Source: Acidimicrobiaceae bacterium
Lineage (GTDB): Bacteria > Actinomycetota > Acidimicrobiia > Acidimicrobiales > Poriferisodalaceae
Direction: 5' to 3'
DNA length: 64,000 nt
NCBI GenBank assembly: GCA_002721305.1
Contig: PBKA01000019.1
Coordinates: forward strand, 1 to 64,000
Part shown: positions 1-64,000 of the stretch, one piece after another
Layout of the letters: every line of letters begins with the position of its first letter
Numbering within the stretch: the stretch's first letter is position 1
Translations under genes and position numbers: made by a program
The notes under the pieces: model-generated
Databases searched by the model: none
The model's input: only the letters and a program-made list of their open reading frames with translations
What the model was told of the DNA's origin: nothing

Positions 1-834
1 ACCATCCAACGGGTTGACATGCGAGAACAAGTCGTTGATGTTCCACCTCAAGAAGTAATCACCTCCGACAACGTTGTTGTCTCAGTAGATGCTGTGGTGT
101 TTTACGAACCGACCGACCCCCAGCGCCTCGTCTATAACATCGCGAACTTTGTCCTCGCGATTACCAAGCTCGCCCAGACCAACTTGCGAAACCTTGTAGG
201 AGATCTACAACTCGACGGAGCCTTGACTTCTCGGGATCGCATCAACGCGGCCCTGCGAGAAATACTTGATGAAGCAACAGACAAATGGGGAGTGCGCGTA
301 GTTCGCGTCGAGATCCAGCGTATCGACCCACCACCAGACGTCATGGCCGCTATGCATGAACAGATGAAGGCTGAACGTACGAGGCGCGCAACAGTTACCG
401 AAGCTGAAGGGTTCCGAGAGTCGGAAATCACCCGAGCCGAAGGTGACAAACAAGCCCAAATTCTTGAAGCAGAAGGCCAAAGGCAAAGCGCGATTCTCGC
501 CGCTGAAGGTGAAGCCCAGGCGCTACGAACTGTGGCCGAAGCCGAAAGTTACCGTTTGCAAACTGTCGCCGCAGGAGAGGCAGAAGCGACTCGCCAAGTC
601 TTTCAGGCCATCCATGACGGAGACCCGACAAGTGATGTTCTAGCTGTCCGCTACATCGAAGCTTTAACTCAGATTGCTGATGGAAGGGCCACAAAGATCG
701 TTGTTCCAACAGAGTTCAGTGGGGTGTTAGGTGCAGTGACCGGGATAGCGGAGGCGATGCGTCCGATTGTCGAAACCGATGAAGGACCCGAGCCTGATCC
801 TGTGAATGAATCGAAAGATATGGATTCGGAGTAA
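1..834 (+). CDS. SPFH/band 7 (stomatin-like) protein, 5' truncated by window start
   Basis: Frame 1 is open from base 1 ([37 protein letters not shown]), typical of stomatin/prohibitin domains, followed by an EAEG/AEA-rich coiled region. The listed ATG at 19 is probably internal. Confidence 0.93.
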
Positions 835-864
835 CAGGCCTTCTTTGACCTAGGGTCTACGCCT

Positions 865-1023
865 GTGATTTCAGACGCTGCACGTCAAAGACATGATCAG
901 GCTGAAGCTGCTGGTGAAGACAGCTATATAGACCCCGACACTGGTTTTCAGGTATTCACAGCTCAGTTTTTGAAGCGTCGAGTCTGGTGTTGCAGTAGCG
1001 GGTGTCGACATTGTCCTTGGTAG
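865..1023 (+). CDS. Short Cys-rich protein, DUF5522-like (not in the ORF track)
   Basis: GTG-started 52-aa ORF: VISDAARQRHDQAEAAGEDSYIDPDTGFQVFTAQFLKRRVWCCSSGCRHCPW*. It has the Y-D-P-x-TG-x-x-V-x-T ... CCxxxCRHCP signature recalled for DUF5522. Confidence 0.75.
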   Translation: MISDAARQRHDQAEAAGEDSYIDPDTGFQVFTAQFLKRRVWCCSSGCRHCPW

Positions 1024-1119
1024 ACGGGACATAACTGCCGTTTACCGGGCAAGTCTTTCATTGCTTGAATGCCTGATCTCGAGGTCACCAACAAACCCAG
1101 AGAGCACTGACATATTAAG

Positions 1120-1521
1120 TTGCCTTCTATGCGTATGACTGATCAGCGGCGAGAAGAACTAGAAGCAGAAATTGAAGCTTTTATGGGACGGTACAACGAA
1201 GCTTTTGTCAGTGGTACTCGCGATGACTTGCAAAATTTGGTGCACTTGCCGGTGATCTATGTCTCTGAAACGGAAGCACAAGTACGCGAGCGATACCCGT
1301 TCGATCCTGAGCGCATGCGAGAGAGCACCGGATTTCATCATCCGGAGACTGAAACGAAGATTGTCCACCTCGAAGAACACCGCGCTCATCTGACGATTGA
1401 AGGAACCCGTCATCGTGAAGACGGTTCAGTTATCGAGTCAATCGATAGCTTCTACATCCTTCACAAACGCGACGATCAGTGGCGGGTTTCTGTGTTCTCG
1501 GGCATCCGGGGCGCTCGTTAG
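1120..1521 (+). CDS. NTF2/SnoaL-like hypothetical protein
   Basis: 133-aa ORF with NTF2-like pattern (FMGRYNEAFVSGTRDDLQNLVHLPVIYV... DSFYILHKRDDQWRVSVFSGI). Confidence 0.7.
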   Translation: MPSMRMTDQRREELEAEIEAFMGRYNEAFVSGTRDDLQNLVHLPVIYVSETEAQVRERYPFDPERMRESTGFHHPETETKIVHLEEHRAHLTIEGTRHREDGSVIESIDSFYILHKRDDQWRVSVFSGIRGAR

Positions 1522-1555
1522 TAGGAGATGTCCCTCTCCGGTCTACGCTTCTGTC

Positions 1556-2323
1556 ATGTCAGACGATGGGCCGCTGGATCATGTCAACAGAAATCGTGAT
1601 CTTTGGGATGGCTGGGCTGCCGAGTGGTTTGAGAGGGGCGAACGTGCCTGGGCAATGGATGAAGCTTGCTGGGGCATTCACCAGATTGCGGAATCTGAAC
1701 TCGGGCTACTCAACAGCTTTTCCGGGGGAAAGATCATCGAACTTGGCTGTGGAACTGGCTATGTGTCGGCCTGGCTGGCTCGCTTAGGAGGCGACCCAGT
1801 CGGAGTGGATAATTCCTTAATGCAGCTTTCCAGCGCCCATCAATTACAGAAGCGCTTTGATCTATATTTCCCTTTAATACACGCCGACGCCGAAAATCTG
1901 CCATTTGTTGACGAGTCGTTTGATTTTGCGATCTCAGAATACGGGGCTGCGATTTGGTGTGACCCGTACCGATGGATACCTGAAGTGGCGAGGGTTTTGA
2001 GATCTGGTGGGCGTCTAGTTTTTCTCGGCAATTCGACACAGATCATGCTTTCGGTGCCTGACGACGATGGACCAGCTACTACGGCACTGCAACGCCCTCA
2101 ATTCGGTATGCATCGTATGGAATGGGACGACGATCCCGGAGTGGAGTTCCACCTTTCGCACGGCGACCGTATCAAGCTCCTGCGAGCAAACGGCTTTGAA
2201 ATCGAAGACCTCATCGAGCTTTATCCTTCCTCTGGTGCCCTAGAGAGTCCCTACACCTTCGTCACGCTTGACTGGGCTAGGCAATGGCCGGCCGAAGAGG
2301 CATGGATAGCCCGCAAAGTCTGA
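1556..2323 (+). CDS. SAM-dependent methyltransferase (class I)
   Basis: Motif I IIELGCGTGYVSAWLARLGGDPVGVDNS. The likely start is ATG 1556 (MSDDGPLDHVNRNRDLWDGWAAEW) rather than the ORF-track start at 1397. Confidence 0.85.
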   Translation: MSDDGPLDHVNRNRDLWDGWAAEWFERGERAWAMDEACWGIHQIAESELGLLNSFSGGKIIELGCGTGYVSAWLARLGGDPVGVDNSLMQLSSAHQLQKRFDLYFPLIHADAENLPFVDESFDFAISEYGAAIWCDPYRWIPEVARVLRSGGRLVFLGNSTQIMLSVPDDDGPATTALQRPQFGMHRMEWDDDPGVEFHLSHGDRIKLLRANGFEIEDLIELYPSSGALESPYTFVTLDWARQWPAEEAWIARKV

Positions 2324-2360
2324 AATTATGGTGTCGATCACTACCGAATGAGCAGGACCT

Positions 2361-2921
2361 ATGCCAATACCTGGTCGACTTGTTTCACTGGGCTTAGAGC
2401 ACATTGATGCCCTCGAAGCTTTTCTCAGTGAATTCGACACGAACCCCACCGAATTACAAGGCTACTTCTGTCACCGGGACGCCTCTATCGAAGAGGCAGT
2501 CGCACTACTGGACGCTTGGAGCGCCGGAGAACGCCTGGAAGATACATGGGTTCGCGGTGAACCCCTCGGTCAGGACTGGGTTCAGAATTCGACATGGTTT
2601 TGGGAATTCGATGAGCAGCTACAAGGGGTGATCAATCTCCGCCACCGGCTCACACCCGCTCTCAAGCAAGAAGGCGGACATATCGGCTACTCAGTCGCGC
2701 AGCCGTTTCGCCGGCAAGGCGTGGCATCAGCAATGCTCAACGAGGTACTCGGCCTATGTCGAGAACTTGAGATACCTCGGACCTTGCTGACATGTCGATC
2801 CGACAACCTCGCATCCATCCGAACTATCGAAAAAAATGGGGGGGTACTGAACCGCGAGGGTTGGAGTAAACCTTCGGGGCAAACTCTGCGGTGGTATTGG
2901 GTTTCGCTGTCAGATACGTAG
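2361..2921 (+). CDS. GNAT family N-acetyltransferase
   Basis: HIGYSVAQPFRRQGVASAMLNEVLGLCRELEIPRTLLTCRSDNLASIRTIEKNGG is a GNAT acetyl-CoA motif with the typical C-terminal pattern. Confidence 0.88.
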   Translation: MPIPGRLVSLGLEHIDALEAFLSEFDTNPTELQGYFCHRDASIEEAVALLDAWSAGERLEDTWVRGEPLGQDWVQNSTWFWEFDEQLQGVINLRHRLTPALKQEGGHIGYSVAQPFRRQGVASAMLNEVLGLCRELEIPRTLLTCRSDNLASIRTIEKNGGVLNREGWSKPSGQTLRWYWVSLSDT

Positions 2922-3767
2922 GCCAAACAGATCGAAGAATGCGTGACCGTATTCCTCCGCAGATGACACCAGCGAACCCATCTCAACGAATTCTTCGTCG
3001 CTCATCGTTTTGTGACGTTCACCGATTTCTTCGCCTCCCCAGCCGCACACGTAACGCAACCTGTAATCCGAGCTGGTGAGGGCCTCGTAAATGGTTTCCG
3101 CGAATGATTCAGCTTGCACTGACGCTGCGATACCGGCGGTATAAAACTGGAACATTCTGTCGTAGTGGTCCTGGTATGCAGTAGGTACGGGATTTCCTTC
3201 ATTCTTCGGCAAAATTGCGGTGCGAGTAACCCCAGGTTCGACGATGTGGACCCGGATGCCGAAACTGATGAGTTCTTGGGCTAACGCCTCGCTCATACCC
3301 TCCAAGGCAAACTTTGAGCCCACATAGACCGTTTGGCCGATGTGGCCGATAAGACCAGCGACCGAAGAGACTTGGAAGATGTGGCCAGAACCGCGTTCTC
3401 GCATGCCCGGAACGAACGCCTTTACACACCGAACAGGTCCCCAGACGTTCACGTCCATTACTTCTTTTGCCCTGTCGACATCAATATCTTCAGTCACCGA
3501 GTTGAAAGCAACACCGGCGTTGTTGACTAGAACGTCGACAGTGTCGCCGTTTACCTCGATGTGTCGGGCACACTCGAGAACGGAATCGTTGTTGGTGACG
3601 TCAATTTCAATAGCTGAAAGGTCGAGACCTTCGGCCAACTCGAGGAGCTTCGAACCCTTCTCCAGGTCCCGCATTCCCGCATACACTTTGTGCCCTTTTT
3701 GAGCCAGAAGAAGAGCAGTTGCCCGGCCGAGTCCCGAGTTTGCCCCAGTCACCAATGTCACAGTCAT
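2910..3767 (-). CDS. Short-chain dehydrogenase/reductase
   Basis: TGANSGLG nucleotide motif, NNAG, YVGSK catalytic YxxxK. Convergent 12-bp overlap with the upstream GNAT. Confidence 0.9.
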   Translation of the reverse strand: MTVTLVTGANSGLGRATALLLAQKGHKVYAGMRDLEKGSKLLELAEGLDLSAIEIDVTNNDSVLECARHIEVNGDTVDVLVNNAGVAFNSVTEDIDVDRAKEVMDVNVWGPVRCVKAFVPGMRERGSGHIFQVSSVAGLIGHIGQTVYVGSKFALEGMSEALAQELISFGIRVHIVEPGVTRTAILPKNEGNPVPTAYQDHYDRMFQFYTAGIAASVQAESFAETIYEALTSSDYRLRYVCGWGGEEIGERHKTMSDEEFVEMGSLVSSAEEYGHAFFDLFGLRI

Positions 3768-3878
3768 AGCTGGACTCTAGCGCTCACCGAAATGCGTCGT
3801 CGCTTCACCAAGGTAAGGACCAGAGGGACGCTCTGTGTGTCGCAAGTCGAATCCAGTCCGCTGTGCGTTTGCTCTGAG

Positions 3879-4175
3879 CTAGCCGGCGTTCATGGACTGC
3901 GAAATCACCGCAAAGCCTTCAGTGGCTTCGAGTCGCTTTCCTATGACTTCCTGGTAGTCCTCGGATTCGTACCATGCTTTCGCCGCAGCGGTATCTTCGA
4001 ATTTCAAGATGACGGTTTGAGGACCGGGCGGGTTTCCCTCAATTGTCTCCGCAGCAACATCGAACACAACAAGTTCGGCACCAGCAGCTTGGATACTTGG
4101 TCCCGCACCCTTTTGGTATTCACGGTATAACTCCGGATCATTAACAACGTATTGAGCAACGAAATATGCAGCCAT
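3879..4175 (-). CDS. DUF1330 family protein
   Basis: 98 aa: AAYFVAQYVVNDPELYREYQKGAGPSIQAAGAELVV... ILKFEDTAAAKAWYESEDYQEVIGKRLEATEG, typical DUF1330. Confidence 0.88.
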   Translation of the reverse strand: MAAYFVAQYVVNDPELYREYQKGAGPSIQAAGAELVVFDVAAETIEGNPPGPQTVILKFEDTAAAKAWYESEDYQEVIGKRLEATEGFAVISQSMNAG

Positions 4176-4260
4176 GAGGTCAGTCTGACACGTGCACGAA
4201 CTGCTTGCCTCCGATAGTGAACCGTGGCCGTGGCTTCAGTTGGAAGACACCGTTTAAGGC

Positions 4261-5022
4261 TTAAATCGAACTGCCCATCGCCCATCGGATACCGCGGCGA
4301 AGTAGTTCGTAGTACATCGGTTGTTCCCATGAGCATCGTTCGATGACCGGGTAGTAGTCCATGAGGGGCTGCATGTCCCAGTGACCGCGACAGTGACCGA
4401 GGGTGTTGTACAAAACCCCGCCAGCCCCTAGGGGACGGAGGTACTGAACGAGATGTCGTTCACTTTGAGTCCAGTCACTTTCTGCGAAACCGGTTGCCTC
4501 ACCACTCCAGTTGGTGTGAAGCAACGGAATGAGATCATTCGCGTCGTGATGCTCCATGAGGTACAACTCGTCGTCGGTTTCGAATTGTTCAATGTCCGCA
4601 ACTAGCCAATGGTCAGGATCGCTGAGTTCGACTCGATAGAGGTGGATGGGTGGATGAGCGACAAATTGACTGCCTAATAGTTTCGCCCACGTCGGAAAAC
4701 AACGCGGTGCTTCGACTCCGGTCGGGCGAGGAAGATCAAGGGCCGCGTTTGTTCCGTGCAAAGCGAGCCAGCGTCCACCGTTTTCGACCCAACCCCAAAG
4801 AACAGCTTGCGCTTTTTCGCTTGGGCGCACGTCGCAGGTGTAGCTCACAAGAAACTGGGCATCGGCGATACCGCCGAGCGATTCATAGTCGGGAACGACG
4901 GTGACCCTCACGTGGGAATGCTCGGCCAGCAAGCTGAGCAGCTCGCCCCGTGCGAAGTCAATGTCGTGATACTTCCCGCCCGTCACCAGGTACGCGTCAA
5001 CGCGCTCGGTGCGCTCACTCAT
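4261..5022 (-). CDS. ThuA-like domain protein
   Basis: TGGKYHDIDFARGELLSLL ... FLVSYTCDVRPSEKAQAVLWGWVENGGRWLALHGTNA ... GGVLYNTLGHCRGHWD, ThuA-like glutamine-amidotransferase fold. Confidence 0.75.
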   Translation of the reverse strand: MSERTERVDAYLVTGGKYHDIDFARGELLSLLAEHSHVRVTVVPDYESLGGIADAQFLVSYTCDVRPSEKAQAVLWGWVENGGRWLALHGTNAALDLPRPTGVEAPRCFPTWAKLLGSQFVAHPPIHLYRVELSDPDHWLVADIEQFETDDELYLMEHHDANDLIPLLHTNWSGEATGFAESDWTQSERHLVQYLRPLGAGGVLYNTLGHCRGHWDMQPLMDYYPVIERCSWEQPMYYELLRRGIRWAMGSSI

Positions 5023-5024
5023 GA

Positions 5025-5780
5025 TCAGTAATTCACTCGTTTGGTGAATCCCCCATCAACGGTCAAGTTGGCACCGTTGATGTGATTGGCAGCGTCGCTA
5101 GCAAGAAAAACGACTGCGTTCGCTACGTCTTGAGCGACCCCTAGTTCGCCTCGAGGATGAGCAGCTTGGGTCGCCGAAAAAAATTCTTCCATGTGGTCCT
5201 TGATCATGTTCCAGTCGCCGCCCTCAACGAAAATCGGTCCGGGCTGCACCACATTGCACCGAATTCCTTTGGGGCCGAGCACCTGGGCTTGACCGAGCGT
5301 CCAGTTCGTTACAGCGGCCTTCAAAGCCGAATAGCTACCGGCACCAGTAGCGAAGTGTTCCGCCGTCGCTGTAGTGCCGATGCTGATCAGCGTGCCCCCA
5401 CCTTCGGTCAGATGCTCTTGAGCCGCTTCAACACCACCTACCAACGCCCGAAGATCAACGTTGAAGTTGTTGATCCAATCGTCAAGGGAGCGTTGAGGTT
5501 TAGCGCTCGTGTTGTGCACGTATACATCGATACCGCCGAGAGTCTCAGCCGACGCAGCGACCCATGCTTCAAGGGTCCCCAGATCCCCAGCGTCGACTGG
5601 GGATCCACAGACGGTTCCAAGCGATGAGAGCTCCTCGACGGCAGCGGCGACGCCCTCCTCGTCGCGGGCGCAGATTGCGACCGACGCACCCTCAGCTAGG
5701 AATGTTTCAGCGATCGAGCGGCCGATGCCTTTGGTCGCGCCCGTCACTAATGCGGCTTTACCTGAAAGTCCTAGATCCAT
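5025..5780 (-). CDS. Short-chain dehydrogenase/reductase
   Basis: VTGATKGIGRSIAETF, SYSALKAAV, DGGFTKRVNY. Confidence 0.92.
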   Translation of the reverse strand: MDLGLSGKAALVTGATKGIGRSIAETFLAEGASVAICARDEEGVAAAVEELSSLGTVCGSPVDAGDLGTLEAWVAASAETLGGIDVYVHNTSAKPQRSLDDWINNFNVDLRALVGGVEAAQEHLTEGGGTLISIGTTATAEHFATGAGSYSALKAAVTNWTLGQAQVLGPKGIRCNVVQPGPIFVEGGDWNMIKDHMEEFFSATQAAHPRGELGVAQDVANAVVFLASDAANHINGANLTVDGGFTKRVNY

Positions 5781-5912
5781 TGATCACTCCCTATTCGCTT
5801 TTGATTTCAATGTGTTGTCAGGTCACATCATCGCCGACGCGGCGGGCCAAAAGAAACAAGAAGTGATGGTTGAATGTGAAAGCAGGGTCCCCGGGAATAC
5901 AAGGGAGTGCTT

Positions 5913-6161
5913 TTAGGCGGCCGAACGCTTACGTCGACGGAACCCGCCGTCTGGGTAGTTGCGATGGCGTTTCACCCTGAATAGTGCCCGGATGATTCGA
6001 CTGACTATTCCCCGGCGCTTTCCTTGTGGTCCGAATTCAGGTGGTCCTTCGTAGGTCCAGTTCTCAATTTCCTCTTCGGTCCTAGTGTCATATTGCACTC
6101 TGTAACTTTTCATACCGTTGCCTCTTTTACGGTTGTTCTCATTGTTCATTTCACTCACCAT
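5913..6161 (-). CDS. Small basic hypothetical protein
   Basis: 82-aa ORF in a gap between genes; possible internal start MKSYRVQYDTRTEEEIENWTYEGPPEFGP; basic C-terminus. No family recognised. Confidence 0.5.
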   Translation of the reverse strand: MVSEMNNENNRKRGNGMKSYRVQYDTRTEEEIENWTYEGPPEFGPQGKRRGIVSRIIRALFRVKRHRNYPDGGFRRRKRSAA

Positions 6162-6294
6162 TTTACACTAAACAATCGTTCAGTAATTGAAATCTCGAGC
6201 TCCACTGCCAGAATCGAAGCCCGCGACGACTTGCCCATTCGAGGTATTTCTCCTCTTTGTTGCTGTTCGATTTCGCCTCTATGAGAATGACAGT

Positions 6295-7116
6295 GTGCTC
6301 ATTGCAGTAAAGGACGCCACTGATCCCCGCATCGATGTGTTTCAGGGCCTGCGCGACAAAGTTCTGCGGCAACGCAGAGAAGCTCCCGGCGGAGACCTGG
6401 CCGGTATTTTCATCGCTGAAGGGGACATAGTTATCGAGCGAGCGATAGCGGCTGGCTACAGATTGCAGTCGGTTCTCATCGACGCCAAAAGAAGCCAACC
6501 GCTACCTGAGCAGTTCGATGATGTCGACGTGTTCGCGGCAAATGACCCGGTATTGGAGCACATAGCTGGCTATCACTCATATCGCGGTGCCTTGGGTTGC
6601 TTTTATCGCAAAGAACTTCGCCGACCAGAAGAACTCCTAGCTGACCCGTCGCTCAGATCTTTCGTCATTGTCGAAGGGGTGAACAACCCTACGAATTTGG
6701 GCACCATCATTCGATGTGCCGCGGGTCTTGACATCGACGCTCTCCTGCTGAGTCCGGATTCCATTGACCCGCTGTCGCGTAGGTGTTGTCGTGTGTCAAT
6801 GGGCGAAGGTTTCTCTCTCCCTTACGCCCGTTTGAACGACATAGAGGGAGGTCTTGCTGCGGTAAAGAGCTCAGGGATTGAGTTGTTGGCGATGACACCA
6901 AACTATGACGCGACGGATATAGCTACCTTGAAGTACTCAGACACCGACAGAGTTGCGGTACTGCTCGGCGGCGAGGGTTCCGGACTTACCGACAAAGCCC
7001 TAGCGTCCACCACAAGGTGGGTACGTATTCCGATGTCGGGGAATTCGGACTCACTCAACGTAGGCAGCGCGGCGGCAGTCACGTTTTATGCGTTGCGACA
7101 AGCGAGGCAAGGTTGA
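6295..7116 (+). CDS. TrmH/SpoU family RNA methyltransferase
   Basis: VIVEGVNNPTNLGTIIRCAAGLDIDALLLSPDSIDPLSRRCCRVSMG ... LLGGEGSGLTDKAL ... RIPMSGNSDSLNVGSAAAVTFYALR (SPOUT motifs). GTG 6295 is a plausible start. Confidence 0.93.
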   Translation: MLIAVKDATDPRIDVFQGLRDKVLRQRREAPGGDLAGIFIAEGDIVIERAIAAGYRLQSVLIDAKRSQPLPEQFDDVDVFAANDPVLEHIAGYHSYRGALGCFYRKELRRPEELLADPSLRSFVIVEGVNNPTNLGTIIRCAAGLDIDALLLSPDSIDPLSRRCCRVSMGEGFSLPYARLNDIEGGLAAVKSSGIELLAMTPNYDATDIATLKYSDTDRVAVLLGGEGSGLTDKALASTTRWVRIPMSGNSDSLNVGSAAAVTFYALRQARQG

Positions 7117-7165
7117 AGACCGAGCGACTCTCTTTCTCAAAAGAAAACGGAAGTAGCATTCGTCC

Positions 7166-7936
7166 GTGGAGCAGATTTGTGTTGATATCGAAGCCGAAAC
7201 GGCGGCCCTAGCAGCAGTCGTAAGTGGTCTCACCGAAGACCAATGGCGCGCTCCCACGGTTGCGGAAGGTTGGGACAGCCACGAAACAATTCTGCACCTA
7301 GGCGCCACAGATTGGGCGTGCTATCTCGCCGTGACCGACCCAGCTTCATTTGTCGACGCCCGCGAACGCTTATCTAAAGGCGAGGTATCAGTCCACGAGT
7401 TGGTTGGTTCGGAGATCAAAGCAAAGTTAGGTGGCGAACTTTGGGCTTGGTTTCTTGATGGTCGTACAGCGATGATCGACGCATTACGAAATGTCAACCC
7501 AAAGGCACGAGTCACTTGGCTTGGCCCAACTATTGGAGCGAGATCGTTAGCCACCAGTCGGCTTTTGGAGACATGGACACATTCCCATGATCTGGCCGAC
7601 ACCTTCGACGTTGAGTACCCCCAAACTGATCGCCTGCGACACATCGCCCACATTGGCTACGTCACCCGGGAGTTCAGCTACATCAATCGTGACATGACGA
7701 TGCCTGACGAACCGGTTCGCCTCGAACTCACTAGTCCAAACGGAGATCTATGGATTTGGGGTCCCGACGAAGCAGAGGAGGTGGTCATCTCCAGCGCCTA
7801 CGAATTTTGCAAGGTGCTTACGCGCCGAACACCACTCAGAGATTCAAAGGTTCAAACAAAAGGAGTGTGGGCCACCGAATGGATGGAGATCGCTCAACCT
7901 TGGATCGAACCACCTCGGATCAGCGACCAAGCCTGA
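7166..7936 (+). CDS. TIGR03084-family DinB/mycothiol-dependent-like metal-binding protein
   Basis: LTEDQWRAPTVAEGWDSHETILHLGATDW, ETWTHSHDLADTF; about 256 aa. Paralogue of 39707..40489. Confidence 0.82.
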   Translation: MEQICVDIEAETAALAAVVSGLTEDQWRAPTVAEGWDSHETILHLGATDWACYLAVTDPASFVDARERLSKGEVSVHELVGSEIKAKLGGELWAWFLDGRTAMIDALRNVNPKARVTWLGPTIGARSLATSRLLETWTHSHDLADTFDVEYPQTDRLRHIAHIGYVTREFSYINRDMTMPDEPVRLELTSPNGDLWIWGPDEAEEVVISSAYEFCKVLTRRTPLRDSKVQTKGVWATEWMEIAQPWIEPPRISDQA

Positions 7937-7988
7937 AGCAGCCCCCAACTAATTGCCTGAATTCTTGCGGCAACGACAGGGACCTCAG

Positions 7989-8819
7989 TCAATAAATTTT
8001 CCCTACCAGGTCCGCTTCGACTATTGCCGAGCGAAGATCTGACCATCCATCATCGGTTGCGCGAACCCACCTCTTCAAATGCTCCATTCTCATCATTTCT
8101 TCTACAGCAGGATCATCGGAACTCATCGCCAACAGAAGGTCAACGAACTGCTGGGCTCGGCTCTGATCAAGGGAGGGGCCTGACGTGAAAGCGCAGTGCG
8201 CATACCCCCGAGTTCGCCAGATCGTCCGCACGTCGTCAGCTTCAAGCCGATGTTTGCGGATAAGGGGCTGCAACCAGGGCTCAAAAATGATTCCGCAATC
8301 AGCTGACCCATCGACGACTGCTTCAAAGATCGTCCGGTCATCCACCCAATGTTGTAAATCCGAGTATTCGGTCGCTTCGAGTTCCACAAGCGAACATTCG
8401 CTTCGCACGTCAATGCCTTCTTCGGCAAGTTGCTTAACCGGTAAGAGCCATAACTCACTTGACGTCTCCAGCCCCAAAGCGAGACTTCGGCCCCGGAGAT
8501 CTTCGATGGTGTTGATGTCGCTGTCGGCACGCACCACCAACAAACTGGTGACGTTCTCGTCCGTGTCACGCATCGCCAACGTGCGACAGGCGGAGTCCTG
8601 CTCAAGTAGTTGCGCGTGTGCCATAGGGGCGTTCCAGGCGATATCGATGTGTCCTGCGAGCAGCGCCGACGACATCGCCGCGTAGGTTGAGAACAGAGCG
8701 TATTCAACCGGAAATTCCTGCTCTACAAAATATTTTCGAATTGCGTTCCAAATAAGTACCGCGCGTTTGGGATCAGCTGCGGTAGCTCCTAATAACAGGG
8801 GTCTTTCGTCCTTCGACAT
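7989..8819 (-). CDS. PhnD/SsuA-like periplasmic substrate-binding protein
   Basis: EYALFSTYAAMSSALLAGHIDIAWNAPMAHAQLLEQ ... IEDLRGRSLALGLETSSELWLLPVKQLAEEGID, phosphonate/ABC-type SBP pattern. No signal peptide or adjacent permease seen. Confidence 0.72.
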   Translation of the reverse strand: MSKDERPLLLGATAADPKRAVLIWNAIRKYFVEQEFPVEYALFSTYAAMSSALLAGHIDIAWNAPMAHAQLLEQDSACRTLAMRDTDENVTSLLVVRADSDINTIEDLRGRSLALGLETSSELWLLPVKQLAEEGIDVRSECSLVELEATEYSDLQHWVDDRTIFEAVVDGSADCGIIFEPWLQPLIRKHRLEADDVRTIWRTRGYAHCAFTSGPSLDQSRAQQFVDLLLAMSSDDPAVEEMMRMEHLKRWVRATDDGWSDLRSAIVEADLVGKIY

Positions 8820-8988
8820 CGCGCAGTCCTCCCAGTGGCCGCCGATGCCAGTTCATCACAGTTACACCCCTTTAACAGCCCAGTCGGCGGCAACTACATT
8901 TCATGGGTGACCTTGATCTCACCCTTCCGAGGGTCTGATCCCTCAACTTTTCCAGCGTCGGGGCACCAGTTGTTCGAGAACGCTCAAA

Positions 8989-10224
8989 TCAGCTTTGGGA
9001 TTGGTATCCAGCGTTTTCGATCAGCGCTAAGACTTCGGATTCAGGAGTGGTTTCCAGCAGCTGGTCAACCCATTGGTGGAACCGTTGCCCACCAGCTTCG
9101 TTTCTGCCAAACAAAACGGAATCCTTCGCGCCCGTGGCTAGACCTCTTTGAACACCAAATCCTGTCGCGTAATCTTCATCTCTCACAACGCCCAGCAAGA
9201 ATCGTTTGTATGCGTCCACCGAAGACGCTTGGACTTCGGAATTGACCGAGAAGTCAATCAGAAAGTTTTGGATAGTCAGAGAGGACTGAGGAGTTTCGCC
9301 GGGAAAAAGCTGCGACACCATGTACATCCGACCCAGACTGCCTGACCCGTCCCCGATAATGGAACTGTCTACTTCGAATGAGGCGATTGAGACGTGGGGG
9401 AAAATGGTCCACACACCAGTGGTCAGTGCTTTGGACGACCACTCCGACTCTGGGCGCCCTTCAAGCCTCAACATCGAAGAGTCTGGTGCGCTCACTCGTT
9501 GATGCGGGCCCCAAGCGTCATAAATTGCTTTGTTGCAAATGTTGGTTCCGAAGCTCTCGCGGTGAAGAACCGGTAGGTGATAGAAGTCCAGGTATCCGTC
9601 ATATGCCACCTTCCAATTAGGGCCTTCAACTGCTTGTCGTCCGACAAAGCGGCAATCGCCCAAACCTAAATGCTCAAGCATTTCGTCGTAGCCACACAGA
9701 TAACGGTCAAGCTCGCCTGTTCCTTGGTGGTTGAGGCCCACAAAAACGAGTCCCGCTGATTCCAACAGGGGTAACTGGGTTAAACCGTGACAACCTTTGT
9801 CCAGTTCGCCGAACGCGTCATTGTCGAAGACCCCGACAAGTTCTCCAGACGAGTCGTAACTCCATCCGTGATACGGACAGGTGAAACGGCGAGCCGATCC
9901 CTCCGGTTCCGCAACGACAATCGCCCCTCTGTGGCTGCAGGTGTTGACGAAAGCCCTCAACTCGCCGTCACCACTGCGAGACACCAGAACTGGTACCCCC
10001 AAAATCTCCATGGAGCGATACGAATACTCCTCGGTGAACTCGCAGCTAAAGCCAAATAAGAGTGGGAACCGACGAAACACCAGATCAACTTCACGTCCCC
10101 AGCGGTCAGGATCCAAATAACTGTCCGCAGGCACCCTGAAGATGGTGTCAACCTGAGGGGCAGACCCGGCTTTCGCGTGTGCAATGGTGCGGCGCGCCGC
10201 TTCCAACAGTCTTTCTCTACTCAT
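8989..10224 (-). CDS. Rieske [2Fe-2S] aromatic ring-hydroxylating oxygenase alpha subunit
   Basis: Rieske motif CSHRGAIVVAEPEGSARRFTCPYHGW plus mononuclear Fe site YDGYLDFYHLPVLHRESF. Confidence 0.94.
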   Translation of the reverse strand: MSRERLLEAARRTIAHAKAGSAPQVDTIFRVPADSYLDPDRWGREVDLVFRRFPLLFGFSCEFTEEYSYRSMEILGVPVLVSRSGDGELRAFVNTCSHRGAIVVAEPEGSARRFTCPYHGWSYDSSGELVGVFDNDAFGELDKGCHGLTQLPLLESAGLVFVGLNHQGTGELDRYLCGYDEMLEHLGLGDCRFVGRQAVEGPNWKVAYDGYLDFYHLPVLHRESFGTNICNKAIYDAWGPHQRVSAPDSSMLRLEGRPESEWSSKALTTGVWTIFPHVSIASFEVDSSIIGDGSGSLGRMYMVSQLFPGETPQSSLTIQNFLIDFSVNSEVQASSVDAYKRFLLGVVRDEDYATGFGVQRGLATGAKDSVLFGRNEAGGQRFHQWVDQLLETTPESEVLALIENAGYQSQS

Positions 10225-10278
10225 CGCACTGTCGATTCATCGACTGTTTGGAGTGGCAATTGACGCAAAATTTGATGT

Positions 10279-10638
10279 TCATTGATTGCCCGCGTCAGTG
10301 AAAAAATCGGCTCGAGGAGTGAAGGTTTCATCGTAAATGGGCTCACTCAGGTCACACCTGTACTTCGCAGTTTCGGTAGCCACCATTCCGAGTTTCCCAA
10401 TTAGTCCGAGCATCGCCTGATAATTGGGGTGTTTGAAATGGTCTTCAAGCGATCCTTCGTCGGCCCACAGTTCGAAAATCTGTATTCTGTCATCGCGCCC
10501 AGGATCGGGACCGAAGTAGTAGGCGTCACACCCAGGTTCTTCGGTTCGGGTCGATTCTTGCAATGGGAGACTTTGTTCCACAGCGAAGTCCCGGGTGTCC
10601 TTGTCCTGAAAATCTATTGTCCCCGCGATGATGATCAC
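10279..10638 (-). CDS. Antibiotic biosynthesis monooxygenase (ABM)-domain protein
   Basis: VIIIAGTIDFQDKDTRDFAVEQSLPLQESTRTEEPGCDAYYF ... IFELWADEGSLEDHFKHPNYQAM. GTG start inferred at 10638. Confidence 0.83.
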   Translation of the reverse strand: MIIIAGTIDFQDKDTRDFAVEQSLPLQESTRTEEPGCDAYYFGPDPGRDDRIQIFELWADEGSLEDHFKHPNYQAMLGLIGKLGMVATETAKYRCDLSEPIYDETFTPRADFFTDAGNQ

Positions 10639-10705
10639 AGGGCAACCTTGGCACAAACTGAGGGCTCTTGGAGACAGTTTCAAAAAAGCGCCCTAGCCTC
10701 GGGCC

Positions 10706-11200
10706 ATGCCCGACGACTACGAAGATCTACGTGACTGCGCTCTGACCGAAGAACTTGAAACAGAACTGGTGCGAAACCAGAGGGAATGTGTTTTCATGTG
10801 GACCAACGTTGGGGGAGAAGCTTTTGGCGTTGTCATGTCGTATTTGCCCAAAGATGGCTTGTTTTGGTTGACTGCGGCGGAGCATCGGGCACGGATTAGC
10901 GCTATCCGACGGTTTCCCCGGGCATCGATCTGTATATCGAGTACCGGTACCAGGGTTGGACCTAACAAAACGATTTCCTACAAGGGCTCCTGCACCGTAT
11001 TGAACGACCAAACGACAAAGGACTGGTTTTATCCGGAGTTCGCTGAGTTCCTCATGGGTAAAGGGCCACAAGCCCAAGCTTTCATGAAATACCTGGACTC
11101 TCCTGGCCGAGTCGTTGTGAAATTTGAACCCGACTATTCGCTGAGCTTTGACGGGGATTTGTTGTGGCAACGATCGCCGGAGGTCATCCAACCCCAATAG
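10706..11200 (+). CDS. Pyridoxamine 5'-phosphate oxidase-like / flavin or F420-binding split-barrel protein
   Basis: LVRNQRECVFMWTNVGGEAFGVVMSYLPKDGLFWLTAAEHRARISAIRRFPRASICISSTG, PNPOx-like pattern. Confidence 0.72.
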   Translation: MPDDYEDLRDCALTEELETELVRNQRECVFMWTNVGGEAFGVVMSYLPKDGLFWLTAAEHRARISAIRRFPRASICISSTGTRVGPNKTISYKGSCTVLNDQTTKDWFYPEFAEFLMGKGPQAQAFMKYLDSPGRVVVKFEPDYSLSFDGDLLWQRSPEVIQPQ

Positions 11201-11339
11201 TTCCGCCCAATATCACACGGGTAAGTTCCAATGCTTCTCCCCGAGGACTAAGGCGCTGCGGCTAATGTCAACCGCCAGCGCGCGAAATTTGAGGACTCGT
11301 TTCATGCACGACCATCCTGATGTTTTCACTATTCAAGGT

Positions 11340-11855
11340 ATGGAGCCCACGATGCCCATTGAGGCAACTGCGCGGGTTTCTGTAGCAGCGTCTGACGTGT
11401 GGACTGCGATCAGCGAACCGGGCAATTTAGTGAACGTGCATCCATTCTGCGAATCGAACCCGGTTGAAACATGGCCTGGCCCAACAGGCCGCGATCACGT
11501 TCACTATTTCAGTGGGGTTCACTACCAACGAGATGTCCTTCAGTGGATTGATGGCAGCGGCTATGACCTAATCGTTGGGCCGCCGTCGAAAAAAATAGCT
11601 GTAGCCAACTGGCGAATCGGCCCCACATCTCCCGACTCATGTGATTTCAGTATCGAAGTGACCTCTTATTTACGGTCGAACAGCGATCCGGCGAAACTAG
11701 CGGCATACGAAGCAAACGTACTTCGGACTATTGGTAGCTATCTCGAGTCGGTGGTGCGGGGCGTGGCACATTTTGCTGAAACTGGGATACCCGTGAAGAG
11801 AAATCAGTTCGGGGCCCATCAGATCTATTCGCCTGAAAGCAACACCTCTCGATGA
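11340..11855 (+). CDS. SRPBCC (START/polyketide cyclase-like) family protein
   Basis: ATARVSVAASDVWTAISEPGNLVNVHPFCESNPVETWPGP. Start ambiguous among 11265, 11340 and 11352. Confidence 0.75.
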   Translation: MEPTMPIEATARVSVAASDVWTAISEPGNLVNVHPFCESNPVETWPGPTGRDHVHYFSGVHYQRDVLQWIDGSGYDLIVGPPSKKIAVANWRIGPTSPDSCDFSIEVTSYLRSNSDPAKLAAYEANVLRTIGSYLESVVRGVAHFAETGIPVKRNQFGAHQIYSPESNTSR

Positions 11856-12307
11856 CGATCAAGGAACACCCAAATGGGGTTCGCACCCGGCCCGCAACGG
11901 GGTCCGATCAGTCGAGAGTTTTTGAACTCGTTGAACGGCTCACCGGTGAATCACCGAATCCAGATTGGGTCGAGGTCTACGAGTCCCATATGCGAGGAGA
12001 ACGCGGAGCAGTCGTTGTAGCCGAAAACGATGACGGGATGCTTGGTATCGCGACCGTTTCATACAACCTGGCTATTCGTTACGGCGGCGAATACTGCGAA
12101 CTTGAAGAGTTAATCGTCGAAGAATCCGCCAGGGGTCTCAACTTGGGCAGAATCCTCGTTCAACGAACTATCGACGACGCACAAGAACGCGGATGCGCAG
12201 AAATAGGGCTGTACCTTGTGCCATCAACTGAAGGCAACCGCGGTTTCTACGAAAAGCTCGGCTTTCAGGTGATTGGCACCGAGATGCGCCAAGAACTCCG
12301 GAACTAA
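11852..12307 (+). CDS. GNAT family N-acetyltransferase
   Basis: ATG overlaps the previous stop; EYCELEELIVEESARGLNLGRILVQRTIDDAQERGCAEIGLYLVPSTEGNRGFYEKLGF. Confidence 0.9.
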   Translation: MTIKEHPNGVRTRPATGSDQSRVFELVERLTGESPNPDWVEVYESHMRGERGAVVVAENDDGMLGIATVSYNLAIRYGGEYCELEELIVEESARGLNLGRILVQRTIDDAQERGCAEIGLYLVPSTEGNRGFYEKLGFQVIGTEMRQELRN

Positions 12308-12464
12308 TAGCGCGTCGGTAAAACGTTTTCCTCAATACGCCCAGCAATCGAACCGACTAGTTCGACAACGTTCAGTTCAGCGAAGGGTTTCGGTGCGGCG
12401 AGCATTGACCATGGTCTAGGTTCGGCTTCAGTTCTGTGGGATTTGGGGGGTCTATGCCCACAGG

Positions 12465-13673
12465 GTGAGGTGCATCAAGTTGGTATATGAAAAAGCGCGA
12501 AGTTGGTTTCTCGCCAACTGGGATCCGTCCATGTCCCTAGCAAACTGGTGGCGGCGACTAGCGGAATCAGGATGGGGATACCCGCATTGGCCAGAAGGCC
12601 AATTTGGTAAAGACATGAGCCACGAACAACACATGGAGGTCGAACGGGCGCGTGTTGCTGTCGGAGCGTTTGGAGTTCCAAACGACGTAAGCGTGACACT
12701 GGTCGCACCAACGTTGATGGAACATGGACCCGAAATTCTCCTTGACCGCTACCTTGAACCGATAGCGACCGGTCAAGAGATGTGGTGCCAACTATTTAGT
12801 GAACCGGATGCCGGTTCGGACTTAGCGGGGTTGACGACTTCGGCCGAACGAGACGGAGATCGCTGGATCATCAACGGGTCCAAAGTGTGGACCACAGGCG
12901 GCCATGTTTCACGAAGGGCTGTTCTCATGGCGCGAACCGACCCCCAAGCCGAACGTCATTCCGGAATCTCATTTTTCATTCTCGACATGGAACAGCCTGG
13001 AGTTTCGGTGTCACCGCTGAGAGACATGACCGGAGCCGAAGAATTCAACCAAGTGTTTCTGCACAATGCAGAAGTGGATCACCGAGATGTCATCGGTGGA
13101 CTAGGTGAGGGATGGCGCGTCGCGATGACCATGCTTCAACACGAACGAGACGCCGATGCCATCGGTCACGACGGCGGCGGCGACGTCATCAACCAGGTTG
13201 ATCTAAATGCACCCGTCGGCCAAGTACAAGAAGAACAGCAAAAAGGTGGAACCACCTCCGGCTTTTTCTATGCGACCGGTTCGGTGAAAGACGACGTAAC
13301 TTTCAACATGGTCAAGCAACTTGCATCTTCGGATGACCCTGTGTTGGGCGACACCGCTACGAAAGCCAAGATGCATAGAGAACTTCTCGACCTCAACTCG
13401 GGCCGCGACCTTCCGCCTTCAGTGGGGAAGCTCCTGAACTCAGCATTATGTCGGGAGCTACGAGACCTCGGTTTTGCAGCAGGCCCAGCCTCACAGCTCT
13501 CTTCCGAAGACTCCGTCGACGGAGGACATTTCCTTAAGTCAGCGCTTTTCGCGGCCGGAATGTCCATTGCGGGAGGTACGGACGAAATTCAAAGAAACAT
13601 TATTGGTGAGCGAGTACTCGGCCTTCCTCGAGAACCATCAGTTGAAGCGAATGCTGATCGTAAGGAACCATAG
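12465..13673 (+). CDS. Acyl-CoA dehydrogenase family protein
   Basis: WCQLFSEPDAGSDLAGLTTSAERDGDRWIINGSKVWTTGG and C-terminal GGTDEIQRNIIGERVLGLPREP. Confidence 0.94.
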   Translation: MRCIKLVYEKARSWFLANWDPSMSLANWWRRLAESGWGYPHWPEGQFGKDMSHEQHMEVERARVAVGAFGVPNDVSVTLVAPTLMEHGPEILLDRYLEPIATGQEMWCQLFSEPDAGSDLAGLTTSAERDGDRWIINGSKVWTTGGHVSRRAVLMARTDPQAERHSGISFFILDMEQPGVSVSPLRDMTGAEEFNQVFLHNAEVDHRDVIGGLGEGWRVAMTMLQHERDADAIGHDGGGDVINQVDLNAPVGQVQEEQQKGGTTSGFFYATGSVKDDVTFNMVKQLASSDDPVLGDTATKAKMHRELLDLNSGRDLPPSVGKLLNSALCRELRDLGFAAGPASQLSSEDSVDGGHFLKSALFAAGMSIAGGTDEIQRNIIGERVLGLPREPSVEANADRKEP

Positions 13674-13710
13674 ACACCGATCTTGGCGTAATGAACGAAA
13701 CTAGGTAACG

Positions 13711-14178
13711 ATGACATATTCACTTAACGAACTATCCGACCGGCAAGAGATCACTGATCTGCTATCGGCTTACTGTCGAGCGATCGACGACAATCGACCT
13801 GAGGACGTTGTGAGTCTGTTCTCTGAGGACTGCTACCTCGACTACGGAGGAGAGCTTCCAATAATCCAAGGGCGTACCGCGGCCACAAAGTTTTTTTCGA
13901 TTGGTACAGATCGCTTGTATGCGAGATCCGCACATTTTGTCTCCAACATTGAAGTGTCGTTCCCTGAGAACGATCGAGCAGTGGCTACCTCATACGTCAA
14001 CGCATGGCATGAATTTCACAGTCACCAACCGGACGCTTGGATCTTCGGGAGGTATATGGATGAGCTCGCGCGCATTGACAATGGTTGGTTGATCGAAAAA
14101 AGAACTTTTAGGTCGATGGGCGACCATAACTGGGTGGGCGAAATGTCATACATCGAGCGGATGGGTCCGCACCGTTAG
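13711..14178 (+). CDS. SnoaL/NTF2-like protein
   Basis: RQEITDLLSAYCRAIDDNRPEDVVSLFSEDCYLDYGG ... ATSYVNAWHEFH. Confidence 0.86.
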   Translation: MTYSLNELSDRQEITDLLSAYCRAIDDNRPEDVVSLFSEDCYLDYGGELPIIQGRTAATKFFSIGTDRLYARSAHFVSNIEVSFPENDRAVATSYVNAWHEFHSHQPDAWIFGRYMDELARIDNGWLIEKRTFRSMGDHNWVGEMSYIERMGPHR

Positions 14179-14218
14179 ATCACTCGTTGGTGATGCAGCA
14201 TGCGGGAGCCTGCAGAAT

Positions 14219-14680
14219 CTATAGATTTTCAGATTCGCGACGAGGCACACGATCAACGGTGATGTCGAGCCCTCGGGCACCGAACTGCTCAACCTTTCGC
14301 GAAGCAAAGCGCCAGGAATCATCTTCGAACTTCAACTCGTCGACGTACCTGCCCCAGAATTCAAAATCGGTGCCATCAAGTTTCCGATGCCACGCATACA
14401 CATATGACGTAGACGACGCGCGATCAGGAGCCGTTCGATCAATTCGAATGTTGCTGATGTGATGTGAAGTGGCGGTGAAGAGTCGCAGCAGCTTGGGTAA
14501 CAAAGCCTCAATTGCGGAGCGCCCTTGGACAGATCTTCCTTCATCGAAAATTGCGTCCTTGCAAAACAGTTGAGCCCACTTTTGATTATCCCCGGCATCA
14601 ACGTATTCTGCGTAGCTCAGGATCGTCTCAGTAATCGCCGCGTGAGCGGCAACATCGTCCATGACTGCGGGCTCTGACAT
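14219..14680 (-). CDS. SnoaL/NTF2-like protein
   Basis: HAAITETILSYAEYVDAGDNQKWAQLFCKDAIFDEG ... STSYVYAWHRKLDGTDFEFWGRYVDEL. Confidence 0.86.
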   Translation of the reverse strand: MSEPAVMDDVAAHAAITETILSYAEYVDAGDNQKWAQLFCKDAIFDEGRSVQGRSAIEALLPKLLRLFTATSHHISNIRIDRTAPDRASSTSYVYAWHRKLDGTDFEFWGRYVDELKFEDDSWRFASRKVEQFGARGLDITVDRVPRRESENL

Positions 14681-14824
14681 ATCAAGAGGATATTCGCTCC
14701 GAGACCCGAGGTTTTCTTTTTGGGAAGCCCCATGAGTTCGCGTGGTTGACGTTCTTGTCGCAGCTTTCGATGAACTTTGCCGTAATTATCGGCTTCCCGT
14801 CAGTAGCTAGATGCTGTTAAGTCT

Positions 14825-15598
14825 TTAGGACTTAGATTCTTTGTTGACTCCTGGACGGGTTCCATCAAGAAAGGCTGATCTAGCCGCCTCACCGGTGCCC
14901 TCCATATTTAGTTGGAAGATGAAGCCTTGTTCGAAGCGCATACTGTTTTCAATGTCGACGTCCTCTATGCCGTCCATCGATGATTTCAAGAGCCGCACCA
15001 GATGAGGTTGCTTATCAGCAATGCTTTGAGCGACCTCATCTGTCCTGGGTTTGAGCTCTGGCTCCGGAACCACTTCTGTAAGTCCCCCTCGCGACCACAA
15101 ATCTCGTGCCGTTATAGGTTCGGCGGTGAACATGAGATGACGTAACGCTTGGGGAGGAAGCATGCGGAAGCCTTGTGCCGCTCCTCCAACGGTGCCGTTG
15201 TCGACCTCGGTCCATTGAAACAACGCTGTTTCGTTGGCGATGGCGATGTCGGCGCTACCGACGATCTCTATGCCAACCCCTAGGCAGTAATCATGCACAG
15301 ACACGATTACAGGCACTGGACACTTTGAGATAGCGGCACAAGCTCGAGCGGACTCCAAACATTGTTGGAGGATTCCCTCGTGGCCTTCCATCTCGGCCAT
15401 CTCCTTTAAGTCACCCCCCGCGCTGAACCCGCTTCCACTAGCTGAAATCACTACCACCCGGTCATCTTCGGAAACCGAATCAAGCTCTTCAGCAAGTGAA
15501 CGAAGATCGGCGATAGAGGTCGCATTCACAGGTGGATTACTGAAGTTCAAATGCAACACACCGGGATGATCAGACGAACGTTCAACTTCTAGGGTCAC
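14825..15598 (-). CDS. Enoyl-CoA hydratase/isomerase family protein
   Basis: GSGFSAGGDLKEMAE ... KCPVPVIVSVHDYCLGVGIEIVGSADIAIA, crotonase signature. Confidence 0.92.
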   Translation of the reverse strand: MTLEVERSSDHPGVLHLNFSNPPVNATSIADLRSLAEELDSVSEDDRVVVISASGSGFSAGGDLKEMAEMEGHEGILQQCLESARACAAISKCPVPVIVSVHDYCLGVGIEIVGSADIAIANETALFQWTEVDNGTVGGAAQGFRMLPPQALRHLMFTAEPITARDLWSRGGLTEVVPEPELKPRTDEVAQSIADKQPHLVRLLKSSMDGIEDVDIENSMRFEQGFIFQLNMEGTGEAARSAFLDGTRPGVNKESKS

Positions 15599-15653
15599 CG
15601 CGGTTAGCGTAGTTGTTGATCGAGGTGACCGTTCCTTGCCTGGAAGCGAGAGG

Positions 15654-16445
15654 TTAAAAAGTGTTCGTCACCTCAGCGAACTGGTGTGCCGCATGCGGAA
15701 ACCCAGCCACAGCTTTGACGATTCGTCCCGAATAGCCTGAAGTTGCGATCCCCAAGTGAGCAGTCGCAATGTGCATAGGGTCGGCCATGCCTGGAGGAAC
15801 CGAGCCATCGAACACTCTGGTCATGGGGGTTGCCACTCCACCCGGGCACACGGCATTAATCATTATGTTCTTGCGACGAAGCGATGTCGTAGCGGCACGA
15901 ACCAGCCCGACTGCGGCCCACTTTGTCATGCTGTAAACCGGATCCGGTGACCAAGGAATGAGTCCGGCGAGGCTCGCGGTGACGGTTATCGAACCGCCGC
16001 CCACACGATCAAAAACTGGAACCAACGCATGCAAACCGAATGCGACCCCGTCCACGTTTACTCCTCTGGCGCGTTCGTAAAGTCCCAAATCCCAAGTGCC
16101 CGGATCGTCGGGGGATCGTTCGAAATCAGCAGGGTCTCTGAATTCGACTCCCGCGTTCAGAATCGCTATATCGAGATGATCCAATTCTTGGGTAGCCAAT
16201 TTCCACGAATCGGGGGAAGTCACATCAAGCGAAACAAAATTACCTTTGACCTCATCCGCAACTGCTTGGCCGTTGGTTTCGTCAAGGTCACAAACGAAGA
16301 CAGCGGCTCCATCGGACGCAGCTAGACGCGCTGTGGCAGCGCCGATGCCAGACGCAGCTCCGGTAATGAACACTGTCTTGCCCTCAAGACCCCAAGTGTG
16401 AACCTCAGGTAACTCGAGTAGCGGTTGGTTAGAAGATCCAGTCAT
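15654..16445 (-). CDS. Short-chain dehydrogenase/reductase
   Basis: FITGAASGIGAATARLAASDGAAVFVCDLD, YSMTKWAAVGLVRA. Confidence 0.92.
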   Translation of the reverse strand: MTGSSNQPLLELPEVHTWGLEGKTVFITGAASGIGAATARLAASDGAAVFVCDLDETNGQAVADEVKGNFVSLDVTSPDSWKLATQELDHLDIAILNAGVEFRDPADFERSPDDPGTWDLGLYERARGVNVDGVAFGLHALVPVFDRVGGGSITVTASLAGLIPWSPDPVYSMTKWAAVGLVRAATTSLRRKNIMINAVCPGGVATPMTRVFDGSVPPGMADPMHIATAHLGIATSGYSGRIVKAVAGFPHAAHQFAEVTNTF

Positions 16446-16485
16446 GACGAGATCTTAAGCCGACTTTGGTTGGACAGTATTTTGG

Positions 16486-17106
16486 TTAGCCATGATCATT
16501 CAGTGAGCGCATCGTGTCGCCACTCAAGACCTCCTCGTCCCTCAGCTTCGCCGCTACCAGATGCAACCATTGCTGGTGTTCCATAAGTAACTGATGCACC
16601 TCGTCTTCCCACAACTCTCTGGCGCGGTCAACGACGCGGCCCAGATCTTCGATCTCTAGACCGAGGTCCACGTCGTAGTAGATCTCGCTTGTGAGGCGTT
16701 CATCAAAGAACGGTCCTTCCAGGCCAAACACGTTCCGGGTAACAACGCTGATCATGTTCAAATCAGAAGTAAGCCATGCGAGGTCAAACACGCCGGTGAT
16801 TTGTTGTTCGGCCACAGAACCCGCCAGATATGACTTGGTTCGACGTATCACCCAGTCTTTAACTCCATCGAATTCACTATCTGCAGGCCCGTAGCGCTGA
16901 AACTGCAGCTGATCAAAAACCTGGTCTGGCATCCCCGGCCAACGACAGACGCCCAAATGCTGATCGGTCCAGCGAATGGTAAGTCCTAGGCATTCGAAGC
17001 CCAGTAACTCTCCGACCACCGCGTGCCCTGCGACGTGGCTAGCGGAGACCCAATCTTTGTCCATGACATGAGGGTAGATGGGGTAGGTGCAATGCGGTAC
17101 AAACAC
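16486..17106 (-). CDS. M41/FtsH-peptidase-like domain protein with degenerate active site (HVAGH)
   Basis: SASHVAGHAVVGELLGFECLGLTI, YLAGSVAEQQITGVFDLAWLTSDLNMISVV, LRDEEVLSGDTMRSL: layout of M41-like peptidases, but Val at the Glu of HExxH. Confidence 0.7.
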   Translation of the reverse strand: MFVPHCTYPIYPHVMDKDWVSASHVAGHAVVGELLGFECLGLTIRWTDQHLGVCRWPGMPDQVFDQLQFQRYGPADSEFDGVKDWVIRRTKSYLAGSVAEQQITGVFDLAWLTSDLNMISVVTRNVFGLEGPFFDERLTSEIYYDVDLGLEIEDLGRVVDRARELWEDEVHQLLMEHQQWLHLVAAKLRDEEVLSGDTMRSLNDHG

Positions 17107-17147
17107 AAAGGTCCTGTCACCTACTAAGCGTTTGCTAAGTTAATCAT

Positions 17148-17390
17148 GTGATGGAGTTTTTAGTCCCGGACGTTCCACGTCGATCACAGCGTGCAGCTGA
17201 TTCGCAAAACGACCCGAAAGGAACCTTGCTGGCGCGGATAGCGCGACGGCTGCTGTTTCGCATGGACGTCGGTACAGCTGAGCGCCCAGCGACCTTGTAT
17301 TTATCTTCTGTTGACCTTGTGCCGATGGGAAGCTGGGTAGTCGTAGCCGAGCCAAGCCAGGCAGAGACCGATCCGTCCCACTCGAGCTAG
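17148..17390 (+). CDS. Hypothetical protein
   Basis: 80-aa ORF occupying an otherwise empty interval; no family recognised; an antisense ORF also exists. Confidence 0.35.
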   Translation: MMEFLVPDVPRRSQRAADSQNDPKGTLLARIARRLLFRMDVGTAERPATLYLSSVDLVPMGSWVVVAEPSQAETDPSHSS

Positions 17391-17422
17391 CCGCCGTGTG
17401 GTTTGGCAGAGTGCTAAGCGCG

Positions 17423-17460
17423 TGAAACCCCGGAGTCGACGAATCGACATCCGGGGTTCA
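17423..17460 (-). terminator. Long GC-rich hairpin, probable transcription terminator lacking a U-tract
   Basis: tgaaaccccgga-gtcga-cgaa-tcgac-a-tccggggttca: near-perfect nested inverted repeat, just downstream of the minus-strand ORF ending at 17484. Confidence 0.65.
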
Positions 17461-17483
17461 GCAGAGCAAAGCAGAAGGTGCTC

Positions 17484-17792
17484 TTAACCTCGTTTTGTGC
17501 CTTGCCGCCTCTGAAATTTATTTTTACGGTCAGCCATTTTCGCTCGAATGTCGTCCGCTTCGGCCTGGGTGATTTCACCGGACTCGACCCGAGCCGCTAA
17601 ACGCTCTTGCATCTCAGCTTTGCGGGCCTCGAGATTTGCTTGAGGAGGTTTAGGCCGGAACGGAAGATCAACAGAAGCATCGCTGTCTGAGTCATTCCAA
17701 GTTGCAGCTGCGATCGCCACTGAACTTCCAGCAATTAGCGCTCCAGATAGAACGATGGGTGCTATCCATTTGGCTTTTGTGCGTTGGATCAT
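17484..17792 (-). CDS. Small exported hypothetical protein
   Basis: Signal peptide-like N-terminus MIQRTKAKWIAPIVLSGALIAGSSVAIAAATW, then a charged helix LEARKAEMQERLAARVESGEITQAEADDIRAKM. Confidence 0.75.
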   Translation of the reverse strand: MIQRTKAKWIAPIVLSGALIAGSSVAIAAATWNDSDSDASVDLPFRPKPPQANLEARKAEMQERLAARVESGEITQAEADDIRAKMADRKNKFQRRQGTKRG

Positions 17793-17959
17793 TGTCGAAC
17801 TCCTAAATGGGGTCTGTGTTCAGAGGACAACATCTCCAATGAAGCTGAACTGAAGCTGAGAGCTTTATGAGATTTAGATGAGAAACCATCACTCCAAAAG
17901 TGTAAACCTCGGACACCTCGTTGAGAGCGCTCGAAGCCGACGTTGAACGACGGGTGGCG

Positions 17960-18361
17960 TTATGGTGCGGAAATTTGCGCGCGGACCTGCCCGGCATCCA
18001 CGAACGCTTCATAATCGATGAGCATTCCGTCACGAAGTCTGAAGACACTGAGGACCCGTCGAGGAAATACCGGGTTTCCGCTTGATGACATCCCCATGGC
18101 CTGGACAGGTTCACCCGTCCAACTCCAGATTCCAAAAGCAGCGTCATCTGTAGCGGTGATATTTTCGATTTCAATCTCGACCCCGGGGATGTTGTCGCAA
18201 AAGCCAGACGCGTGGGCGTGAAGGGCAGAAGGACCGCGCATCCCAGTCGCATGATCCAACATTTCCTCATCAACAAAGCTAGGAATAAGTTCGAACCTCC
18301 GGTTGCCGAGAACTTCTCCCAAATATGTGGCCATAACTTCTGCGGAGCGTTCGGTGCTCAT
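17960..18361 (-). CDS. SnoaL-like ester cyclase family protein
   Basis: MATYLGEVLGNRRFELIPSFVDEEMLDHATGMRGP ... FRLRDGMLIDYEAFVDAGQVRAQI. Confidence 0.82.
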   Translation of the reverse strand: MSTERSAEVMATYLGEVLGNRRFELIPSFVDEEMLDHATGMRGPSALHAHASGFCDNIPGVEIEIENITATDDAAFGIWSWTGEPVQAMGMSSSGNPVFPRRVLSVFRLRDGMLIDYEAFVDAGQVRAQISAP

Positions 18362-18438
18362 GGATTCCCCCTAAGAGAGCGATTTCGACTTGTCGGACCT
18401 TAGCCCGGATGACCCCTACCGGAACCGCCGTCCCTTCA

Positions 18439-18711
18439 TCAGTTCAGAATGGTGAATAGCCCGACGAGAAAGCCAAGCAGCCTTCGCCAGGGATTGACTC
18501 CTCTGAACAATTCGTCCGCTGCCCACGTCAACCAAGAAATTCTGCAAAGTAACAGAACACCTGCACTTTGGGACCACACCCAGCTGGCTAGGACTCCTAT
18601 GACACAAATCCCAAGCAGCAGATTTGGTCGTTGAGCTACAACGATTCTTCCAGTTGAAGCGTCCTCGAACCACCACCGAAGTGACAGAGACTTGGGTAAC
18701 TTTCGAGACAC
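18439..18711 (-). CDS. Small membrane protein, hypothetical
   Basis: 90-aa ORF with hydrophobic segments LLLGICVIGVLASWVWSQSAGVLLLC and WRRLLGFLVGLFTIL. Confidence 0.6.
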   Translation of the reverse strand: MSRKLPKSLSLRWWFEDASTGRIVVAQRPNLLLGICVIGVLASWVWSQSAGVLLLCRISWLTWAADELFRGVNPWRRLLGFLVGLFTILN

Positions 18712-18778
18712 CCTTAGATCCTATGAGCAGTGACTACCAGGACAGCCTTGCAAACATGATCTTTGCCTCTCGATCAGA

Positions 18779-19711
18779 TTAGGGGCCGCTCACTTCTGCG
18801 ATTACAGCGTCGACCATTCCTTCCGTATCAAAATTTGGTTGCCAACCCCATTCCCGCCGAGCCGCACTGTCGTCGATGCGAACCGACCCGGCCGGGGTCC
18901 CTTCAGGCGCGGTGAAGCTGATTATCGCATCAGGAATTCGAGAACGAACCACATCCGCTAACTCACCAGCGGTCGGAGTTGGTTGTATTCCATCAACGAG
19001 ATAGTTGATGGAACGAATACTTTCAAGTGACGCTTCGGATAATTCGATAGCGGCGCGTGCAGCATCTTGATAATGCAGTATTGCCACAACAGCTTCGGGA
19101 GGTACCCAAACCTCAAATGGCTCACCTAAGGCCGGCTTTTCAATAATCCAACTTGTGTACTGCGCGACGCTCCAAGTAGTGACACCAGGCCCGACAATGG
19201 AGGGATAACGCAAGCCCCGGAAATCTATACCGTACTTATGCCGGTAATAGGCTCCGAGATTCTCACCGAGTACCTTCGAAACCCCGTAGACGGAGTTAGG
19301 CCGCTGCAGCGTCAGGTCGTCAATGGCCCCTCCGCCGGTATCTCGACCATAGGTACCGATCGAACTCGCGAAAATCATTTGCTCAGTCCCAGCGAGTCGG
19401 GCTGCTTCAATCGTCTCTATAAAGCCAAGAGCATTCGCTCGCAGTAAAGCTTGGGGGTCTTCCTCTCCTGGAGCGGTAAGAATTGCCCCGAAATGGAACA
19501 ACCTTTTCGGTGCTACCTCGGCAAGTAGAGCAGAAGCGCTCCCTGCCACCGAGAGGTCAAACTGGTGAAGATGAACTTGATCAGCGATGCCTTCAAGGCG
19601 ACCAAGATTTCCTGAGCGGTGAGCGATATGGACTTCCTCGCCTCTATCGATAAGCATTCGAGCTATTTCGGCTCCGATAAAGCCGGTGCCCCCGGTGATC
19701 AAAGTAGTCAT
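18779..19711 (-). CDS. NAD-dependent epimerase/dehydratase family protein
   Basis: MTTLITGGTGFIGAEIARMLIDRGEEVHIAHRS, YGVSKVLGE. True start likely ATG 19711 rather than the 19894 ORF start. Confidence 0.92.
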   Translation of the reverse strand: MTTLITGGTGFIGAEIARMLIDRGEEVHIAHRSGNLGRLEGIADQVHLHQFDLSVAGSASALLAEVAPKRLFHFGAILTAPGEEDPQALLRANALGFIETIEAARLAGTEQMIFASSIGTYGRDTGGGAIDDLTLQRPNSVYGVSKVLGENLGAYYRHKYGIDFRGLRYPSIVGPGVTTWSVAQYTSWIIEKPALGEPFEVWVPPEAVVAILHYQDAARAAIELSEASLESIRSINYLVDGIQPTPTAGELADVVRSRIPDAIISFTAPEGTPAGSVRIDDSAARREWGWQPNFDTEGMVDAVIAEVSGP

Positions 19712-19766
19712 GGCACCACAATTGCACGAAGAGCCAAACAGTGGCGACCGAGAGTAGATTTCTCTT

Positions 19767-21050
19767 ATGCCTAACCCGGACAGCGAAAAGTTAGTATCGG
19801 CCCGTCGTGATCGAGTTACGCGTCGATGGGAGCTCAACGATGAAATCGTTTTGGTTCGCTCGGGGCCGGTTCTTCCGATGGCGGGTAGCGACATGGAGCA
19901 CTCTTTCCACCCTCATCCCGATTTCGCGTACCTCACCGGACGAGGTATCCCCGATGCCGTGCTGGCCTTTGACGCGAAGCAAAGGCACTGGCAACTTTTC
20001 GGTCCTCGGTCCAGCATCGACGATCAGGTGTGGCATCAACCCGCGGATCCGGTCGGTCTTCCCCTCGAAGAACTGGATGACTGGCTAGGGGATCGCAAGG
20101 GAAGACAGGTCATCGAAGTCTCAAACAGCACGGAGTTGCAGGCAGGCATCGGAGAAGAACGGGTCCGCAAAGACGAATTGGAGTTGACAGCGTTGCGGTC
20201 AGCAGCGGCAGCGACTAAAGCCGGTTTTGACTGGCTCTACAACACAGTTTCTGCAGGAATGACAGAACGTGAGATTCAAGTAGGTATCGAAGCCGAATTT
20301 TTCCGAGCGGGAGCGGTACGAACTGCTTATCCGAGCATCGTTGCGAGCGGACCAAATGGAGCCTTCCTTCACTACTTCTATGGTCAAGACGACAGCCTCA
20401 ACCCAGCTACCCGTGCCGTCCTCCAGGGAGAGCTTCTTCTTATCGACGCCGGAGGGGAATTCTCTGGCTACGCCAGCGATGTGACTCGGACGATGGTGGT
20501 GGGCGCGGAGCCTTCAGATGTCCAAGCGTTTCTTTGGCAAGTTGTTCTAAGCGCACAGGAGTTGGCGATTGACCGTTGTCGACCAGGTCAAGAATGGCGC
20601 GAAATACACATGGATTCAGCGCGAGTAATTGGCTCAGGACTCATGGAGCTCGGCCTGTTACGTGGGGAAGTGGACCAACTGGTGTCGTCAGGGGCCGTTG
20701 CCTTGTTCTATCCCCACGGTCTTGGTCATCTCATCGGTCTCACGGTCCATGACGCTGGCGGATATCCCTCCGGACGGGAACGCAGTTCTCATCCGCAGTC
20801 CCGATACCTCCGGACTGACCGGCCACTCGAAGCTGGCATGATCACAAGTGTTGAACCAGGTGTGTATTTCATTGATGCACTTCTGGGGGATCCAGCCCTG
20901 CGCGAACAATTCTCAGAAGAGGTTGTGTGGCAAGAAGTCGACTCGCTAAGAGGGTTCGGTGGGATTCGTATCGAAGATGACATCCATGTCACCAACGACG
21001 AACCCGAAGTTCTGAGTGGCGCCATAGGCAAACCCGTTCGCATCGGCTAA
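19767..21050 (+). CDS. M24 family Xaa-Pro aminopeptidase/prolidase
   Basis: Metal ligands in LLIDAGGEFSGYASDVTRTM, FYPHGLGHLIGLTVHD, TSVEPGVYFI, GIRIEDDI. Confidence 0.92.
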   Translation: MPNPDSEKLVSARRDRVTRRWELNDEIVLVRSGPVLPMAGSDMEHSFHPHPDFAYLTGRGIPDAVLAFDAKQRHWQLFGPRSSIDDQVWHQPADPVGLPLEELDDWLGDRKGRQVIEVSNSTELQAGIGEERVRKDELELTALRSAAAATKAGFDWLYNTVSAGMTEREIQVGIEAEFFRAGAVRTAYPSIVASGPNGAFLHYFYGQDDSLNPATRAVLQGELLLIDAGGEFSGYASDVTRTMVVGAEPSDVQAFLWQVVLSAQELAIDRCRPGQEWREIHMDSARVIGSGLMELGLLRGEVDQLVSSGAVALFYPHGLGHLIGLTVHDAGGYPSGRERSSHPQSRYLRTDRPLEAGMITSVEPGVYFIDALLGDPALREQFSEEVVWQEVDSLRGFGGIRIEDDIHVTNDEPEVLSGAIGKPVRIG

Positions 21051-21090
21051 TAATGCCGAACTGCTGTGCAAATAATGCGAGACTCAAACA

Positions 21091-22395
21091 ATGTCAGCCC
21101 AGTCTTATGACGCAGTAGTAATTGGTTCAGGAGTAATTGGCTCCTCGATCACATATGAGCTTGGACGACGAGGTCTACGAACCCTCACCATCGATCGCAA
21201 CGGAGGAGCGGGTTTAGGCTCAACCAGCTTTTCGTCGGCAATCGTCAGATTCACTTATTCGACGTACCCAGGTGTCGCCATGTCCTATGAAGGCTTGGCC
21301 TACTGGCAAAACTGGCGAGAGCATCTCAACGCTGATGACGATGATGACCTGGCAAAGTTTCACCAATGTGGCATGGCGACTCTGAAAACCACCGGCGGCC
21401 ACCATCTGAAAGTGCTGCCACACTTCGATTCCATAGGAATCCCCTATGAACACTGGGACTTAGAAGCCTTCCGAGAGCACCTACCAGAACTTGATCTCCG
21501 TAGCTTTGGTCCACCCAAACGGCCCGATGATGACGACTTCTGGGACGATCCGACCGAACTATTGGAAGGAGCCCTCTTCACTCCTGAAGCCGGATACATC
21601 AGTGATCCTCAGTTGGCTGCACAAAACTTGTACAGAGCTGCGACTGAGTTGAGTTGCGAATTCTTGTTCAACACTGAAGTGGTCTCAATTATCCAAAACG
21701 GCGGTCGAATCACCGGGGCGCAGCTTGCCGACGGAACAACGATCTCAACTCCGGTGATAGTGAACGCGGCAGGTCCCCACAGTCGGGTCATCAACGAGAT
21801 GGCAGGGGCGATGGAGGACATGTCCATTGGGACCACTCCTCTGCGTCAAGAGGTTCATCACGTTCCTTCGCCCGCAGAGCTTGATTTCGAACATCGGGGG
21901 TTCAGCATCGCCGACGACGACAACGGTATTTACATTCGCCCAGATCTCGGCAACAACATTCTTGTTGGGAGCACGGAACCTGACTGTGATCCACTCCACT
22001 GGGTCGAACCTGACTATCAGGGCGAAATTAATGCCGGCCAGTGGGAGGCACAGGTTTTACGTTTGAATCGTCGACTTCCGTCTGTGGGTGTCCCTCATCA
22101 CAAGCGAGGCATCGTTGGCGTCTACGACGTCTCCGATGACTGGATTCCCATCTATGACCGCACTTGTGTCGACGGCTTCTATGTCGCTATCGGGACGAGC
22201 GGCAATCAGTTCAAGAACGCAGGGATAGCTGGCTACTGCATGTCGGAGCTGATTGCTGCTGTTGAGAGCGGCTGGGATCACGACACTGACCCGATTTCGG
22301 TGACGGGACCCCACACGGAGTTGACTATAGACATGGGCAACTTCCGTCGGACCCGAACGATCAACCCTGACTCGTCGATGTCAGTCCACGGTTAA
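21091..22395 (+). CDS. FAD-dependent oxidoreductase (DAO / sarcosine oxidase-like)
   Basis: YDAVVIGSGVIGSSITYELGRRGLRTLTIDRN; C-terminal GTSGNQFKNAGIAGYCMSELI. Confidence 0.92.
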   Translation: MSAQSYDAVVIGSGVIGSSITYELGRRGLRTLTIDRNGGAGLGSTSFSSAIVRFTYSTYPGVAMSYEGLAYWQNWREHLNADDDDDLAKFHQCGMATLKTTGGHHLKVLPHFDSIGIPYEHWDLEAFREHLPELDLRSFGPPKRPDDDDFWDDPTELLEGALFTPEAGYISDPQLAAQNLYRAATELSCEFLFNTEVVSIIQNGGRITGAQLADGTTISTPVIVNAAGPHSRVINEMAGAMEDMSIGTTPLRQEVHHVPSPAELDFEHRGFSIADDDNGIYIRPDLGNNILVGSTEPDCDPLHWVEPDYQGEINAGQWEAQVLRLNRRLPSVGVPHHKRGIVGVYDVSDDWIPIYDRTCVDGFYVAIGTSGNQFKNAGIAGYCMSELIAAVESGWDHDTDPISVTGPHTELTIDMGNFRRTRTINPDSSMSVHG

Positions 22396-22415
22396 CAAGC
22401 ACAAAAGTCGAAGTG

Positions 22416-23168
22416 TCAGCGCCAGGCGAAGACAGGTTGCTCGAGTTCGTCGACACGAATTTCATCGCCGTCATATGCAACGGCTCGAAACTGATACAAA
22501 ACAGCGCCGGTAGGTGCATGAATCAGGTCCCCCCCCACCGGTAGTTGCACAACAGGGCGGTCACTTTCGGGAATCGTCACGAATCGAGGAGAATCGGGCC
22601 TCGCCAGTTCGCGAATCGATATCCGATGGATGGACGCAACCTCGTTCGGATTTGCTATTGGTTCAAGTTCACCATCGATCCAAAACACAAAAGGACTGAT
22701 CACATACCCGGAGCGAGTTGGGTAATCATCCAACCGACCCAACAGAGCGTCCGCTGTGAGACTCAAGCCGACTTCTTCTTGAGCTTCTCGGATGGCCGCT
22801 TCAAAAGCTGACTCTCCCGAATCAACTCGACCTCCGGGTAGTGCCCACTGGCCGGGATGATCTTTTAACTTCGATGTTCGCCGAGTGAGAAGAACTGCGG
22901 CCCCGCCAGCGGTACCCTCCACCGTTCCGGACAGGTCATTGTCAGTTGGCAGACCGGGGATATCGGCCAACAACTGCTTACGGTCAGAAGCTGTTGCAGT
23001 TTCTGACAACGGGTCGGCGCCGTGAAGTGAGGCGTCGCTATCGAGAACAATTACACAAACTGCGGCTTGGGTGAGACCTTTGTCGAGGTGTTCACGTAGT
23101 TGATGACGTTGCAGGTTCCCGCGTAACCGATCTTGCAAAGAAGAGTCGAAGTTAACGTCGTTGCTCAT
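22416..23168 (-). CDS. NUDIX hydrolase, CoA-pyrophosphatase-like
   Basis: Nudix box GGRVDSGESAFEAAIREAQEEVGL; start MSNDVNFD at 23168 inferred. Confidence 0.9.
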   Translation of the reverse strand: MSNDVNFDSSLQDRLRGNLQRHQLREHLDKGLTQAAVCVIVLDSDASLHGADPLSETATASDRKQLLADIPGLPTDNDLSGTVEGTAGGAAVLLTRRTSKLKDHPGQWALPGGRVDSGESAFEAAIREAQEEVGLSLTADALLGRLDDYPTRSGYVISPFVFWIDGELEPIANPNEVASIHRISIRELARPDSPRFVTIPESDRPVVQLPVGGDLIHAPTGAVLYQFRAVAYDGDEIRVDELEQPVFAWR

Positions 23169-23251
23169 GCAATGAAGTCTCGCGCGCAGCAAGAGCGGCC
23201 GTACGGTCGCTACGATTTAGTTATCCGTTACCTAAAAGGACATGTGGGGCT

Positions 23252-24169
23252 ATGAAAGTTGAGCATCTCGAAGGGGTCACATTTGGTTCGGTGGTCACCG
23301 CCATTGACCTTGAAGTCCTAGATGACGCGGAGTGGAACGAGTTATACGAACTCTGGATAGAGCGAGCATTACTGATCTTCCCGGGCGCGTACTTGAGTCC
23401 TGAAGGTCAAGACGAATTTGCTAATAGATTCGGCGACTTAGAATTTCCCCGAGCAGCTATCTCCAACATTGGCAAGGACGGCAAGGTTCATTACCGAGAC
23501 GACGACGAGGTTGTGAAGTCACTGCGCGGTAACGAGGGTTGGCATCACGACAGCACTTACATGCCGGTTCAAGCCAAAGGCGCAGTATTCAGCGCCGAAA
23601 TTGTGCCTTCCAGTGGTGCAGCAACGGGATGGGCTGATATGCGAGCCGCGTATGAAGATCTCGACGCTGAAACCTGTGATCGTATTTCTAACCTCACGGC
23701 GTACCACTCTTTGTATTACAGCCAAGGTCGGGCCGGAAATTTGCCCGACAAGAAGAACGATGATGGCACCTACAACCTGTACGGCTACCACGATATGGAA
23801 GTTTCCTTACGTCCGCTGGTCAAGACCCACCCCATTACTGGCCAACCCAACTTGCTTCTAGGACGCCACGCACACGACATAGTGGGAATGGATAAAGAAG
23901 AGTCGACAAAGCTACTTGATGAACTAAATGATTGGGCCTGCCAACCCCCTCGGACCTACCACCACCAGTGGGAGGTGGGGGATGCAGTGGTATGGGATAA
24001 CCGCAGGCTGCAGCATCGAGGGACTCCATATGACATGACTGAACCGCGTCGCATGTGGCACACAAGAATTGCAGGAGAACCTTCCACCGAATTAGCCATC
24101 AACCACCGGACCGATGCAATTCCTTCCGACGAGGCCGAACGACATCCGACAGGCACATGGGCCTGTTAG
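23252..24169 (+). CDS. TauD/TfdA-family Fe(II)/2-oxoglutarate dioxygenase
   Basis: GWHHDSTYMPVQAKG (HxD), WEVGDAVVWDNRRLQHRGTPYD, RRMWHTRIAGE. Confidence 0.94.
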   Translation: MKVEHLEGVTFGSVVTAIDLEVLDDAEWNELYELWIERALLIFPGAYLSPEGQDEFANRFGDLEFPRAAISNIGKDGKVHYRDDDEVVKSLRGNEGWHHDSTYMPVQAKGAVFSAEIVPSSGAATGWADMRAAYEDLDAETCDRISNLTAYHSLYYSQGRAGNLPDKKNDDGTYNLYGYHDMEVSLRPLVKTHPITGQPNLLLGRHAHDIVGMDKEESTKLLDELNDWACQPPRTYHHQWEVGDAVVWDNRRLQHRGTPYDMTEPRRMWHTRIAGEPSTELAINHRTDAIPSDEAERHPTGTWAC

Positions 24170-24606
24170 AACACATCCGCGCCGATCTAACGGCCGCAAT
24201 GAGATCGAAGGACAAATTAACGATCTCTACGCTGAGATCTGTTGTCGCAGCGGTACAAGAAGCTGAAGTCGCCGGGTCCTCGGCTACCACCTTGGATGAC
24301 GACCAGGTACAAAAAGTCATAGCTGCCCAAGCAAAGCGGCGAGTCGAGGCCGCGGAAGCGTTCGAACAGGGTGGTCGAACCGAAAAGGCAGCCGACGAAC
24401 GCGCCGAACTCAAAATCCTTGAGGCCTATTTACCGGAGCAACTTGACGGAGACGAGTTGGCTGACATTGTCGAGCGGGTGCTCACCGAGGGTGGTTATTC
24501 GACAATGGCGGACATGGGTGAAGCGATGAAAGCCGTCAATGCCGAGGTGGCCGGCAAGGCAGAAGGACGAGTAGTCGCAGAACTAGTCAAATCTAGGCTC
24601 TCGTGA
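24157..24606 (+). CDS. GatB/YqeY domain-containing protein
   Basis: MGLLEHIRADLTAAMRSKDKLTISTLRSVVAAVQEAEV ... EAYLPEQLDGDELADIVERVL. Start ATG 24157 overlaps the upstream TauD end. Confidence 0.92.
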   Translation: MGLLEHIRADLTAAMRSKDKLTISTLRSVVAAVQEAEVAGSSATTLDDDQVQKVIAAQAKRRVEAAEAFEQGGRTEKAADERAELKILEAYLPEQLDGDELADIVERVLTEGGYSTMADMGEAMKAVNAEVAGKAEGRVVAELVKSRLS

Positions 24607-25958
24607 AAACAACGGAACGCCAGATTGTTTTAGTTGGTTTTCTCCAAGCTCAGAACTGCACCACGATTCCCGCTGCATGGCGTCACCCTGAAGCGCGACA
24701 CGATGTTACGAATGTCGGCTTCTACCAGGACATAGCCAAAATCTTAGAAAGAGGGTTTTTCGATCTGGGATTCTTTGATGATCGCCTGGCCATGCCCGAC
24801 ATGTATGGCGGAGATCACCGCCACACCGTCGAGCACGGAATTAGGTGCGTGAAGTTAGATGCGGTGACTGTTTTGACGACGATGGGAATGGCCACCGAGA
24901 AGTTGGGGTTAGGGGCCACGTACTCCACCACTTATTTCCCACCGTTTCATATAGCACGCGTGTTCTCAACCCTCGACCACATGACAGGTGGGCGAGCAGC
25001 TTGGAATGTTGTTACCTCAGTCAACGACAACGAAGCTAGAAATATGGGGTTGCCCCAAGCACCAGCCCATGACGTTCGTTACGACCGAGCAGATGAATTC
25101 ATGGAGGTTGTCCATGGGCACTGGGACACCTGGGAAGCTGATGCTGTGATCGCGGACCGGACAACCGGTCTATACGCCCAAGGAGACAAAGTCCATCGGC
25201 TAGATCACAAAGGAGATCATTACAGCTCACGGGGTCCATTCACGGTGCCGCGAACTCCCCAAGGTCACCCGGTGATCATCCAAGCGGGTCAGAGCGGTCG
25301 TGGGATCGAGTTCGCTGCCCGCTGGGGTGAGCTCTTGTTTATGTCGAACCCGACTCTCTCACGGGCAAGTGAAAATTATGCACAGGTCAAAACTGCGGTA
25401 GAAGCAGCGGGGCGAGACCCTAGTCAGGTAAAGATTGCGAACCTCACTTTTCCTGTCGTAGGTCGCACTATGTCCGAAGCCGAAGACAGGCGCGCGGCCT
25501 ATGACCTGCTTCCCAACCTGATCGACGATCTTTCTTTGCTGTCTGAGGGATTGAACTTTGACTTCTCGGAAAAAGAGCTCGACGATCCACTCTCTGCCGA
25601 AGACGTGGCCGCTATGACTGGCATTCAAGGAATTCGAAATCAGGTCATCGAAGTGACAGGAAAGGACACTCCCACTCTTCGAGACTTCGTTAACGTCTCA
25701 GGGCGCGGCCGCTTAGCTCACCCGGTAGTAGGTGGACCGACCGAATTAGCCGATTACTTTGAGGAATGGTTCACCACTCCAGCCTGTGACGGCTTTGTCA
25801 TTGCAGGGACCCACATGCCAGGCGCCTTCCAAGACTTTGTTGACCTTGTTGTTCCAGAACTTCAACGGCGAGGACTCTTCCGCACCCAATATTCAGGCAA
25901 CACGCTCCGGGATCATCTTGGATTGACCCAGCCCATACCAGGGGCTTGGCGACGCTAA
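24603..25958 (+). CDS. NtaA/DmoA/SnaA-type FMN-dependent (LLM-class) monooxygenase
   Basis: QNCTTIPAAWRHPEARHDVTNVGFYQDIAKILERGFFDLGFFDDRLAMPD ... RAAWNVVTSVNDNEARNMG ... FTVPRTPQGHPVIIQAGQSGRGIEFAA. GTG overlaps the prior stop. Confidence 0.94.
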   Translation: MKTTERQIVLVGFLQAQNCTTIPAAWRHPEARHDVTNVGFYQDIAKILERGFFDLGFFDDRLAMPDMYGGDHRHTVEHGIRCVKLDAVTVLTTMGMATEKLGLGATYSTTYFPPFHIARVFSTLDHMTGGRAAWNVVTSVNDNEARNMGLPQAPAHDVRYDRADEFMEVVHGHWDTWEADAVIADRTTGLYAQGDKVHRLDHKGDHYSSRGPFTVPRTPQGHPVIIQAGQSGRGIEFAARWGELLFMSNPTLSRASENYAQVKTAVEAAGRDPSQVKIANLTFPVVGRTMSEAEDRRAAYDLLPNLIDDLSLLSEGLNFDFSEKELDDPLSAEDVAAMTGIQGIRNQVIEVTGKDTPTLRDFVNVSGRGRLAHPVVGGPTELADYFEEWFTTPACDGFVIAGTHMPGAFQDFVDLVVPELQRRGLFRTQYSGNTLRDHLGLTQPIPGAWRR

Positions 25959-26872
25959 TTTCCCGCTGAAAAAGCCGCAAAAGCTTCGACAATGTCCCCG
26001 CCTCGTGCCGTCCAAATATCCTGAAGCTTCGTGATTTCAGCCAATGCCCGATCGAGGACTCGAATTCGGAATGGTTGCCCGGTGAGCCAAGGGCGAAGAG
26101 TCAACATCATGTGGCGAGCAGACATTTGACCATCTGCATGCAGACGATTTGCGGCTGAAACAATCATCTTCTCCCAACTATTCAGGCTCGCCCTGCGCCG
26201 CCAAAGAGCGAACTCGTCATCGATTTCCAGAAAGAGCGGCAAAGAGACTAGATCGCCAGCCGGCGTCGTCATCTTGTATGGCTGTTCATCGTTCGGCCAA
26301 TCACACACATACCTCACACCAGCGGCAGCCAACAAGGCGGGCGTTTGACTGGACTCAACGCCTTCGGGAGAAAACCACCCTTGAGGGCGTTGACCAGATG
26401 CTTTTTCCAAGAAATCAAGCGATTCGTCGATCATTTCAGCTTCGGACTCTTCGGTCATTTTGGAAGTGATGAGTCGGCTAGCCGCTATTCCGTGCCCCAC
26501 CAGTTCGCATTCACGGGCTTGTAAATGATCGATCAGCCAGGGGTAGTGCATGGCGGTGAGTTGATCGACTGCGACCGTCACCGGAACGTTGTGTCGTTCC
26601 AGGGTGTCGAGGAGTCGGAAAATTCCGACGCGATGACCGTATTCCCGGTGGGTTAGATGAACATAATCAGGCGCAGGTAGTTTGATTAGACCGCCACTTG
26701 GGTTCCGCAAACTGTACGCGTCCGGAGGCGGCTCCCACTCGTAGTGTTCCAGCAAGATCAACGCCCCCAAGGCAAGGGGTTGTCCACCGGGCCAGGCCAG
26801 GGGATCTCTATCAGGAAGAGGGGAGTAGCCGTAGTGTGAGTGGTCCATACCCGGGGAACGGTCAGCGGGCAT
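25955..26872 (-). CDS. Polysaccharide deacetylase family protein (PuuE-like)
   Basis: YGHRVGIFRLLDTLERHNVPVTVAVDQLTAMHYPWLIDHLQARECELVGHGIAASRLI. Confidence 0.85.
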   Translation of the reverse strand: MPADRSPGMDHSHYGYSPLPDRDPLAWPGGQPLALGALILLEHYEWEPPPDAYSLRNPSGGLIKLPAPDYVHLTHREYGHRVGIFRLLDTLERHNVPVTVAVDQLTAMHYPWLIDHLQARECELVGHGIAASRLITSKMTEESEAEMIDESLDFLEKASGQRPQGWFSPEGVESSQTPALLAAAGVRYVCDWPNDEQPYKMTTPAGDLVSLPLFLEIDDEFALWRRRASLNSWEKMIVSAANRLHADGQMSARHMMLTLRPWLTGQPFRIRVLDRALAEITKLQDIWTARGGDIVEAFAAFSAGN

Positions 26873-27785
26873 TTTGCACCGTGTTTATGGTTTTTGAGTG
26901 CTGAACAAACTCTTCGTAGTGATGCTCCATGAAGTGATCGGCGATTTCTGAAGCTGTCGCCTGCCACACGAGATCGTGACCCAAGAGGTATTCCAAGATC
27001 TCCTCCAAGCCTTCAATCCTGTGTGGCATGCCCATCAGATAGGGATGTAGCGCTAGGGCCATTACCCGACCAGAACTGGCTCCTTCTTCGTAAAGAGTGT
27101 CGAACTGGGCTTTCGCCATCTCAACGAAGTCCGCTGTGTCGTGATGATGAAGGAACACTGGAACGTCATTCAACTCGATGCTGTAAGGAACAGAAACAAG
27201 GCGACCATTGTCCACTTGAATCGGTATTGGCTGATCGTCGTGTAGCCAATCGGCGTGATAGGTGAGACCGGCATCGGCCATTAGATCCGGAGTGCGAATT
27301 GTGTTGCTTACAGCGGGACCCAACATGCCGCGGAGTTGCTGGCCGGTATGACGCCGAAGCGTTTCGACGCACTCAAGGTAAAAGTCGCGTTCCTCTTTCT
27401 CGGTTAATGAGGACAGATACCTGGTGTTGTAAATGCCGTGACTCATGATCTCCCAACCACGGTCAACCATCGCTTTTCCAATATCGGGGTAATGGTCAAA
27501 CACGGCCAGATTGGTCGAGGCCGTGCACTTCACGTCGTACTGATCGAGTACGTCCAGCATGCGCCAGAAGCCAACTCTATTTCCGTAATCGCGATGCGCG
27601 TAACCCTGAACGTCTGGATGCGGTGAACGAGGCCACGGATTTCTGGTTGGATCCCTCGGCGGCAAGTATTCGTAATGTTCAACGTTTGGCGCTATCCACA
27701 GGGCGACCTTGGCCTCATTTGGCCAAGAAATGCTGGGACGATCTGCCATTGGCAAATAGTCGACGCGATGCGGAGGTAATGGCAT
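26862..27785 (-). CDS. Polysaccharide deacetylase family protein (PuuE-like), paralogue of the adjacent gene
   Basis: YGNRVGFWRMLDVLDQYDVKCTASTNLAVFDHYPDIGKAMVDRGWEIMSHGIYNTRYLSSL; overlaps the neighbour by 11 bp. Confidence 0.87.
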   Translation of the reverse strand: MPLPPHRVDYLPMADRPSISWPNEAKVALWIAPNVEHYEYLPPRDPTRNPWPRSPHPDVQGYAHRDYGNRVGFWRMLDVLDQYDVKCTASTNLAVFDHYPDIGKAMVDRGWEIMSHGIYNTRYLSSLTEKEERDFYLECVETLRRHTGQQLRGMLGPAVSNTIRTPDLMADAGLTYHADWLHDDQPIPIQVDNGRLVSVPYSIELNDVPVFLHHHDTADFVEMAKAQFDTLYEEGASSGRVMALALHPYLMGMPHRIEGLEEILEYLLGHDLVWQATASEIADHFMEHHYEEFVQHSKTINTVQNAR

Positions 27786-27862
27786 ATCAGCACCGTAGTC
27801 ATAATGACTGCTGGAAGGGAGCTATCGTCCAAAGGAAGAATTCGCAGTTCAAGGGGGGATCG

Positions 27863-30295
27863 GTGCTCAGCGAGTACAGAGTTTTGGATCTAACTGACGA
27901 ACGTGGCCACTTGGCCGCATTCATTCTCGCTCAGATGGGGGCCGAAGTGATAGCGATTGAACCCCCGTCAGGTTCAAGCGCGCGCAGGCTCGCACCATTT
28001 GCTGACGGTATTGATGATGGGGAACATTCGCTCCACCACTGGGCCTACAACCGCGGCAAGAAGAGTGTTGTGTTGGATGTAGAGACACCTGAGGGACTCA
28101 AAGATCTCCGGGGTCTGATAGCTGGAGCGGATCTGATGTTCGACTCTTATGATCCAGGTGTCATGGAGTCATTGGGTTTGACACCTTCAGATGTCGCTGA
28201 AATCAACCCCCAGATCATTAGTGTCTCCATTACCGCTTTTGGCAGCGATGGACCGAAAGCAAACTGGGCGCACAGTGATTTAACGCTCCAAGCAGCCGCG
28301 GGAAACATGGTGTTAACCGGCGATGAAGATCGGTCGCCCCTCAGGGCTGGTGGAACTTTGCCACAAGCATTCGGTAACGCTGCATCGGAGGCGGCCGGGG
28401 CAGCGTTGATAGCGTTATTCGAGCGACAATCGACATCCGGATTGGGTCAACACATAGACGTGTCGGCTCAGCATTCAATGAATCAATGCACGCAATCGAA
28501 CTCTTTAGCGACCCCGTTGGGAGCAACGCCCCCGACCAGACTTGCTGGCGGAGTGGAACTCGGAGGGATCCGTATCCAAGTGATGTGGCCGTGCTTGGAC
28601 GGTCACGCGTCAGTCAGTTTCTTGTTCGGACCTGCCTTCGGTCCCTTCACAAAGAACCTGATGACTTGGGTATGGGAAGAGGGTTTCTGCGATGAAGCGA
28701 CCCGAGACAAGGATTGGGTCGATTACGCGATGATGCTCCTCGATGGTCGAGAATCACCTGAGGAGTACCAACGAGTTAAGGATGTCCTGACGGAATTCTT
28801 TGCTACTAAGACCAAAGCCGAGCTTTTGGAAGCGGCGATGAAACGTCGTGTCCTGATAACGCCGGTGACTACTACTGAAGAGGTAGTCAATAGCGAACAG
28901 CTGGACTTTCGTGGTTATTGGGAATCGGTCGAACATAGTGACGGCTCGATCGTCGATTACCCCGGATCGTTCGCCAAGTTCACGCAAAGTCCCTTAACGG
29001 TGTTGGGAGCACCTCCGCGTCTAGGTGAACATACGGTCGAGGTGTTGGGTGAATCCGAACGAGTGGCCCATGCGTCAACCGAGCCCGTCGCGTCCACGGC
29101 GTTGCCGCTCCAAGGGGTGAAAGTTTTGGACTTCATGTGGGCTATGGCGGGCCCCGCTGCTTCGCGAGTGCTCGCAGATTATGGTGCGGACATCATCAGG
29201 GTTGAGTCGGCAAACAAACTCGACGCGGTTCGAACGATCTCCCCTTTTCCAGATGATGTTGCCGACACGGATAAATCAGGGATTTATCACAATATGAACG
29301 CTGGGAAACGGGGTCTTACTCTCGATATGTCCAAACCGGGCGCGATAGACGTGATATGGGATCTCATCGACTGGGCAGATGTGGTCCTCGAATCGTTTTC
29401 ACCTAAGGCGATGTCGGGGTGGGGTATCGACTACGAGCAGATTCGGAAGCGGCGACCAGACATCGTGATGGCATCGAGTTGTTTGATGGGACAGACGGGT
29501 CCGCTGGCGATGCTGGCCGGTTTCGGCACCATGGCGGCAGCAATATCGGGCTTCTTTTACCCAGTCGGTTGGGTCGATCGCGCTCCAACAGGCCCATACA
29601 GCGCGTACACCGACTACACGTCGCCGCGTTGGCTTGTTGCGTCTGTGATGGGAGCTCTCGAACACAAACGCCGAACTGGTGAGGGCCAGTACATAGACCT
29701 TTCTCAGGCTGAGGCAGCCCTACACCTTATGAGCCCGGCGTTGCTGGAGTATTCCGTGAATGGAAACATCTGGGAACGTGATGGCAACCGCGATCTTATC
29801 TTTGCGCCGCAAGGGGGATACCCGACCAAAGGAGATGACAACTGGATAGCAATCTCGTGCCAGGACGATGATCAGTGGGGATCTTTGGCACGAGAAATGG
29901 GTGTGGATGACATTGTTCATCTCACCAGTGATGAGCGGCGAGATCGACACGACGAGCTTGATTCGCTCATTTCCTCTTGGACTGCGGAACAAGACGGCCT
30001 TGAACTAATGGAGCGGCTCCAATCTCTCGGAGTGGCCGCTCACATCGTCCAAAATTCACCTGAATTGGTAGCGGATGACCAAATGACGCATCGACGCTGT
30101 TTCGTGGAAGTCGCGCACGCGAGCCACGACCCGTTTTTCGTCGACGGTACTCGTTTTCACATGTCGCGAACCCCGGCTCAGGTGACTCACGCTGGTCCGA
30201 TATTCGGAGAACACAGCTTCGAGATTTTGATGGAATGCGCAGGCTACGACGGAGACGAAATAGCGGAACTTGCGGTGGCAGAACTTTTGGAATAG
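27863..30295 (+). CDS. Tandem two-domain CaiB/BaiF (class III) CoA-transferase
   Basis: Two successive CoA_transf_3 domains: EYRVLDLTDERGHLAAFILAQMGAEVIAIEPP and GVKVLDFMWAMAGPAASRVLADYGADIIRVES. GTG 27863 preceded by aagggggga SD-like sequence. Confidence 0.93.
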   Translation: MLSEYRVLDLTDERGHLAAFILAQMGAEVIAIEPPSGSSARRLAPFADGIDDGEHSLHHWAYNRGKKSVVLDVETPEGLKDLRGLIAGADLMFDSYDPGVMESLGLTPSDVAEINPQIISVSITAFGSDGPKANWAHSDLTLQAAAGNMVLTGDEDRSPLRAGGTLPQAFGNAASEAAGAALIALFERQSTSGLGQHIDVSAQHSMNQCTQSNSLATPLGATPPTRLAGGVELGGIRIQVMWPCLDGHASVSFLFGPAFGPFTKNLMTWVWEEGFCDEATRDKDWVDYAMMLLDGRESPEEYQRVKDVLTEFFATKTKAELLEAAMKRRVLITPVTTTEEVVNSEQLDFRGYWESVEHSDGSIVDYPGSFAKFTQSPLTVLGAPPRLGEHTVEVLGESERVAHASTEPVASTALPLQGVKVLDFMWAMAGPAASRVLADYGADIIRVESANKLDAVRTISPFPDDVADTDKSGIYHNMNAGKRGLTLDMSKPGAIDVIWDLIDWADVVLESFSPKAMSGWGIDYEQIRKRRPDIVMASSCLMGQTGPLAMLAGFGTMAAAISGFFYPVGWVDRAPTGPYSAYTDYTSPRWLVASVMGALEHKRRTGEGQYIDLSQAEAALHLMSPALLEYSVNGNIWERDGNRDLIFAPQGGYPTKGDDNWIAISCQDDDQWGSLAREMGVDDIVHLTSDERRDRHDELDSLISSWTAEQDGLELMERLQSLGVAAHIVQNSPELVADDQMTHRRCFVEVAHASHDPFFVDGTRFHMSRTPAQVTHAGPIFGEHSFEILMECAGYDGDEIAELAVAELLE

Positions 30296-30310
30296 GCCCG
30301 ATGGTTAGGG

Positions 30311-30335
30311 ACCCGATTCTGTAGTCAAGTCGGGT
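30311..30335. terminator. Possible bidirectional terminator hairpin between convergent genes
   Basis: acccga-ttctgtagtcaag-tcgggt inverted repeat in the 46-bp gap between convergent stops; short stem. Confidence 0.35.
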
Positions 30336-30341
30336 AAGGAG

Positions 30342-32414
30342 CTACCAAGTGTCGACCATCGGTCGTTTTTTCCCATCTCGAGAACCTGGCGGCGGAGCGG
30401 ATTTCAGGGCCATGGAGATCCAGGTTCGGGTCTCGGCGGGATCAATGACGTCATCTAGTTCAAAGAAGGTGGCGGTACTGACCGCCTTGCCGTTTTCATA
30501 GAGTTTCGCCACCATCTCTTCGTAATAGGCGATGCGTTCCTCAGGGTCTTCTATCGACTCGAGTTCTTTGCGATACCCGAGTTTCACGAAACCTTCTAGG
30601 CCCATTCCCCCGAACTCGCCGGTAGGCCATGAGACGCAAAAGACTGGGGCTTTGAAGCTACCGCCGGCCATCGCTTGAGCCCCCAGGCCGTAGCCCTTGC
30701 GTAAAACCACGGTCATGAAAGGCACGGTCACGCTGGCAGAGGTCACAAACATTCTGCTTGCATGACGAACTGTGGCCTCATATTCGGCCTGTGGTCCAAC
30801 CATTATTCCTGGTGTGTCGCACAGAAAGATCAACGGGATATCGTGCGCGTCACATAGTTGCATGAATCTGCTGCCTTTATCCCCGACATCGGCATCGATG
30901 GCGCCACCCAAATGGTGGTTGTTGTTGGCGATGATTCCTACTGGGCGACCTTCTACTCGTGCCAGAGCGGTAACGCACCCCGGTCCCCACCCCCTGCGAA
31001 TTTCCAACACCGAGTCAACATCGCACATGGTTTCAATCACTTCGCGAACGTCATAAGCCCGGAGACGGTTCTCGGGAACAATGTGCCTCAACAAGCGCTG
31101 ATCGGGTGCTTCCCAATCGTCGATCGGTCCTTGGAAGTATGAGAGATATTTCTTGGCGGCCTCCATAGCTGCGTCTTCGTCCTCAACGAGGATGTCAATG
31201 ACTCCATTTGGATATTGAACATCGACGGGCCCCACTTCTTCTGGGCGGAACACTCCCAGGCCTCCGCCTTCGATCATCGCGGGACCACCGATCCCAATAT
31301 TTGAGCCTTCGGTGGCGATGATCACGTCGCAGCAACCAAGTAACACTGCGTTCCCGGCAAAACAGCGTCCGTTGGTCACGCCAACTAGGGGAACTAACCC
31401 TGAGAGTTTCGCGAAGAAGGTGAAAGCCCAGCAGTCCAATCCCGCTCCGCCCATCGTGTCGGTGTCGCCGGGGCGTCCACCTCCACCCTCAGCGAGCAGA
31501 ACAGTCGGGAGTTTGTTGTGTTCGGCAATTTCAAAGAGCCTGTCTTTCTTGCGGTGGTTTTGGAGTCCCTGAGTGCCAGCTAGGACCATGTAGTCATAGG
31601 ACATCACCATGGTCTGAGCAGCTTGTTCATCGAACAGGTCGCCGTTTACGCTGCCGATTCCGGCGACCATGCCGTCGCCCTGGGTGTTGTCGATGAGGTC
31701 GTCCAGGGTTCTTCTTCTTCGTTGCGCCGCGACCATGAGTGGCCCGTATTCGATAAAGGTGCCCTCATCAACCAGTCTTGACAGGTTCTCTCGAGCTGTC
31801 CGATGGCCTCGACCATGGCGTTTCTCCACGGCTGTCGGCTTCGCTTCGTCCATGCCTTTGTAATGACGGTCGAAAACTTCTTGCAGGTCGGGTCTGATGA
31901 AGTCAAGATCAACTCGGGATTCACTTTCCCCTCGTTGAATCTCTAGATCAGCTTCTTCGATGAAGAGGAGCGGATGTCCCTCATAGATGGTGTCGCCTTT
32001 GCTTACACCAAGGGAATGAACGATGCCGGTGACGGTCGACGCGATGACGTGTTCCATCTTCATTGCTTCCATGACAGCGACAGGTTGACCCTCAGCGACC
32101 TCGTCCCCAGGGATCACATCAATAGAGATGATGGTGCCTTGAAGTGGAGCTTCCACTGCTTGCGTGCCGTCAGGTCCAGCAGCCGCGAGGTTCTGACCTC
32201 TATCCGATGCGCGTTCGTTTTCTCTTCCGTCGATATCGCCATGCTCGAGAACAGCTAAGGGGTCGCTGCTCACTTGTGCACCCGCAAGGGAGGTGGTCGG
32301 ACTACTGGCAGTTGCGGCTGCGGGAGGGGTCTTTAATGAAATGTGTTGTGCTGCTTCCGCGAGCTCTGCCGCGAACTCTGCGATGAAACCAGTTGTGATG
32401 TCGTTGGATTGCAC
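30342..32414 (-). CDS. Biotin carboxyl carrier + carboxyltransferase part of acyl-CoA carboxylase
   Basis: Biotinyl motif VAVMEAMKMEHV followed by a full carboxyltransferase (GGGRPGDTDTMGGAGLDCWAF ... GIIANNNHHLGGAIDADVGDKGSRFMQLCDAHDIPLIFLCDTPG). In frame with the upstream ORF across one TGA (see findings). Confidence 0.93.
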   Translation of the reverse strand: MQSNDITTGFIAEFAAELAEAAQHISLKTPPAAATASSPTTSLAGAQVSSDPLAVLEHGDIDGRENERASDRGQNLAAAGPDGTQAVEAPLQGTIISIDVIPGDEVAEGQPVAVMEAMKMEHVIASTVTGIVHSLGVSKGDTIYEGHPLLFIEEADLEIQRGESESRVDLDFIRPDLQEVFDRHYKGMDEAKPTAVEKRHGRGHRTARENLSRLVDEGTFIEYGPLMVAAQRRRRTLDDLIDNTQGDGMVAGIGSVNGDLFDEQAAQTMVMSYDYMVLAGTQGLQNHRKKDRLFEIAEHNKLPTVLLAEGGGGRPGDTDTMGGAGLDCWAFTFFAKLSGLVPLVGVTNGRCFAGNAVLLGCCDVIIATEGSNIGIGGPAMIEGGGLGVFRPEEVGPVDVQYPNGVIDILVEDEDAAMEAAKKYLSYFQGPIDDWEAPDQRLLRHIVPENRLRAYDVREVIETMCDVDSVLEIRRGWGPGCVTALARVEGRPVGIIANNNHHLGGAIDADVGDKGSRFMQLCDAHDIPLIFLCDTPGIMVGPQAEYEATVRHASRMFVTSASVTVPFMTVVLRKGYGLGAQAMAGGSFKAPVFCVSWPTGEFGGMGLEGFVKLGYRKELESIEDPEERIAYYEEMVAKLYENGKAVSTATFFELDDVIDPAETRTWISMALKSAPPPGSRDGKKRPMVDTW

Positions 32415-32462
32415 CTCTGGTCGATCAAGTAAAGCGAGGAGGTAGGTGATATTGGTCAGGAC

Positions 32463-33725
32463 TCATTCAATGCGAAACTCGCTCAAAGCACGTTTCACCC
32501 GGCGAACGACATCTTCGTAGTTGTTGCTGGGGGAGTGTGCGATCACCTTTGCGATCAAAGAGTCAAAGTTGGGGTTGGTTGGGTAACCCTGATATCCGTA
32601 GGAGTCAGTCCTGATTCCAGGTCCCGTCGGCGTTTCGTAGGTGGAAATGGTTCCGCCGGTGGGACGAGCTGACCCTTCATCAGTCATTGTCTCGGTGTTC
32701 ACGCGGCACTGAATTGCGAAACCACGAGGTGTCGGCACTTCGTCTTGCCGGAGATTCAGGTCAGAAAGAGAGGCACCTCCAGCTAGCAGCAGCTGACTGC
32801 GAACTAGATCGATTCCCGTGACTTCTTCGGTAACGGTGTGTTCAACCTGTAGTCGAGCGTTCGTTTCAATGAAGGCGACAGTAGAGAAGTCGTTTGTGTC
32901 GACTAGAAATTCCCACGTCCCTAGGCTCCGATAGTCAACGTGGGAAGCCATTCTTGTTGCCGAACTGGTTAGCAAGTCGCGGAGATCAGAACCGATTGAA
33001 GGAGAAGGCGCGATTTCTACAATTTTTTGGTTCTGCCTTTGGAGAGTGCACTCCCGCTCACCCAAGTGAACAACAGCGGTCCCGTCCCCGATGATCTGGA
33101 CCTCCACGTGGCGAGCACTTTCTATAAGCCGTTCGGCATACACGTCGCCGACTCCGAAAGCGGACATTGCTTCGCTTTGGCATCGCTCGAAGATGCTCCC
33201 TACATCGTCGCCGCGTCGGACCTCGCGCATGCCTCTGCCACCGCCGCCAGCGACGGCTTTGATCATGACTGCCTCGTGTTCGTCTAGGAACGCCTCGACG
33301 TCCTCCAAACTCGCTGAAGCGGGTGTAGCGGGTACCAATGGAACGTCAAGCTGTCCTGCAAGCTCTCGAGCTGCAACCTTGTCGCCGAACAACGCCAAAT
33401 GTTGTGAAGACGGACCGACGAAAGTAATTCCCTCGCTTTCCAAAGCAGATGCGAAGTCAGAATTTTCGGCGAGAAAACCGTACCCTGGATGGACTGCATC
33501 ACATCCTGTGGTGATGGCTGTCTCAACGAGTTGCTTGATGTCCAGATAGGCGGCGACACCGCTTCCCTCCAAGCCTCTCGACTCGTCGGTGATCTGTGTG
33601 TGTAACGACGAGTGGTCATCGGTGCTGTAAATAGCCACGCTCGGGATACCAAGATCTTCAGCGGCTCGAGCTATGCGTATCGCGATTTCGCCACGATTCG
33701 CGATGAGGAGCTTTTCTACAGGCAT
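32463..33725 (-). CDS. Biotin carboxylase part of acyl-CoA carboxylase; C-terminus cut by in-frame TGA
   Basis: MPVEKLLIANRGEIAIRIARAAEDLGIPSVAIYS, KAVAGGGGRGM, FIETNARLQVEHTVTEEVTGIDLV. ORF ends ...RRVKRALSEFRIE-TGA, where biotin carboxylases normally continue G-V-x-T-N-I. Confidence 0.94.
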   Translation of the reverse strand: MPVEKLLIANRGEIAIRIARAAEDLGIPSVAIYSTDDHSSLHTQITDESRGLEGSGVAAYLDIKQLVETAITTGCDAVHPGYGFLAENSDFASALESEGITFVGPSSQHLALFGDKVAARELAGQLDVPLVPATPASASLEDVEAFLDEHEAVMIKAVAGGGGRGMREVRRGDDVGSIFERCQSEAMSAFGVGDVYAERLIESARHVEVQIIGDGTAVVHLGERECTLQRQNQKIVEIAPSPSIGSDLRDLLTSSATRMASHVDYRSLGTWEFLVDTNDFSTVAFIETNARLQVEHTVTEEVTGIDLVRSQLLLAGGASLSDLNLRQDEVPTPRGFAIQCRVNTETMTDEGSARPTGGTISTYETPTGPGIRTDSYGYQGYPTNPNFDSLIAKVIAHSPSNNYEDVVRRVKRALSEFRIE

Positions 33726-33790
33726 TTCATCCCTCTCAAGAGACACTTTTCCATGCCCGTTCTACAACATCTGAGCCGTGTTGTTCCTGC

Positions 33791-34624
33791 TCACTTCCCA
33801 GGAAGCCTCGGAAGGATCACGGCAACTTGTCGAACGAGTGCAACTTCGGTTCCATGGGTGTCTATGAACACGGCGTCCGTCGTCGACCACGGTTTTCCTT
33901 TTCTCACTTCGACGTCACCCCATCTCCCGGCCACGACCACATCACCATCTGCTCGGAAGGAATTCAAATGTTGCACTCGACCTGATGCATGGACCCCAGC
34001 AGGCATGCGATAGGAATGTCTGATGAGTGGAGTCATCTGACCCAACACCCAAGATGGGTGAGTTAAAGGGTTATCTCCACTGATCCAGGTGGCCTCATCG
34101 TCGCGGATCCTTTCGCGCATCCAAGTTCTGGCGTCTTCTGCCCTAAGAGGTACTGACATAGGGGGATAATCGAGATCCGTTGGGATGTCGTCGAGGCCGA
34201 GAAAAGGTCGATCGAGTGCCTCCGGGACAGGTGTTCGATCTTTCGGGAGCGAAAAGTCGTTCTTCCATGGAGCGTCACCCAAACCGACAGTTCCTTCTAT
34301 CGTGATACGCCCGTCGGAGGCGACCGTTTGGGTAATTAATCCCACTTGCGGGTTCTGTGGTGAAGGAACAACCTCCGTTACGAGTTCGTCACCTGCATAC
34401 ACAGGTCTGGGGAGCTGAAAGTCGCACCAGCCATGTGACAACCAAGATTCCCCGAGGGAGTCAAGAATTGCCGGAACCATCCAGCCGTAAGTGTGGATCC
34501 CAGCGACGATGCCCCCCGCATAACCATAACCAGTGGCATTTTCATCGTGAACGGGATTGGCGGCCGAGACCTCAGGGGGATCAGCGACAGCCATACGCGA
34601 GCACGATGCAGCGACAACAGTCAT
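33791..34624 (-). CDS. MaoC-like / FAS1-like double hotdog dehydratase-type protein
   Basis: YGYAGGIVAGIHTYGWMVPAILDSLGESWLSHGWCDFQLPRPVYAGDELVTEV ... VQHLNSFRADGDVVVAGRWGDVEVRKGK. Confidence 0.68.
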   Translation of the reverse strand: MTVVAASCSRMAVADPPEVSAANPVHDENATGYGYAGGIVAGIHTYGWMVPAILDSLGESWLSHGWCDFQLPRPVYAGDELVTEVVPSPQNPQVGLITQTVASDGRITIEGTVGLGDAPWKNDFSLPKDRTPVPEALDRPFLGLDDIPTDLDYPPMSVPLRAEDARTWMRERIRDDEATWISGDNPLTHPSWVLGQMTPLIRHSYRMPAGVHASGRVQHLNSFRADGDVVVAGRWGDVEVRKGKPWSTTDAVFIDTHGTEVALVRQVAVILPRLPGK

Positions 34625-35358
34625 GAGCCCGACTTTAAATTACGATCGAACAGGGAATGCAGTAACTCCCAGTGTCGTTCCGAAGCCACTTGGTCGTACT
34701 TTGGGCGTTGAGAGAATACAAAGCCGTGATGAACGCCGTCGATCCATTCGGCGTTGTAATTGGTTTCGGCGTCGTCAAGTGCGGCCACTAAACGATCAAA
34801 ATGAGGTCGATCAACCCAGTCGTCGAACTCTGCCGCCAAGATCAAAACTTCGCCCTCGATTTCCTGTGCTCGCTTGTGTGGCGAGTCGTCGGCATCGGTA
34901 GCCAACCGAACTCCGTGAACGGATGCGCTCGCCTTGACTGTCTCGGGATGTTCAGCCGCGAGCCACAGAGCAAATGGGCCACTCATGCAATACCCAGTCA
35001 CCCCAACCAGATGTTCGTTAGCCGCCAAATCGGCTGCGGCGTACTCAAGAAGAACAGAGGCGTCTCGCGCCACCATCGCATTGTTAAGGTTGCCCATAAG
35101 TTGTGCCATGTACTTGGCGCTGACAGGGTCCTCTCGGTGAATCGTAAAAGATGGGACATCTCGGTAGTACAGATTTGGAAGCATCACGTAGTAGCCAGTG
35201 GTCGCGATTCGTCTTGCCATGTCGTGAAGTTCTTCTCTTTTTCCCGGAGCGTCCATCAAAAACAAGATGACGGGACAAGCTTCCCCCGACTGAGGATGGA
35301 CGACGAAAGTGGACATTTCGCCCTCGGGTGTTTCGATGACTACGTGCTCTTCGATCAT
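34621..35358 (-). CDS. Dienelactone hydrolase family protein
   Basis: VILFLMDAPGKREELHDMARRIATTGYYVMLPNLYYR, GVTGYCMSGPFALWLAAEHPETVKASASVHGV (nucleophile Cys in GYCMSG). Start ATG 35358; 4-bp overlap with the downstream gene. Confidence 0.9.
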   Translation of the reverse strand: MIEEHVVIETPEGEMSTFVVHPQSGEACPVILFLMDAPGKREELHDMARRIATTGYYVMLPNLYYRDVPSFTIHREDPVSAKYMAQLMGNLNNAMVARDASVLLEYAAADLAANEHLVGVTGYCMSGPFALWLAAEHPETVKASASVHGVRLATDADDSPHKRAQEIEGEVLILAAEFDDWVDRPHFDRLVAALDDAETNYNAEWIDGVHHGFVFSQRPKYDQVASERHWELLHSLFDRNLKSGS

Positions 35359-35810
35359 TGTTGCGAGCCTTTCAAGTCCCATCCCATCGTTCGGGCGGCG
35401 TAAAGGGTGTCGGTGTATTCCTCCATGCGAGTGATTTGACCTTCTTCGCATGAATACACCCAGCAGTACTGGTTGTCGTATCGCTGGCCCTCGGTCTTGG
35501 TGGTGGCGGTCAGTCTTTGTTGAACCGCAGCAGAACCCTCGTCGACAATCATGCTCCGGATCTCCAAATTGAATGGTTGAGAGATATCGAAGGTGTCTAT
35601 GAGGACTCGACCGCCCAACTGTTCGGCCACAGCCTCTCTTCCTCGAACCATCCCATCGGCATCTGAACCACCTGTTCCTGTTTCCCCTGCTGTAACGGGA
35701 AGCTGCCAAACCACGTCGCTGCTCAGACAGGCGTTAATTTCCTTGCGGTCGCCGCGCGTTAAAGCGTTGTAGTAACGCTCAATCAGGGCTCGTGTTTCTT
35801 CAGTGTTCAT
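35355..35810 (-). CDS. SnoaL/NTF2-like protein
   Basis: MNTEETRALIERYYNALTRGDRKEINACLSSDVVWQLPV; start 35810 inferred from domain boundary. Confidence 0.85.
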   Translation of the reverse strand: MNTEETRALIERYYNALTRGDRKEINACLSSDVVWQLPVTAGETGTGGSDADGMVRGREAVAEQLGGRVLIDTFDISQPFNLEIRSMIVDEGSAAVQQRLTATTKTEGQRYDNQYCWVYSCEEGQITRMEEYTDTLYAARTMGWDLKGSQQ

Positions 35811-35864
35811 TCCTTTAGTCCAGCATGTCCGACGCGTCCGTGCTTCCCTGCCTACCATCAGCCC

Positions 35865-36680
35865 ATGGAACAACTTGATTGGACCCCCGAATATTTCCTG
35901 TACGACGGGATTCGACCCCACGTCGCGCAGATCACTATCAATCGCCCAGAAGTCAGAAACGCGATCAACACCCCCGCCCACAAAGAATGGAGTGACCTTC
36001 TTGATCACGCGGCCCATGACGACGACGTCTGGATTGTTGTGATAACCGGAATCGGCGATAAAGCCTTCTGCGCCGGACGCGACCTCAAGTATCTCTCTCG
36101 AATTCAACATTCTTCAGAGGAAGAGAAACAAGCCGACAACGATCTCATGAGAACTGTCGTCAAATTGATTGAACGGTTTGACTATCCCAAACCTCTTATT
36201 GCGAAAGTGAATGGCGTCGCGCTCGGTGGTGGCTTCGAGGTTGCGATGGCATGTGACCTCGTGGTCGCTGCCGACCATGTCGAATTTGGTCTTCCCGAAC
36301 CGAAAAGAGGCATCTACGCGGGAGGTGGCGGAGTGCACCGCCTACCGCGACAAGTTCCATTGAAACTAGCGATGGAGTATCTACTCACCGGCAAATCAAT
36401 GAGTGCAAAACGGGCAGTTGAAATCGGCATCATCAACCAGGTCGTCCCCTATTCCGAATTGGACCAGGCAGTAGATACTTTGATCGATCAAATCATGCTT
36501 GGAGCCCCCCTATCCCTTCGAGCTACGAAACAAGCGGCGATGAGGGGACTGGATTTGCCTTTGGGTGAAGCGTTCTACCGGGATTATCCGGCTGTGAGGT
36601 CCATGATGGAAAGCGAAGATGCTCGTGAAGGGCCGCGAGCCTTTGCCGAGAAACGCCCTCCAGAATGGAAAGGCCGGTGA
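35865..36680 (+). CDS. Enoyl-CoA hydratase/isomerase family protein
   Basis: GIGDKAFCAGRDLKYLSRI ... KPLIAKVNGVALGGGFEVAMACDLVVAADHVEFGLPEPKRGI. Confidence 0.94.
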   Translation: MEQLDWTPEYFLYDGIRPHVAQITINRPEVRNAINTPAHKEWSDLLDHAAHDDDVWIVVITGIGDKAFCAGRDLKYLSRIQHSSEEEKQADNDLMRTVVKLIERFDYPKPLIAKVNGVALGGGFEVAMACDLVVAADHVEFGLPEPKRGIYAGGGGVHRLPRQVPLKLAMEYLLTGKSMSAKRAVEIGIINQVVPYSELDQAVDTLIDQIMLGAPLSLRATKQAAMRGLDLPLGEAFYRDYPAVRSMMESEDAREGPRAFAEKRPPEWKGR

Positions 36681-36683
36681 TCT

Positions 36684-37574
36684 TTAGGGACTTGTGTTGT
36701 TCGCCGTCTTGGATTGGCTAAGAACAATCACGCCCAAGGTGACGAGAACAACTGCCATACCCGCAAACTGAAGAGCCGCCACCTCTTCGCCCAAGAAAAT
36801 CCAGGCCATCACAGTCGCAGTGACCGGAATGGCCAACGTCAGTGTCGAACCGAGCCACGCGGGAATGCGGCTGAGCGACCAGTTCATCAACATGTGGGAG
36901 GTGAAACCGGGTCCTATCGACAGGACGACCAGCCAAACCCAAGCGTTGCTTGACGGCATAGTGAAGACCTGACCCGAAGCTAACGCGAACGGTGTTGCAA
37001 AAAGAGCGCAAATGAGAGCAGTGGCACCCGTGTACTGCGACGATTCAATCTGTCGGCTGCTCAGCTTTGAGAACACGAAATATCCGGTCCAAGCGGCCAC
37101 CACAGCTACGGCGAGCAAGTCGCCCTTGGGGCTCCACCCTTGTACTCCAGTGGAGCCGAACATCACGATCGCGACACCGCAGATCGCAACTAACGCCAGA
37201 AACCAGTGGTGACGCTTGGGTCGTTCACCGAACAACCGACCGGCGATCAACAACATGATCAACGGCTGGCATGACCCAATCACCGTGGCGTTGGCAACTG
37301 TGGTCAAACGCACAGCAGAGAAAAAGAGCATGATGTCTGCGCCTAAAGAAATACCCCCGCGCCACGAGACCCGCAACGAATCCCTACGGAGCGGGGTTCC
37401 TCGAAGTTTCAAGAATAAGAGCACGATGACCGCGTAAATCCACATACGCCAAAAAACGACAGCTAGTGCCCCGAGCTCTGTGATGCCTTTGGCGATGACA
37501 CCTGACGCGGCCCAGCCAACCATGGCGATCGCTGCGGCGGGCACGCCTTTTGTGTTGCTGGTCGTTGCGGTCAC
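36684..37574 (-). CDS. EamA/DMT-family transporter
   Basis: About ten hydrophobic segments, two EamA repeats (GVPAAAIAMVGWAASGVIAKG ... ; LAVAVVAAWTGYFVFSKLS...). Confidence 0.9.
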   Translation of the reverse strand: MTATTSNTKGVPAAAIAMVGWAASGVIAKGITELGALAVVFWRMWIYAVIVLLFLKLRGTPLRRDSLRVSWRGGISLGADIMLFFSAVRLTTVANATVIGSCQPLIMLLIAGRLFGERPKRHHWFLALVAICGVAIVMFGSTGVQGWSPKGDLLAVAVVAAWTGYFVFSKLSSRQIESSQYTGATALICALFATPFALASGQVFTMPSSNAWVWLVVLSIGPGFTSHMLMNWSLSRIPAWLGSTLTLAIPVTATVMAWIFLGEEVAALQFAGMAVVLVTLGVIVLSQSKTANNTSP

Positions 37575-37670
37575 CTAAGAACCGATGCTGGGGAATGGTT
37601 CGCTGACCTCTGATTCACGTGTTCAGGATGCCACTCAATCGGGCCGCCGTCACAGAAAACCGATCGCGCC

Positions 37671-39614
37671 TCACTTATCGGTCAATTTGGGATGGTTGCG
37701 GAAATGCTCCAATGCGTCCGGGTTGTCGATTGCCTCAACGTTCTTCACTTCTCTGCCGTGGATGGAATCTCTGACCGCGAGCTCGACCAGCTTGCCGCTG
37801 CGAGTTCTCGGAATGAGAGGAACTTGTGCGACGACAGCCGGCACGTGACGAGGAGATGCACCTTCGCGAATTTGATTTCGGATCCTTTGAGTCAAGTCGT
37901 CGTCGAGCGCTAGGCCGTCGCGAAGACGAACAAAAAGAACGACCCTTGTATCGGACTGCCACTGTTGCCCTACGACGATGCTTTCGAGCACCTCGTCGAT
38001 GACGTCTACCTGTCGGTAAATTTCAGCGGTTCCGATCCGTATCCCTCCGGGATTTAAGGTTGCATCTGATCGTCCTGAAATGATCATTCCCCCCTCGGAG
38101 GTCCACTCGGCGTAATCACCGTGATGCCAGACTCCTGGAAAGCGATCGAAATAGGCGTTGTGATATTTGGCTCCATCCGGGTCATCCCAAAATTCCAAGG
38201 GCATTGACGGAAATGAGTTGCAACACACCAGCTCCCCTTGAGAACCAGCTAGGAGACGGTTCCCGAGATCGTCAAAGACGGCGACATCCATGCCGAGTGC
38301 CGGGGCCTGAATTTCGCCACGAAACACCGGGCTAGTTGGGTCCCCAATCACAAAGCATCCGCATATATCCGTTCCCCCCGAGAAAGACGCAAGGTGGACG
38401 TCCGGTTTTACCGCGTCATACACCCAGTCGAAACCTTCAGGAGCTAAAGGGGAGCCTGTCGATGCGATTGTTTCCACACTGGAAAGATCATGTGTATCGC
38501 GAGGCCTCAACCCTTCCTTCATGGCAGCTTCAATGAATTTTGCGCTCACCCCGAAAAGCTGTGGCTCTAATTCGTCCGCGAGATCAAAAAGACGAGACGG
38601 CTCGGGAAAAAACGGAGAGCCATCGTAAAGAACCAGTGAGACAGCGGAAGCCAGACCCCCTACAAGCCAATTCCACATCATCCATCCGGTGGTAGTGAAG
38701 TACATCAGTCGATCCCCAGATCTGAGATCGCAGTGCAAGAGGTGCTCAGACCAATGTTTAAGTAACACCCCACCGGCCTTGTGGACAATGCACTTCGGTT
38801 TCCCCGTGGTACCTGAGGAGTACAGAACGTAGATCGGGTGATCGAAACCCAACTGAACAAACTCTGGTTCTCGTTCTTCTGTATTCGCGATCCAATCTTC
38901 CAAGAGAATCGAGGATGGAATTTCGCAGTCAATCGCAGCGTCACCATAACTGACCAGCACCACTCGTCTGAGCGACGGAAGCTCGTCAGCTATTTGAGTG
39001 ACTTTTCCCGTGATGTCGTGGCGGACACCCCCATATGAGTAGCTATCGGTCGCTACGAGAATCTTCGGTTCAATTTGACCGAAACGATCCAGAACTCCCG
39101 CCGATCCGAAATCGGGGCTGGTCGAAGAATAAATTGCTCCGAGACTCGCAGCAGCTAAAAAGAAAATGACGGCCTCCGGACCGTTCGGCAAAAGGGTCAC
39201 TATTCGGTCACCTGACTGGATGCCTTCGAATTTCAGAGCTTGTTGGACCCGCCCAACTGCGACTCTGAGTTCATCGAAGGTCAGGGAACGCTCCACGACG
39301 TTCTCACCTCGATAGGTGATAGCGATGTCGTCTCCAGATCGCCTCATATAGTTTTCTGCAAGGTTGAACTTTGCATCAGGAAAAAAACGAACCCCAGGAC
39401 CGCTCTCGCCGATGTGGTTTGTTTTTCCCAGGTCACCGATGCCAGAAGCGAAATCCCACACAGCCCTCCAAAAGGAGAACTGGTCTTGGACCGACCACCG
39501 ATGCAGATCCCGGTAGGAATTATTTTCGCGGGACAATCCAACGAATTCAGCAAAGTTCCACAAGTTAGAACCCTCGCGGCGAGTTGAACTTGGAATCCAG
39601 AGAGGATGAGTCAC
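37671..39614 (-). CDS. Acetoacetate-CoA ligase (acetoacetyl-CoA synthetase family)
   Basis: AMP-binding motif YVLYSSGTTGKPKCIVHKAGG; AACS-type N-terminus SNLWNFAEFVGLSRENNSYRDLHRWSVQDQFSFWRAVW; GTG start at 39614 inferred. Confidence 0.9.
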   Translation of the reverse strand: MTHPLWIPSSTRREGSNLWNFAEFVGLSRENNSYRDLHRWSVQDQFSFWRAVWDFASGIGDLGKTNHIGESGPGVRFFPDAKFNLAENYMRRSGDDIAITYRGENVVERSLTFDELRVAVGRVQQALKFEGIQSGDRIVTLLPNGPEAVIFFLAAASLGAIYSSTSPDFGSAGVLDRFGQIEPKILVATDSYSYGGVRHDITGKVTQIADELPSLRRVVLVSYGDAAIDCEIPSSILLEDWIANTEEREPEFVQLGFDHPIYVLYSSGTTGKPKCIVHKAGGVLLKHWSEHLLHCDLRSGDRLMYFTTTGWMMWNWLVGGLASAVSLVLYDGSPFFPEPSRLFDLADELEPQLFGVSAKFIEAAMKEGLRPRDTHDLSSVETIASTGSPLAPEGFDWVYDAVKPDVHLASFSGGTDICGCFVIGDPTSPVFRGEIQAPALGMDVAVFDDLGNRLLAGSQGELVCCNSFPSMPLEFWDDPDGAKYHNAYFDRFPGVWHHGDYAEWTSEGGMIISGRSDATLNPGGIRIGTAEIYRQVDVIDEVLESIVVGQQWQSDTRVVLFVRLRDGLALDDDLTQRIRNQIREGASPRHVPAVVAQVPLIPRTRSGKLVELAVRDSIHGREVKNVEAIDNPDALEHFRNHPKLTDK

Positions 39615-39706
39615 GATGTCTCCGAGGGTGTGCAGGTGATGCTTACGGTAGCCGCCAAATCGCTTCAATCAGAAGTGCATCCCCGTAGCGGTGTAGGGTC
39701 CCCAAT

Positions 39707-40489
39707 ATGAGGGGAATATGTGATGACCTTGATGCTGAGACCGAAGCGCTGCGGGGAGTAGTCGCAGGGCTAACTGAGGACGAATGGCGCTTGCCAACCC
39801 CCGCAGACGGTTGGGATAGCCATGAGACCATCATCCATTTAGGAATGGCTGACGTGGCTGCGAGTCTCGCGGTGCTCGACCCATCGGGTTTTGAGGAAAC
39901 CAAAGAGCAGATGCTCCGAGGCGAGGGGGACCTTCACAGCTTCGGGGGCCTAGATGTCCGTTCATTGGATGGACCTGACCTTTGGCGGTGGTTTTCCGAT
40001 GAGAGAACCCGAATGACAGAGGCCTTTAGGGCATTAGAACCCAAAGACCGCATCCCATGGTTTGGACCCGACATGAGCGCTTTGTCTTTCGCTACTGCTC
40101 GCCTAATGGAGACGTGGTCCCATAGTCACGATGTCGCAGACACTTTTGGTGCCGAGTATCCAAGAACAGATCGCCTGCGACATGTGGCCCACATCGGAGT
40201 GACAACCAGAGGGTGGAGTTATGTCAATCGGGGACTCCAGCCACCCGAATCCCCGGTACGCGTGGAACTCACGTCCCCGAGCGGAGAAATATGGACTTGG
40301 GGCCCCGACGAATGCGAAGACGCAGTAATTGCCGATTCTTACCAATTTTGTCTGGTCGTAACTCAAAGGCGCCGAGCTCGAGAAGCAGAACTGGAGATTC
40401 GGGGGGACCTTGCAGCCGAGTGGATGGAAATTGCGCAAGCCTTCGCTGGACCCCCAACGGATGCTCCCGAAGGTCGCGTCGGCGGATAG
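39707..40489 (+). CDS. TIGR03084-family DinB-like metal-binding protein
   Basis: GLTEDEWRLPTPADGWDSHETIIHLGMADVAASLAV ... METWSHSHDVADTF; close paralogue of 7166..7936. Confidence 0.83.
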   Translation: MRGICDDLDAETEALRGVVAGLTEDEWRLPTPADGWDSHETIIHLGMADVAASLAVLDPSGFEETKEQMLRGEGDLHSFGGLDVRSLDGPDLWRWFSDERTRMTEAFRALEPKDRIPWFGPDMSALSFATARLMETWSHSHDVADTFGAEYPRTDRLRHVAHIGVTTRGWSYVNRGLQPPESPVRVELTSPSGEIWTWGPDECEDAVIADSYQFCLVVTQRRRAREAELEIRGDLAAEWMEIAQAFAGPPTDAPEGRVGG

Positions 40490-40502
40490 CCTCAACAAAC
40501 TG

Positions 40503-41126
40503 ATGCTAATTGTCGGTCTGACAGGAGGAATGGGAGTCGGCAAGTCCACGGTCGCAGCTCTTTTATCCGACTTAGGTGCTGAGGTCATTGACGTGGATGC
40601 TCTCGGCCGTCAGATCATCGAACCGGGAGGGTTAGCCGTCTCGTCGGTCATCGAACGATTCGGGCCAACGGTGGCCTCGAATGATGGCGGTATCGATAGG
40701 GCAGCTCTAGCCTCAATAGTTTTCGGTGATGAAGAGCAGTTGACGGCTCTTGAAGAGATTTCTCACCCGGCAATCAATGAACTTCTAGACGAAGCCGTCG
40801 ACGCCCTGAAAACATCAGACCCAATCGTCGTATACGACATGGCCGTTCTTGTAGAAAGCCGCCTCGGATATGGAACGAGACATCCTTATGAAGTGGTCGT
40901 AGTGGTTGAAGCCCCCATGCCACAACGCTTGACTCGCCTTCAAGATCAACGAGGAATCAAACCAGACGACGCTTTGGCAAGAATCGAATTGCAGGCCTCG
41001 GACGAAGAACGCAGAGCAGTGGCTCAGTTCATCATCGCAAACGGAGGCGACCTTGATTCGCTGGCAAACGCTACCGGTGAGTTGTGGAGTGAACTCGAAC
41101 AGCTCTTAGCCTCGAAAAAGGCTTGA
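40503..41126 (+). CDS. coaE: Dephospho-CoA kinase
   Basis: MLIVGLTGGMGVGKSTVAALLSDLGAEVIDVDALGRQIIEPGG, P-loop plus CoaE pattern; start ATG 40503. Confidence 0.94.
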   Translation: MLIVGLTGGMGVGKSTVAALLSDLGAEVIDVDALGRQIIEPGGLAVSSVIERFGPTVASNDGGIDRAALASIVFGDEEQLTALEEISHPAINELLDEAVDALKTSDPIVVYDMAVLVESRLGYGTRHPYEVVVVVEAPMPQRLTRLQDQRGIKPDDALARIELQASDEERRAVAQFIIANGGDLDSLANATGELWSELEQLLASKKA

Positions 41127-41128
41127 TA

Positions 41129-41938
41129 ATGAAACGCTCCTACCCGCCCGAACGCCACATCCTTAGGCACCTGCGTCTACGTCATCGGGTAGATGATGAC
41201 GGCAACGTGAGCGCCACCATGCCGATTCTCCCGGATTTACTCGACAGTGGAGGCTGGTTGCGCTTGGGTGCCATTGCCACTCTGGTTGATTCAGTGGCAG
41301 GACATCACGGAGTTATACAAGTTGATCCTGACTGGGTTGCCACGTTGGAGCTCGGGACGGTAGTAACGCGAAGAGCCGAGGGGAATGAAGTCACCGCCCA
41401 ATGTCGACCTTTACGAATTGGGCGAAATAACGTGGTCACTGAAACCGTCATCGGTGATGTGCAAGGTGAGGTGGCTCGGTCGATCTGCACCTACGCCCGG
41501 TTACCTGCTCGGAGTGACAACCCCAGCGTGGGAACCGCACGAGGCCGGATAGTTGATTACGCCGAGGAAGAAGAGAACCCGCGTCCGATGCTCGATGATT
41601 ATCTACGGATCAAGGCCCGCTCAGATCAGGCCGTTATGGAATTGCCCCACCACTCGCGAATTCATAACTCGTTCGGCTCCATACAAGGAGGCGCTGTCGC
41701 CGTTCTCGTTGACGCTATGGCTGCACACGTGGGCAACTTGACTCTTGGGAAACCAATGAGATGCGTCGAAGCGGAGGTTCACTACTTAGCTCAAGCTAAA
41801 TCGGGTCCTTTTAGAGTCGAAGGTGAGCCACTCAGGGTTGATGAGAGTTCAGTGACGAGCAGAATCAGAATTGTTGACGCGGGAAATGACGACCGTTTGC
41901 TGGACGTAGCGACCGCAACGGCGAAACTGATTGATTAG
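41129..41938 (+). CDS. PaaI-like double-hotdog thioesterase family protein
   Basis: WLRLGAIATLVDSVAGHHGV and HNSFGSIQGGAVAVLVDAMAAHVG repeats. Confidence 0.82.
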   Translation: MKRSYPPERHILRHLRLRHRVDDDGNVSATMPILPDLLDSGGWLRLGAIATLVDSVAGHHGVIQVDPDWVATLELGTVVTRRAEGNEVTAQCRPLRIGRNNVVTETVIGDVQGEVARSICTYARLPARSDNPSVGTARGRIVDYAEEEENPRPMLDDYLRIKARSDQAVMELPHHSRIHNSFGSIQGGAVAVLVDAMAAHVGNLTLGKPMRCVEAEVHYLAQAKSGPFRVEGEPLRVDESSVTSRIRIVDAGNDDRLLDVATATAKLID

Positions 41939-41954
41939 AGAGTTAGGGGCGTTG

Positions 41955-42746
41955 GTGGACCTTGGATTAAAAGACAAAGTGGTCCTCATCTCAGGGTCGT
42001 ATCGAGGAACCGGAGCAGGGACGGCCAGAGTATTCGCAAAGGAAGGGGCCATCGTCGCGGTTCACGGGCACGAAGAAGGCCAGCCAGACGATGTTGTGCA
42101 ACAAATTCGAGACCAGGGTGGCAACGCCGTAGCGGTCCACGGCAGCGTCACGACTACAGCTGGGGTCGAATCAATAATTTCTCAAACCGAACAAGGCTGC
42201 GGTCCGGTCGATGTTCTGGTTAACAACTACGGAACACCGGGCAATACATCTTGGAGTGACCCTGCTCAACACTGGCACGAGGCATGGGAAACAAACGTTG
42301 TTGCTGGAGTTCGACTCACTCAAAGCGTGCTCCCGGCTATGAAGAAACGGAAATGGGGAAGAATAATTTTTCTAGGAACTGTCGGTACCGAACGACCAGG
42401 CCGCAACAACCCTGACTACTACGCTGCGAAGGCCGCTCTACCTGTTGTGGTCCGCAGCCTGGCCAAGGAACTGCGTGACTCCGGGGTAACAGCGAACTTG
42501 ATCAGTCCGGGCATCATTGCCACTGACGAGGTCAGAGAAATGTTAGAGAAACGTGCCAGCCGCCATGGTGCACAGGGATGGGAAGAAGTCCAACGTTGGG
42601 CCCTAGAAAATGTGACACCCAATTTGACTGGACGGATACCAGACCCTGAAGAGATCGGAAGATACATTGCATTCCTAGCAAGCGAGGCCGCGTGGCACAT
42701 CACGGGGTCCGATTTCAAAATAGATGGAGGGACCCTGGACACATAA
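41955..42746 (+). CDS. Short-chain dehydrogenase/reductase
   Basis: VDLGLKDKVVLISGSYRGTGAGTARVFAKEG, NNYGTPG, YYAAKAALPVVVRSLA; GTG 41955 likely start. Confidence 0.91.
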   Translation: MDLGLKDKVVLISGSYRGTGAGTARVFAKEGAIVAVHGHEEGQPDDVVQQIRDQGGNAVAVHGSVTTTAGVESIISQTEQGCGPVDVLVNNYGTPGNTSWSDPAQHWHEAWETNVVAGVRLTQSVLPAMKKRKWGRIIFLGTVGTERPGRNNPDYYAAKAALPVVVRSLAKELRDSGVTANLISPGIIATDEVREMLEKRASRHGAQGWEEVQRWALENVTPNLTGRIPDPEEIGRYIAFLASEAAWHITGSDFKIDGGTLDT

Positions 42747-42783
42747 TGTTCTGTGTCACAGCCCCGATGTACGGTTCGGAGCC

Positions 42784-43587
42784 ATGAACTTATTTCCAGA
42801 CTTGGTCGCGTTCGATATAGACGGCACACTGCTGCGTTCGGACGGCTCACTCTCGGCTCGAGTTTGTCAGGCCATAAAAGGCATCAAGTGCAGAGGTTGC
42901 ACAGTGGTCTTGTCAACCGGCCGACCATGGAAACAGGTGAAGACCATCGTTGAGGAACTCGCCGTTGTTGACTACTGCATTTGTCTTAACGGAGCCTCAA
43001 TATTCAAATCTGATGGCTCGCTACTCAAGTCGAATGCAATGCCAGAAGAACTGACGTTAACCGGCCCGGAAATAGCTCGAAAACTCTTTCCGAATATCGC
43101 CTTGGCTGCCGACATGGCCGACGGTCGCCACATTTGGGACGAGCATTTTGTTCATGATTTCCCCTCAGATTTTGAGATGGAGCCCATCCGCGTCTCTGAC
43201 GCCCTCTCAGCGATCGATGGCCCAGTCTTGACTTGGCTGCTCGATTGCAAAGACGCTGATCCGAGAAAAGTTACTTCAACGATAAGAGGCTTTTTGCCCG
43301 ACGGAATCGAAGTTCGACCCTCTGGTCTCGAGACCCCAGAAATAGTCAAATCGGGAGTGAGTAAAGGCAGCGCATTGAACGAAGTCGCGAACATGACCGG
43401 GATCGCGCCCGCACAAGCATGGGCTTTTGGCGACGGTTTGAACGATATAGAGATGTTCCAGTGGGCCGGCTATTCGTTCGCTATGGAGAACGGTCACCCC
43501 GAACTACTCTCAATAGCTGACCGAGTAGCACCCAGTCACGATGCGGACGGAATCGCCGTGGTGCTTGAAGACCTTCTTGTTAGCTAG
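42784..43587 (+). CDS. Cof-type HAD-superfamily hydrolase
   Basis: LVAFDIDGTLLRSDGSLS, STGRPWK, KGSALNEVANMTGI, AFGDGLNDIEMFQWAGYSFAMENG. Confidence 0.93.
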   Translation: MNLFPDLVAFDIDGTLLRSDGSLSARVCQAIKGIKCRGCTVVLSTGRPWKQVKTIVEELAVVDYCICLNGASIFKSDGSLLKSNAMPEELTLTGPEIARKLFPNIALAADMADGRHIWDEHFVHDFPSDFEMEPIRVSDALSAIDGPVLTWLLDCKDADPRKVTSTIRGFLPDGIEVRPSGLETPEIVKSGVSKGSALNEVANMTGIAPAQAWAFGDGLNDIEMFQWAGYSFAMENGHPELLSIADRVAPSHDADGIAVVLEDLLVS

Positions 43588-43994
43588 GAGTCGGCTGGTT
43601 CTAAAAAAAGGGCCGTATGGGGAGCGAAATAGATCCTCCACGCTTGCAAAATGCCGCCGTTGGGGCCTGTTCGAAGTCGCACGTGGTCACCTCCATCTAC
43701 GTGCAACTCAAATACAGGACTTTGGAGCCACATAAGACGCACTCTGACCTGATGGACACCAGGGGCTATTTCAAACGTATGTTGCTTGTCGTCTTTCACT
43801 CGTCCGACTACTTGACCGTCGACCTTGATTTGGTAAGCACGTACCGTGTCCCTGTAATGGTGAATACGGTCGATTGTCACTTGAGCTAGACCAGACAAAG
43901 CTACCTCCGATGCTGTGGTCGCTAGATCTGAAGTTACCGCGGTCGTTAGCTGTTCTCGAACCTCAGTCGCAGGTAGCGTGAAGAGGGCACACAA
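43584..43994 (-). CDS. Hypothetical protein, beta-rich C-terminus
   Basis: VRAYQIKVDGQVVGRVKDDKQHTFEIAPGVHQVRVRLMWLQSPVFELHVDGGDHVRLRTGPN: beta-sandwich-like alternation; family not identified. Confidence 0.7.
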   Translation of the reverse strand: MCALFTLPATEVREQLTTAVTSDLATTASEVALSGLAQVTIDRIHHYRDTVRAYQIKVDGQVVGRVKDDKQHTFEIAPGVHQVRVRLMWLQSPVFELHVDGGDHVRLRTGPNGGILQAWRIYFAPHTALFLEPADS

Positions 43995-44029
43995 ATCATC
44001 ACGACCGGACCCCCAACGGGAGCTATCAC

Positions 44030-45274
44030 ATGAGTAACGAGTTGCGCACCGAACTTGATGAGTGGATGGATGCCAACTGGGATCCAGATTTACCGGTCAG
44101 AGATTGGTGGCAACGACTTGCTTCGGCTGGTCTCTCAAACCCCGGTCTACCCGAGCCCTTCGGTAAGGGTTGGGGTCGATCGGAAACTCGGATCCTTGCA
44201 GCGGCCCTGAGGGAAAGTGGCGCTATCGGTTCGCCCGCCGGTTTGGGAATGATGCTCGCGGCGCCAACGATTCTTGCCCACGGAACCGACAGTCAAGTGC
44301 AGAGATATGTTCCCTCAATTCTTGATGGCACTGACTCTTGGTGTCAGCTCTTCTCTGAACCTGGCGCAGGTAGCGACTTGGCTGGGTTGCAAACTAAAGC
44401 AACACGCGACGGCGACGAATGGGTCATTACTGGCCAAAAGGTCTGGACCTCTGAAGGACAACACGCTGACTACGGAATGTTGATTGCTCGCACCGAGCCA
44501 GACGCTCCCAAGCACCGAGGAATCAGCTGGTTTGCGTTCCCGATGAATCAAGAAGGCGTAGAAGTCCGGCCACTACGAGAAATGACCGGCCGCTCCTTAT
44601 TCAATGAAGTGTTTATCGATGAAGCGCGCGTATCTCAAGACGATCTCATTGGCGACTTGAATGACGGTTGGCGTGTAGCGAACACCACGCTCACGGTTGA
44701 ACGTGCCGGAATTGGAGGTGGACACGGCATGGCTTATGCAGCGGCTCACCCCGGCAGCATCGCTGGCCACCTCGACCGGCCAGCCGGTTCCTTTGTTGGA
44801 AAGCGGCTCGCCCTGGCTGCAGGAGGGGTAGGTCCAGGAACACTGCAACTCCTACGAGAACTCGCCGAAGAACGCGACAAACTGAATGATGCCACCATCA
44901 GGCAAGAACTGGTGCGCCTGCACACAGAACTTGAATTGATGCGGATGAACGGTCAACGAACTCGTCAAAAAAATCAGCAAACCGGTGGCGAAGGCAACCT
45001 TGCCAAAATCCTTATGACGTCGGCGCTACGTAGAACGCGAGAACTCGCAGGTTCCATACTCGGTCCCGAGATGGCTTTGTGGGGTGAAGAAGCAGTGACC
45101 GAGGGCGTCATTCAAGAGATGGCAGTGTTCTCACCGGCGCCGTCTATCTACGGGGGAACGGATGAAGTTCAACGAAACATCGTTGGAGAGAGAGTTCTCG
45201 GTCTCCCCAAAGAGCCAGGTCCTAGTAAAGAAACACCCTTCTCGGAACTGTTACAAAACAAGACTGGTTGGTAG
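44030..45274 (+). CDS. Acyl-CoA dehydrogenase family protein
   Basis: WCQLFSEPGAGSDLAGLQTKATRDGDEWVITGQKVWTSEG; GGTDEVQRNIVGERVLGLPKEP. Confidence 0.95.
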   Translation: MSNELRTELDEWMDANWDPDLPVRDWWQRLASAGLSNPGLPEPFGKGWGRSETRILAAALRESGAIGSPAGLGMMLAAPTILAHGTDSQVQRYVPSILDGTDSWCQLFSEPGAGSDLAGLQTKATRDGDEWVITGQKVWTSEGQHADYGMLIARTEPDAPKHRGISWFAFPMNQEGVEVRPLREMTGRSLFNEVFIDEARVSQDDLIGDLNDGWRVANTTLTVERAGIGGGHGMAYAAAHPGSIAGHLDRPAGSFVGKRLALAAGGVGPGTLQLLRELAEERDKLNDATIRQELVRLHTELELMRMNGQRTRQKNQQTGGEGNLAKILMTSALRRTRELAGSILGPEMALWGEEAVTEGVIQEMAVFSPAPSIYGGTDEVQRNIVGERVLGLPKEPGPSKETPFSELLQNKTGW

Positions 45275-45275
45275 C

Positions 45276-45298
45276 CATGACACGCTGGCCGTGTCATG
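45276..45298 (+). terminator. Hairpin, possible terminator of the upstream acyl-CoA dehydrogenase gene
   Basis: catgacacg-ctggc-cgtgtcatg: perfect 9-bp stem with 5-nt loop directly after the stop codon; no clear U-tract. Confidence 0.5.
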
Positions 45299-45441
45299 CA
45301 AACTCTCAGCAAGCCTGAAGATCGTTATCGGCACTAGGTCTCTGTCCCTAGGAAACTGACAAGCGAAATCCAGCTTCTCGGCAATGCCACATTTACGAAA
45401 CTCGAACACCGAGATGAGGGCTGGTGAGCAGAACAAACGGC

Positions 45442-46131
45442 CTAGTCGGAGGGAACAACGTTTGGAATAATAAACAGCCCTTCCGCAGTGATAAGAGGAT
45501 CAGCATCGGCGTCAGGCACTCCCTCTTTATCGGGAGACACTGTCAAAGTAACTGTGAGCTTGCGACCTTCCCGGCTCGCTTCATGAGCTCGGAACCATAC
45601 CGGGGTGTCAATTGGAACGCCACCCTGATAGTCGACCGCCAAACGTGCCGTATAGGCAGCTTCTCCAAGGACGATCATGAGATAGCCCATTGTGTCGTCC
45701 ACGAGTGCCGATACTGCCCCCCCGTGAACTCGTCCAGGAGCGCTCTCGAAGGCCGCGCCGAAAATTACCCTGCTGATTACCCCTTCACCATCGCGTCTGA
45801 GTTCTACCTCAACGCCCATAGGGTTCGCGGGACCGCTAAAGGTTCTGTCGCTGAACGCAATTACTTCAGATCCGTCTGACGGGCGAGGGTCCGTATAGCG
45901 TCGTTCGAAATAGTCAGACGGTCGGGGCACGGGTTGGGAACGTTCTAACGCCTCAGCGGTCAATCGAGCCCACTCCTCCATGGAGGCCAGTTCGTCTTCG
46001 TTTACACGGTGACGCACAAACGCATTCCCTAAACGACGCAAGGCGGACGCCGCTCTACTGCGGGCAGAAAACTGCGGATCTTGGTAGATCAAGTGCACCC
46101 CGTTGTTCACAGGATCTTCGCTAGGACTCAT
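45442..46131 (-). CDS. PaaI-family thioesterase (hotdog)
   Basis: RVIFGAAFESAPGRVHGGAVSALVDDTMGYLMIVLGEAAYTARLAVDYQGGVPIDTPVWFRA. Confidence 0.88.
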   Translation of the reverse strand: MSPSEDPVNNGVHLIYQDPQFSARSRAASALRRLGNAFVRHRVNEDELASMEEWARLTAEALERSQPVPRPSDYFERRYTDPRPSDGSEVIAFSDRTFSGPANPMGVEVELRRDGEGVISRVIFGAAFESAPGRVHGGAVSALVDDTMGYLMIVLGEAAYTARLAVDYQGGVPIDTPVWFRAHEASREGRKLTVTLTVSPDKEGVPDADADPLITAEGLFIIPNVVPSD

Positions 46132-46540
46132 CGGAACCCAAACGATTCGGCTGGCCGTAGGGATAGTCGGTCAAGCCACCACCGGGACTTTGAGGGTCGA
46201 AAGTCCAGTACTGGCGAATTTCGGCGATAAGGCCTTCACGAAAGTCATAATGTTCGCTTCCACGGACCTGGAAAGTGTTCCCTTGGTGTTCGCCTTCCAT
46301 GCACCATTCGATAGCCGCAGAGTCCCCATTTTCCACGACTCGCTCAACGACCCAGTTAGCGCCGATCCACTTGTCGTGAATCTGTACCCAGAAATTCCCT
46401 ATGTGTGCAGAGGAGACTATCGGTGGATGGTTAGTGTCATAGATCACTGCATCTTCGGTGAAATGGCTCGCCACGTCATCACCAGAGCCGGAGCTACAAG
46501 CTGCGAAATAAGAGCGGATGCGGTCCTCATGAGTTGTCAT
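46121..46540 (-). CDS. SnoaL/NTF2-like protein
   Basis: HEDRIRSYFAACSSGSGDDVASHFTEDAVIYDTNHPP ... FRVRGSEHYDFREGLIAEIRQYW-type pattern. Confidence 0.86.
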   Translation of the reverse strand: MTTHEDRIRSYFAACSSGSGDDVASHFTEDAVIYDTNHPPIVSSAHIGNFWVQIHDKWIGANWVVERVVENGDSAAIEWCMEGEHQGNTFQVRGSEHYDFREGLIAEIRQYWTFDPQSPGGGLTDYPYGQPNRLGSDES

Positions 46541-46552
46541 AGTGAGATTTTC

Positions 46553-47365
46553 TCAGACAGATAGCTTCGCTGCATAGGCATGAGTGGTGAAGAGCTGTTG
46601 GTAGCTGCCCCCTGAGGCATCGATGACGCGAGCAACTCGCTGCAATACCTCGCTTCGGAGGTCCTCCTCGAGCATTCGATGATCTGACTGCGTCAAAAGG
46701 TTCTGCACGTGTTCATCGGTACTTATTGTTTGTTCCCACGGTTCCTCAAATGTGTGTACGTGCCCGAACAAAGCACTTTGTTCGAACTCGTCCTTTGGGC
46801 TATCGCCGCTGATCACCGATTTCGACCCGGGTAGCCGGACTTTGAAACGCGTGTTGTTGAACTGGGGGACAAGTTCGTCATAAACGGCATCCATTTCTTG
46901 GTCGAAAGACTGTTGCGTTTGCTCAGGGCGGTTCCAAAACACACACAGCCAGCCTTCGGGTCTAAGTAGAGAAGCAACACATTTGAACCGGGTATCGGGG
47001 TTCATCCAATGCCAAGATTGGCCCGCGTAGATGAGACCTGCCTGCGAGGAACGCCCCGTGAACTCATCGAGCGTTGATTGGTGAAGAGAAAATGTTCCCG
47101 TACTGGTCAGTTCTCTGATGGCGACACGAGCCATTAACGGGTCAGGTTCTATCCCGAGAACCTCGAATCCGCGCTCCAAAAAGGAGACCGATGCTTTCCC
47201 GGTTCCGCAGCCGACATCAATAAGGAGTTGATCAACGTTGACCTCGGACGTTTCAAGTACCCAATCGTAAAGGCTCTCGGGGTAACCGGGTCGTACACGA
47301 TGGTAGATCTCGGCGACCTCACCAAAAACCTTAGATTGCTTTCTCGCAGGCCCAGACTTAGTCAC
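46553..47365 (-). CDS. Class I SAM-dependent methyltransferase
   Basis: KVFGEVAEIYHRVRPGYPESLYDWVLE, LLIDVGCGTGKASVSFLERGFEVLGIEPD; likely GTG start at 47365. Confidence 0.9.
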   Translation of the reverse strand: MTKSGPARKQSKVFGEVAEIYHRVRPGYPESLYDWVLETSEVNVDQLLIDVGCGTGKASVSFLERGFEVLGIEPDPLMARVAIRELTSTGTFSLHQSTLDEFTGRSSQAGLIYAGQSWHWMNPDTRFKCVASLLRPEGWLCVFWNRPEQTQQSFDQEMDAVYDELVPQFNNTRFKVRLPGSKSVISGDSPKDEFEQSALFGHVHTFEEPWEQTISTDEHVQNLLTQSDHRMLEEDLRSEVLQRVARVIDASGGSYQQLFTTHAYAAKLSV

Positions 47366-47372
47366 TTTGACA

Positions 47373-48167
47373 TCAGCTGCTAGCCCAAGACAACCAGCGG
47401 CCGTCTCGATTCTCGAGTTCAAGTCGTAAACCGAAGCATTCAGACAATGAGTCGGCGGTGAGGACCTGATCAATTGGCCCGGAGGCCATTACCTCACCGT
47501 CCCTAAGTAGGAGACCATGTGTGAAACCGGGAGGGATCTCGTCGGTGTGATGCGTTACAAGAACGGTGGCGGGCGTCTGTGCATCCGACGCTACTGATGC
47601 CAAAGTACTTACTAGCTGCTCCCTCCCCACCAGATCTAGACCTGCCGTGGGCTCGTCCAGCAAAAGTAGCCCGGGGTTACCCATCAGTGTTCGAGCCAAT
47701 TGCACACGTTGTTGCTCGCCTGATGACATTGTGTGGAACTTTCTATCTGCTAGTTCTGGCGCACCAACTCGAGTCAAACAAGCCAGCGCCGCATCACGGT
47801 CCGCATCTGAATATTGATGCCACCAGGTTTCTAACGCCGCGTATCTTGCTGCCATGACGATGTCCAAACCGGAAATATCCGACCTGAATTGGTCCCGAAG
47901 GGAAGAAGATGCGAGACCGATTCGTTGACGAAGCTCGCGAACATCGGTGGCCCCCCACGTTTGGTCAAGGACTCGAACAGTGCCCGTGGTCGGATAGCGG
48001 TAAAGCGAAAGCACTTTAATCAAAGTGGTTTTGCCGCTGCCGTTTGGTCCCAGCACTACCCACCGGTCAGAAGAGGTGATATCTAGATCTAGAGGACCGA
48101 GAACGGTTTTATCCTCGTACCTCACCGATACTTCGCGAAGCACGACCGCAGAGGAGGGAACAGCCAC
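47373..48167 (-). CDS. ABC transporter ATP-binding protein (stand-alone)
   Basis: Walker A LGPNGSGKTTL, signature MSSGEQQRVQLARTL, Walker B LLLLDEPTAGLD; no adjacent cognate permease. Confidence 0.93.
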   Translation of the reverse strand: MAVPSSAVVLREVSVRYEDKTVLGPLDLDITSSDRWVVLGPNGSGKTTLIKVLSLYRYPTTGTVRVLDQTWGATDVRELRQRIGLASSSLRDQFRSDISGLDIVMAARYAALETWWHQYSDADRDAALACLTRVGAPELADRKFHTMSSGEQQRVQLARTLMGNPGLLLLDEPTAGLDLVGREQLVSTLASVASDAQTPATVLVTHHTDEIPPGFTHGLLLRDGEVMASGPIDQVLTADSLSECFGLRLELENRDGRWLSWASS

Positions 48168-48193
48168 GAATCCAGCTTGCCAGATCCGCTCAA

Positions 48194-50143
48194 CTAATCC
48201 GAAAGAGGATTCAAAGAAGACTGCGTGTCAGATTCAGAATGAGAGGCCCAGGTTTCAAACATTTCTGAGTAGCGACCCCCCAGTTGCACCAGCTCTTGGT
48301 GCGAACCAAGCTCCACGATCTGACCCTCGTCAAGTACCGCGATCCGGTCCGCTTTCATCGCAGTCGCTAAACGATGAGCTATGAGGACCGCGGTGCGACC
48401 TTCGAGCAAGCCATCCAAAACACTTTCGATTTGGGCTTCTGAACGCAGATCTAGGCTGGAGGTCGCTTCGTCCAAAACGAGCACCCTTGGACGCGAAATG
48501 AACGCCCTCGCCAAAGCAATCAATTGACGCTCGCCAGCTGACAGCGACACTCCACGTTCATGCACCAAGGTGTCCACGCCGTCGGCTAGTTGAGCGACGG
48601 TGTCATCAAGACCCACGTGGGCAATAGCTTCGGCAATCTCTTCGTCTGTCGCGTCGGGCTTAGCGAACGCGACGTTGTCTCGGATAGTTCCGTGAAAGAG
48701 AAACGGTTCCTGAGGAACGACCCCAAGCTGGGTTCTCAAAGAGTCAATGGAGACCTCTTTGAGGTCGATGCCGTCGATTGACACGACCCCCGACACCGGG
48801 TCGTAAAAGCGGGTGATCAACTTCGCCATAGTGCTCTTGCCAGCACCGGTCGGACCAACAAACGCGAAGGTTTCTCCCGGTGCGATCGAAAGATCGACAG
48901 AGCGCAGGACTTCTGGACCGTCGGCGTAGCTGAAGGTCACTGATTCAAATGTAATTTGACCTTCAATAGGGGGTAGCGGACTCGCATCAGGGCTTTCTGC
49001 GATTGAAGGTTCGGTGCTGAGAATATCGCTAATTTTTTGTAGCCCTGACTGGCCTTGCTGATAGGTGTTGTACAACTGCACCATTTGTTGGATCGGAGCG
49101 AAAAAGGTATTCACAAACAGAACAAAGGCGGTCAGTTCGCCTACCTGCAAAGAACCGTCCAATACCATCCATCCGCCAACCAGTAGAACGATTGCTTGGG
49201 CGGCGATACCTATGCCTTCAGTTACAGGGCCATAAATCGCTCCAGCGCGAGCTGTGTAGAGATTGGCGTCAAAGTAACCCCCAACCACAGTCCTGTGCAT
49301 CTCTGCATTCTGACGCCGCCGATTCAGAGCAGCGATTATGCGCACACCTGAAAGATTTTCAGACAGATCAGCTAGAACCGACGCGATCCGATCCCGCACC
49401 TCTGAGTATCCGCGTTCACTAACTTCCCGAAACCAAAGAGTCATAAGTATTAGTGGCGGCAGGACGAGACCCAAAAGTAGAAGCGCCAAGACTGGGTTGT
49501 ACGAAAAGAGAATGATCGTGACCACTGACACAGTGAGAGCTTGAATCACCAAATTGACGAAGCCCTCGTTGACGAGCAGCGTCAGCGCTTCGACATCGGA
49601 TGTCATTCTGCTAAGCAGCACACCTGACTTTCCAGATGTGTACCAGTCCAGACCCATTCGTTGATAGTGGCTGAATAGCTCAAGACGAACGTCGTACATA
49701 ATGTTTTCGCCGAGCCGGCCGTTCCATCTCTGCCGCCAAAAGCTTGTAGCGCCATTAACGACGATAACTATCCCGAAAAGAATGACTGCCTTGTAAAGAG
49801 CACCGCGATCCTGTTGCATCACCCCGTTGTCGATGCCTTGTTGTGTCAGCACAGGACCCAAAAGAGCGGTGACTGTTTCGATCGCCAAAAGAAGCAACCC
49901 CCAAAGGGCAATAGCGAGTCGCTTCTCGAACAGTGACCGAAGACTAAGTCGCGAAGTGCGAGCAGCTAAGCGCTCAAACTTAAACACTGGATCGGGATGT
50001 TCAGGTTCCCTGCTCAGGATGCGGTCAGCGCCCTCCTGCATCTCCGAAGGAACCCCGCCGAAAGGCAGGCCCGCGTTCGCGCTGGACTGGCTTGCACTGG
50101 GCCCCCCGAACGCGCCTCCACCTGGTGGACCCATCATCACCAT
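48194..50143 (-). CDS. ABC exporter, permease-ATPase half transporter (consensus Walker B Glu, variant signature LSAGE)
   Basis: TM region plus GPTGAGKST, VSLSAGERQLIALARAF, VLVLDEATSSLD. Confidence 0.95.
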   Translation of the reverse strand: MVMMGPPGGGAFGGPSASQSSANAGLPFGGVPSEMQEGADRILSREPEHPDPVFKFERLAARTSRLSLRSLFEKRLAIALWGLLLLAIETVTALLGPVLTQQGIDNGVMQQDRGALYKAVILFGIVIVVNGATSFWRQRWNGRLGENIMYDVRLELFSHYQRMGLDWYTSGKSGVLLSRMTSDVEALTLLVNEGFVNLVIQALTVSVVTIILFSYNPVLALLLLGLVLPPLILMTLWFREVSERGYSEVRDRIASVLADLSENLSGVRIIAALNRRRQNAEMHRTVVGGYFDANLYTARAGAIYGPVTEGIGIAAQAIVLLVGGWMVLDGSLQVGELTAFVLFVNTFFAPIQQMVQLYNTYQQGQSGLQKISDILSTEPSIAESPDASPLPPIEGQITFESVTFSYADGPEVLRSVDLSIAPGETFAFVGPTGAGKSTMAKLITRFYDPVSGVVSIDGIDLKEVSIDSLRTQLGVVPQEPFLFHGTIRDNVAFAKPDATDEEIAEAIAHVGLDDTVAQLADGVDTLVHERGVSLSAGERQLIALARAFISRPRVLVLDEATSSLDLRSEAQIESVLDGLLEGRTAVLIAHRLATAMKADRIAVLDEGQIVELGSHQELVQLGGRYSEMFETWASHSESDTQSSLNPLSD

Positions 50144-51981
50144 GAGTCTTCTCCAAGGGAAGCGGCCAATGTTTCGACGTAACGCGGCTCGCCATCAAGT
50201 AGTTGTTGGTGCGTCCCGTCAGCGACTACCCGACCACCTTCGACAAGCACGACGCGGTCTGCAAGGGCGATGGTCGACAAGCGGTGGGCAATGACGATCG
50301 TCGTTCGCTCCCTCATCAGACCCGACAGCGACCCATGAATTCGTTCCTCTATTTCCACATCGATGGCGCTTGTGGAGTCATCTAACACAATGACCTGAGG
50401 ATCACTCAGGAAAAGCCGGGCCAAGGAAATACGTTGACGCTGCCCCCCGGACAAGTCATAGCCTCGCTCTCCTACGACAGTGTCATAACCATGTTCGAGA
50501 TCGAGAATGAACTCGTGCGCTTGAGCCGCAATGGCGGCAGCTTCCACCTCTTGTCTCGACGCGCCGGGCTTCCCATAAGCGATGTTGTCGTGGACGCTGG
50601 TTGAAAACAAGAATGGTTCATCGGGCACGAGACTTACAGCGGCCCGAAGACTTGTTTGTGTTACCGACGCAATGTCATGTCCATCCACGGACACGCAGCC
50701 GCCCTGTACGTCATAGAAACGCATAAGCAGGCGAGCAATCGTCGATTTACCCGAGCCTGTTCGACCAACGATCGCGACAGTTTGTCCAGCGGGAATATCG
50801 AGAGTGAACCGGTCCAAAACCAACGGAGCGCTCTCCTTGCCTGGCGTTCCTCCCACGATTTCGGTCCCGTAAGCAAAGCTGACATCTGAAAACGTAACGT
50901 GACCACCTGAGGGGACTAGATCTACAGCGCCGTGTCGATCGACCACCGCCGGGACCTCATCGAGGATTTCGTAAATTCTTTCTGCCGAGGCCTTCGCTCG
51001 TTGTCCCAAGATCAACAACATTCCGATGAATCGGAAAGGTGCTTGGAGAAGCAAGATATAGAGATTGAAGGAAACGAGTTCGCCAACGGTCAATGATCCG
51101 TCAATGGTTTGAAGACCACCGACGAGTAGCACCACAGCCAAAGCGACCCTCGGCAGGTTCTCTATGAAAGGTGTATGGGAAGCCCGAGTCCAGTGTTGGA
51201 CCATGTTGGCCCATCGAAGTCGCTCGGCACCTCTAGCGAGGGACTCAATCTGGTGGCGTTCGGCAGCGAACGCTTTGACTACCCGGACCCCGTTGACCGA
51301 TTCGTCGACGACGGTCGCAATTTCAGCCTGACGTGACTGAATTACCCATGAAAGCGGAAACATGATCTTGCGTAACCGCTGACCGATCGCAAAAACGCCG
51401 GGTAACGCGATCATCGTAATGGCAGTGAGGGGAACGCTGATAGCGGCCATCAAGCCTATGGCGACAACGAAGCTAAAGAACTGGACAGCCATGATTGGTG
51501 CAAATGCCATGAACATTTGGACCGATCTGATGTCGGAATTAGCTCGACTGATTATCTGCCCGCTTTGCACACGGTCAAAAAATGAAAACGACAACTTTCC
51601 CAAATGCTGGAACAGCAAAGTACGCAATTGGTATTCGACTTTGAAGGCCATGCCGTAGAGGCCGTAGCGGTAACCGAACGTTGCCGCGGCGCGCGCTACG
51701 CCAAGAATCAGCAGGAACACCATGAAGAACCAGAGCCCACTAGTCCGATTAATGAGTGAGCGATCGATAGCTAGGCCAATCACTCGAGGCACAAGAATCT
51801 GAGCGACCATCGCGACAAGTGCAGCGACAACCGACCACAAAATTCGCCATCGGTGGGTCAGCACGACAGGGCTGATGCGCTTCAACCACCCAAGGGAGCC
51901 ATCGCTCCTGATTGTTTCCTGTACCGGGGGATACGTTGACCAGTCGCGCACCGGTTCGAAGGTGGCGTTATCCCTAGGCAT
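50137..51981 (-). CDS. ABC exporter, permease-ATPase half transporter (degenerate Walker B Asp)
   Basis: TM region plus GRTGSGKST, YDLSGGQRQRISLARLF, VIVLDDSTSAID; overlaps 48194..50143 by 7 bp. Confidence 0.95.
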   Translation of the reverse strand: MPRDNATFEPVRDWSTYPPVQETIRSDGSLGWLKRISPVVLTHRWRILWSVVAALVAMVAQILVPRVIGLAIDRSLINRTSGLWFFMVFLLILGVARAAATFGYRYGLYGMAFKVEYQLRTLLFQHLGKLSFSFFDRVQSGQIISRANSDIRSVQMFMAFAPIMAVQFFSFVVAIGLMAAISVPLTAITMIALPGVFAIGQRLRKIMFPLSWVIQSRQAEIATVVDESVNGVRVVKAFAAERHQIESLARGAERLRWANMVQHWTRASHTPFIENLPRVALAVVLLVGGLQTIDGSLTVGELVSFNLYILLLQAPFRFIGMLLILGQRAKASAERIYEILDEVPAVVDRHGAVDLVPSGGHVTFSDVSFAYGTEIVGGTPGKESAPLVLDRFTLDIPAGQTVAIVGRTGSGKSTIARLLMRFYDVQGGCVSVDGHDIASVTQTSLRAAVSLVPDEPFLFSTSVHDNIAYGKPGASRQEVEAAAIAAQAHEFILDLEHGYDTVVGERGYDLSGGQRQRISLARLFLSDPQVIVLDDSTSAIDVEIEERIHGSLSGLMRERTTIVIAHRLSTIALADRVVLVEGGRVVADGTHQQLLDGEPRYVETLAASLGEDSW

Positions 51982-52030
51982 TACTTGGAGGCTACCTTGG
52001 CGTTAGCCAGGTGCGGATAGATAAAGACGT

Positions 52031-53362
52031 ATGGAGGTGTTAACCATCGATCCTGTTGTGGGCTTAGCCGCAGTATTTGTTCTTGTCGCGCTTAACGGCA
52101 TCTTTGTCGCCGGCGAATTTTCTCTGGTCGCGGTTGATGCTGAGCGTGTCGAGGTCATGGCCGGCGAAGGTCACCGTCGCGCTCGCACGGTGAAGAAGCT
52201 TCTTAGTCGCCTCAGTTTTCACCTGGGCGGCGCTCAACTGGGTATAACCGTCACTTCTTTGCTGCTTGGCTTCCTTGCTGAGGACACTATCGGTGAGTTC
52301 TTGGGCTATTTGCCGGGTTTTGACTTGAACTCCGGCCCGGCTCAAGCCGGCATAGCGATCGCGATTGCCGCGGTTATACAGATGGTTTTCGGAGAATTAG
52401 CGCCGAAGAATGTCGCCATATCTCGGCCACTGGGAACAGGACTCTGGCTGGGACCGATCCTTAGGATTTACGGAGTGGTCTCCGCACCCATAACGGCTAC
52501 ATTCAATGGGCTTGCGAATCGGTTACTACGGCTATGCGGCATCGAACCCGTAGAAGAATTGCGCTCTTTGAGGTCTTTGGAAGACCTCGAACATTTGGTT
52601 AGAGCATCTAGTGCCCGAACTATTAGCGCAGACGAAGCTCGACTAATTACTCGAACACTTCAATTGTCGAGAAAGGATGCAGCCGACGCCCTCACGCCGC
52701 GAACTTCGATGGTGGGGATCGAGCGGTCAGCGACCATTGCTGATCTTGTGAGGATTACCAAGGAAAGTGGATATTCGAGATTCCCTGTCACCGGACAAGA
52801 CACTGATGACATCGTGGGAATAGTCGAAGTAAAAGATGTTTTTGCGCTTCCGGGGGAAAACCGAGAACTTAGACCACTGTCGGAAATTCTGAGACCGGCG
52901 GTAATTGTTCCCGAACACCGAGAGCTCGATGGTGTCTTGGTGGATCTTGAAGCAGCTGAAAGCAGACTGGCGGTCGTCATAGATGAGCATGGAGGCACCG
53001 CGGGGCTCATCACCAGAGAAGACATCCTCGAAGAATTAGTAGGAGACATCTCTGATGAGTACGACGAACCAGTCCGAACAACAAGCGAAACAAGAGATGG
53101 CCGTTACATAGTTGATGGGCGTACCTCAAGAGGCGACATAGAAGAGATGATTGGGTTGCGCTTGCCTAGTGGCCCTTATGAGACCGTTGCGGGTTTCCTG
53201 CTCGAGCAGTTCGGATCGGTGCCACTCGTCGGAGAACAACTGGAATGGCAAGGCTGGAAGTTCGAGATCCTCAGCAGAGACAATCTGCGTATCGCCGAGA
53301 TAGCTGTAGAGCGTCCCGCAGAATCAGACCTACGTACTTCCGAGCAGGGCGAAGATTCATGA
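52031..53362 (+). CDS. CNNM/HlyC-CorC-type hemolysin-family membrane protein with CBS and CorC C-terminal domains
   Basis: VFVLVALNGIFVAGEFSLVAVDAERVE, HLGGAQLGITVTSLLLGFLAE, GELAPKNVAISRP; CBS pair; C-terminal YIVDGRTSRGDIEEMIGLRLP. Confidence 0.93.
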   Translation: MEVLTIDPVVGLAAVFVLVALNGIFVAGEFSLVAVDAERVEVMAGEGHRRARTVKKLLSRLSFHLGGAQLGITVTSLLLGFLAEDTIGEFLGYLPGFDLNSGPAQAGIAIAIAAVIQMVFGELAPKNVAISRPLGTGLWLGPILRIYGVVSAPITATFNGLANRLLRLCGIEPVEELRSLRSLEDLEHLVRASSARTISADEARLITRTLQLSRKDAADALTPRTSMVGIERSATIADLVRITKESGYSRFPVTGQDTDDIVGIVEVKDVFALPGENRELRPLSEILRPAVIVPEHRELDGVLVDLEAAESRLAVVIDEHGGTAGLITREDILEELVGDISDEYDEPVRTTSETRDGRYIVDGRTSRGDIEEMIGLRLPSGPYETVAGFLLEQFGSVPLVGEQLEWQGWKFEILSRDNLRIAEIAVERPAESDLRTSEQGEDS

Positions 53363-54384
53363 CCGGTTTGGCAATAGTGGTCGGAGCCTTGTTAGTTCTT
53401 CTTAATGGAACCTTCGTGGCGTTTGAGTTCGGTCTACTAGGCGCAATGAAATCGGCGATTGACGCTGAGGCAGCTACAGGAAGAAAATCGGCTAAAGCGG
53501 CACAGCATCTTCAAAGAGATGTTTTGACGGCCCTAGGTGGAGCTCAGCTCGGTATAACAGTCTGCTCACTAGTGTTGGGTCGGTTAGCGGAGCCTGCTGT
53601 AGCGTCGCTTCTCGAAAGACTAATTCATCGATTCATCGACATGGACGAGACGCTTCTGCACTCAGTCAGTTTCGCTATCGCCCTCAGCTTCGTAGTTGTG
53701 ATCCATATGGTGCTTGGGGAAATGGTTCCGAAAAGCCTGGCAATTACAGGGCCACAACGCACGTTGTTGCTGCTTGCGCGCCCGATGGCTGCATATCTGG
53801 TGGTCGCCGGGCCGGTAATTCGGGTGCTCAATCATTTCGTCAATGGCCTGTTGAGAGTGTTTCGGATAGAACCGACTTCAGAACTCGATGATGCGACGAC
53901 GAACGCTGAGTTGTTGCTAATGGTTGACGAATCTCACCATCAGGGTCTCATCGATTATCAGGAGCACGCGCTAATTGAAAGCGCCCTTACCTTTGGAGAA
54001 GCCGAAGTTGTTTCGGTCATGGCACCGATGAAGGAAGTCGATGCCGTTGCCGTTGATTCGTCAATTGAGGAAATCGAGTCTCAGATAGTTCTGACTGGGC
54101 ACACACGATTAGTTGTATACGGCCGAGATATGAATGATGTGAGAGGTTTCGTTCATAGTAAAGACCTTTTGGGTGTCGAAACTAAAGAGCACATGCTGCA
54201 GCCGGCGCTAATCCGCCCGATGCTTAGGGTTAACCGAGATACAAAATTGCCAGATGTTCTCGAGTTAATGCGAAGGTCCCAAATCCACTTAGCACTGGTG
54301 ACTTCCCAGGGAGTCAATTCCGGAGTCGTAACTCTTGACGATGTGATGCGCGGGCTGGTTGGTTCTCTTTCAAAGGATCTATAG
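53359..54384 (+). CDS. CNNM-domain hemolysin-family protein (CBS pair, no CorC C-terminal domain)
   Basis: MTGLAIVVGALLVLLNGTFVAFEFGLLGAMKSAIDAEA, ALGGAQLGITVCSLVLGRLAEP, GEMVPKSLAITGP; ATG 53359 overlaps the previous stop by 4 bp. Confidence 0.92.
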   Translation: MTGLAIVVGALLVLLNGTFVAFEFGLLGAMKSAIDAEAATGRKSAKAAQHLQRDVLTALGGAQLGITVCSLVLGRLAEPAVASLLERLIHRFIDMDETLLHSVSFAIALSFVVVIHMVLGEMVPKSLAITGPQRTLLLLARPMAAYLVVAGPVIRVLNHFVNGLLRVFRIEPTSELDDATTNAELLLMVDESHHQGLIDYQEHALIESALTFGEAEVVSVMAPMKEVDAVAVDSSIEEIESQIVLTGHTRLVVYGRDMNDVRGFVHSKDLLGVETKEHMLQPALIRPMLRVNRDTKLPDVLELMRRSQIHLALVTSQGVNSGVVTLDDVMRGLVGSLSKDL

Positions 54385-54406
54385 AGCCATAGTCAAATTT
54401 TGTTCG

Positions 54407-55177
54407 TTAGGCGCCCATAGCGTGGTACCCACCGTCCACGTGAATAATTTCTCCCGTGGTCATTGGAAACCAGTCGGACATCAACGCCAGAGTCGTTTTT
54501 GCAACCGAATGCTGGTCGTTGATGTCCCACCCCATCGGAGCCCTGCTTTGCCAAGCATCTTCGAACTCCGTAAACCCAGGGATCGACTTTGCTGCCATTG
54601 TCCGAATAGGTCCAGCCGATATCAAATTGACCCGAATCCCGTCGGGACCCAAGCTTTTCGCAAGATACCGGGCAGTTGATTCGAACGCTGCCTTGGCTAC
54701 TCCCATCCAGTCGTAGACAGGCCATGCCACCGAAGCGTCGAAAGTTAAGCCAACTACGTTGCCTTTAGCTTCCGCCAATAGAGGCTGAAGGCCTCCGGCT
54801 AGGGCCTTGAGGCTGTATGCGGATATGTGCATTGCGACGCTGACATCAGACCACTCTGCATTCAAAAAATTTCCGCCCAGGCATGACTCGGGCGCGAAAC
54901 CGATGGCATGCAGGACGCCATCGACCCGACCCCAACGGTCATTCAGTTCTGCCGCAACAGCTTCAATTTCGTTCGGTTCCGTGACATCGAGCGGGAGAAC
55001 GTCGCAGCTTTCGGGGAGCTTCTTGGCTGTACGTTCAGTTAAACGCATCCCTCTCCCAGCTCCCGTTAGTACTACCTCCGCTCCCTCCAACTGCGCCAAT
55101 TTAGCGACCTCGAAAGCCAAGGAAGCGTCAGTCAGCACCCCCGTGATTAGAAGCTTTTTTCCATCCATCAGACCCAT
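54407..55177 (-). CDS. fabI: Enoyl-[acyl-carrier-protein] reductase (NADH), FabI/InhA-type
   Basis: MDGKKLLITGVLTDASLAFEVAKLAQLEGAEVVLTG, HISAYS, VYDWMGVAKAAFES (Y-x6-K), SAGPIRTMAAKSIPGF; resembles InhA. Confidence 0.93.
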   Translation of the reverse strand: MGLMDGKKLLITGVLTDASLAFEVAKLAQLEGAEVVLTGAGRGMRLTERTAKKLPESCDVLPLDVTEPNEIEAVAAELNDRWGRVDGVLHAIGFAPESCLGGNFLNAEWSDVSVAMHISAYSLKALAGGLQPLLAEAKGNVVGLTFDASVAWPVYDWMGVAKAAFESTARYLAKSLGPDGIRVNLISAGPIRTMAAKSIPGFTEFEDAWQSRAPMGWDINDQHSVAKTTLALMSDWFPMTTGEIIHVDGGYHAMGA

Positions 55178-55285
55178 TTAAATTGTCCTCCGTTTGGTTT
55201 CAGCGACACAGGCATTCAGTGCCGTCGTAGTAACTCGCGTAATGAAGTCACCGTACCGTGGTATTGGACAGTACCGTGGCACTTC

Positions 55286-55939
55286 ATGCGGATAGGCATA
55301 GTTGGTGGAACAGGACCCGCGGGCTCAGCACTAGCAGCCCGGTTAGCTGACGCGGGTTATGAGATTATTTTAGGGTCTCGGTCGAAGTATCGATCTATGG
55401 AAGTGGTCGACAGCATTATCGATCGGTGGCCAAACCGCGAGTTAGCCATAACTCCATCGGACAACGTAGGAGCGGCGCAGTGCGAGTTCGTCGTCATTGC
55501 CACCCCATGGGACGCTGCGGCGATAACAGCAAGAAGCGTTCAAGACCATGTGAGAGACAAAGTCGTCGTCACCATGTCCAACGCTCTAGCGCGAGTCGAC
55601 GACGAGTTTGTTCCGCTGATCCCTCCCAGAGGTTCCGTGGCAGCATCAGTACAAGCTTCCTTGCCTGATTCCAGAGTGGCAGCCACTCTGCAACACGTCC
55701 CGGCTCAAGAACTAGGCGATCTCGACCAACCACTCGACAGCGACATTCTGATATGCAGCGACAACCGCGAGGCCACAGACCTTGTGGCTGAGATAGTTGG
55801 AAAAATACCCGGAACCAGGGCACTTGACTGCGGCAACTTGTCAAACGCGACCGCCATCGAAGCGTTCACTGCCGTTCTTCTTCAACTCAATACCCGTTAT
55901 CGAACCCGAGTTGCTCTGAAGCTTGTTGGTCTCGAATGA
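55286..55939 (+). CDS. npdG: NADPH-dependent F420 reductase (F420:NADP oxidoreductase family)
   Basis: MRIGIVGGTGPAGSALAARLADAGYEIILGSRSKYRSMEVV, VVIATPWDAA, SLPDSRVAATLQHVPAQELGD. Confidence 0.9.
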   Translation: MRIGIVGGTGPAGSALAARLADAGYEIILGSRSKYRSMEVVDSIIDRWPNRELAITPSDNVGAAQCEFVVIATPWDAAAITARSVQDHVRDKVVVTMSNALARVDDEFVPLIPPRGSVAASVQASLPDSRVAATLQHVPAQELGDLDQPLDSDILICSDNREATDLVAEIVGKIPGTRALDCGNLSNATAIEAFTAVLLQLNTRYRTRVALKLVGLE

Positions 55940-55985
55940 ACAGCAAACGAGTTGGGCCGTCGACCCCACGGTCAGAGGTAGCTAA

Positions 55986-56492
55986 ATGGAGGGGTTAGAA
56001 CGGATATGGGCTACCTGGCGGCGCGACTATGTCAGCGGCGAGACGGGAGAGATTGCAAGAGCTTCCGAAGGTCGCTGCGTGCTTTGCTCCGTCCTTGACT
56101 TGCGACAGACTCAACCTGAATTGTTAGTTCATTGTGGGCAATGGTCCGCAGTGATGCTAAACGCCTACCCGTACAACACGGGCCACGTCATGGTCTTGCC
56201 ATATGACCATGTAGCCAATTTTGGAGACCTAAGCGATGAAGTGAGACAAGAGGTTTTTGAATTGGTTTCAAGGTCTATTTCGGCAATCGAAAACGCATAT
56301 GAGCCTGATGGCATCAATATGGGAGCGAACCTAGGGCAGGGAGCCGGTGCCGGAATTCCCGACCACCTGCACGTCCATGTGTTACCCCGTTGGGATGGTG
56401 ACACGAACTTTATGACGACAGTTGCCGGAGCGAGAGTGTTACCAGAGTCATTGGATTCAACCCTTGAACGTTTGAGGGACGCTTTTGAGTGA
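55986..56492 (+). CDS. HIT domain protein (AP4A phosphorylase-like)
   Basis: NTGHVMVLPYDHVANFGDLSDEV ... DHLHVHVLPRW (HxHxH motif). Confidence 0.94.
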   Translation: MEGLERIWATWRRDYVSGETGEIARASEGRCVLCSVLDLRQTQPELLVHCGQWSAVMLNAYPYNTGHVMVLPYDHVANFGDLSDEVRQEVFELVSRSISAIENAYEPDGINMGANLGQGAGAGIPDHLHVHVLPRWDGDTNFMTTVAGARVLPESLDSTLERLRDAFE

Positions 56493-56531
56493 AGTCTTGT
56501 TAAATGACCCACGACAGGTAGCGTGAGCTAG

Positions 56532-57056
56532 GTGGACGACCATGAAGTGCGCGATCAGCTTCCCGAGGACCTTGATCGAGGATTTGTAGGCGTATACAAG
56601 TTTCCGGACAACAAACGACGAAAAGTCACCGGGATTTTGTACCTGTTAGTTGCAGCGGTCATCGGAACATGGTCTGTCACGGTTAGCGGAGAACCCGTCT
56701 TGGTGAACACTGGACTAATTGTTGGCTGCATAGCGGTGGGCTTGTTCGGTCTATACAGCCTTGCAGCTGGCCGCGCTTTTGGACTCGATGAAAACGCGGC
56801 ACTGGTAGCAGCGAACCGAGCAGTGGGTTTCCCCGTCGGCCACGCAAGCGCCCAACTTGGTTGGAGGGGTTTTATGAGCAGACCAACATGGAAAATGCTG
56901 GTTTATTCGGCCGAAGATCCGCCACTGAACAGAGGACTGGTTCTCGTGGACGCCGTTGATGGATCAATCGTCGAGTTCTATGTTGAGGAAAATCCCGAAG
57001 ACTGGACTCAGACTGGCGGTTTAAAGGAACTCCCGGAGACAAATCTCGATGCTTGA
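56532..57056 (+). CDS. Hypothetical membrane protein in the HIT-pgsA interval
   Basis: Two hydrophobic segments (ILYLLVAAVIGTWSVTVSG, NTGLIVGCIAVGLFGLYSLAAG); GTG start; overlaps the next CDS by 8 bp. Confidence 0.75.
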   Translation: MDDHEVRDQLPEDLDRGFVGVYKFPDNKRRKVTGILYLLVAAVIGTWSVTVSGEPVLVNTGLIVGCIAVGLFGLYSLAAGRAFGLDENAALVAANRAVGFPVGHASAQLGWRGFMSRPTWKMLVYSAEDPPLNRGLVLVDAVDGSIVEFYVEENPEDWTQTGGLKELPETNLDA

Positions 57057-57657
57057 CGGAAATTTTCGCAACGGAGTTGACCGCCTAGTTAGACCCGTCG
57101 GACATCTCTTAGTCCGGTTGGGGGTCAGCGCGAATTTCCTGACGTGTGTCGGCTTAGTGATGTCGGTAGCGGCTTGTCTGCTCATCGGGAACAACCGACT
57201 TCAGCTAGGACTTGTATTTCTTATCCTCACCGCAGTACCCGACCTCTTGGACGGGGCAGTAGCGGTAGCGGCGGGCACCACTTCAAAACGAGGAGCCTTC
57301 TTTGACTCCACCGCTGATCGCATAACCGACGGACTCTTGCTGTGTGGTATCGCATGGCATCTCGCCGATACCAAAGGAGGCACAATCATGTTGCTTCCGA
57401 TGGCAGTTTTGGCTGTTACTGCCCTCATTAGCTACGAGAGAGCAAAAGCCGAACTGTTGGGTTATGAAGCCAAAGGCGGTCTGATGGAGCGAGCCGAACG
57501 GATGGTCGTTTTAGGCTTTGGACTGTGTTTCGACGTGCTCTTAGTGCCCGTGCTTTGGATCATGCTGGTCCTCACATCGTTGACAGCTATCCAAAGATTC
57601 TTCAAGGTATGGCGCCAAGCAAGCAACGACATCTCTAGCCCCAACAACCAGAGTTGA
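57049..57657 (+). CDS. CDP-alcohol phosphatidyltransferase (phosphatidylinositol-phosphate synthase-like) with variant CAP motif
   Basis: PDLLDGAVAVAAGTTSKRGAFFDSTADRITDG matches DxxDGxxA-...-GxxxDxxxD except Val at the usual Arg; synteny with PIM genes. Confidence 0.88.
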   Translation: MLDGNFRNGVDRLVRPVGHLLVRLGVSANFLTCVGLVMSVAACLLIGNNRLQLGLVFLILTAVPDLLDGAVAVAAGTTSKRGAFFDSTADRITDGLLLCGIAWHLADTKGGTIMLLPMAVLAVTALISYERAKAELLGYEAKGGLMERAERMVVLGFGLCFDVLLVPVLWIMLVLTSLTAIQRFFKVWRQASNDISSPNNQS

Positions 57658-58556
57658 CGACCTTGTCAGGGCGAGGGATAACAGCGCTCTATCGACTAGG
57701 GGCTCGGGCCGCTCGAAGTTTGCCCGGACCCGTTGCAAGTGCACTTCCCGGTTTGCTGGCGAGTCCTCTTCATCAGATATTGAGAAAGAAACGATTAATC
57801 GTTCGGCGACACATGAGGCGGTCGCTAGGTCCTGACGCGGACGAAAAGTCGGTGCAGGTTGCGACCAAGAACGCGTTTGCTTCCTACAGCCGTTACTGGA
57901 TCGAGTCCTTTCGACTGCCATCTCGGAACGGATTTCAATTAAGCGAAGGAATAGACGTCCCGGATTATCGATTCGTCGAAGAAGCATTAGATCGGGACAA
58001 AGGAGTAATCCTGGCCCTGCCCCATTTGGGCGGTTGGGAGTGGGCTGGATTCTGGATGGCCACCGTTAACAAGTTGCCGATCACCGTTGTTGTGGAGCCA
58101 ATTAACCCTGATCGACTGTTCCGATGGTTTGCCAGCTTTCGCGAGAGGCTAGGCATGAAGGTGGTACCTCTCGGCCCGACAGCAGGAGCCGAAATTGCGT
58201 CTGCATTAAAGAGAAACGAGATCGTTTGCCTCCTGTGCGACCGGTACATCTCAGGGGGCGGCGTAGAAGTCACCTTTATGGGCGAACGAACAACTTTGCC
58301 AGCTGGCCCGGCTCTTCTTGCGTTGAGAACGGGAGCGTCGATCCTACCCACAGCGGTGTATTTCGAACCGCGCGAGAACCATCTCGGCCTTGTAAGGCCT
58401 CCAATCGATACGACCCGAAGTGGAACGGTCAAGCAAGATGTGCAGCGAATTACCCAAGCACTCGCCGAAGAACTAGAGACCCTGATACGTCGCGATCCCC
58501 AACAATGGCACTTGTTTCAGCCCAATTGGCCGAGTGACTCATCAGAGGAAATGTGA
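57654..58556 (+). CDS. Phosphatidylinositol mannoside acyltransferase / LpxL-family acyltransferase
   Basis: DKGVILALPHLGGWEWAGFWM (HxxxxE-type), ALKRNEIVCLLCDRYISGGGVEVTFMGERTTLPAGPALLALRTGASILP; synteny with pgsA-pimA. Confidence 0.9.
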   Translation: MTTLSGRGITALYRLGARAARSLPGPVASALPGLLASPLHQILRKKRLIVRRHMRRSLGPDADEKSVQVATKNAFASYSRYWIESFRLPSRNGFQLSEGIDVPDYRFVEEALDRDKGVILALPHLGGWEWAGFWMATVNKLPITVVVEPINPDRLFRWFASFRERLGMKVVPLGPTAGAEIASALKRNEIVCLLCDRYISGGGVEVTFMGERTTLPAGPALLALRTGASILPTAVYFEPRENHLGLVRPPIDTTRSGTVKQDVQRITQALAEELETLIRRDPQQWHLFQPNWPSDSSEEM

Positions 58557-58611
58557 GCGTCACGCAATTTCCTCTGTGGAGCGAACGCTACATCGCGTAG
58601 CGTTATTTGAT

Positions 58612-59772
58612 GTGCGGATAGGAATCGTCTCGCCATATAGCCTCAGCACTCCAGGAGGGGTGCAGACGCAAGTCCTCGCTTTAGCAAGGGCCCTGGGAAA
58701 ACTTGGGCACAAGGTTCGAGTCTTAGGGCCCTGTGATGGCGCGCCTCCTGAAACTGGAGTCACGCCCCTAGGTGCCAGCATCCCTACTTTCGCCAACGGC
58801 TCCATAGCCCCAATTGCGCCAGATTTGGCGTGCACTCTGCGAACGATTAGAGCTTTCCGAGACGAAGAGTTCGACGTCGTACATATCCATGAGCCGATCT
58901 GTCCGGGACCGTGCCAAACGGCATTGTTTCTTCGTAGTGCGCCCATCGTAGGAACCTGGCACGCGGCGGGAGGCAGCAAGGCGTACATGACCCCCGGGGT
59001 CCGATGGCTTGCCACAAGGATGAATATCCGAACCGCTGTTTCCGAAGACGCCAAACATATGGCGCATCAAGCTCTCGGTGGGAGCTATGACGTGGTCTTT
59101 AACGGCATTGAGATCAACAAATTTCGGGACGCGAAAGCGGCTACTTCTGAAGGCTCAACGATCGCTTACGTTGGTAGACACGAACCTCGCAAAGGGCTGG
59201 AAGTGTTGCTCCAATCGATGATGTCGTTACCTCAAGACGTGACGTTGTGGATCATGTCCGATGGCCCTCAAACCGAGGAATTGAGAAGTAAGTATGAGGG
59301 AGACTCCCGACTTCGTTGGCTTGGTCCAGTCAGTGATGAGGAGAAGATAAGCAGGATAAAAGGCGCCGACATATTGTGTGTACCTTCGCTTCGGGGAGAA
59401 AGTTTTGGGATTGTCCTCTTAGAAGCTATGGCAGCAGGAACACCCGTAGTAGCAAGTGACTTGCCGGGATACAGAAACGTTGCTGTTAACGGCGATGAGG
59501 CCTATCTCGTGCCGCCGGGTGATGCGACGACCTTGACTGCGGCTCTGGCAAAGGTCCTGAAAGATCAGCCGTTAGCAAATGGGCTCTCCCAGGCTGGCAG
59601 CAAACGAGTAGCAGAATTCTCGATGGAACGTTTAGCCGAAATCTACGTAGGCCTGTACGAACGAGCCATAGAGATTGAAAAAGAAGACCCTGATAGAGGC
59701 GGTTGGCGGGGCGAGTTGACCCGCATGGGTTGGCCCTTCAAGTTAGGTAAAGAAGCCGATCGGGCCTTTTGA
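58612..59772 (+). CDS. pimA: GT4 glycosyltransferase, phosphatidylinositol alpha-mannosyltransferase-like
   Basis: VRIGIVSPYSLSTPGGVQTQVLALARALGKLGHKVRVLGP, VGRHEPRKGLEVLLQSM, PSLRGESFGIVLLEAMAAGTPVVASDLPGYRNV; locus context. Confidence 0.9.
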   Translation: MRIGIVSPYSLSTPGGVQTQVLALARALGKLGHKVRVLGPCDGAPPETGVTPLGASIPTFANGSIAPIAPDLACTLRTIRAFRDEEFDVVHIHEPICPGPCQTALFLRSAPIVGTWHAAGGSKAYMTPGVRWLATRMNIRTAVSEDAKHMAHQALGGSYDVVFNGIEINKFRDAKAATSEGSTIAYVGRHEPRKGLEVLLQSMMSLPQDVTLWIMSDGPQTEELRSKYEGDSRLRWLGPVSDEEKISRIKGADILCVPSLRGESFGIVLLEAMAAGTPVVASDLPGYRNVAVNGDEAYLVPPGDATTLTAALAKVLKDQPLANGLSQAGSKRVAEFSMERLAEIYVGLYERAIEIEKEDPDRGGWRGELTRMGWPFKLGKEADRAF

Positions 59773-59841
59773 CAGCTGAACGGCGCTTGACCTTTACCAC
59801 CGTACAATGCGGTGCAGAGTTGCCAGGAAATATCGGAGACA

Positions 59842-60648
59842 CGTAACCAAATGGACAACCTGAGCGACAAAAATCAGCAACGCGCTGGCCTTCTGATGGC
59901 GCTGTTTGTGGTGAGTGCGGCAGCACTTTCGGTTGTTGTTTATTTCATAGCGAGCATTTTCTCGCTACCGGTTTGGATTGGAGTTCTGCTAGCAGTTCTG
60001 ACCCTGGTATCGCTTATCTACCTAAGTGCGAGTGCCGAACGTCGCATACTGAGCACTTTCGATGGCCAGCAAATTCTGGATAACGAACACCCTCGCCTCA
60101 TCAACCTGGTGGAAGGCGTGTGTCTGTCGACAGGCATTCTTGTTCCCGAAATTCGGGTGATCCCAACCGAAGCGCGCAACATTGCAGCGGTAGGACGCTC
60201 CATTGAACGTTCAACGCTCATCGTTACCTCGGGTCTCTTGGAGTCCGCCAGTCGAGTGGAACTAGAGGCGGTGCTGGCGAATCGAATTTCACAGATAGCA
60301 ACGGGTAAAACGGCGTTGACCACTGTGGCCCTGACAACCTTTGGTCTACAGATCGGAAGCGCTTCATTTCGGATCCAACCTTTCCTAGCGCTGCCGGCGA
60401 TCCTCAAGAAAAAAATAGGATTAGAACTCGACCCAAGTGACGATTTCGTTGGGGACAACGCTGCAGTAAAGATCACGCGCTACCCACCTGGCATGGCGGA
60501 AGCCTTGAAGATGATGGAAAATCGGAACCAAGTCACCGAATCCGGCCGGATCATCGATTCCTTATGGCTACTTAGCTCTGGCTCGAAGAACAAGAAGAAC
60601 AATAGGCCCACGGTCGAAGCCCGCATGACAGCGCTCCGCGAACTGTGA
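59842..60648 (+). CDS. M48/HtpX-like protein with destroyed metal-binding motif (pseudoprotease)
   Basis: Two N-terminal TM segments then EIRVIPTEARNIAAVGRSIERSTLIVTSGLLESASRVELEAVLANRISQIATG: M48 layout, but HExxH replaced by NRISQ. ATG MDNLSD at 59851 is an alternative start. Confidence 0.82.
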   Translation, partial: RNQMDNLSDKNQQRAGLLMALFVVSAAALSVVVYFIASIFSLPVWIGVLLAVLTLVSLIYLSASAERRILSTFDGQQILDNEHPRLINLVEGVCLSTGILVPEIRVIPTEARNIAAVGRSIERSTLIVTSGLLESASRVELEAVLANRISQIATGKTALTTVALTTFGLQIGSASFRIQPFLALPAILKKKIGLELDPSDDFVGDNAAVKITRYPPGMAEALKMMENRNQVTESGRIIDSLWLLSSGSKNKKNNRPTVEARMTALREL

Positions 60649-60655
60649 TTCACCG

Positions 60656-61828
60656 ATGAAGCGAGTCAGCATCACCATAGGAGTATTCGCGATGTGCTGC
60701 ATCGCTTGTGCAGCTGACACCAAAGACGCTTATAACGCAGATGACAAACAAAACCAGAGTTACCAAACACAGTCAGGCGTTGACTCCACTACTACTACCG
60801 AATCCCGTGAATACGGATCAAAGGCACCGGAAATTTCTAATTCCGACGCGAGTGATTCACCGACGACGACCAACCCAGAACAGACTTCAGAAGAACCATC
60901 AGAGATTGAAACCTTGGCTCCGTTTCGAGGTGTTCCGATCAACCCTGAGGACCTTCTTTCGCCCCGCCTTGCGCTGAAGATCGACAACGCCCCGACAGCT
61001 CTTCCTCAAGAAGGTCTTCAAGACGCTGACATTGTTTTCGAAGAATTAGTTGAAGGTGGTCTGACGAGGTTCCTTGCCGTTTTCCAGTCGAAGATTCCAG
61101 AGTTCGTAGGACCTATTCGCTCCGGGAGATCAACCGATATACCGCTTCTCATGCCGTTTGATGGGGCGCTTTTCGGTTGGAGTGGATCGAACTGGGCGTT
61201 CCGAAAACTTTTGGAGACAGTCGCGATCACAGATGTCGGCCTCTACCGAAACCCCTCGACGTATTGGCGTCAAAGTGAGCGACCCTCACCGAGCAATTTG
61301 TGGGTTCGATCCTCACAACTAGTTGAACAGGCAGGGAGCGACCCACTGCCGCCTGAGCCGCTCTGGCCGTTCGAATCATCGAAACAAGCAAATGCTGAGC
61401 CGACTCGCCCCATCGAAGGGATCGAAGTGGACTGGGGTTCAACAAAGGTCTCGTATCGGTGGGATACCAAGCGAAAAGCGTGGAAGAGAGTTCAGAACGG
61501 CAATACCCATACAGCCGTGGACGCCGAGGGTGACGAAGTCGCGCTCGCTCAACAAAATGTGATTATCCAATTCACAAAGTATGTGTTGACCAACGAAGAG
61601 GACGCCAATGGTTCTCGAATTCCACTTGGGCAGGTATCGGAAGGTTCAGGTACCGCCTGGATACTCAAGAACGGCGGGATTGTTGAAGGAAGGTGGAGTA
61701 AAGCGAACATCACTGTTCACGCTGAGTTCGTCGACCAAGCAGGACGTGCGATAGCTATGTCGCCCGGAAGCACCTGGATTTTGCTGGCCCCTCGAGACTC
61801 CGTGAAAGTCCTCGAACTTGATGACTAA
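60656..61828 (+). CDS. DUF3048-domain lipoprotein (YerB-like)
   Basis: Lipobox-like CCIACAAD; RLALKIDNAPTALPQEGLQDADIVFEELVEGGLTRFLAVFQSKIPEFVGPIRSGRSTDIPLL is typical DUF3048. Confidence 0.92.
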   Translation: MKRVSITIGVFAMCCIACAADTKDAYNADDKQNQSYQTQSGVDSTTTTESREYGSKAPEISNSDASDSPTTTNPEQTSEEPSEIETLAPFRGVPINPEDLLSPRLALKIDNAPTALPQEGLQDADIVFEELVEGGLTRFLAVFQSKIPEFVGPIRSGRSTDIPLLMPFDGALFGWSGSNWAFRKLLETVAITDVGLYRNPSTYWRQSERPSPSNLWVRSSQLVEQAGSDPLPPEPLWPFESSKQANAEPTRPIEGIEVDWGSTKVSYRWDTKRKAWKRVQNGNTHTAVDAEGDEVALAQQNVIIQFTKYVLTNEEDANGSRIPLGQVSEGSGTAWILKNGGIVEGRWSKANITVHAEFVDQAGRAIAMSPGSTWILLAPRDSVKVLELDD

Positions 61829-61872
61829 GTTAAGCCGACTCGTTCTGTAATTCGTGGGCTTAGACTAGAGGA

Positions 61873-62775
61873 ATGGCTGATAGTACAAGTAGTTCGAACT
61901 CGCAGGTTGGGACAGTGCGCGTCAAGCGAGGACTGGCTGACATGCTGCGGGGCGGTGTCATCATGGACGTGGTCACACCAGCAGAAGCAAAGATTGCCGA
62001 AGATGCGGGAGCGGTGGCCGTAATGGCTCTTGAGCGAGTACCCGCTGACATTCGACGAGATGGTGGTGTTGCTCGCATGAGCGACCCGGTCATGATCGAA
62101 GGAATACAAGCAGCCGTCACTATTCCAGTAATGGCCAAAGCGAGAATCGGTCACTTTGCTGAAGCCCAAATTCTTGAATCCCTCGGCGTCGACTATGTCG
62201 ACGAATCTGAGGTGTTGACCCCAGCAGATGAATCCCACCACATAGATAAATGGTCATTCACCGTTCCTTTTGTATGCGGAGCGACCAACCTTGGAGAAGC
62301 ACTTCGCCGCATCTCAGAGGGAGCCTGCATGATTCGTTCAAAAGGTGAAGCAGGAACAGGCAACATTGTTGAAGCGGTGCGTCATCTTCGATCGATACTG
62401 GGTGACATTCGAAAGATAACCCAGGCAGATGAGGCTGAATTGTTTGATTGGGCGAAGCAACTCCAGGCCCCTTTGGGCTTGGTCCAAGAGGTCGCAGAGA
62501 CTGGTTCTCTGCCGGTACCCATGTTCTGTGCCGGAGGAATAGCTACGCCAGCAGACGCTTCTTTGGTGATGCAACTGGGAGCCGAAGCGGTGTTCGTCGG
62601 GTCAGGAATTTTCAAGAGTGAGGATCCTGCGCCGCGAGCCAAGGCCATAGTTGAGGCGGTCACCCATTATGAAGACCCAGCGATGGTTGCCAAGGTAAGC
62701 CGAGGTTTAGGCGATGCCATGCCCGGCCTGGAAATCGGCGAACTTGAAACCAAACTCGCCGAACGCGGCTGGTAG
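61873..62775 (+). CDS. pdxS: Pyridoxal 5'-phosphate synthase, PdxS lyase subunit
   Basis: [54 protein letters not shown] ... [12 protein letters not shown]. Confidence 0.98.
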
Positions 62776-62784
62776 ACGCTCAGC

Positions 62785-63375
62785 TTGTCAGCGGCAGTTG
62801 GAGTTCTAGCGTTGCAGGGCGCCTCAAGAGAACACACCGCCGCGCTCAAGAGACTTGGCGCGACCGTTCATCAAGTTAGATTGCCGGAGGATCTTGTCGG
62901 GATTGATGCCCTAGTGATCCCTGGTGGCGAGTCGACAACTATCTCCATGCTTCTGGAATCAAGCGGAACGTTTGAGCCTATAGCGCAGCTACTGCATGAA
63001 GGCCTGCCGGTCTTAGGTACCTGTGCCGGAATGATTCTGCTCGCTGGAGACGTCTTGGATGGACGACCAGACCAGAAAAGCTTCGCCCAAATTGATATAG
63101 CCGTTCGCCGAAATGGGTTCGGTCGACAAGTCGCAAGCTTTGAGTCAGATATAAGGATTAAAGGCTTCGAAGAACCATTCCCCGGAGTGTTTATTCGAGC
63201 TCCGGTGGTTCAAACCGTTGACAGGTCTGTCGAGGTCCTCGCGAGCGTCGAATTGGACGGGGGAAAACAATCGCCGGCCCTTTGCCGTCAAGGCAATGTC
63301 ATGGTCAGTAGCTTTCACCCGGAACTAACTGACGATTTACGTATTCATCAGATGTTTCTTACGAACATCAACTAA
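62785..63375 (+). CDS. pdxT: Pyridoxal 5'-phosphate synthase, PdxT glutaminase subunit
   Basis: VGVLALQGASREHTAALKRLGATVHQVR, IPGGESTTISMLLESSG, LGTCAGMILLA; TTG start at 62785. Confidence 0.96.
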   Translation: MSAAVGVLALQGASREHTAALKRLGATVHQVRLPEDLVGIDALVIPGGESTTISMLLESSGTFEPIAQLLHEGLPVLGTCAGMILLAGDVLDGRPDQKSFAQIDIAVRRNGFGRQVASFESDIRIKGFEEPFPGVFIRAPVVQTVDRSVEVLASVELDGGKQSPALCRQGNVMVSSFHPELTDDLRIHQMFLTNIN

Positions 63376-63454
63376 GGGATGATGTGAATTGCTTGGGGCT
63401 TCGGCGTTCGCTCATCCCATAGACAATGGCAGAATATGAACCGGAGGTATCGAA

Positions 63455-64000
63455 GTGTCGGGCCATTCTAAGTGGGCAACCATCAAGCACAAGAAAGGTG
63501 CAGCCGACAAGGCTCGGGGAAAGCTGTTTGCGAAGCTGATACGACAAGTTGAAGTAGCGGCCCGCGAAGGCGGAGGTGACTTAGATTCCAATGCGAATCT
63601 GCGAACGATGTACCAGAAGGCCCGTGACAACTCCGTGCCGTTGGACACCATCGAGCGGGCAATCAAGCGTGGAACCGGGGAACTTGAGGGAGTCAATTAC
63701 GAGCAGGTCAACTACGAAGGCTACGCGCCACATGGTGTCGCAATGTTCGTCGATGTGCTGACTGACAATAGAAATCGGACTGGTGCCGAAATACGAAGCG
63801 TTTTCACCCGAGCTGGTGGGTCCCTAGCTGAACCTGGCGCGGTGGCGTGGCAGTTCGAACGCAAAGGCGTCGTGGTGGTGCCCGGAACCGTCGATGAGGA
63901 TCAAGTCATGATGGCCGCGCTCGAGGCTGGAGCAGAAGATGTGGTCGTTGAGGGCGACGCGTGGAGAGTCACTACCGAAGCTTCGGACACAGCGGCCGTT
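63455..64000 (+). CDS. yebC: YebC/PmpR family protein, truncated by window end (not in ORF track)
   Basis: GTG 63455: VSGHSKWATIKHKKGAADKARGKLFAKLIRQVEVAAREGGGDLDSNANLRTMYQKARDNSVPLDTIERAIKRGTGE..., preceded by ggaggt; open to base 64000. Confidence 0.96.
   Translation, partial: MSGHSKWATIKHKKGAADKARGKLFAKLIRQVEVAAREGGGDLDSNANLRTMYQKARDNSVPLDTIERAIKRGTGELEGVNYEQVNYEGYAPHGVAMFVDVLTDNRNRTGAEIRSVFTRAGGSLAEPGAVAWQFERKGVVVVPGTVDEDQVMMAALEAGAEDVVVEGDAWRVTTEASDTAAV

Follow-up and report, generated by a model that had tools for sequence, protein, structure and literature searches.

The window analysed here, a 64-kb stretch of a draft bacterial genome, contains a predicted acyl-CoA carboxylase gene divided by one in-frame TGA, which raises the question of whether this stop codon is a feature of the enzyme or an accident of a single genome. 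The source genome, G000 (1.94 Mb, 31 contigs, 89% complete), was compared with four genus mates (G001 to G004) and with further members of its family and order. The best explanation, to which we assign a probability of about 0.9, is a normal single-chain carboxylase gene of an Acidimicrobiales-type lineage, with biotin carboxylase (BC), BCCP and carboxyltransferase (CT) parts in that order, in which one private TGA replaces a glycine codon and has no coding role.

The interrupted reading frame

The minus-strand frame from 33725 to 30342 comprises 1128 codons with a single internal stop, the TGA at codon 421, without which it is open over 1127 codons with no second stop and no frameshift (LSEFRIE*VLTNITYLLAL around the site). 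The first-pass annotation had described a lone in-frame TGA between a BC open reading frame (ORF) and a BCCP-CT ORF, and translation bore this out. Both ORFs exist as it had placed them, the upstream one (32463-33746) opening with a GTG at 33746 as well as with the ATG at 33725, and the downstream one (30342-32414) with a GTG. The features of the locus, each with its basis, are as follows.

32463..32465, minus strand: in-frame TGA, codon 421, at a conserved Gly of the BC C-domain (translation, homologue codons)
32466..33725, minus strand: upstream gene part, BC residues 1-420 (translation, ORFs, Pfam)
30342..32462, minus strand: downstream part in the same frame, with the end of the BC C-domain, BT/linker, BCCP, carboxyltransferase and natural stop (translation, Pfam, 4RCN alignment)
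32379..32711, minus strand: PF02785, BC C-terminal domain, split by the TGA (Pfam, residues 339-449)
32055..32066, minus strand: biotinylation motif AMKM in BCCP (residues 554-557)
30402..31820, minus strand: PF01039, carboxyltransferase domain (Pfam, residues 636-1108)
30342..32414, minus strand: mechanical ORF from GTG 32414, a possible but unsupported restart (ORF list)

Read through the stop, the chain contains the Pfam domains Biotin_carb_N, CPSase_L_D2 (ATP-grasp), Biotin_carb_C (339-449), Biotin_lipoyl (524-588) and Carboxyl_trans (636-1108), an order that agrees with the one named in the first-pass annotation as that of single-chain long-chain acyl-CoA carboxylases. The codons following the TGA had been taken for the missing end of the BC C-domain, and Biotin_carb_C does extend to residue 449, so that by the Pfam bounds the stop removes the last ~29 residues of this domain. 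Full-length homologues with up to 87% identity continue past the site; the presence of two same-frame ORFs of one enzyme is therefore not due to chance.

The surrounding region (25955-39668) has many acyl-CoA and related genes. The neighbors include two polysaccharide-deacetylase-like proteins, a two-domain class III CoA-transferase, a dienelactone hydrolase, a SnoaL-like protein, an enoyl-CoA hydratase, an EamA transporter and an AMP-binding acyl-CoA synthetase.

The stop site in related genomes

The closest named homologues of the carboxylase are in Acidimicrobiales assemblies. Among the matches listed from 98 related genomes of the family and order, all 31 near-full-length orthologous frames are free of stops; a 32nd such frame (G034), matching at 37% and probably a paralogue, was set aside. 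The closest complete orthologues, from the genus and family, are 82-87% identical over their full length (85-87% within the genus), and the G001 orthologue, which lies in two contig pieces, is 92-98% identical across both. Uninterrupted orthologues (G001-G004, G033 and others) are of equal length and, in those read, have the same start, MPVEKLLIANRG. Stops occur in two distant rows, two TAG in G045 and one TAA in G065, whose matches start at about 460 or 522 and so miss codon 421.

At the TGA site a Gly codon stands in each homologue read, be it from the genus, the family or several other phyla, and all four synonymous Gly codons are found, in accord with the proposal that the stop sits at a conserved glycine. 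The non-Gly rows of the motif scan (the second match of L079, L104 and L111) are distant relatives or loosely matched unrelated frames. G001, the nearest genus mate, has GGA at this position with near-identical flanking codons (DNA 92-93% identical), which places the TGA one base away from its nearest relative and fits the suggested single substitution from GGA. All four genus mates keep the gene without the stop. The alignment across relatives that the first-pass annotation had called for thus shows a conserved Gly and neither a TGA nor a true separation of the two parts. A Gly codon within an uninterrupted ORF is what that annotation had said would mark an error or a private mutation, both of which were among its options. 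Judged by this sequence comparison, the TGA is private to the G000 draft genome among the relatives examined. A search for the TGA site in viral contigs found nothing.

The carboxylase shows no loss of constraint and no decay on the G000 branch, where 18 nonsynonymous and 34 synonymous branch-private changes were counted against 18 and 35 on the G001 branch (comparison of G000 with G001-G004). The stop is therefore either very recent or absent from the organism. An apparent surplus of nonsynonymous differences in the BC half (8 nonsynonymous, 4 synonymous) was rejected, as the column filter behind it was stricter and left few sites, and as the larger count did not confirm it. Because G000 falls outside the trio G002-G004, a count polarised against those three is uninformative.

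Proposed decoding of the stop and the split-gene alternative

G000 is equipped for selenocysteine (Sec) insertion. It has a tRNA-Sec (Rfam RF01852, 54.8 bits, cut-off 47), cut by a contig end, and encodes selA, selB and selD, with selA adjoining selB:

C1:1-90 (minus strand), C26:16068-18884 and C22:5911-6852 of G000: Sec machinery (tRNA-Sec, selA-selB, selD; loci L124, L262, L260, L263)

Its SelD is itself a selenoprotein, whose own TGA lies in frame within the motif expected for it, GAG-U-ACKLGP, and each of the 24 genomes sampled from this Acidimicrobiales-type family, counting G000, has selA. A brief search of open papers turned up little on Sec in the group. Given this machinery, Sec insertion at the carboxylase TGA is a fair rival and was tested. 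For most known selenoproteins there are homologues with Cys in place of Sec (PMC1088965, PMC1794560), but the carboxylase homologues show Gly, never Cys, and G001 lacks the TGA. The SECIS element is a hairpin directly downstream of the UGA with a small apical loop containing G (PMC1088965). Near the carboxylase stop there is no Rfam match, and the RNA 3' of the TGA folds like shuffled sequence (z -0.14). At 66% of background coding sites there is a hairpin at least as good as the best rule-conforming one at the carboxylase, compared with 4.5% for SelD as a positive control under the same rule, which is a rough test built from the general description with spacing limits added. The carboxylase was accordingly rejected as a selenoprotein: the host pathway is present, but neither Cys or Sec homologues nor a SECIS element could be found, and we regard decoding of its UGA as Sec as the least probable reading considered here.

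The continuation of a conserved frame beyond the TGA could also reflect programmed or efficient read-through, or reassignment of TGA to glycine. TGA, however, terminates 116 of 249 checked G000 genes, ahead of both TAG and TAA, and the genome has prfB (492 bits), which together exclude a general reassignment, as the first-pass annotation had expected from the use of TGA elsewhere. Moreover, G000 yielded no tRNA-Gly whose anticodon is UCA, the sole UCA tRNA being tRNA-Sec, and no relative has TGA at this codon. Read-through or recoding, offered earlier as an option, found no sign in its favor and is very improbable; slighter still is the chance that a real TGA fixed in the species is read through to give partly a truncated BC and partly the full-length carboxylase. 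Such a stop, if true, would be an unusual case of recoding outside redox enzymes, and nothing here supports it. In many carboxylases BC and BCCP-CT are separate proteins, and an in-frame GTG (32414) lies 16 codons past the stop, from which the second part of a newly split two-subunit enzyme might restart. The cut, however, falls inside the BC C-domain, so that neither product would hold the whole domain, and none of the near-full-length homologues listed is split at the site. As already remarked in the first reading, there is no well-spaced Shine–Dalgarno sequence before this GTG. The proposed split is hence about as improbable as read-through.

Origin of the private stop

Further private stops were sought in a survey of ~303 genes (~0.5 Mb of G003), with G003 and G000 compared in both directions; stops were left out if they fell in an over-long N-terminus or if their flanks were not conserved. 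Most of the raw in-frame stops of the first survey had proved to lie in shadow ORFs on the antisense strand or in N-termini that were too long, and had been discarded. G000 has two private stops in the middle of conserved genes, a small number among ~303: the carboxylase TGA and a TAG in GlnRS (C6:170521, plus strand) at a conserved Gln, which G001-G004 retain. The reverse comparison from G003 (~303 genes) gave no clear mid-gene stop. GlnRS stops counted in G002, G004 and G006 were dismissed, as they lie within the N-terminal overhang of the query, ahead of the conserved protein start. As side observations, an insertion or frameshift may have disrupted one G003 gene (in L254), and G000 has gatB, so that loss of GlnRS might be tolerated. 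That two unrelated and otherwise intact genes carry different stop codons accords better with a rate of consensus error or variation in this assembly than with a mechanism peculiar to TGA or to the carboxylase. The second private stop thus speaks for an error or variant rate of the genome as a whole and not for a feature of the carboxylase.

We consider it probable that the TGA arose as an error of consensus or assembly in this draft, or represents a rare allele, and we infer that this is more likely than a very recent real mutation. If the TGA were real, translation would stop after BC residue 420 and no complete enzyme would be made. A nonsense mutation fixed in the species, as a first step toward loss of the enzyme, is possible but less likely than an error or rare allele. 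One base change would be enough, ~3.4% of single substitutions in this ORF create a stop, and other BC-BCCP and CT proteins in G000 might partly cover acyl-CoA carboxylation. Nevertheless, the G000 branch is no more relaxed than that of G001, which means that a fixed nonsense mutation would have to be very recent, and its genus mates retain the intact gene. A private stop of this kind is most likely ordinary and not a feature of the enzyme. The case is a caution in that a lone in-frame stop, seen in a single draft genome, calls for relatives and reads before recoding or splitting is claimed.

Relative to known systems, SelD and the carboxylase of G000 both carry an in-frame TGA in a Sec-capable genome, but the carboxylase lacks Cys homologues and a SECIS-like hairpin. 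The enzyme and complex features of single-chain acyl-CoA carboxylases have been described (PMC6491548). The read-through frame and its near-full-length relatives have this single-chain form, and the deposited G000 frame is broken at codon 421. By far the best solved match is 4RCN, a single-chain long-chain acyl-CoA carboxylase with its parts in the same order (376 bits for BC, 712 bits for BCCP-CT), aligned over query residues 5-460 and 520-1104. In contrast to 4RCN (EFGVEGVATNI), and to the orthologues of its own genus and family, which have a Gly codon at this position, the G000 gene is interrupted exactly at that glycine, the likeness to 4RCN being one of sequence.
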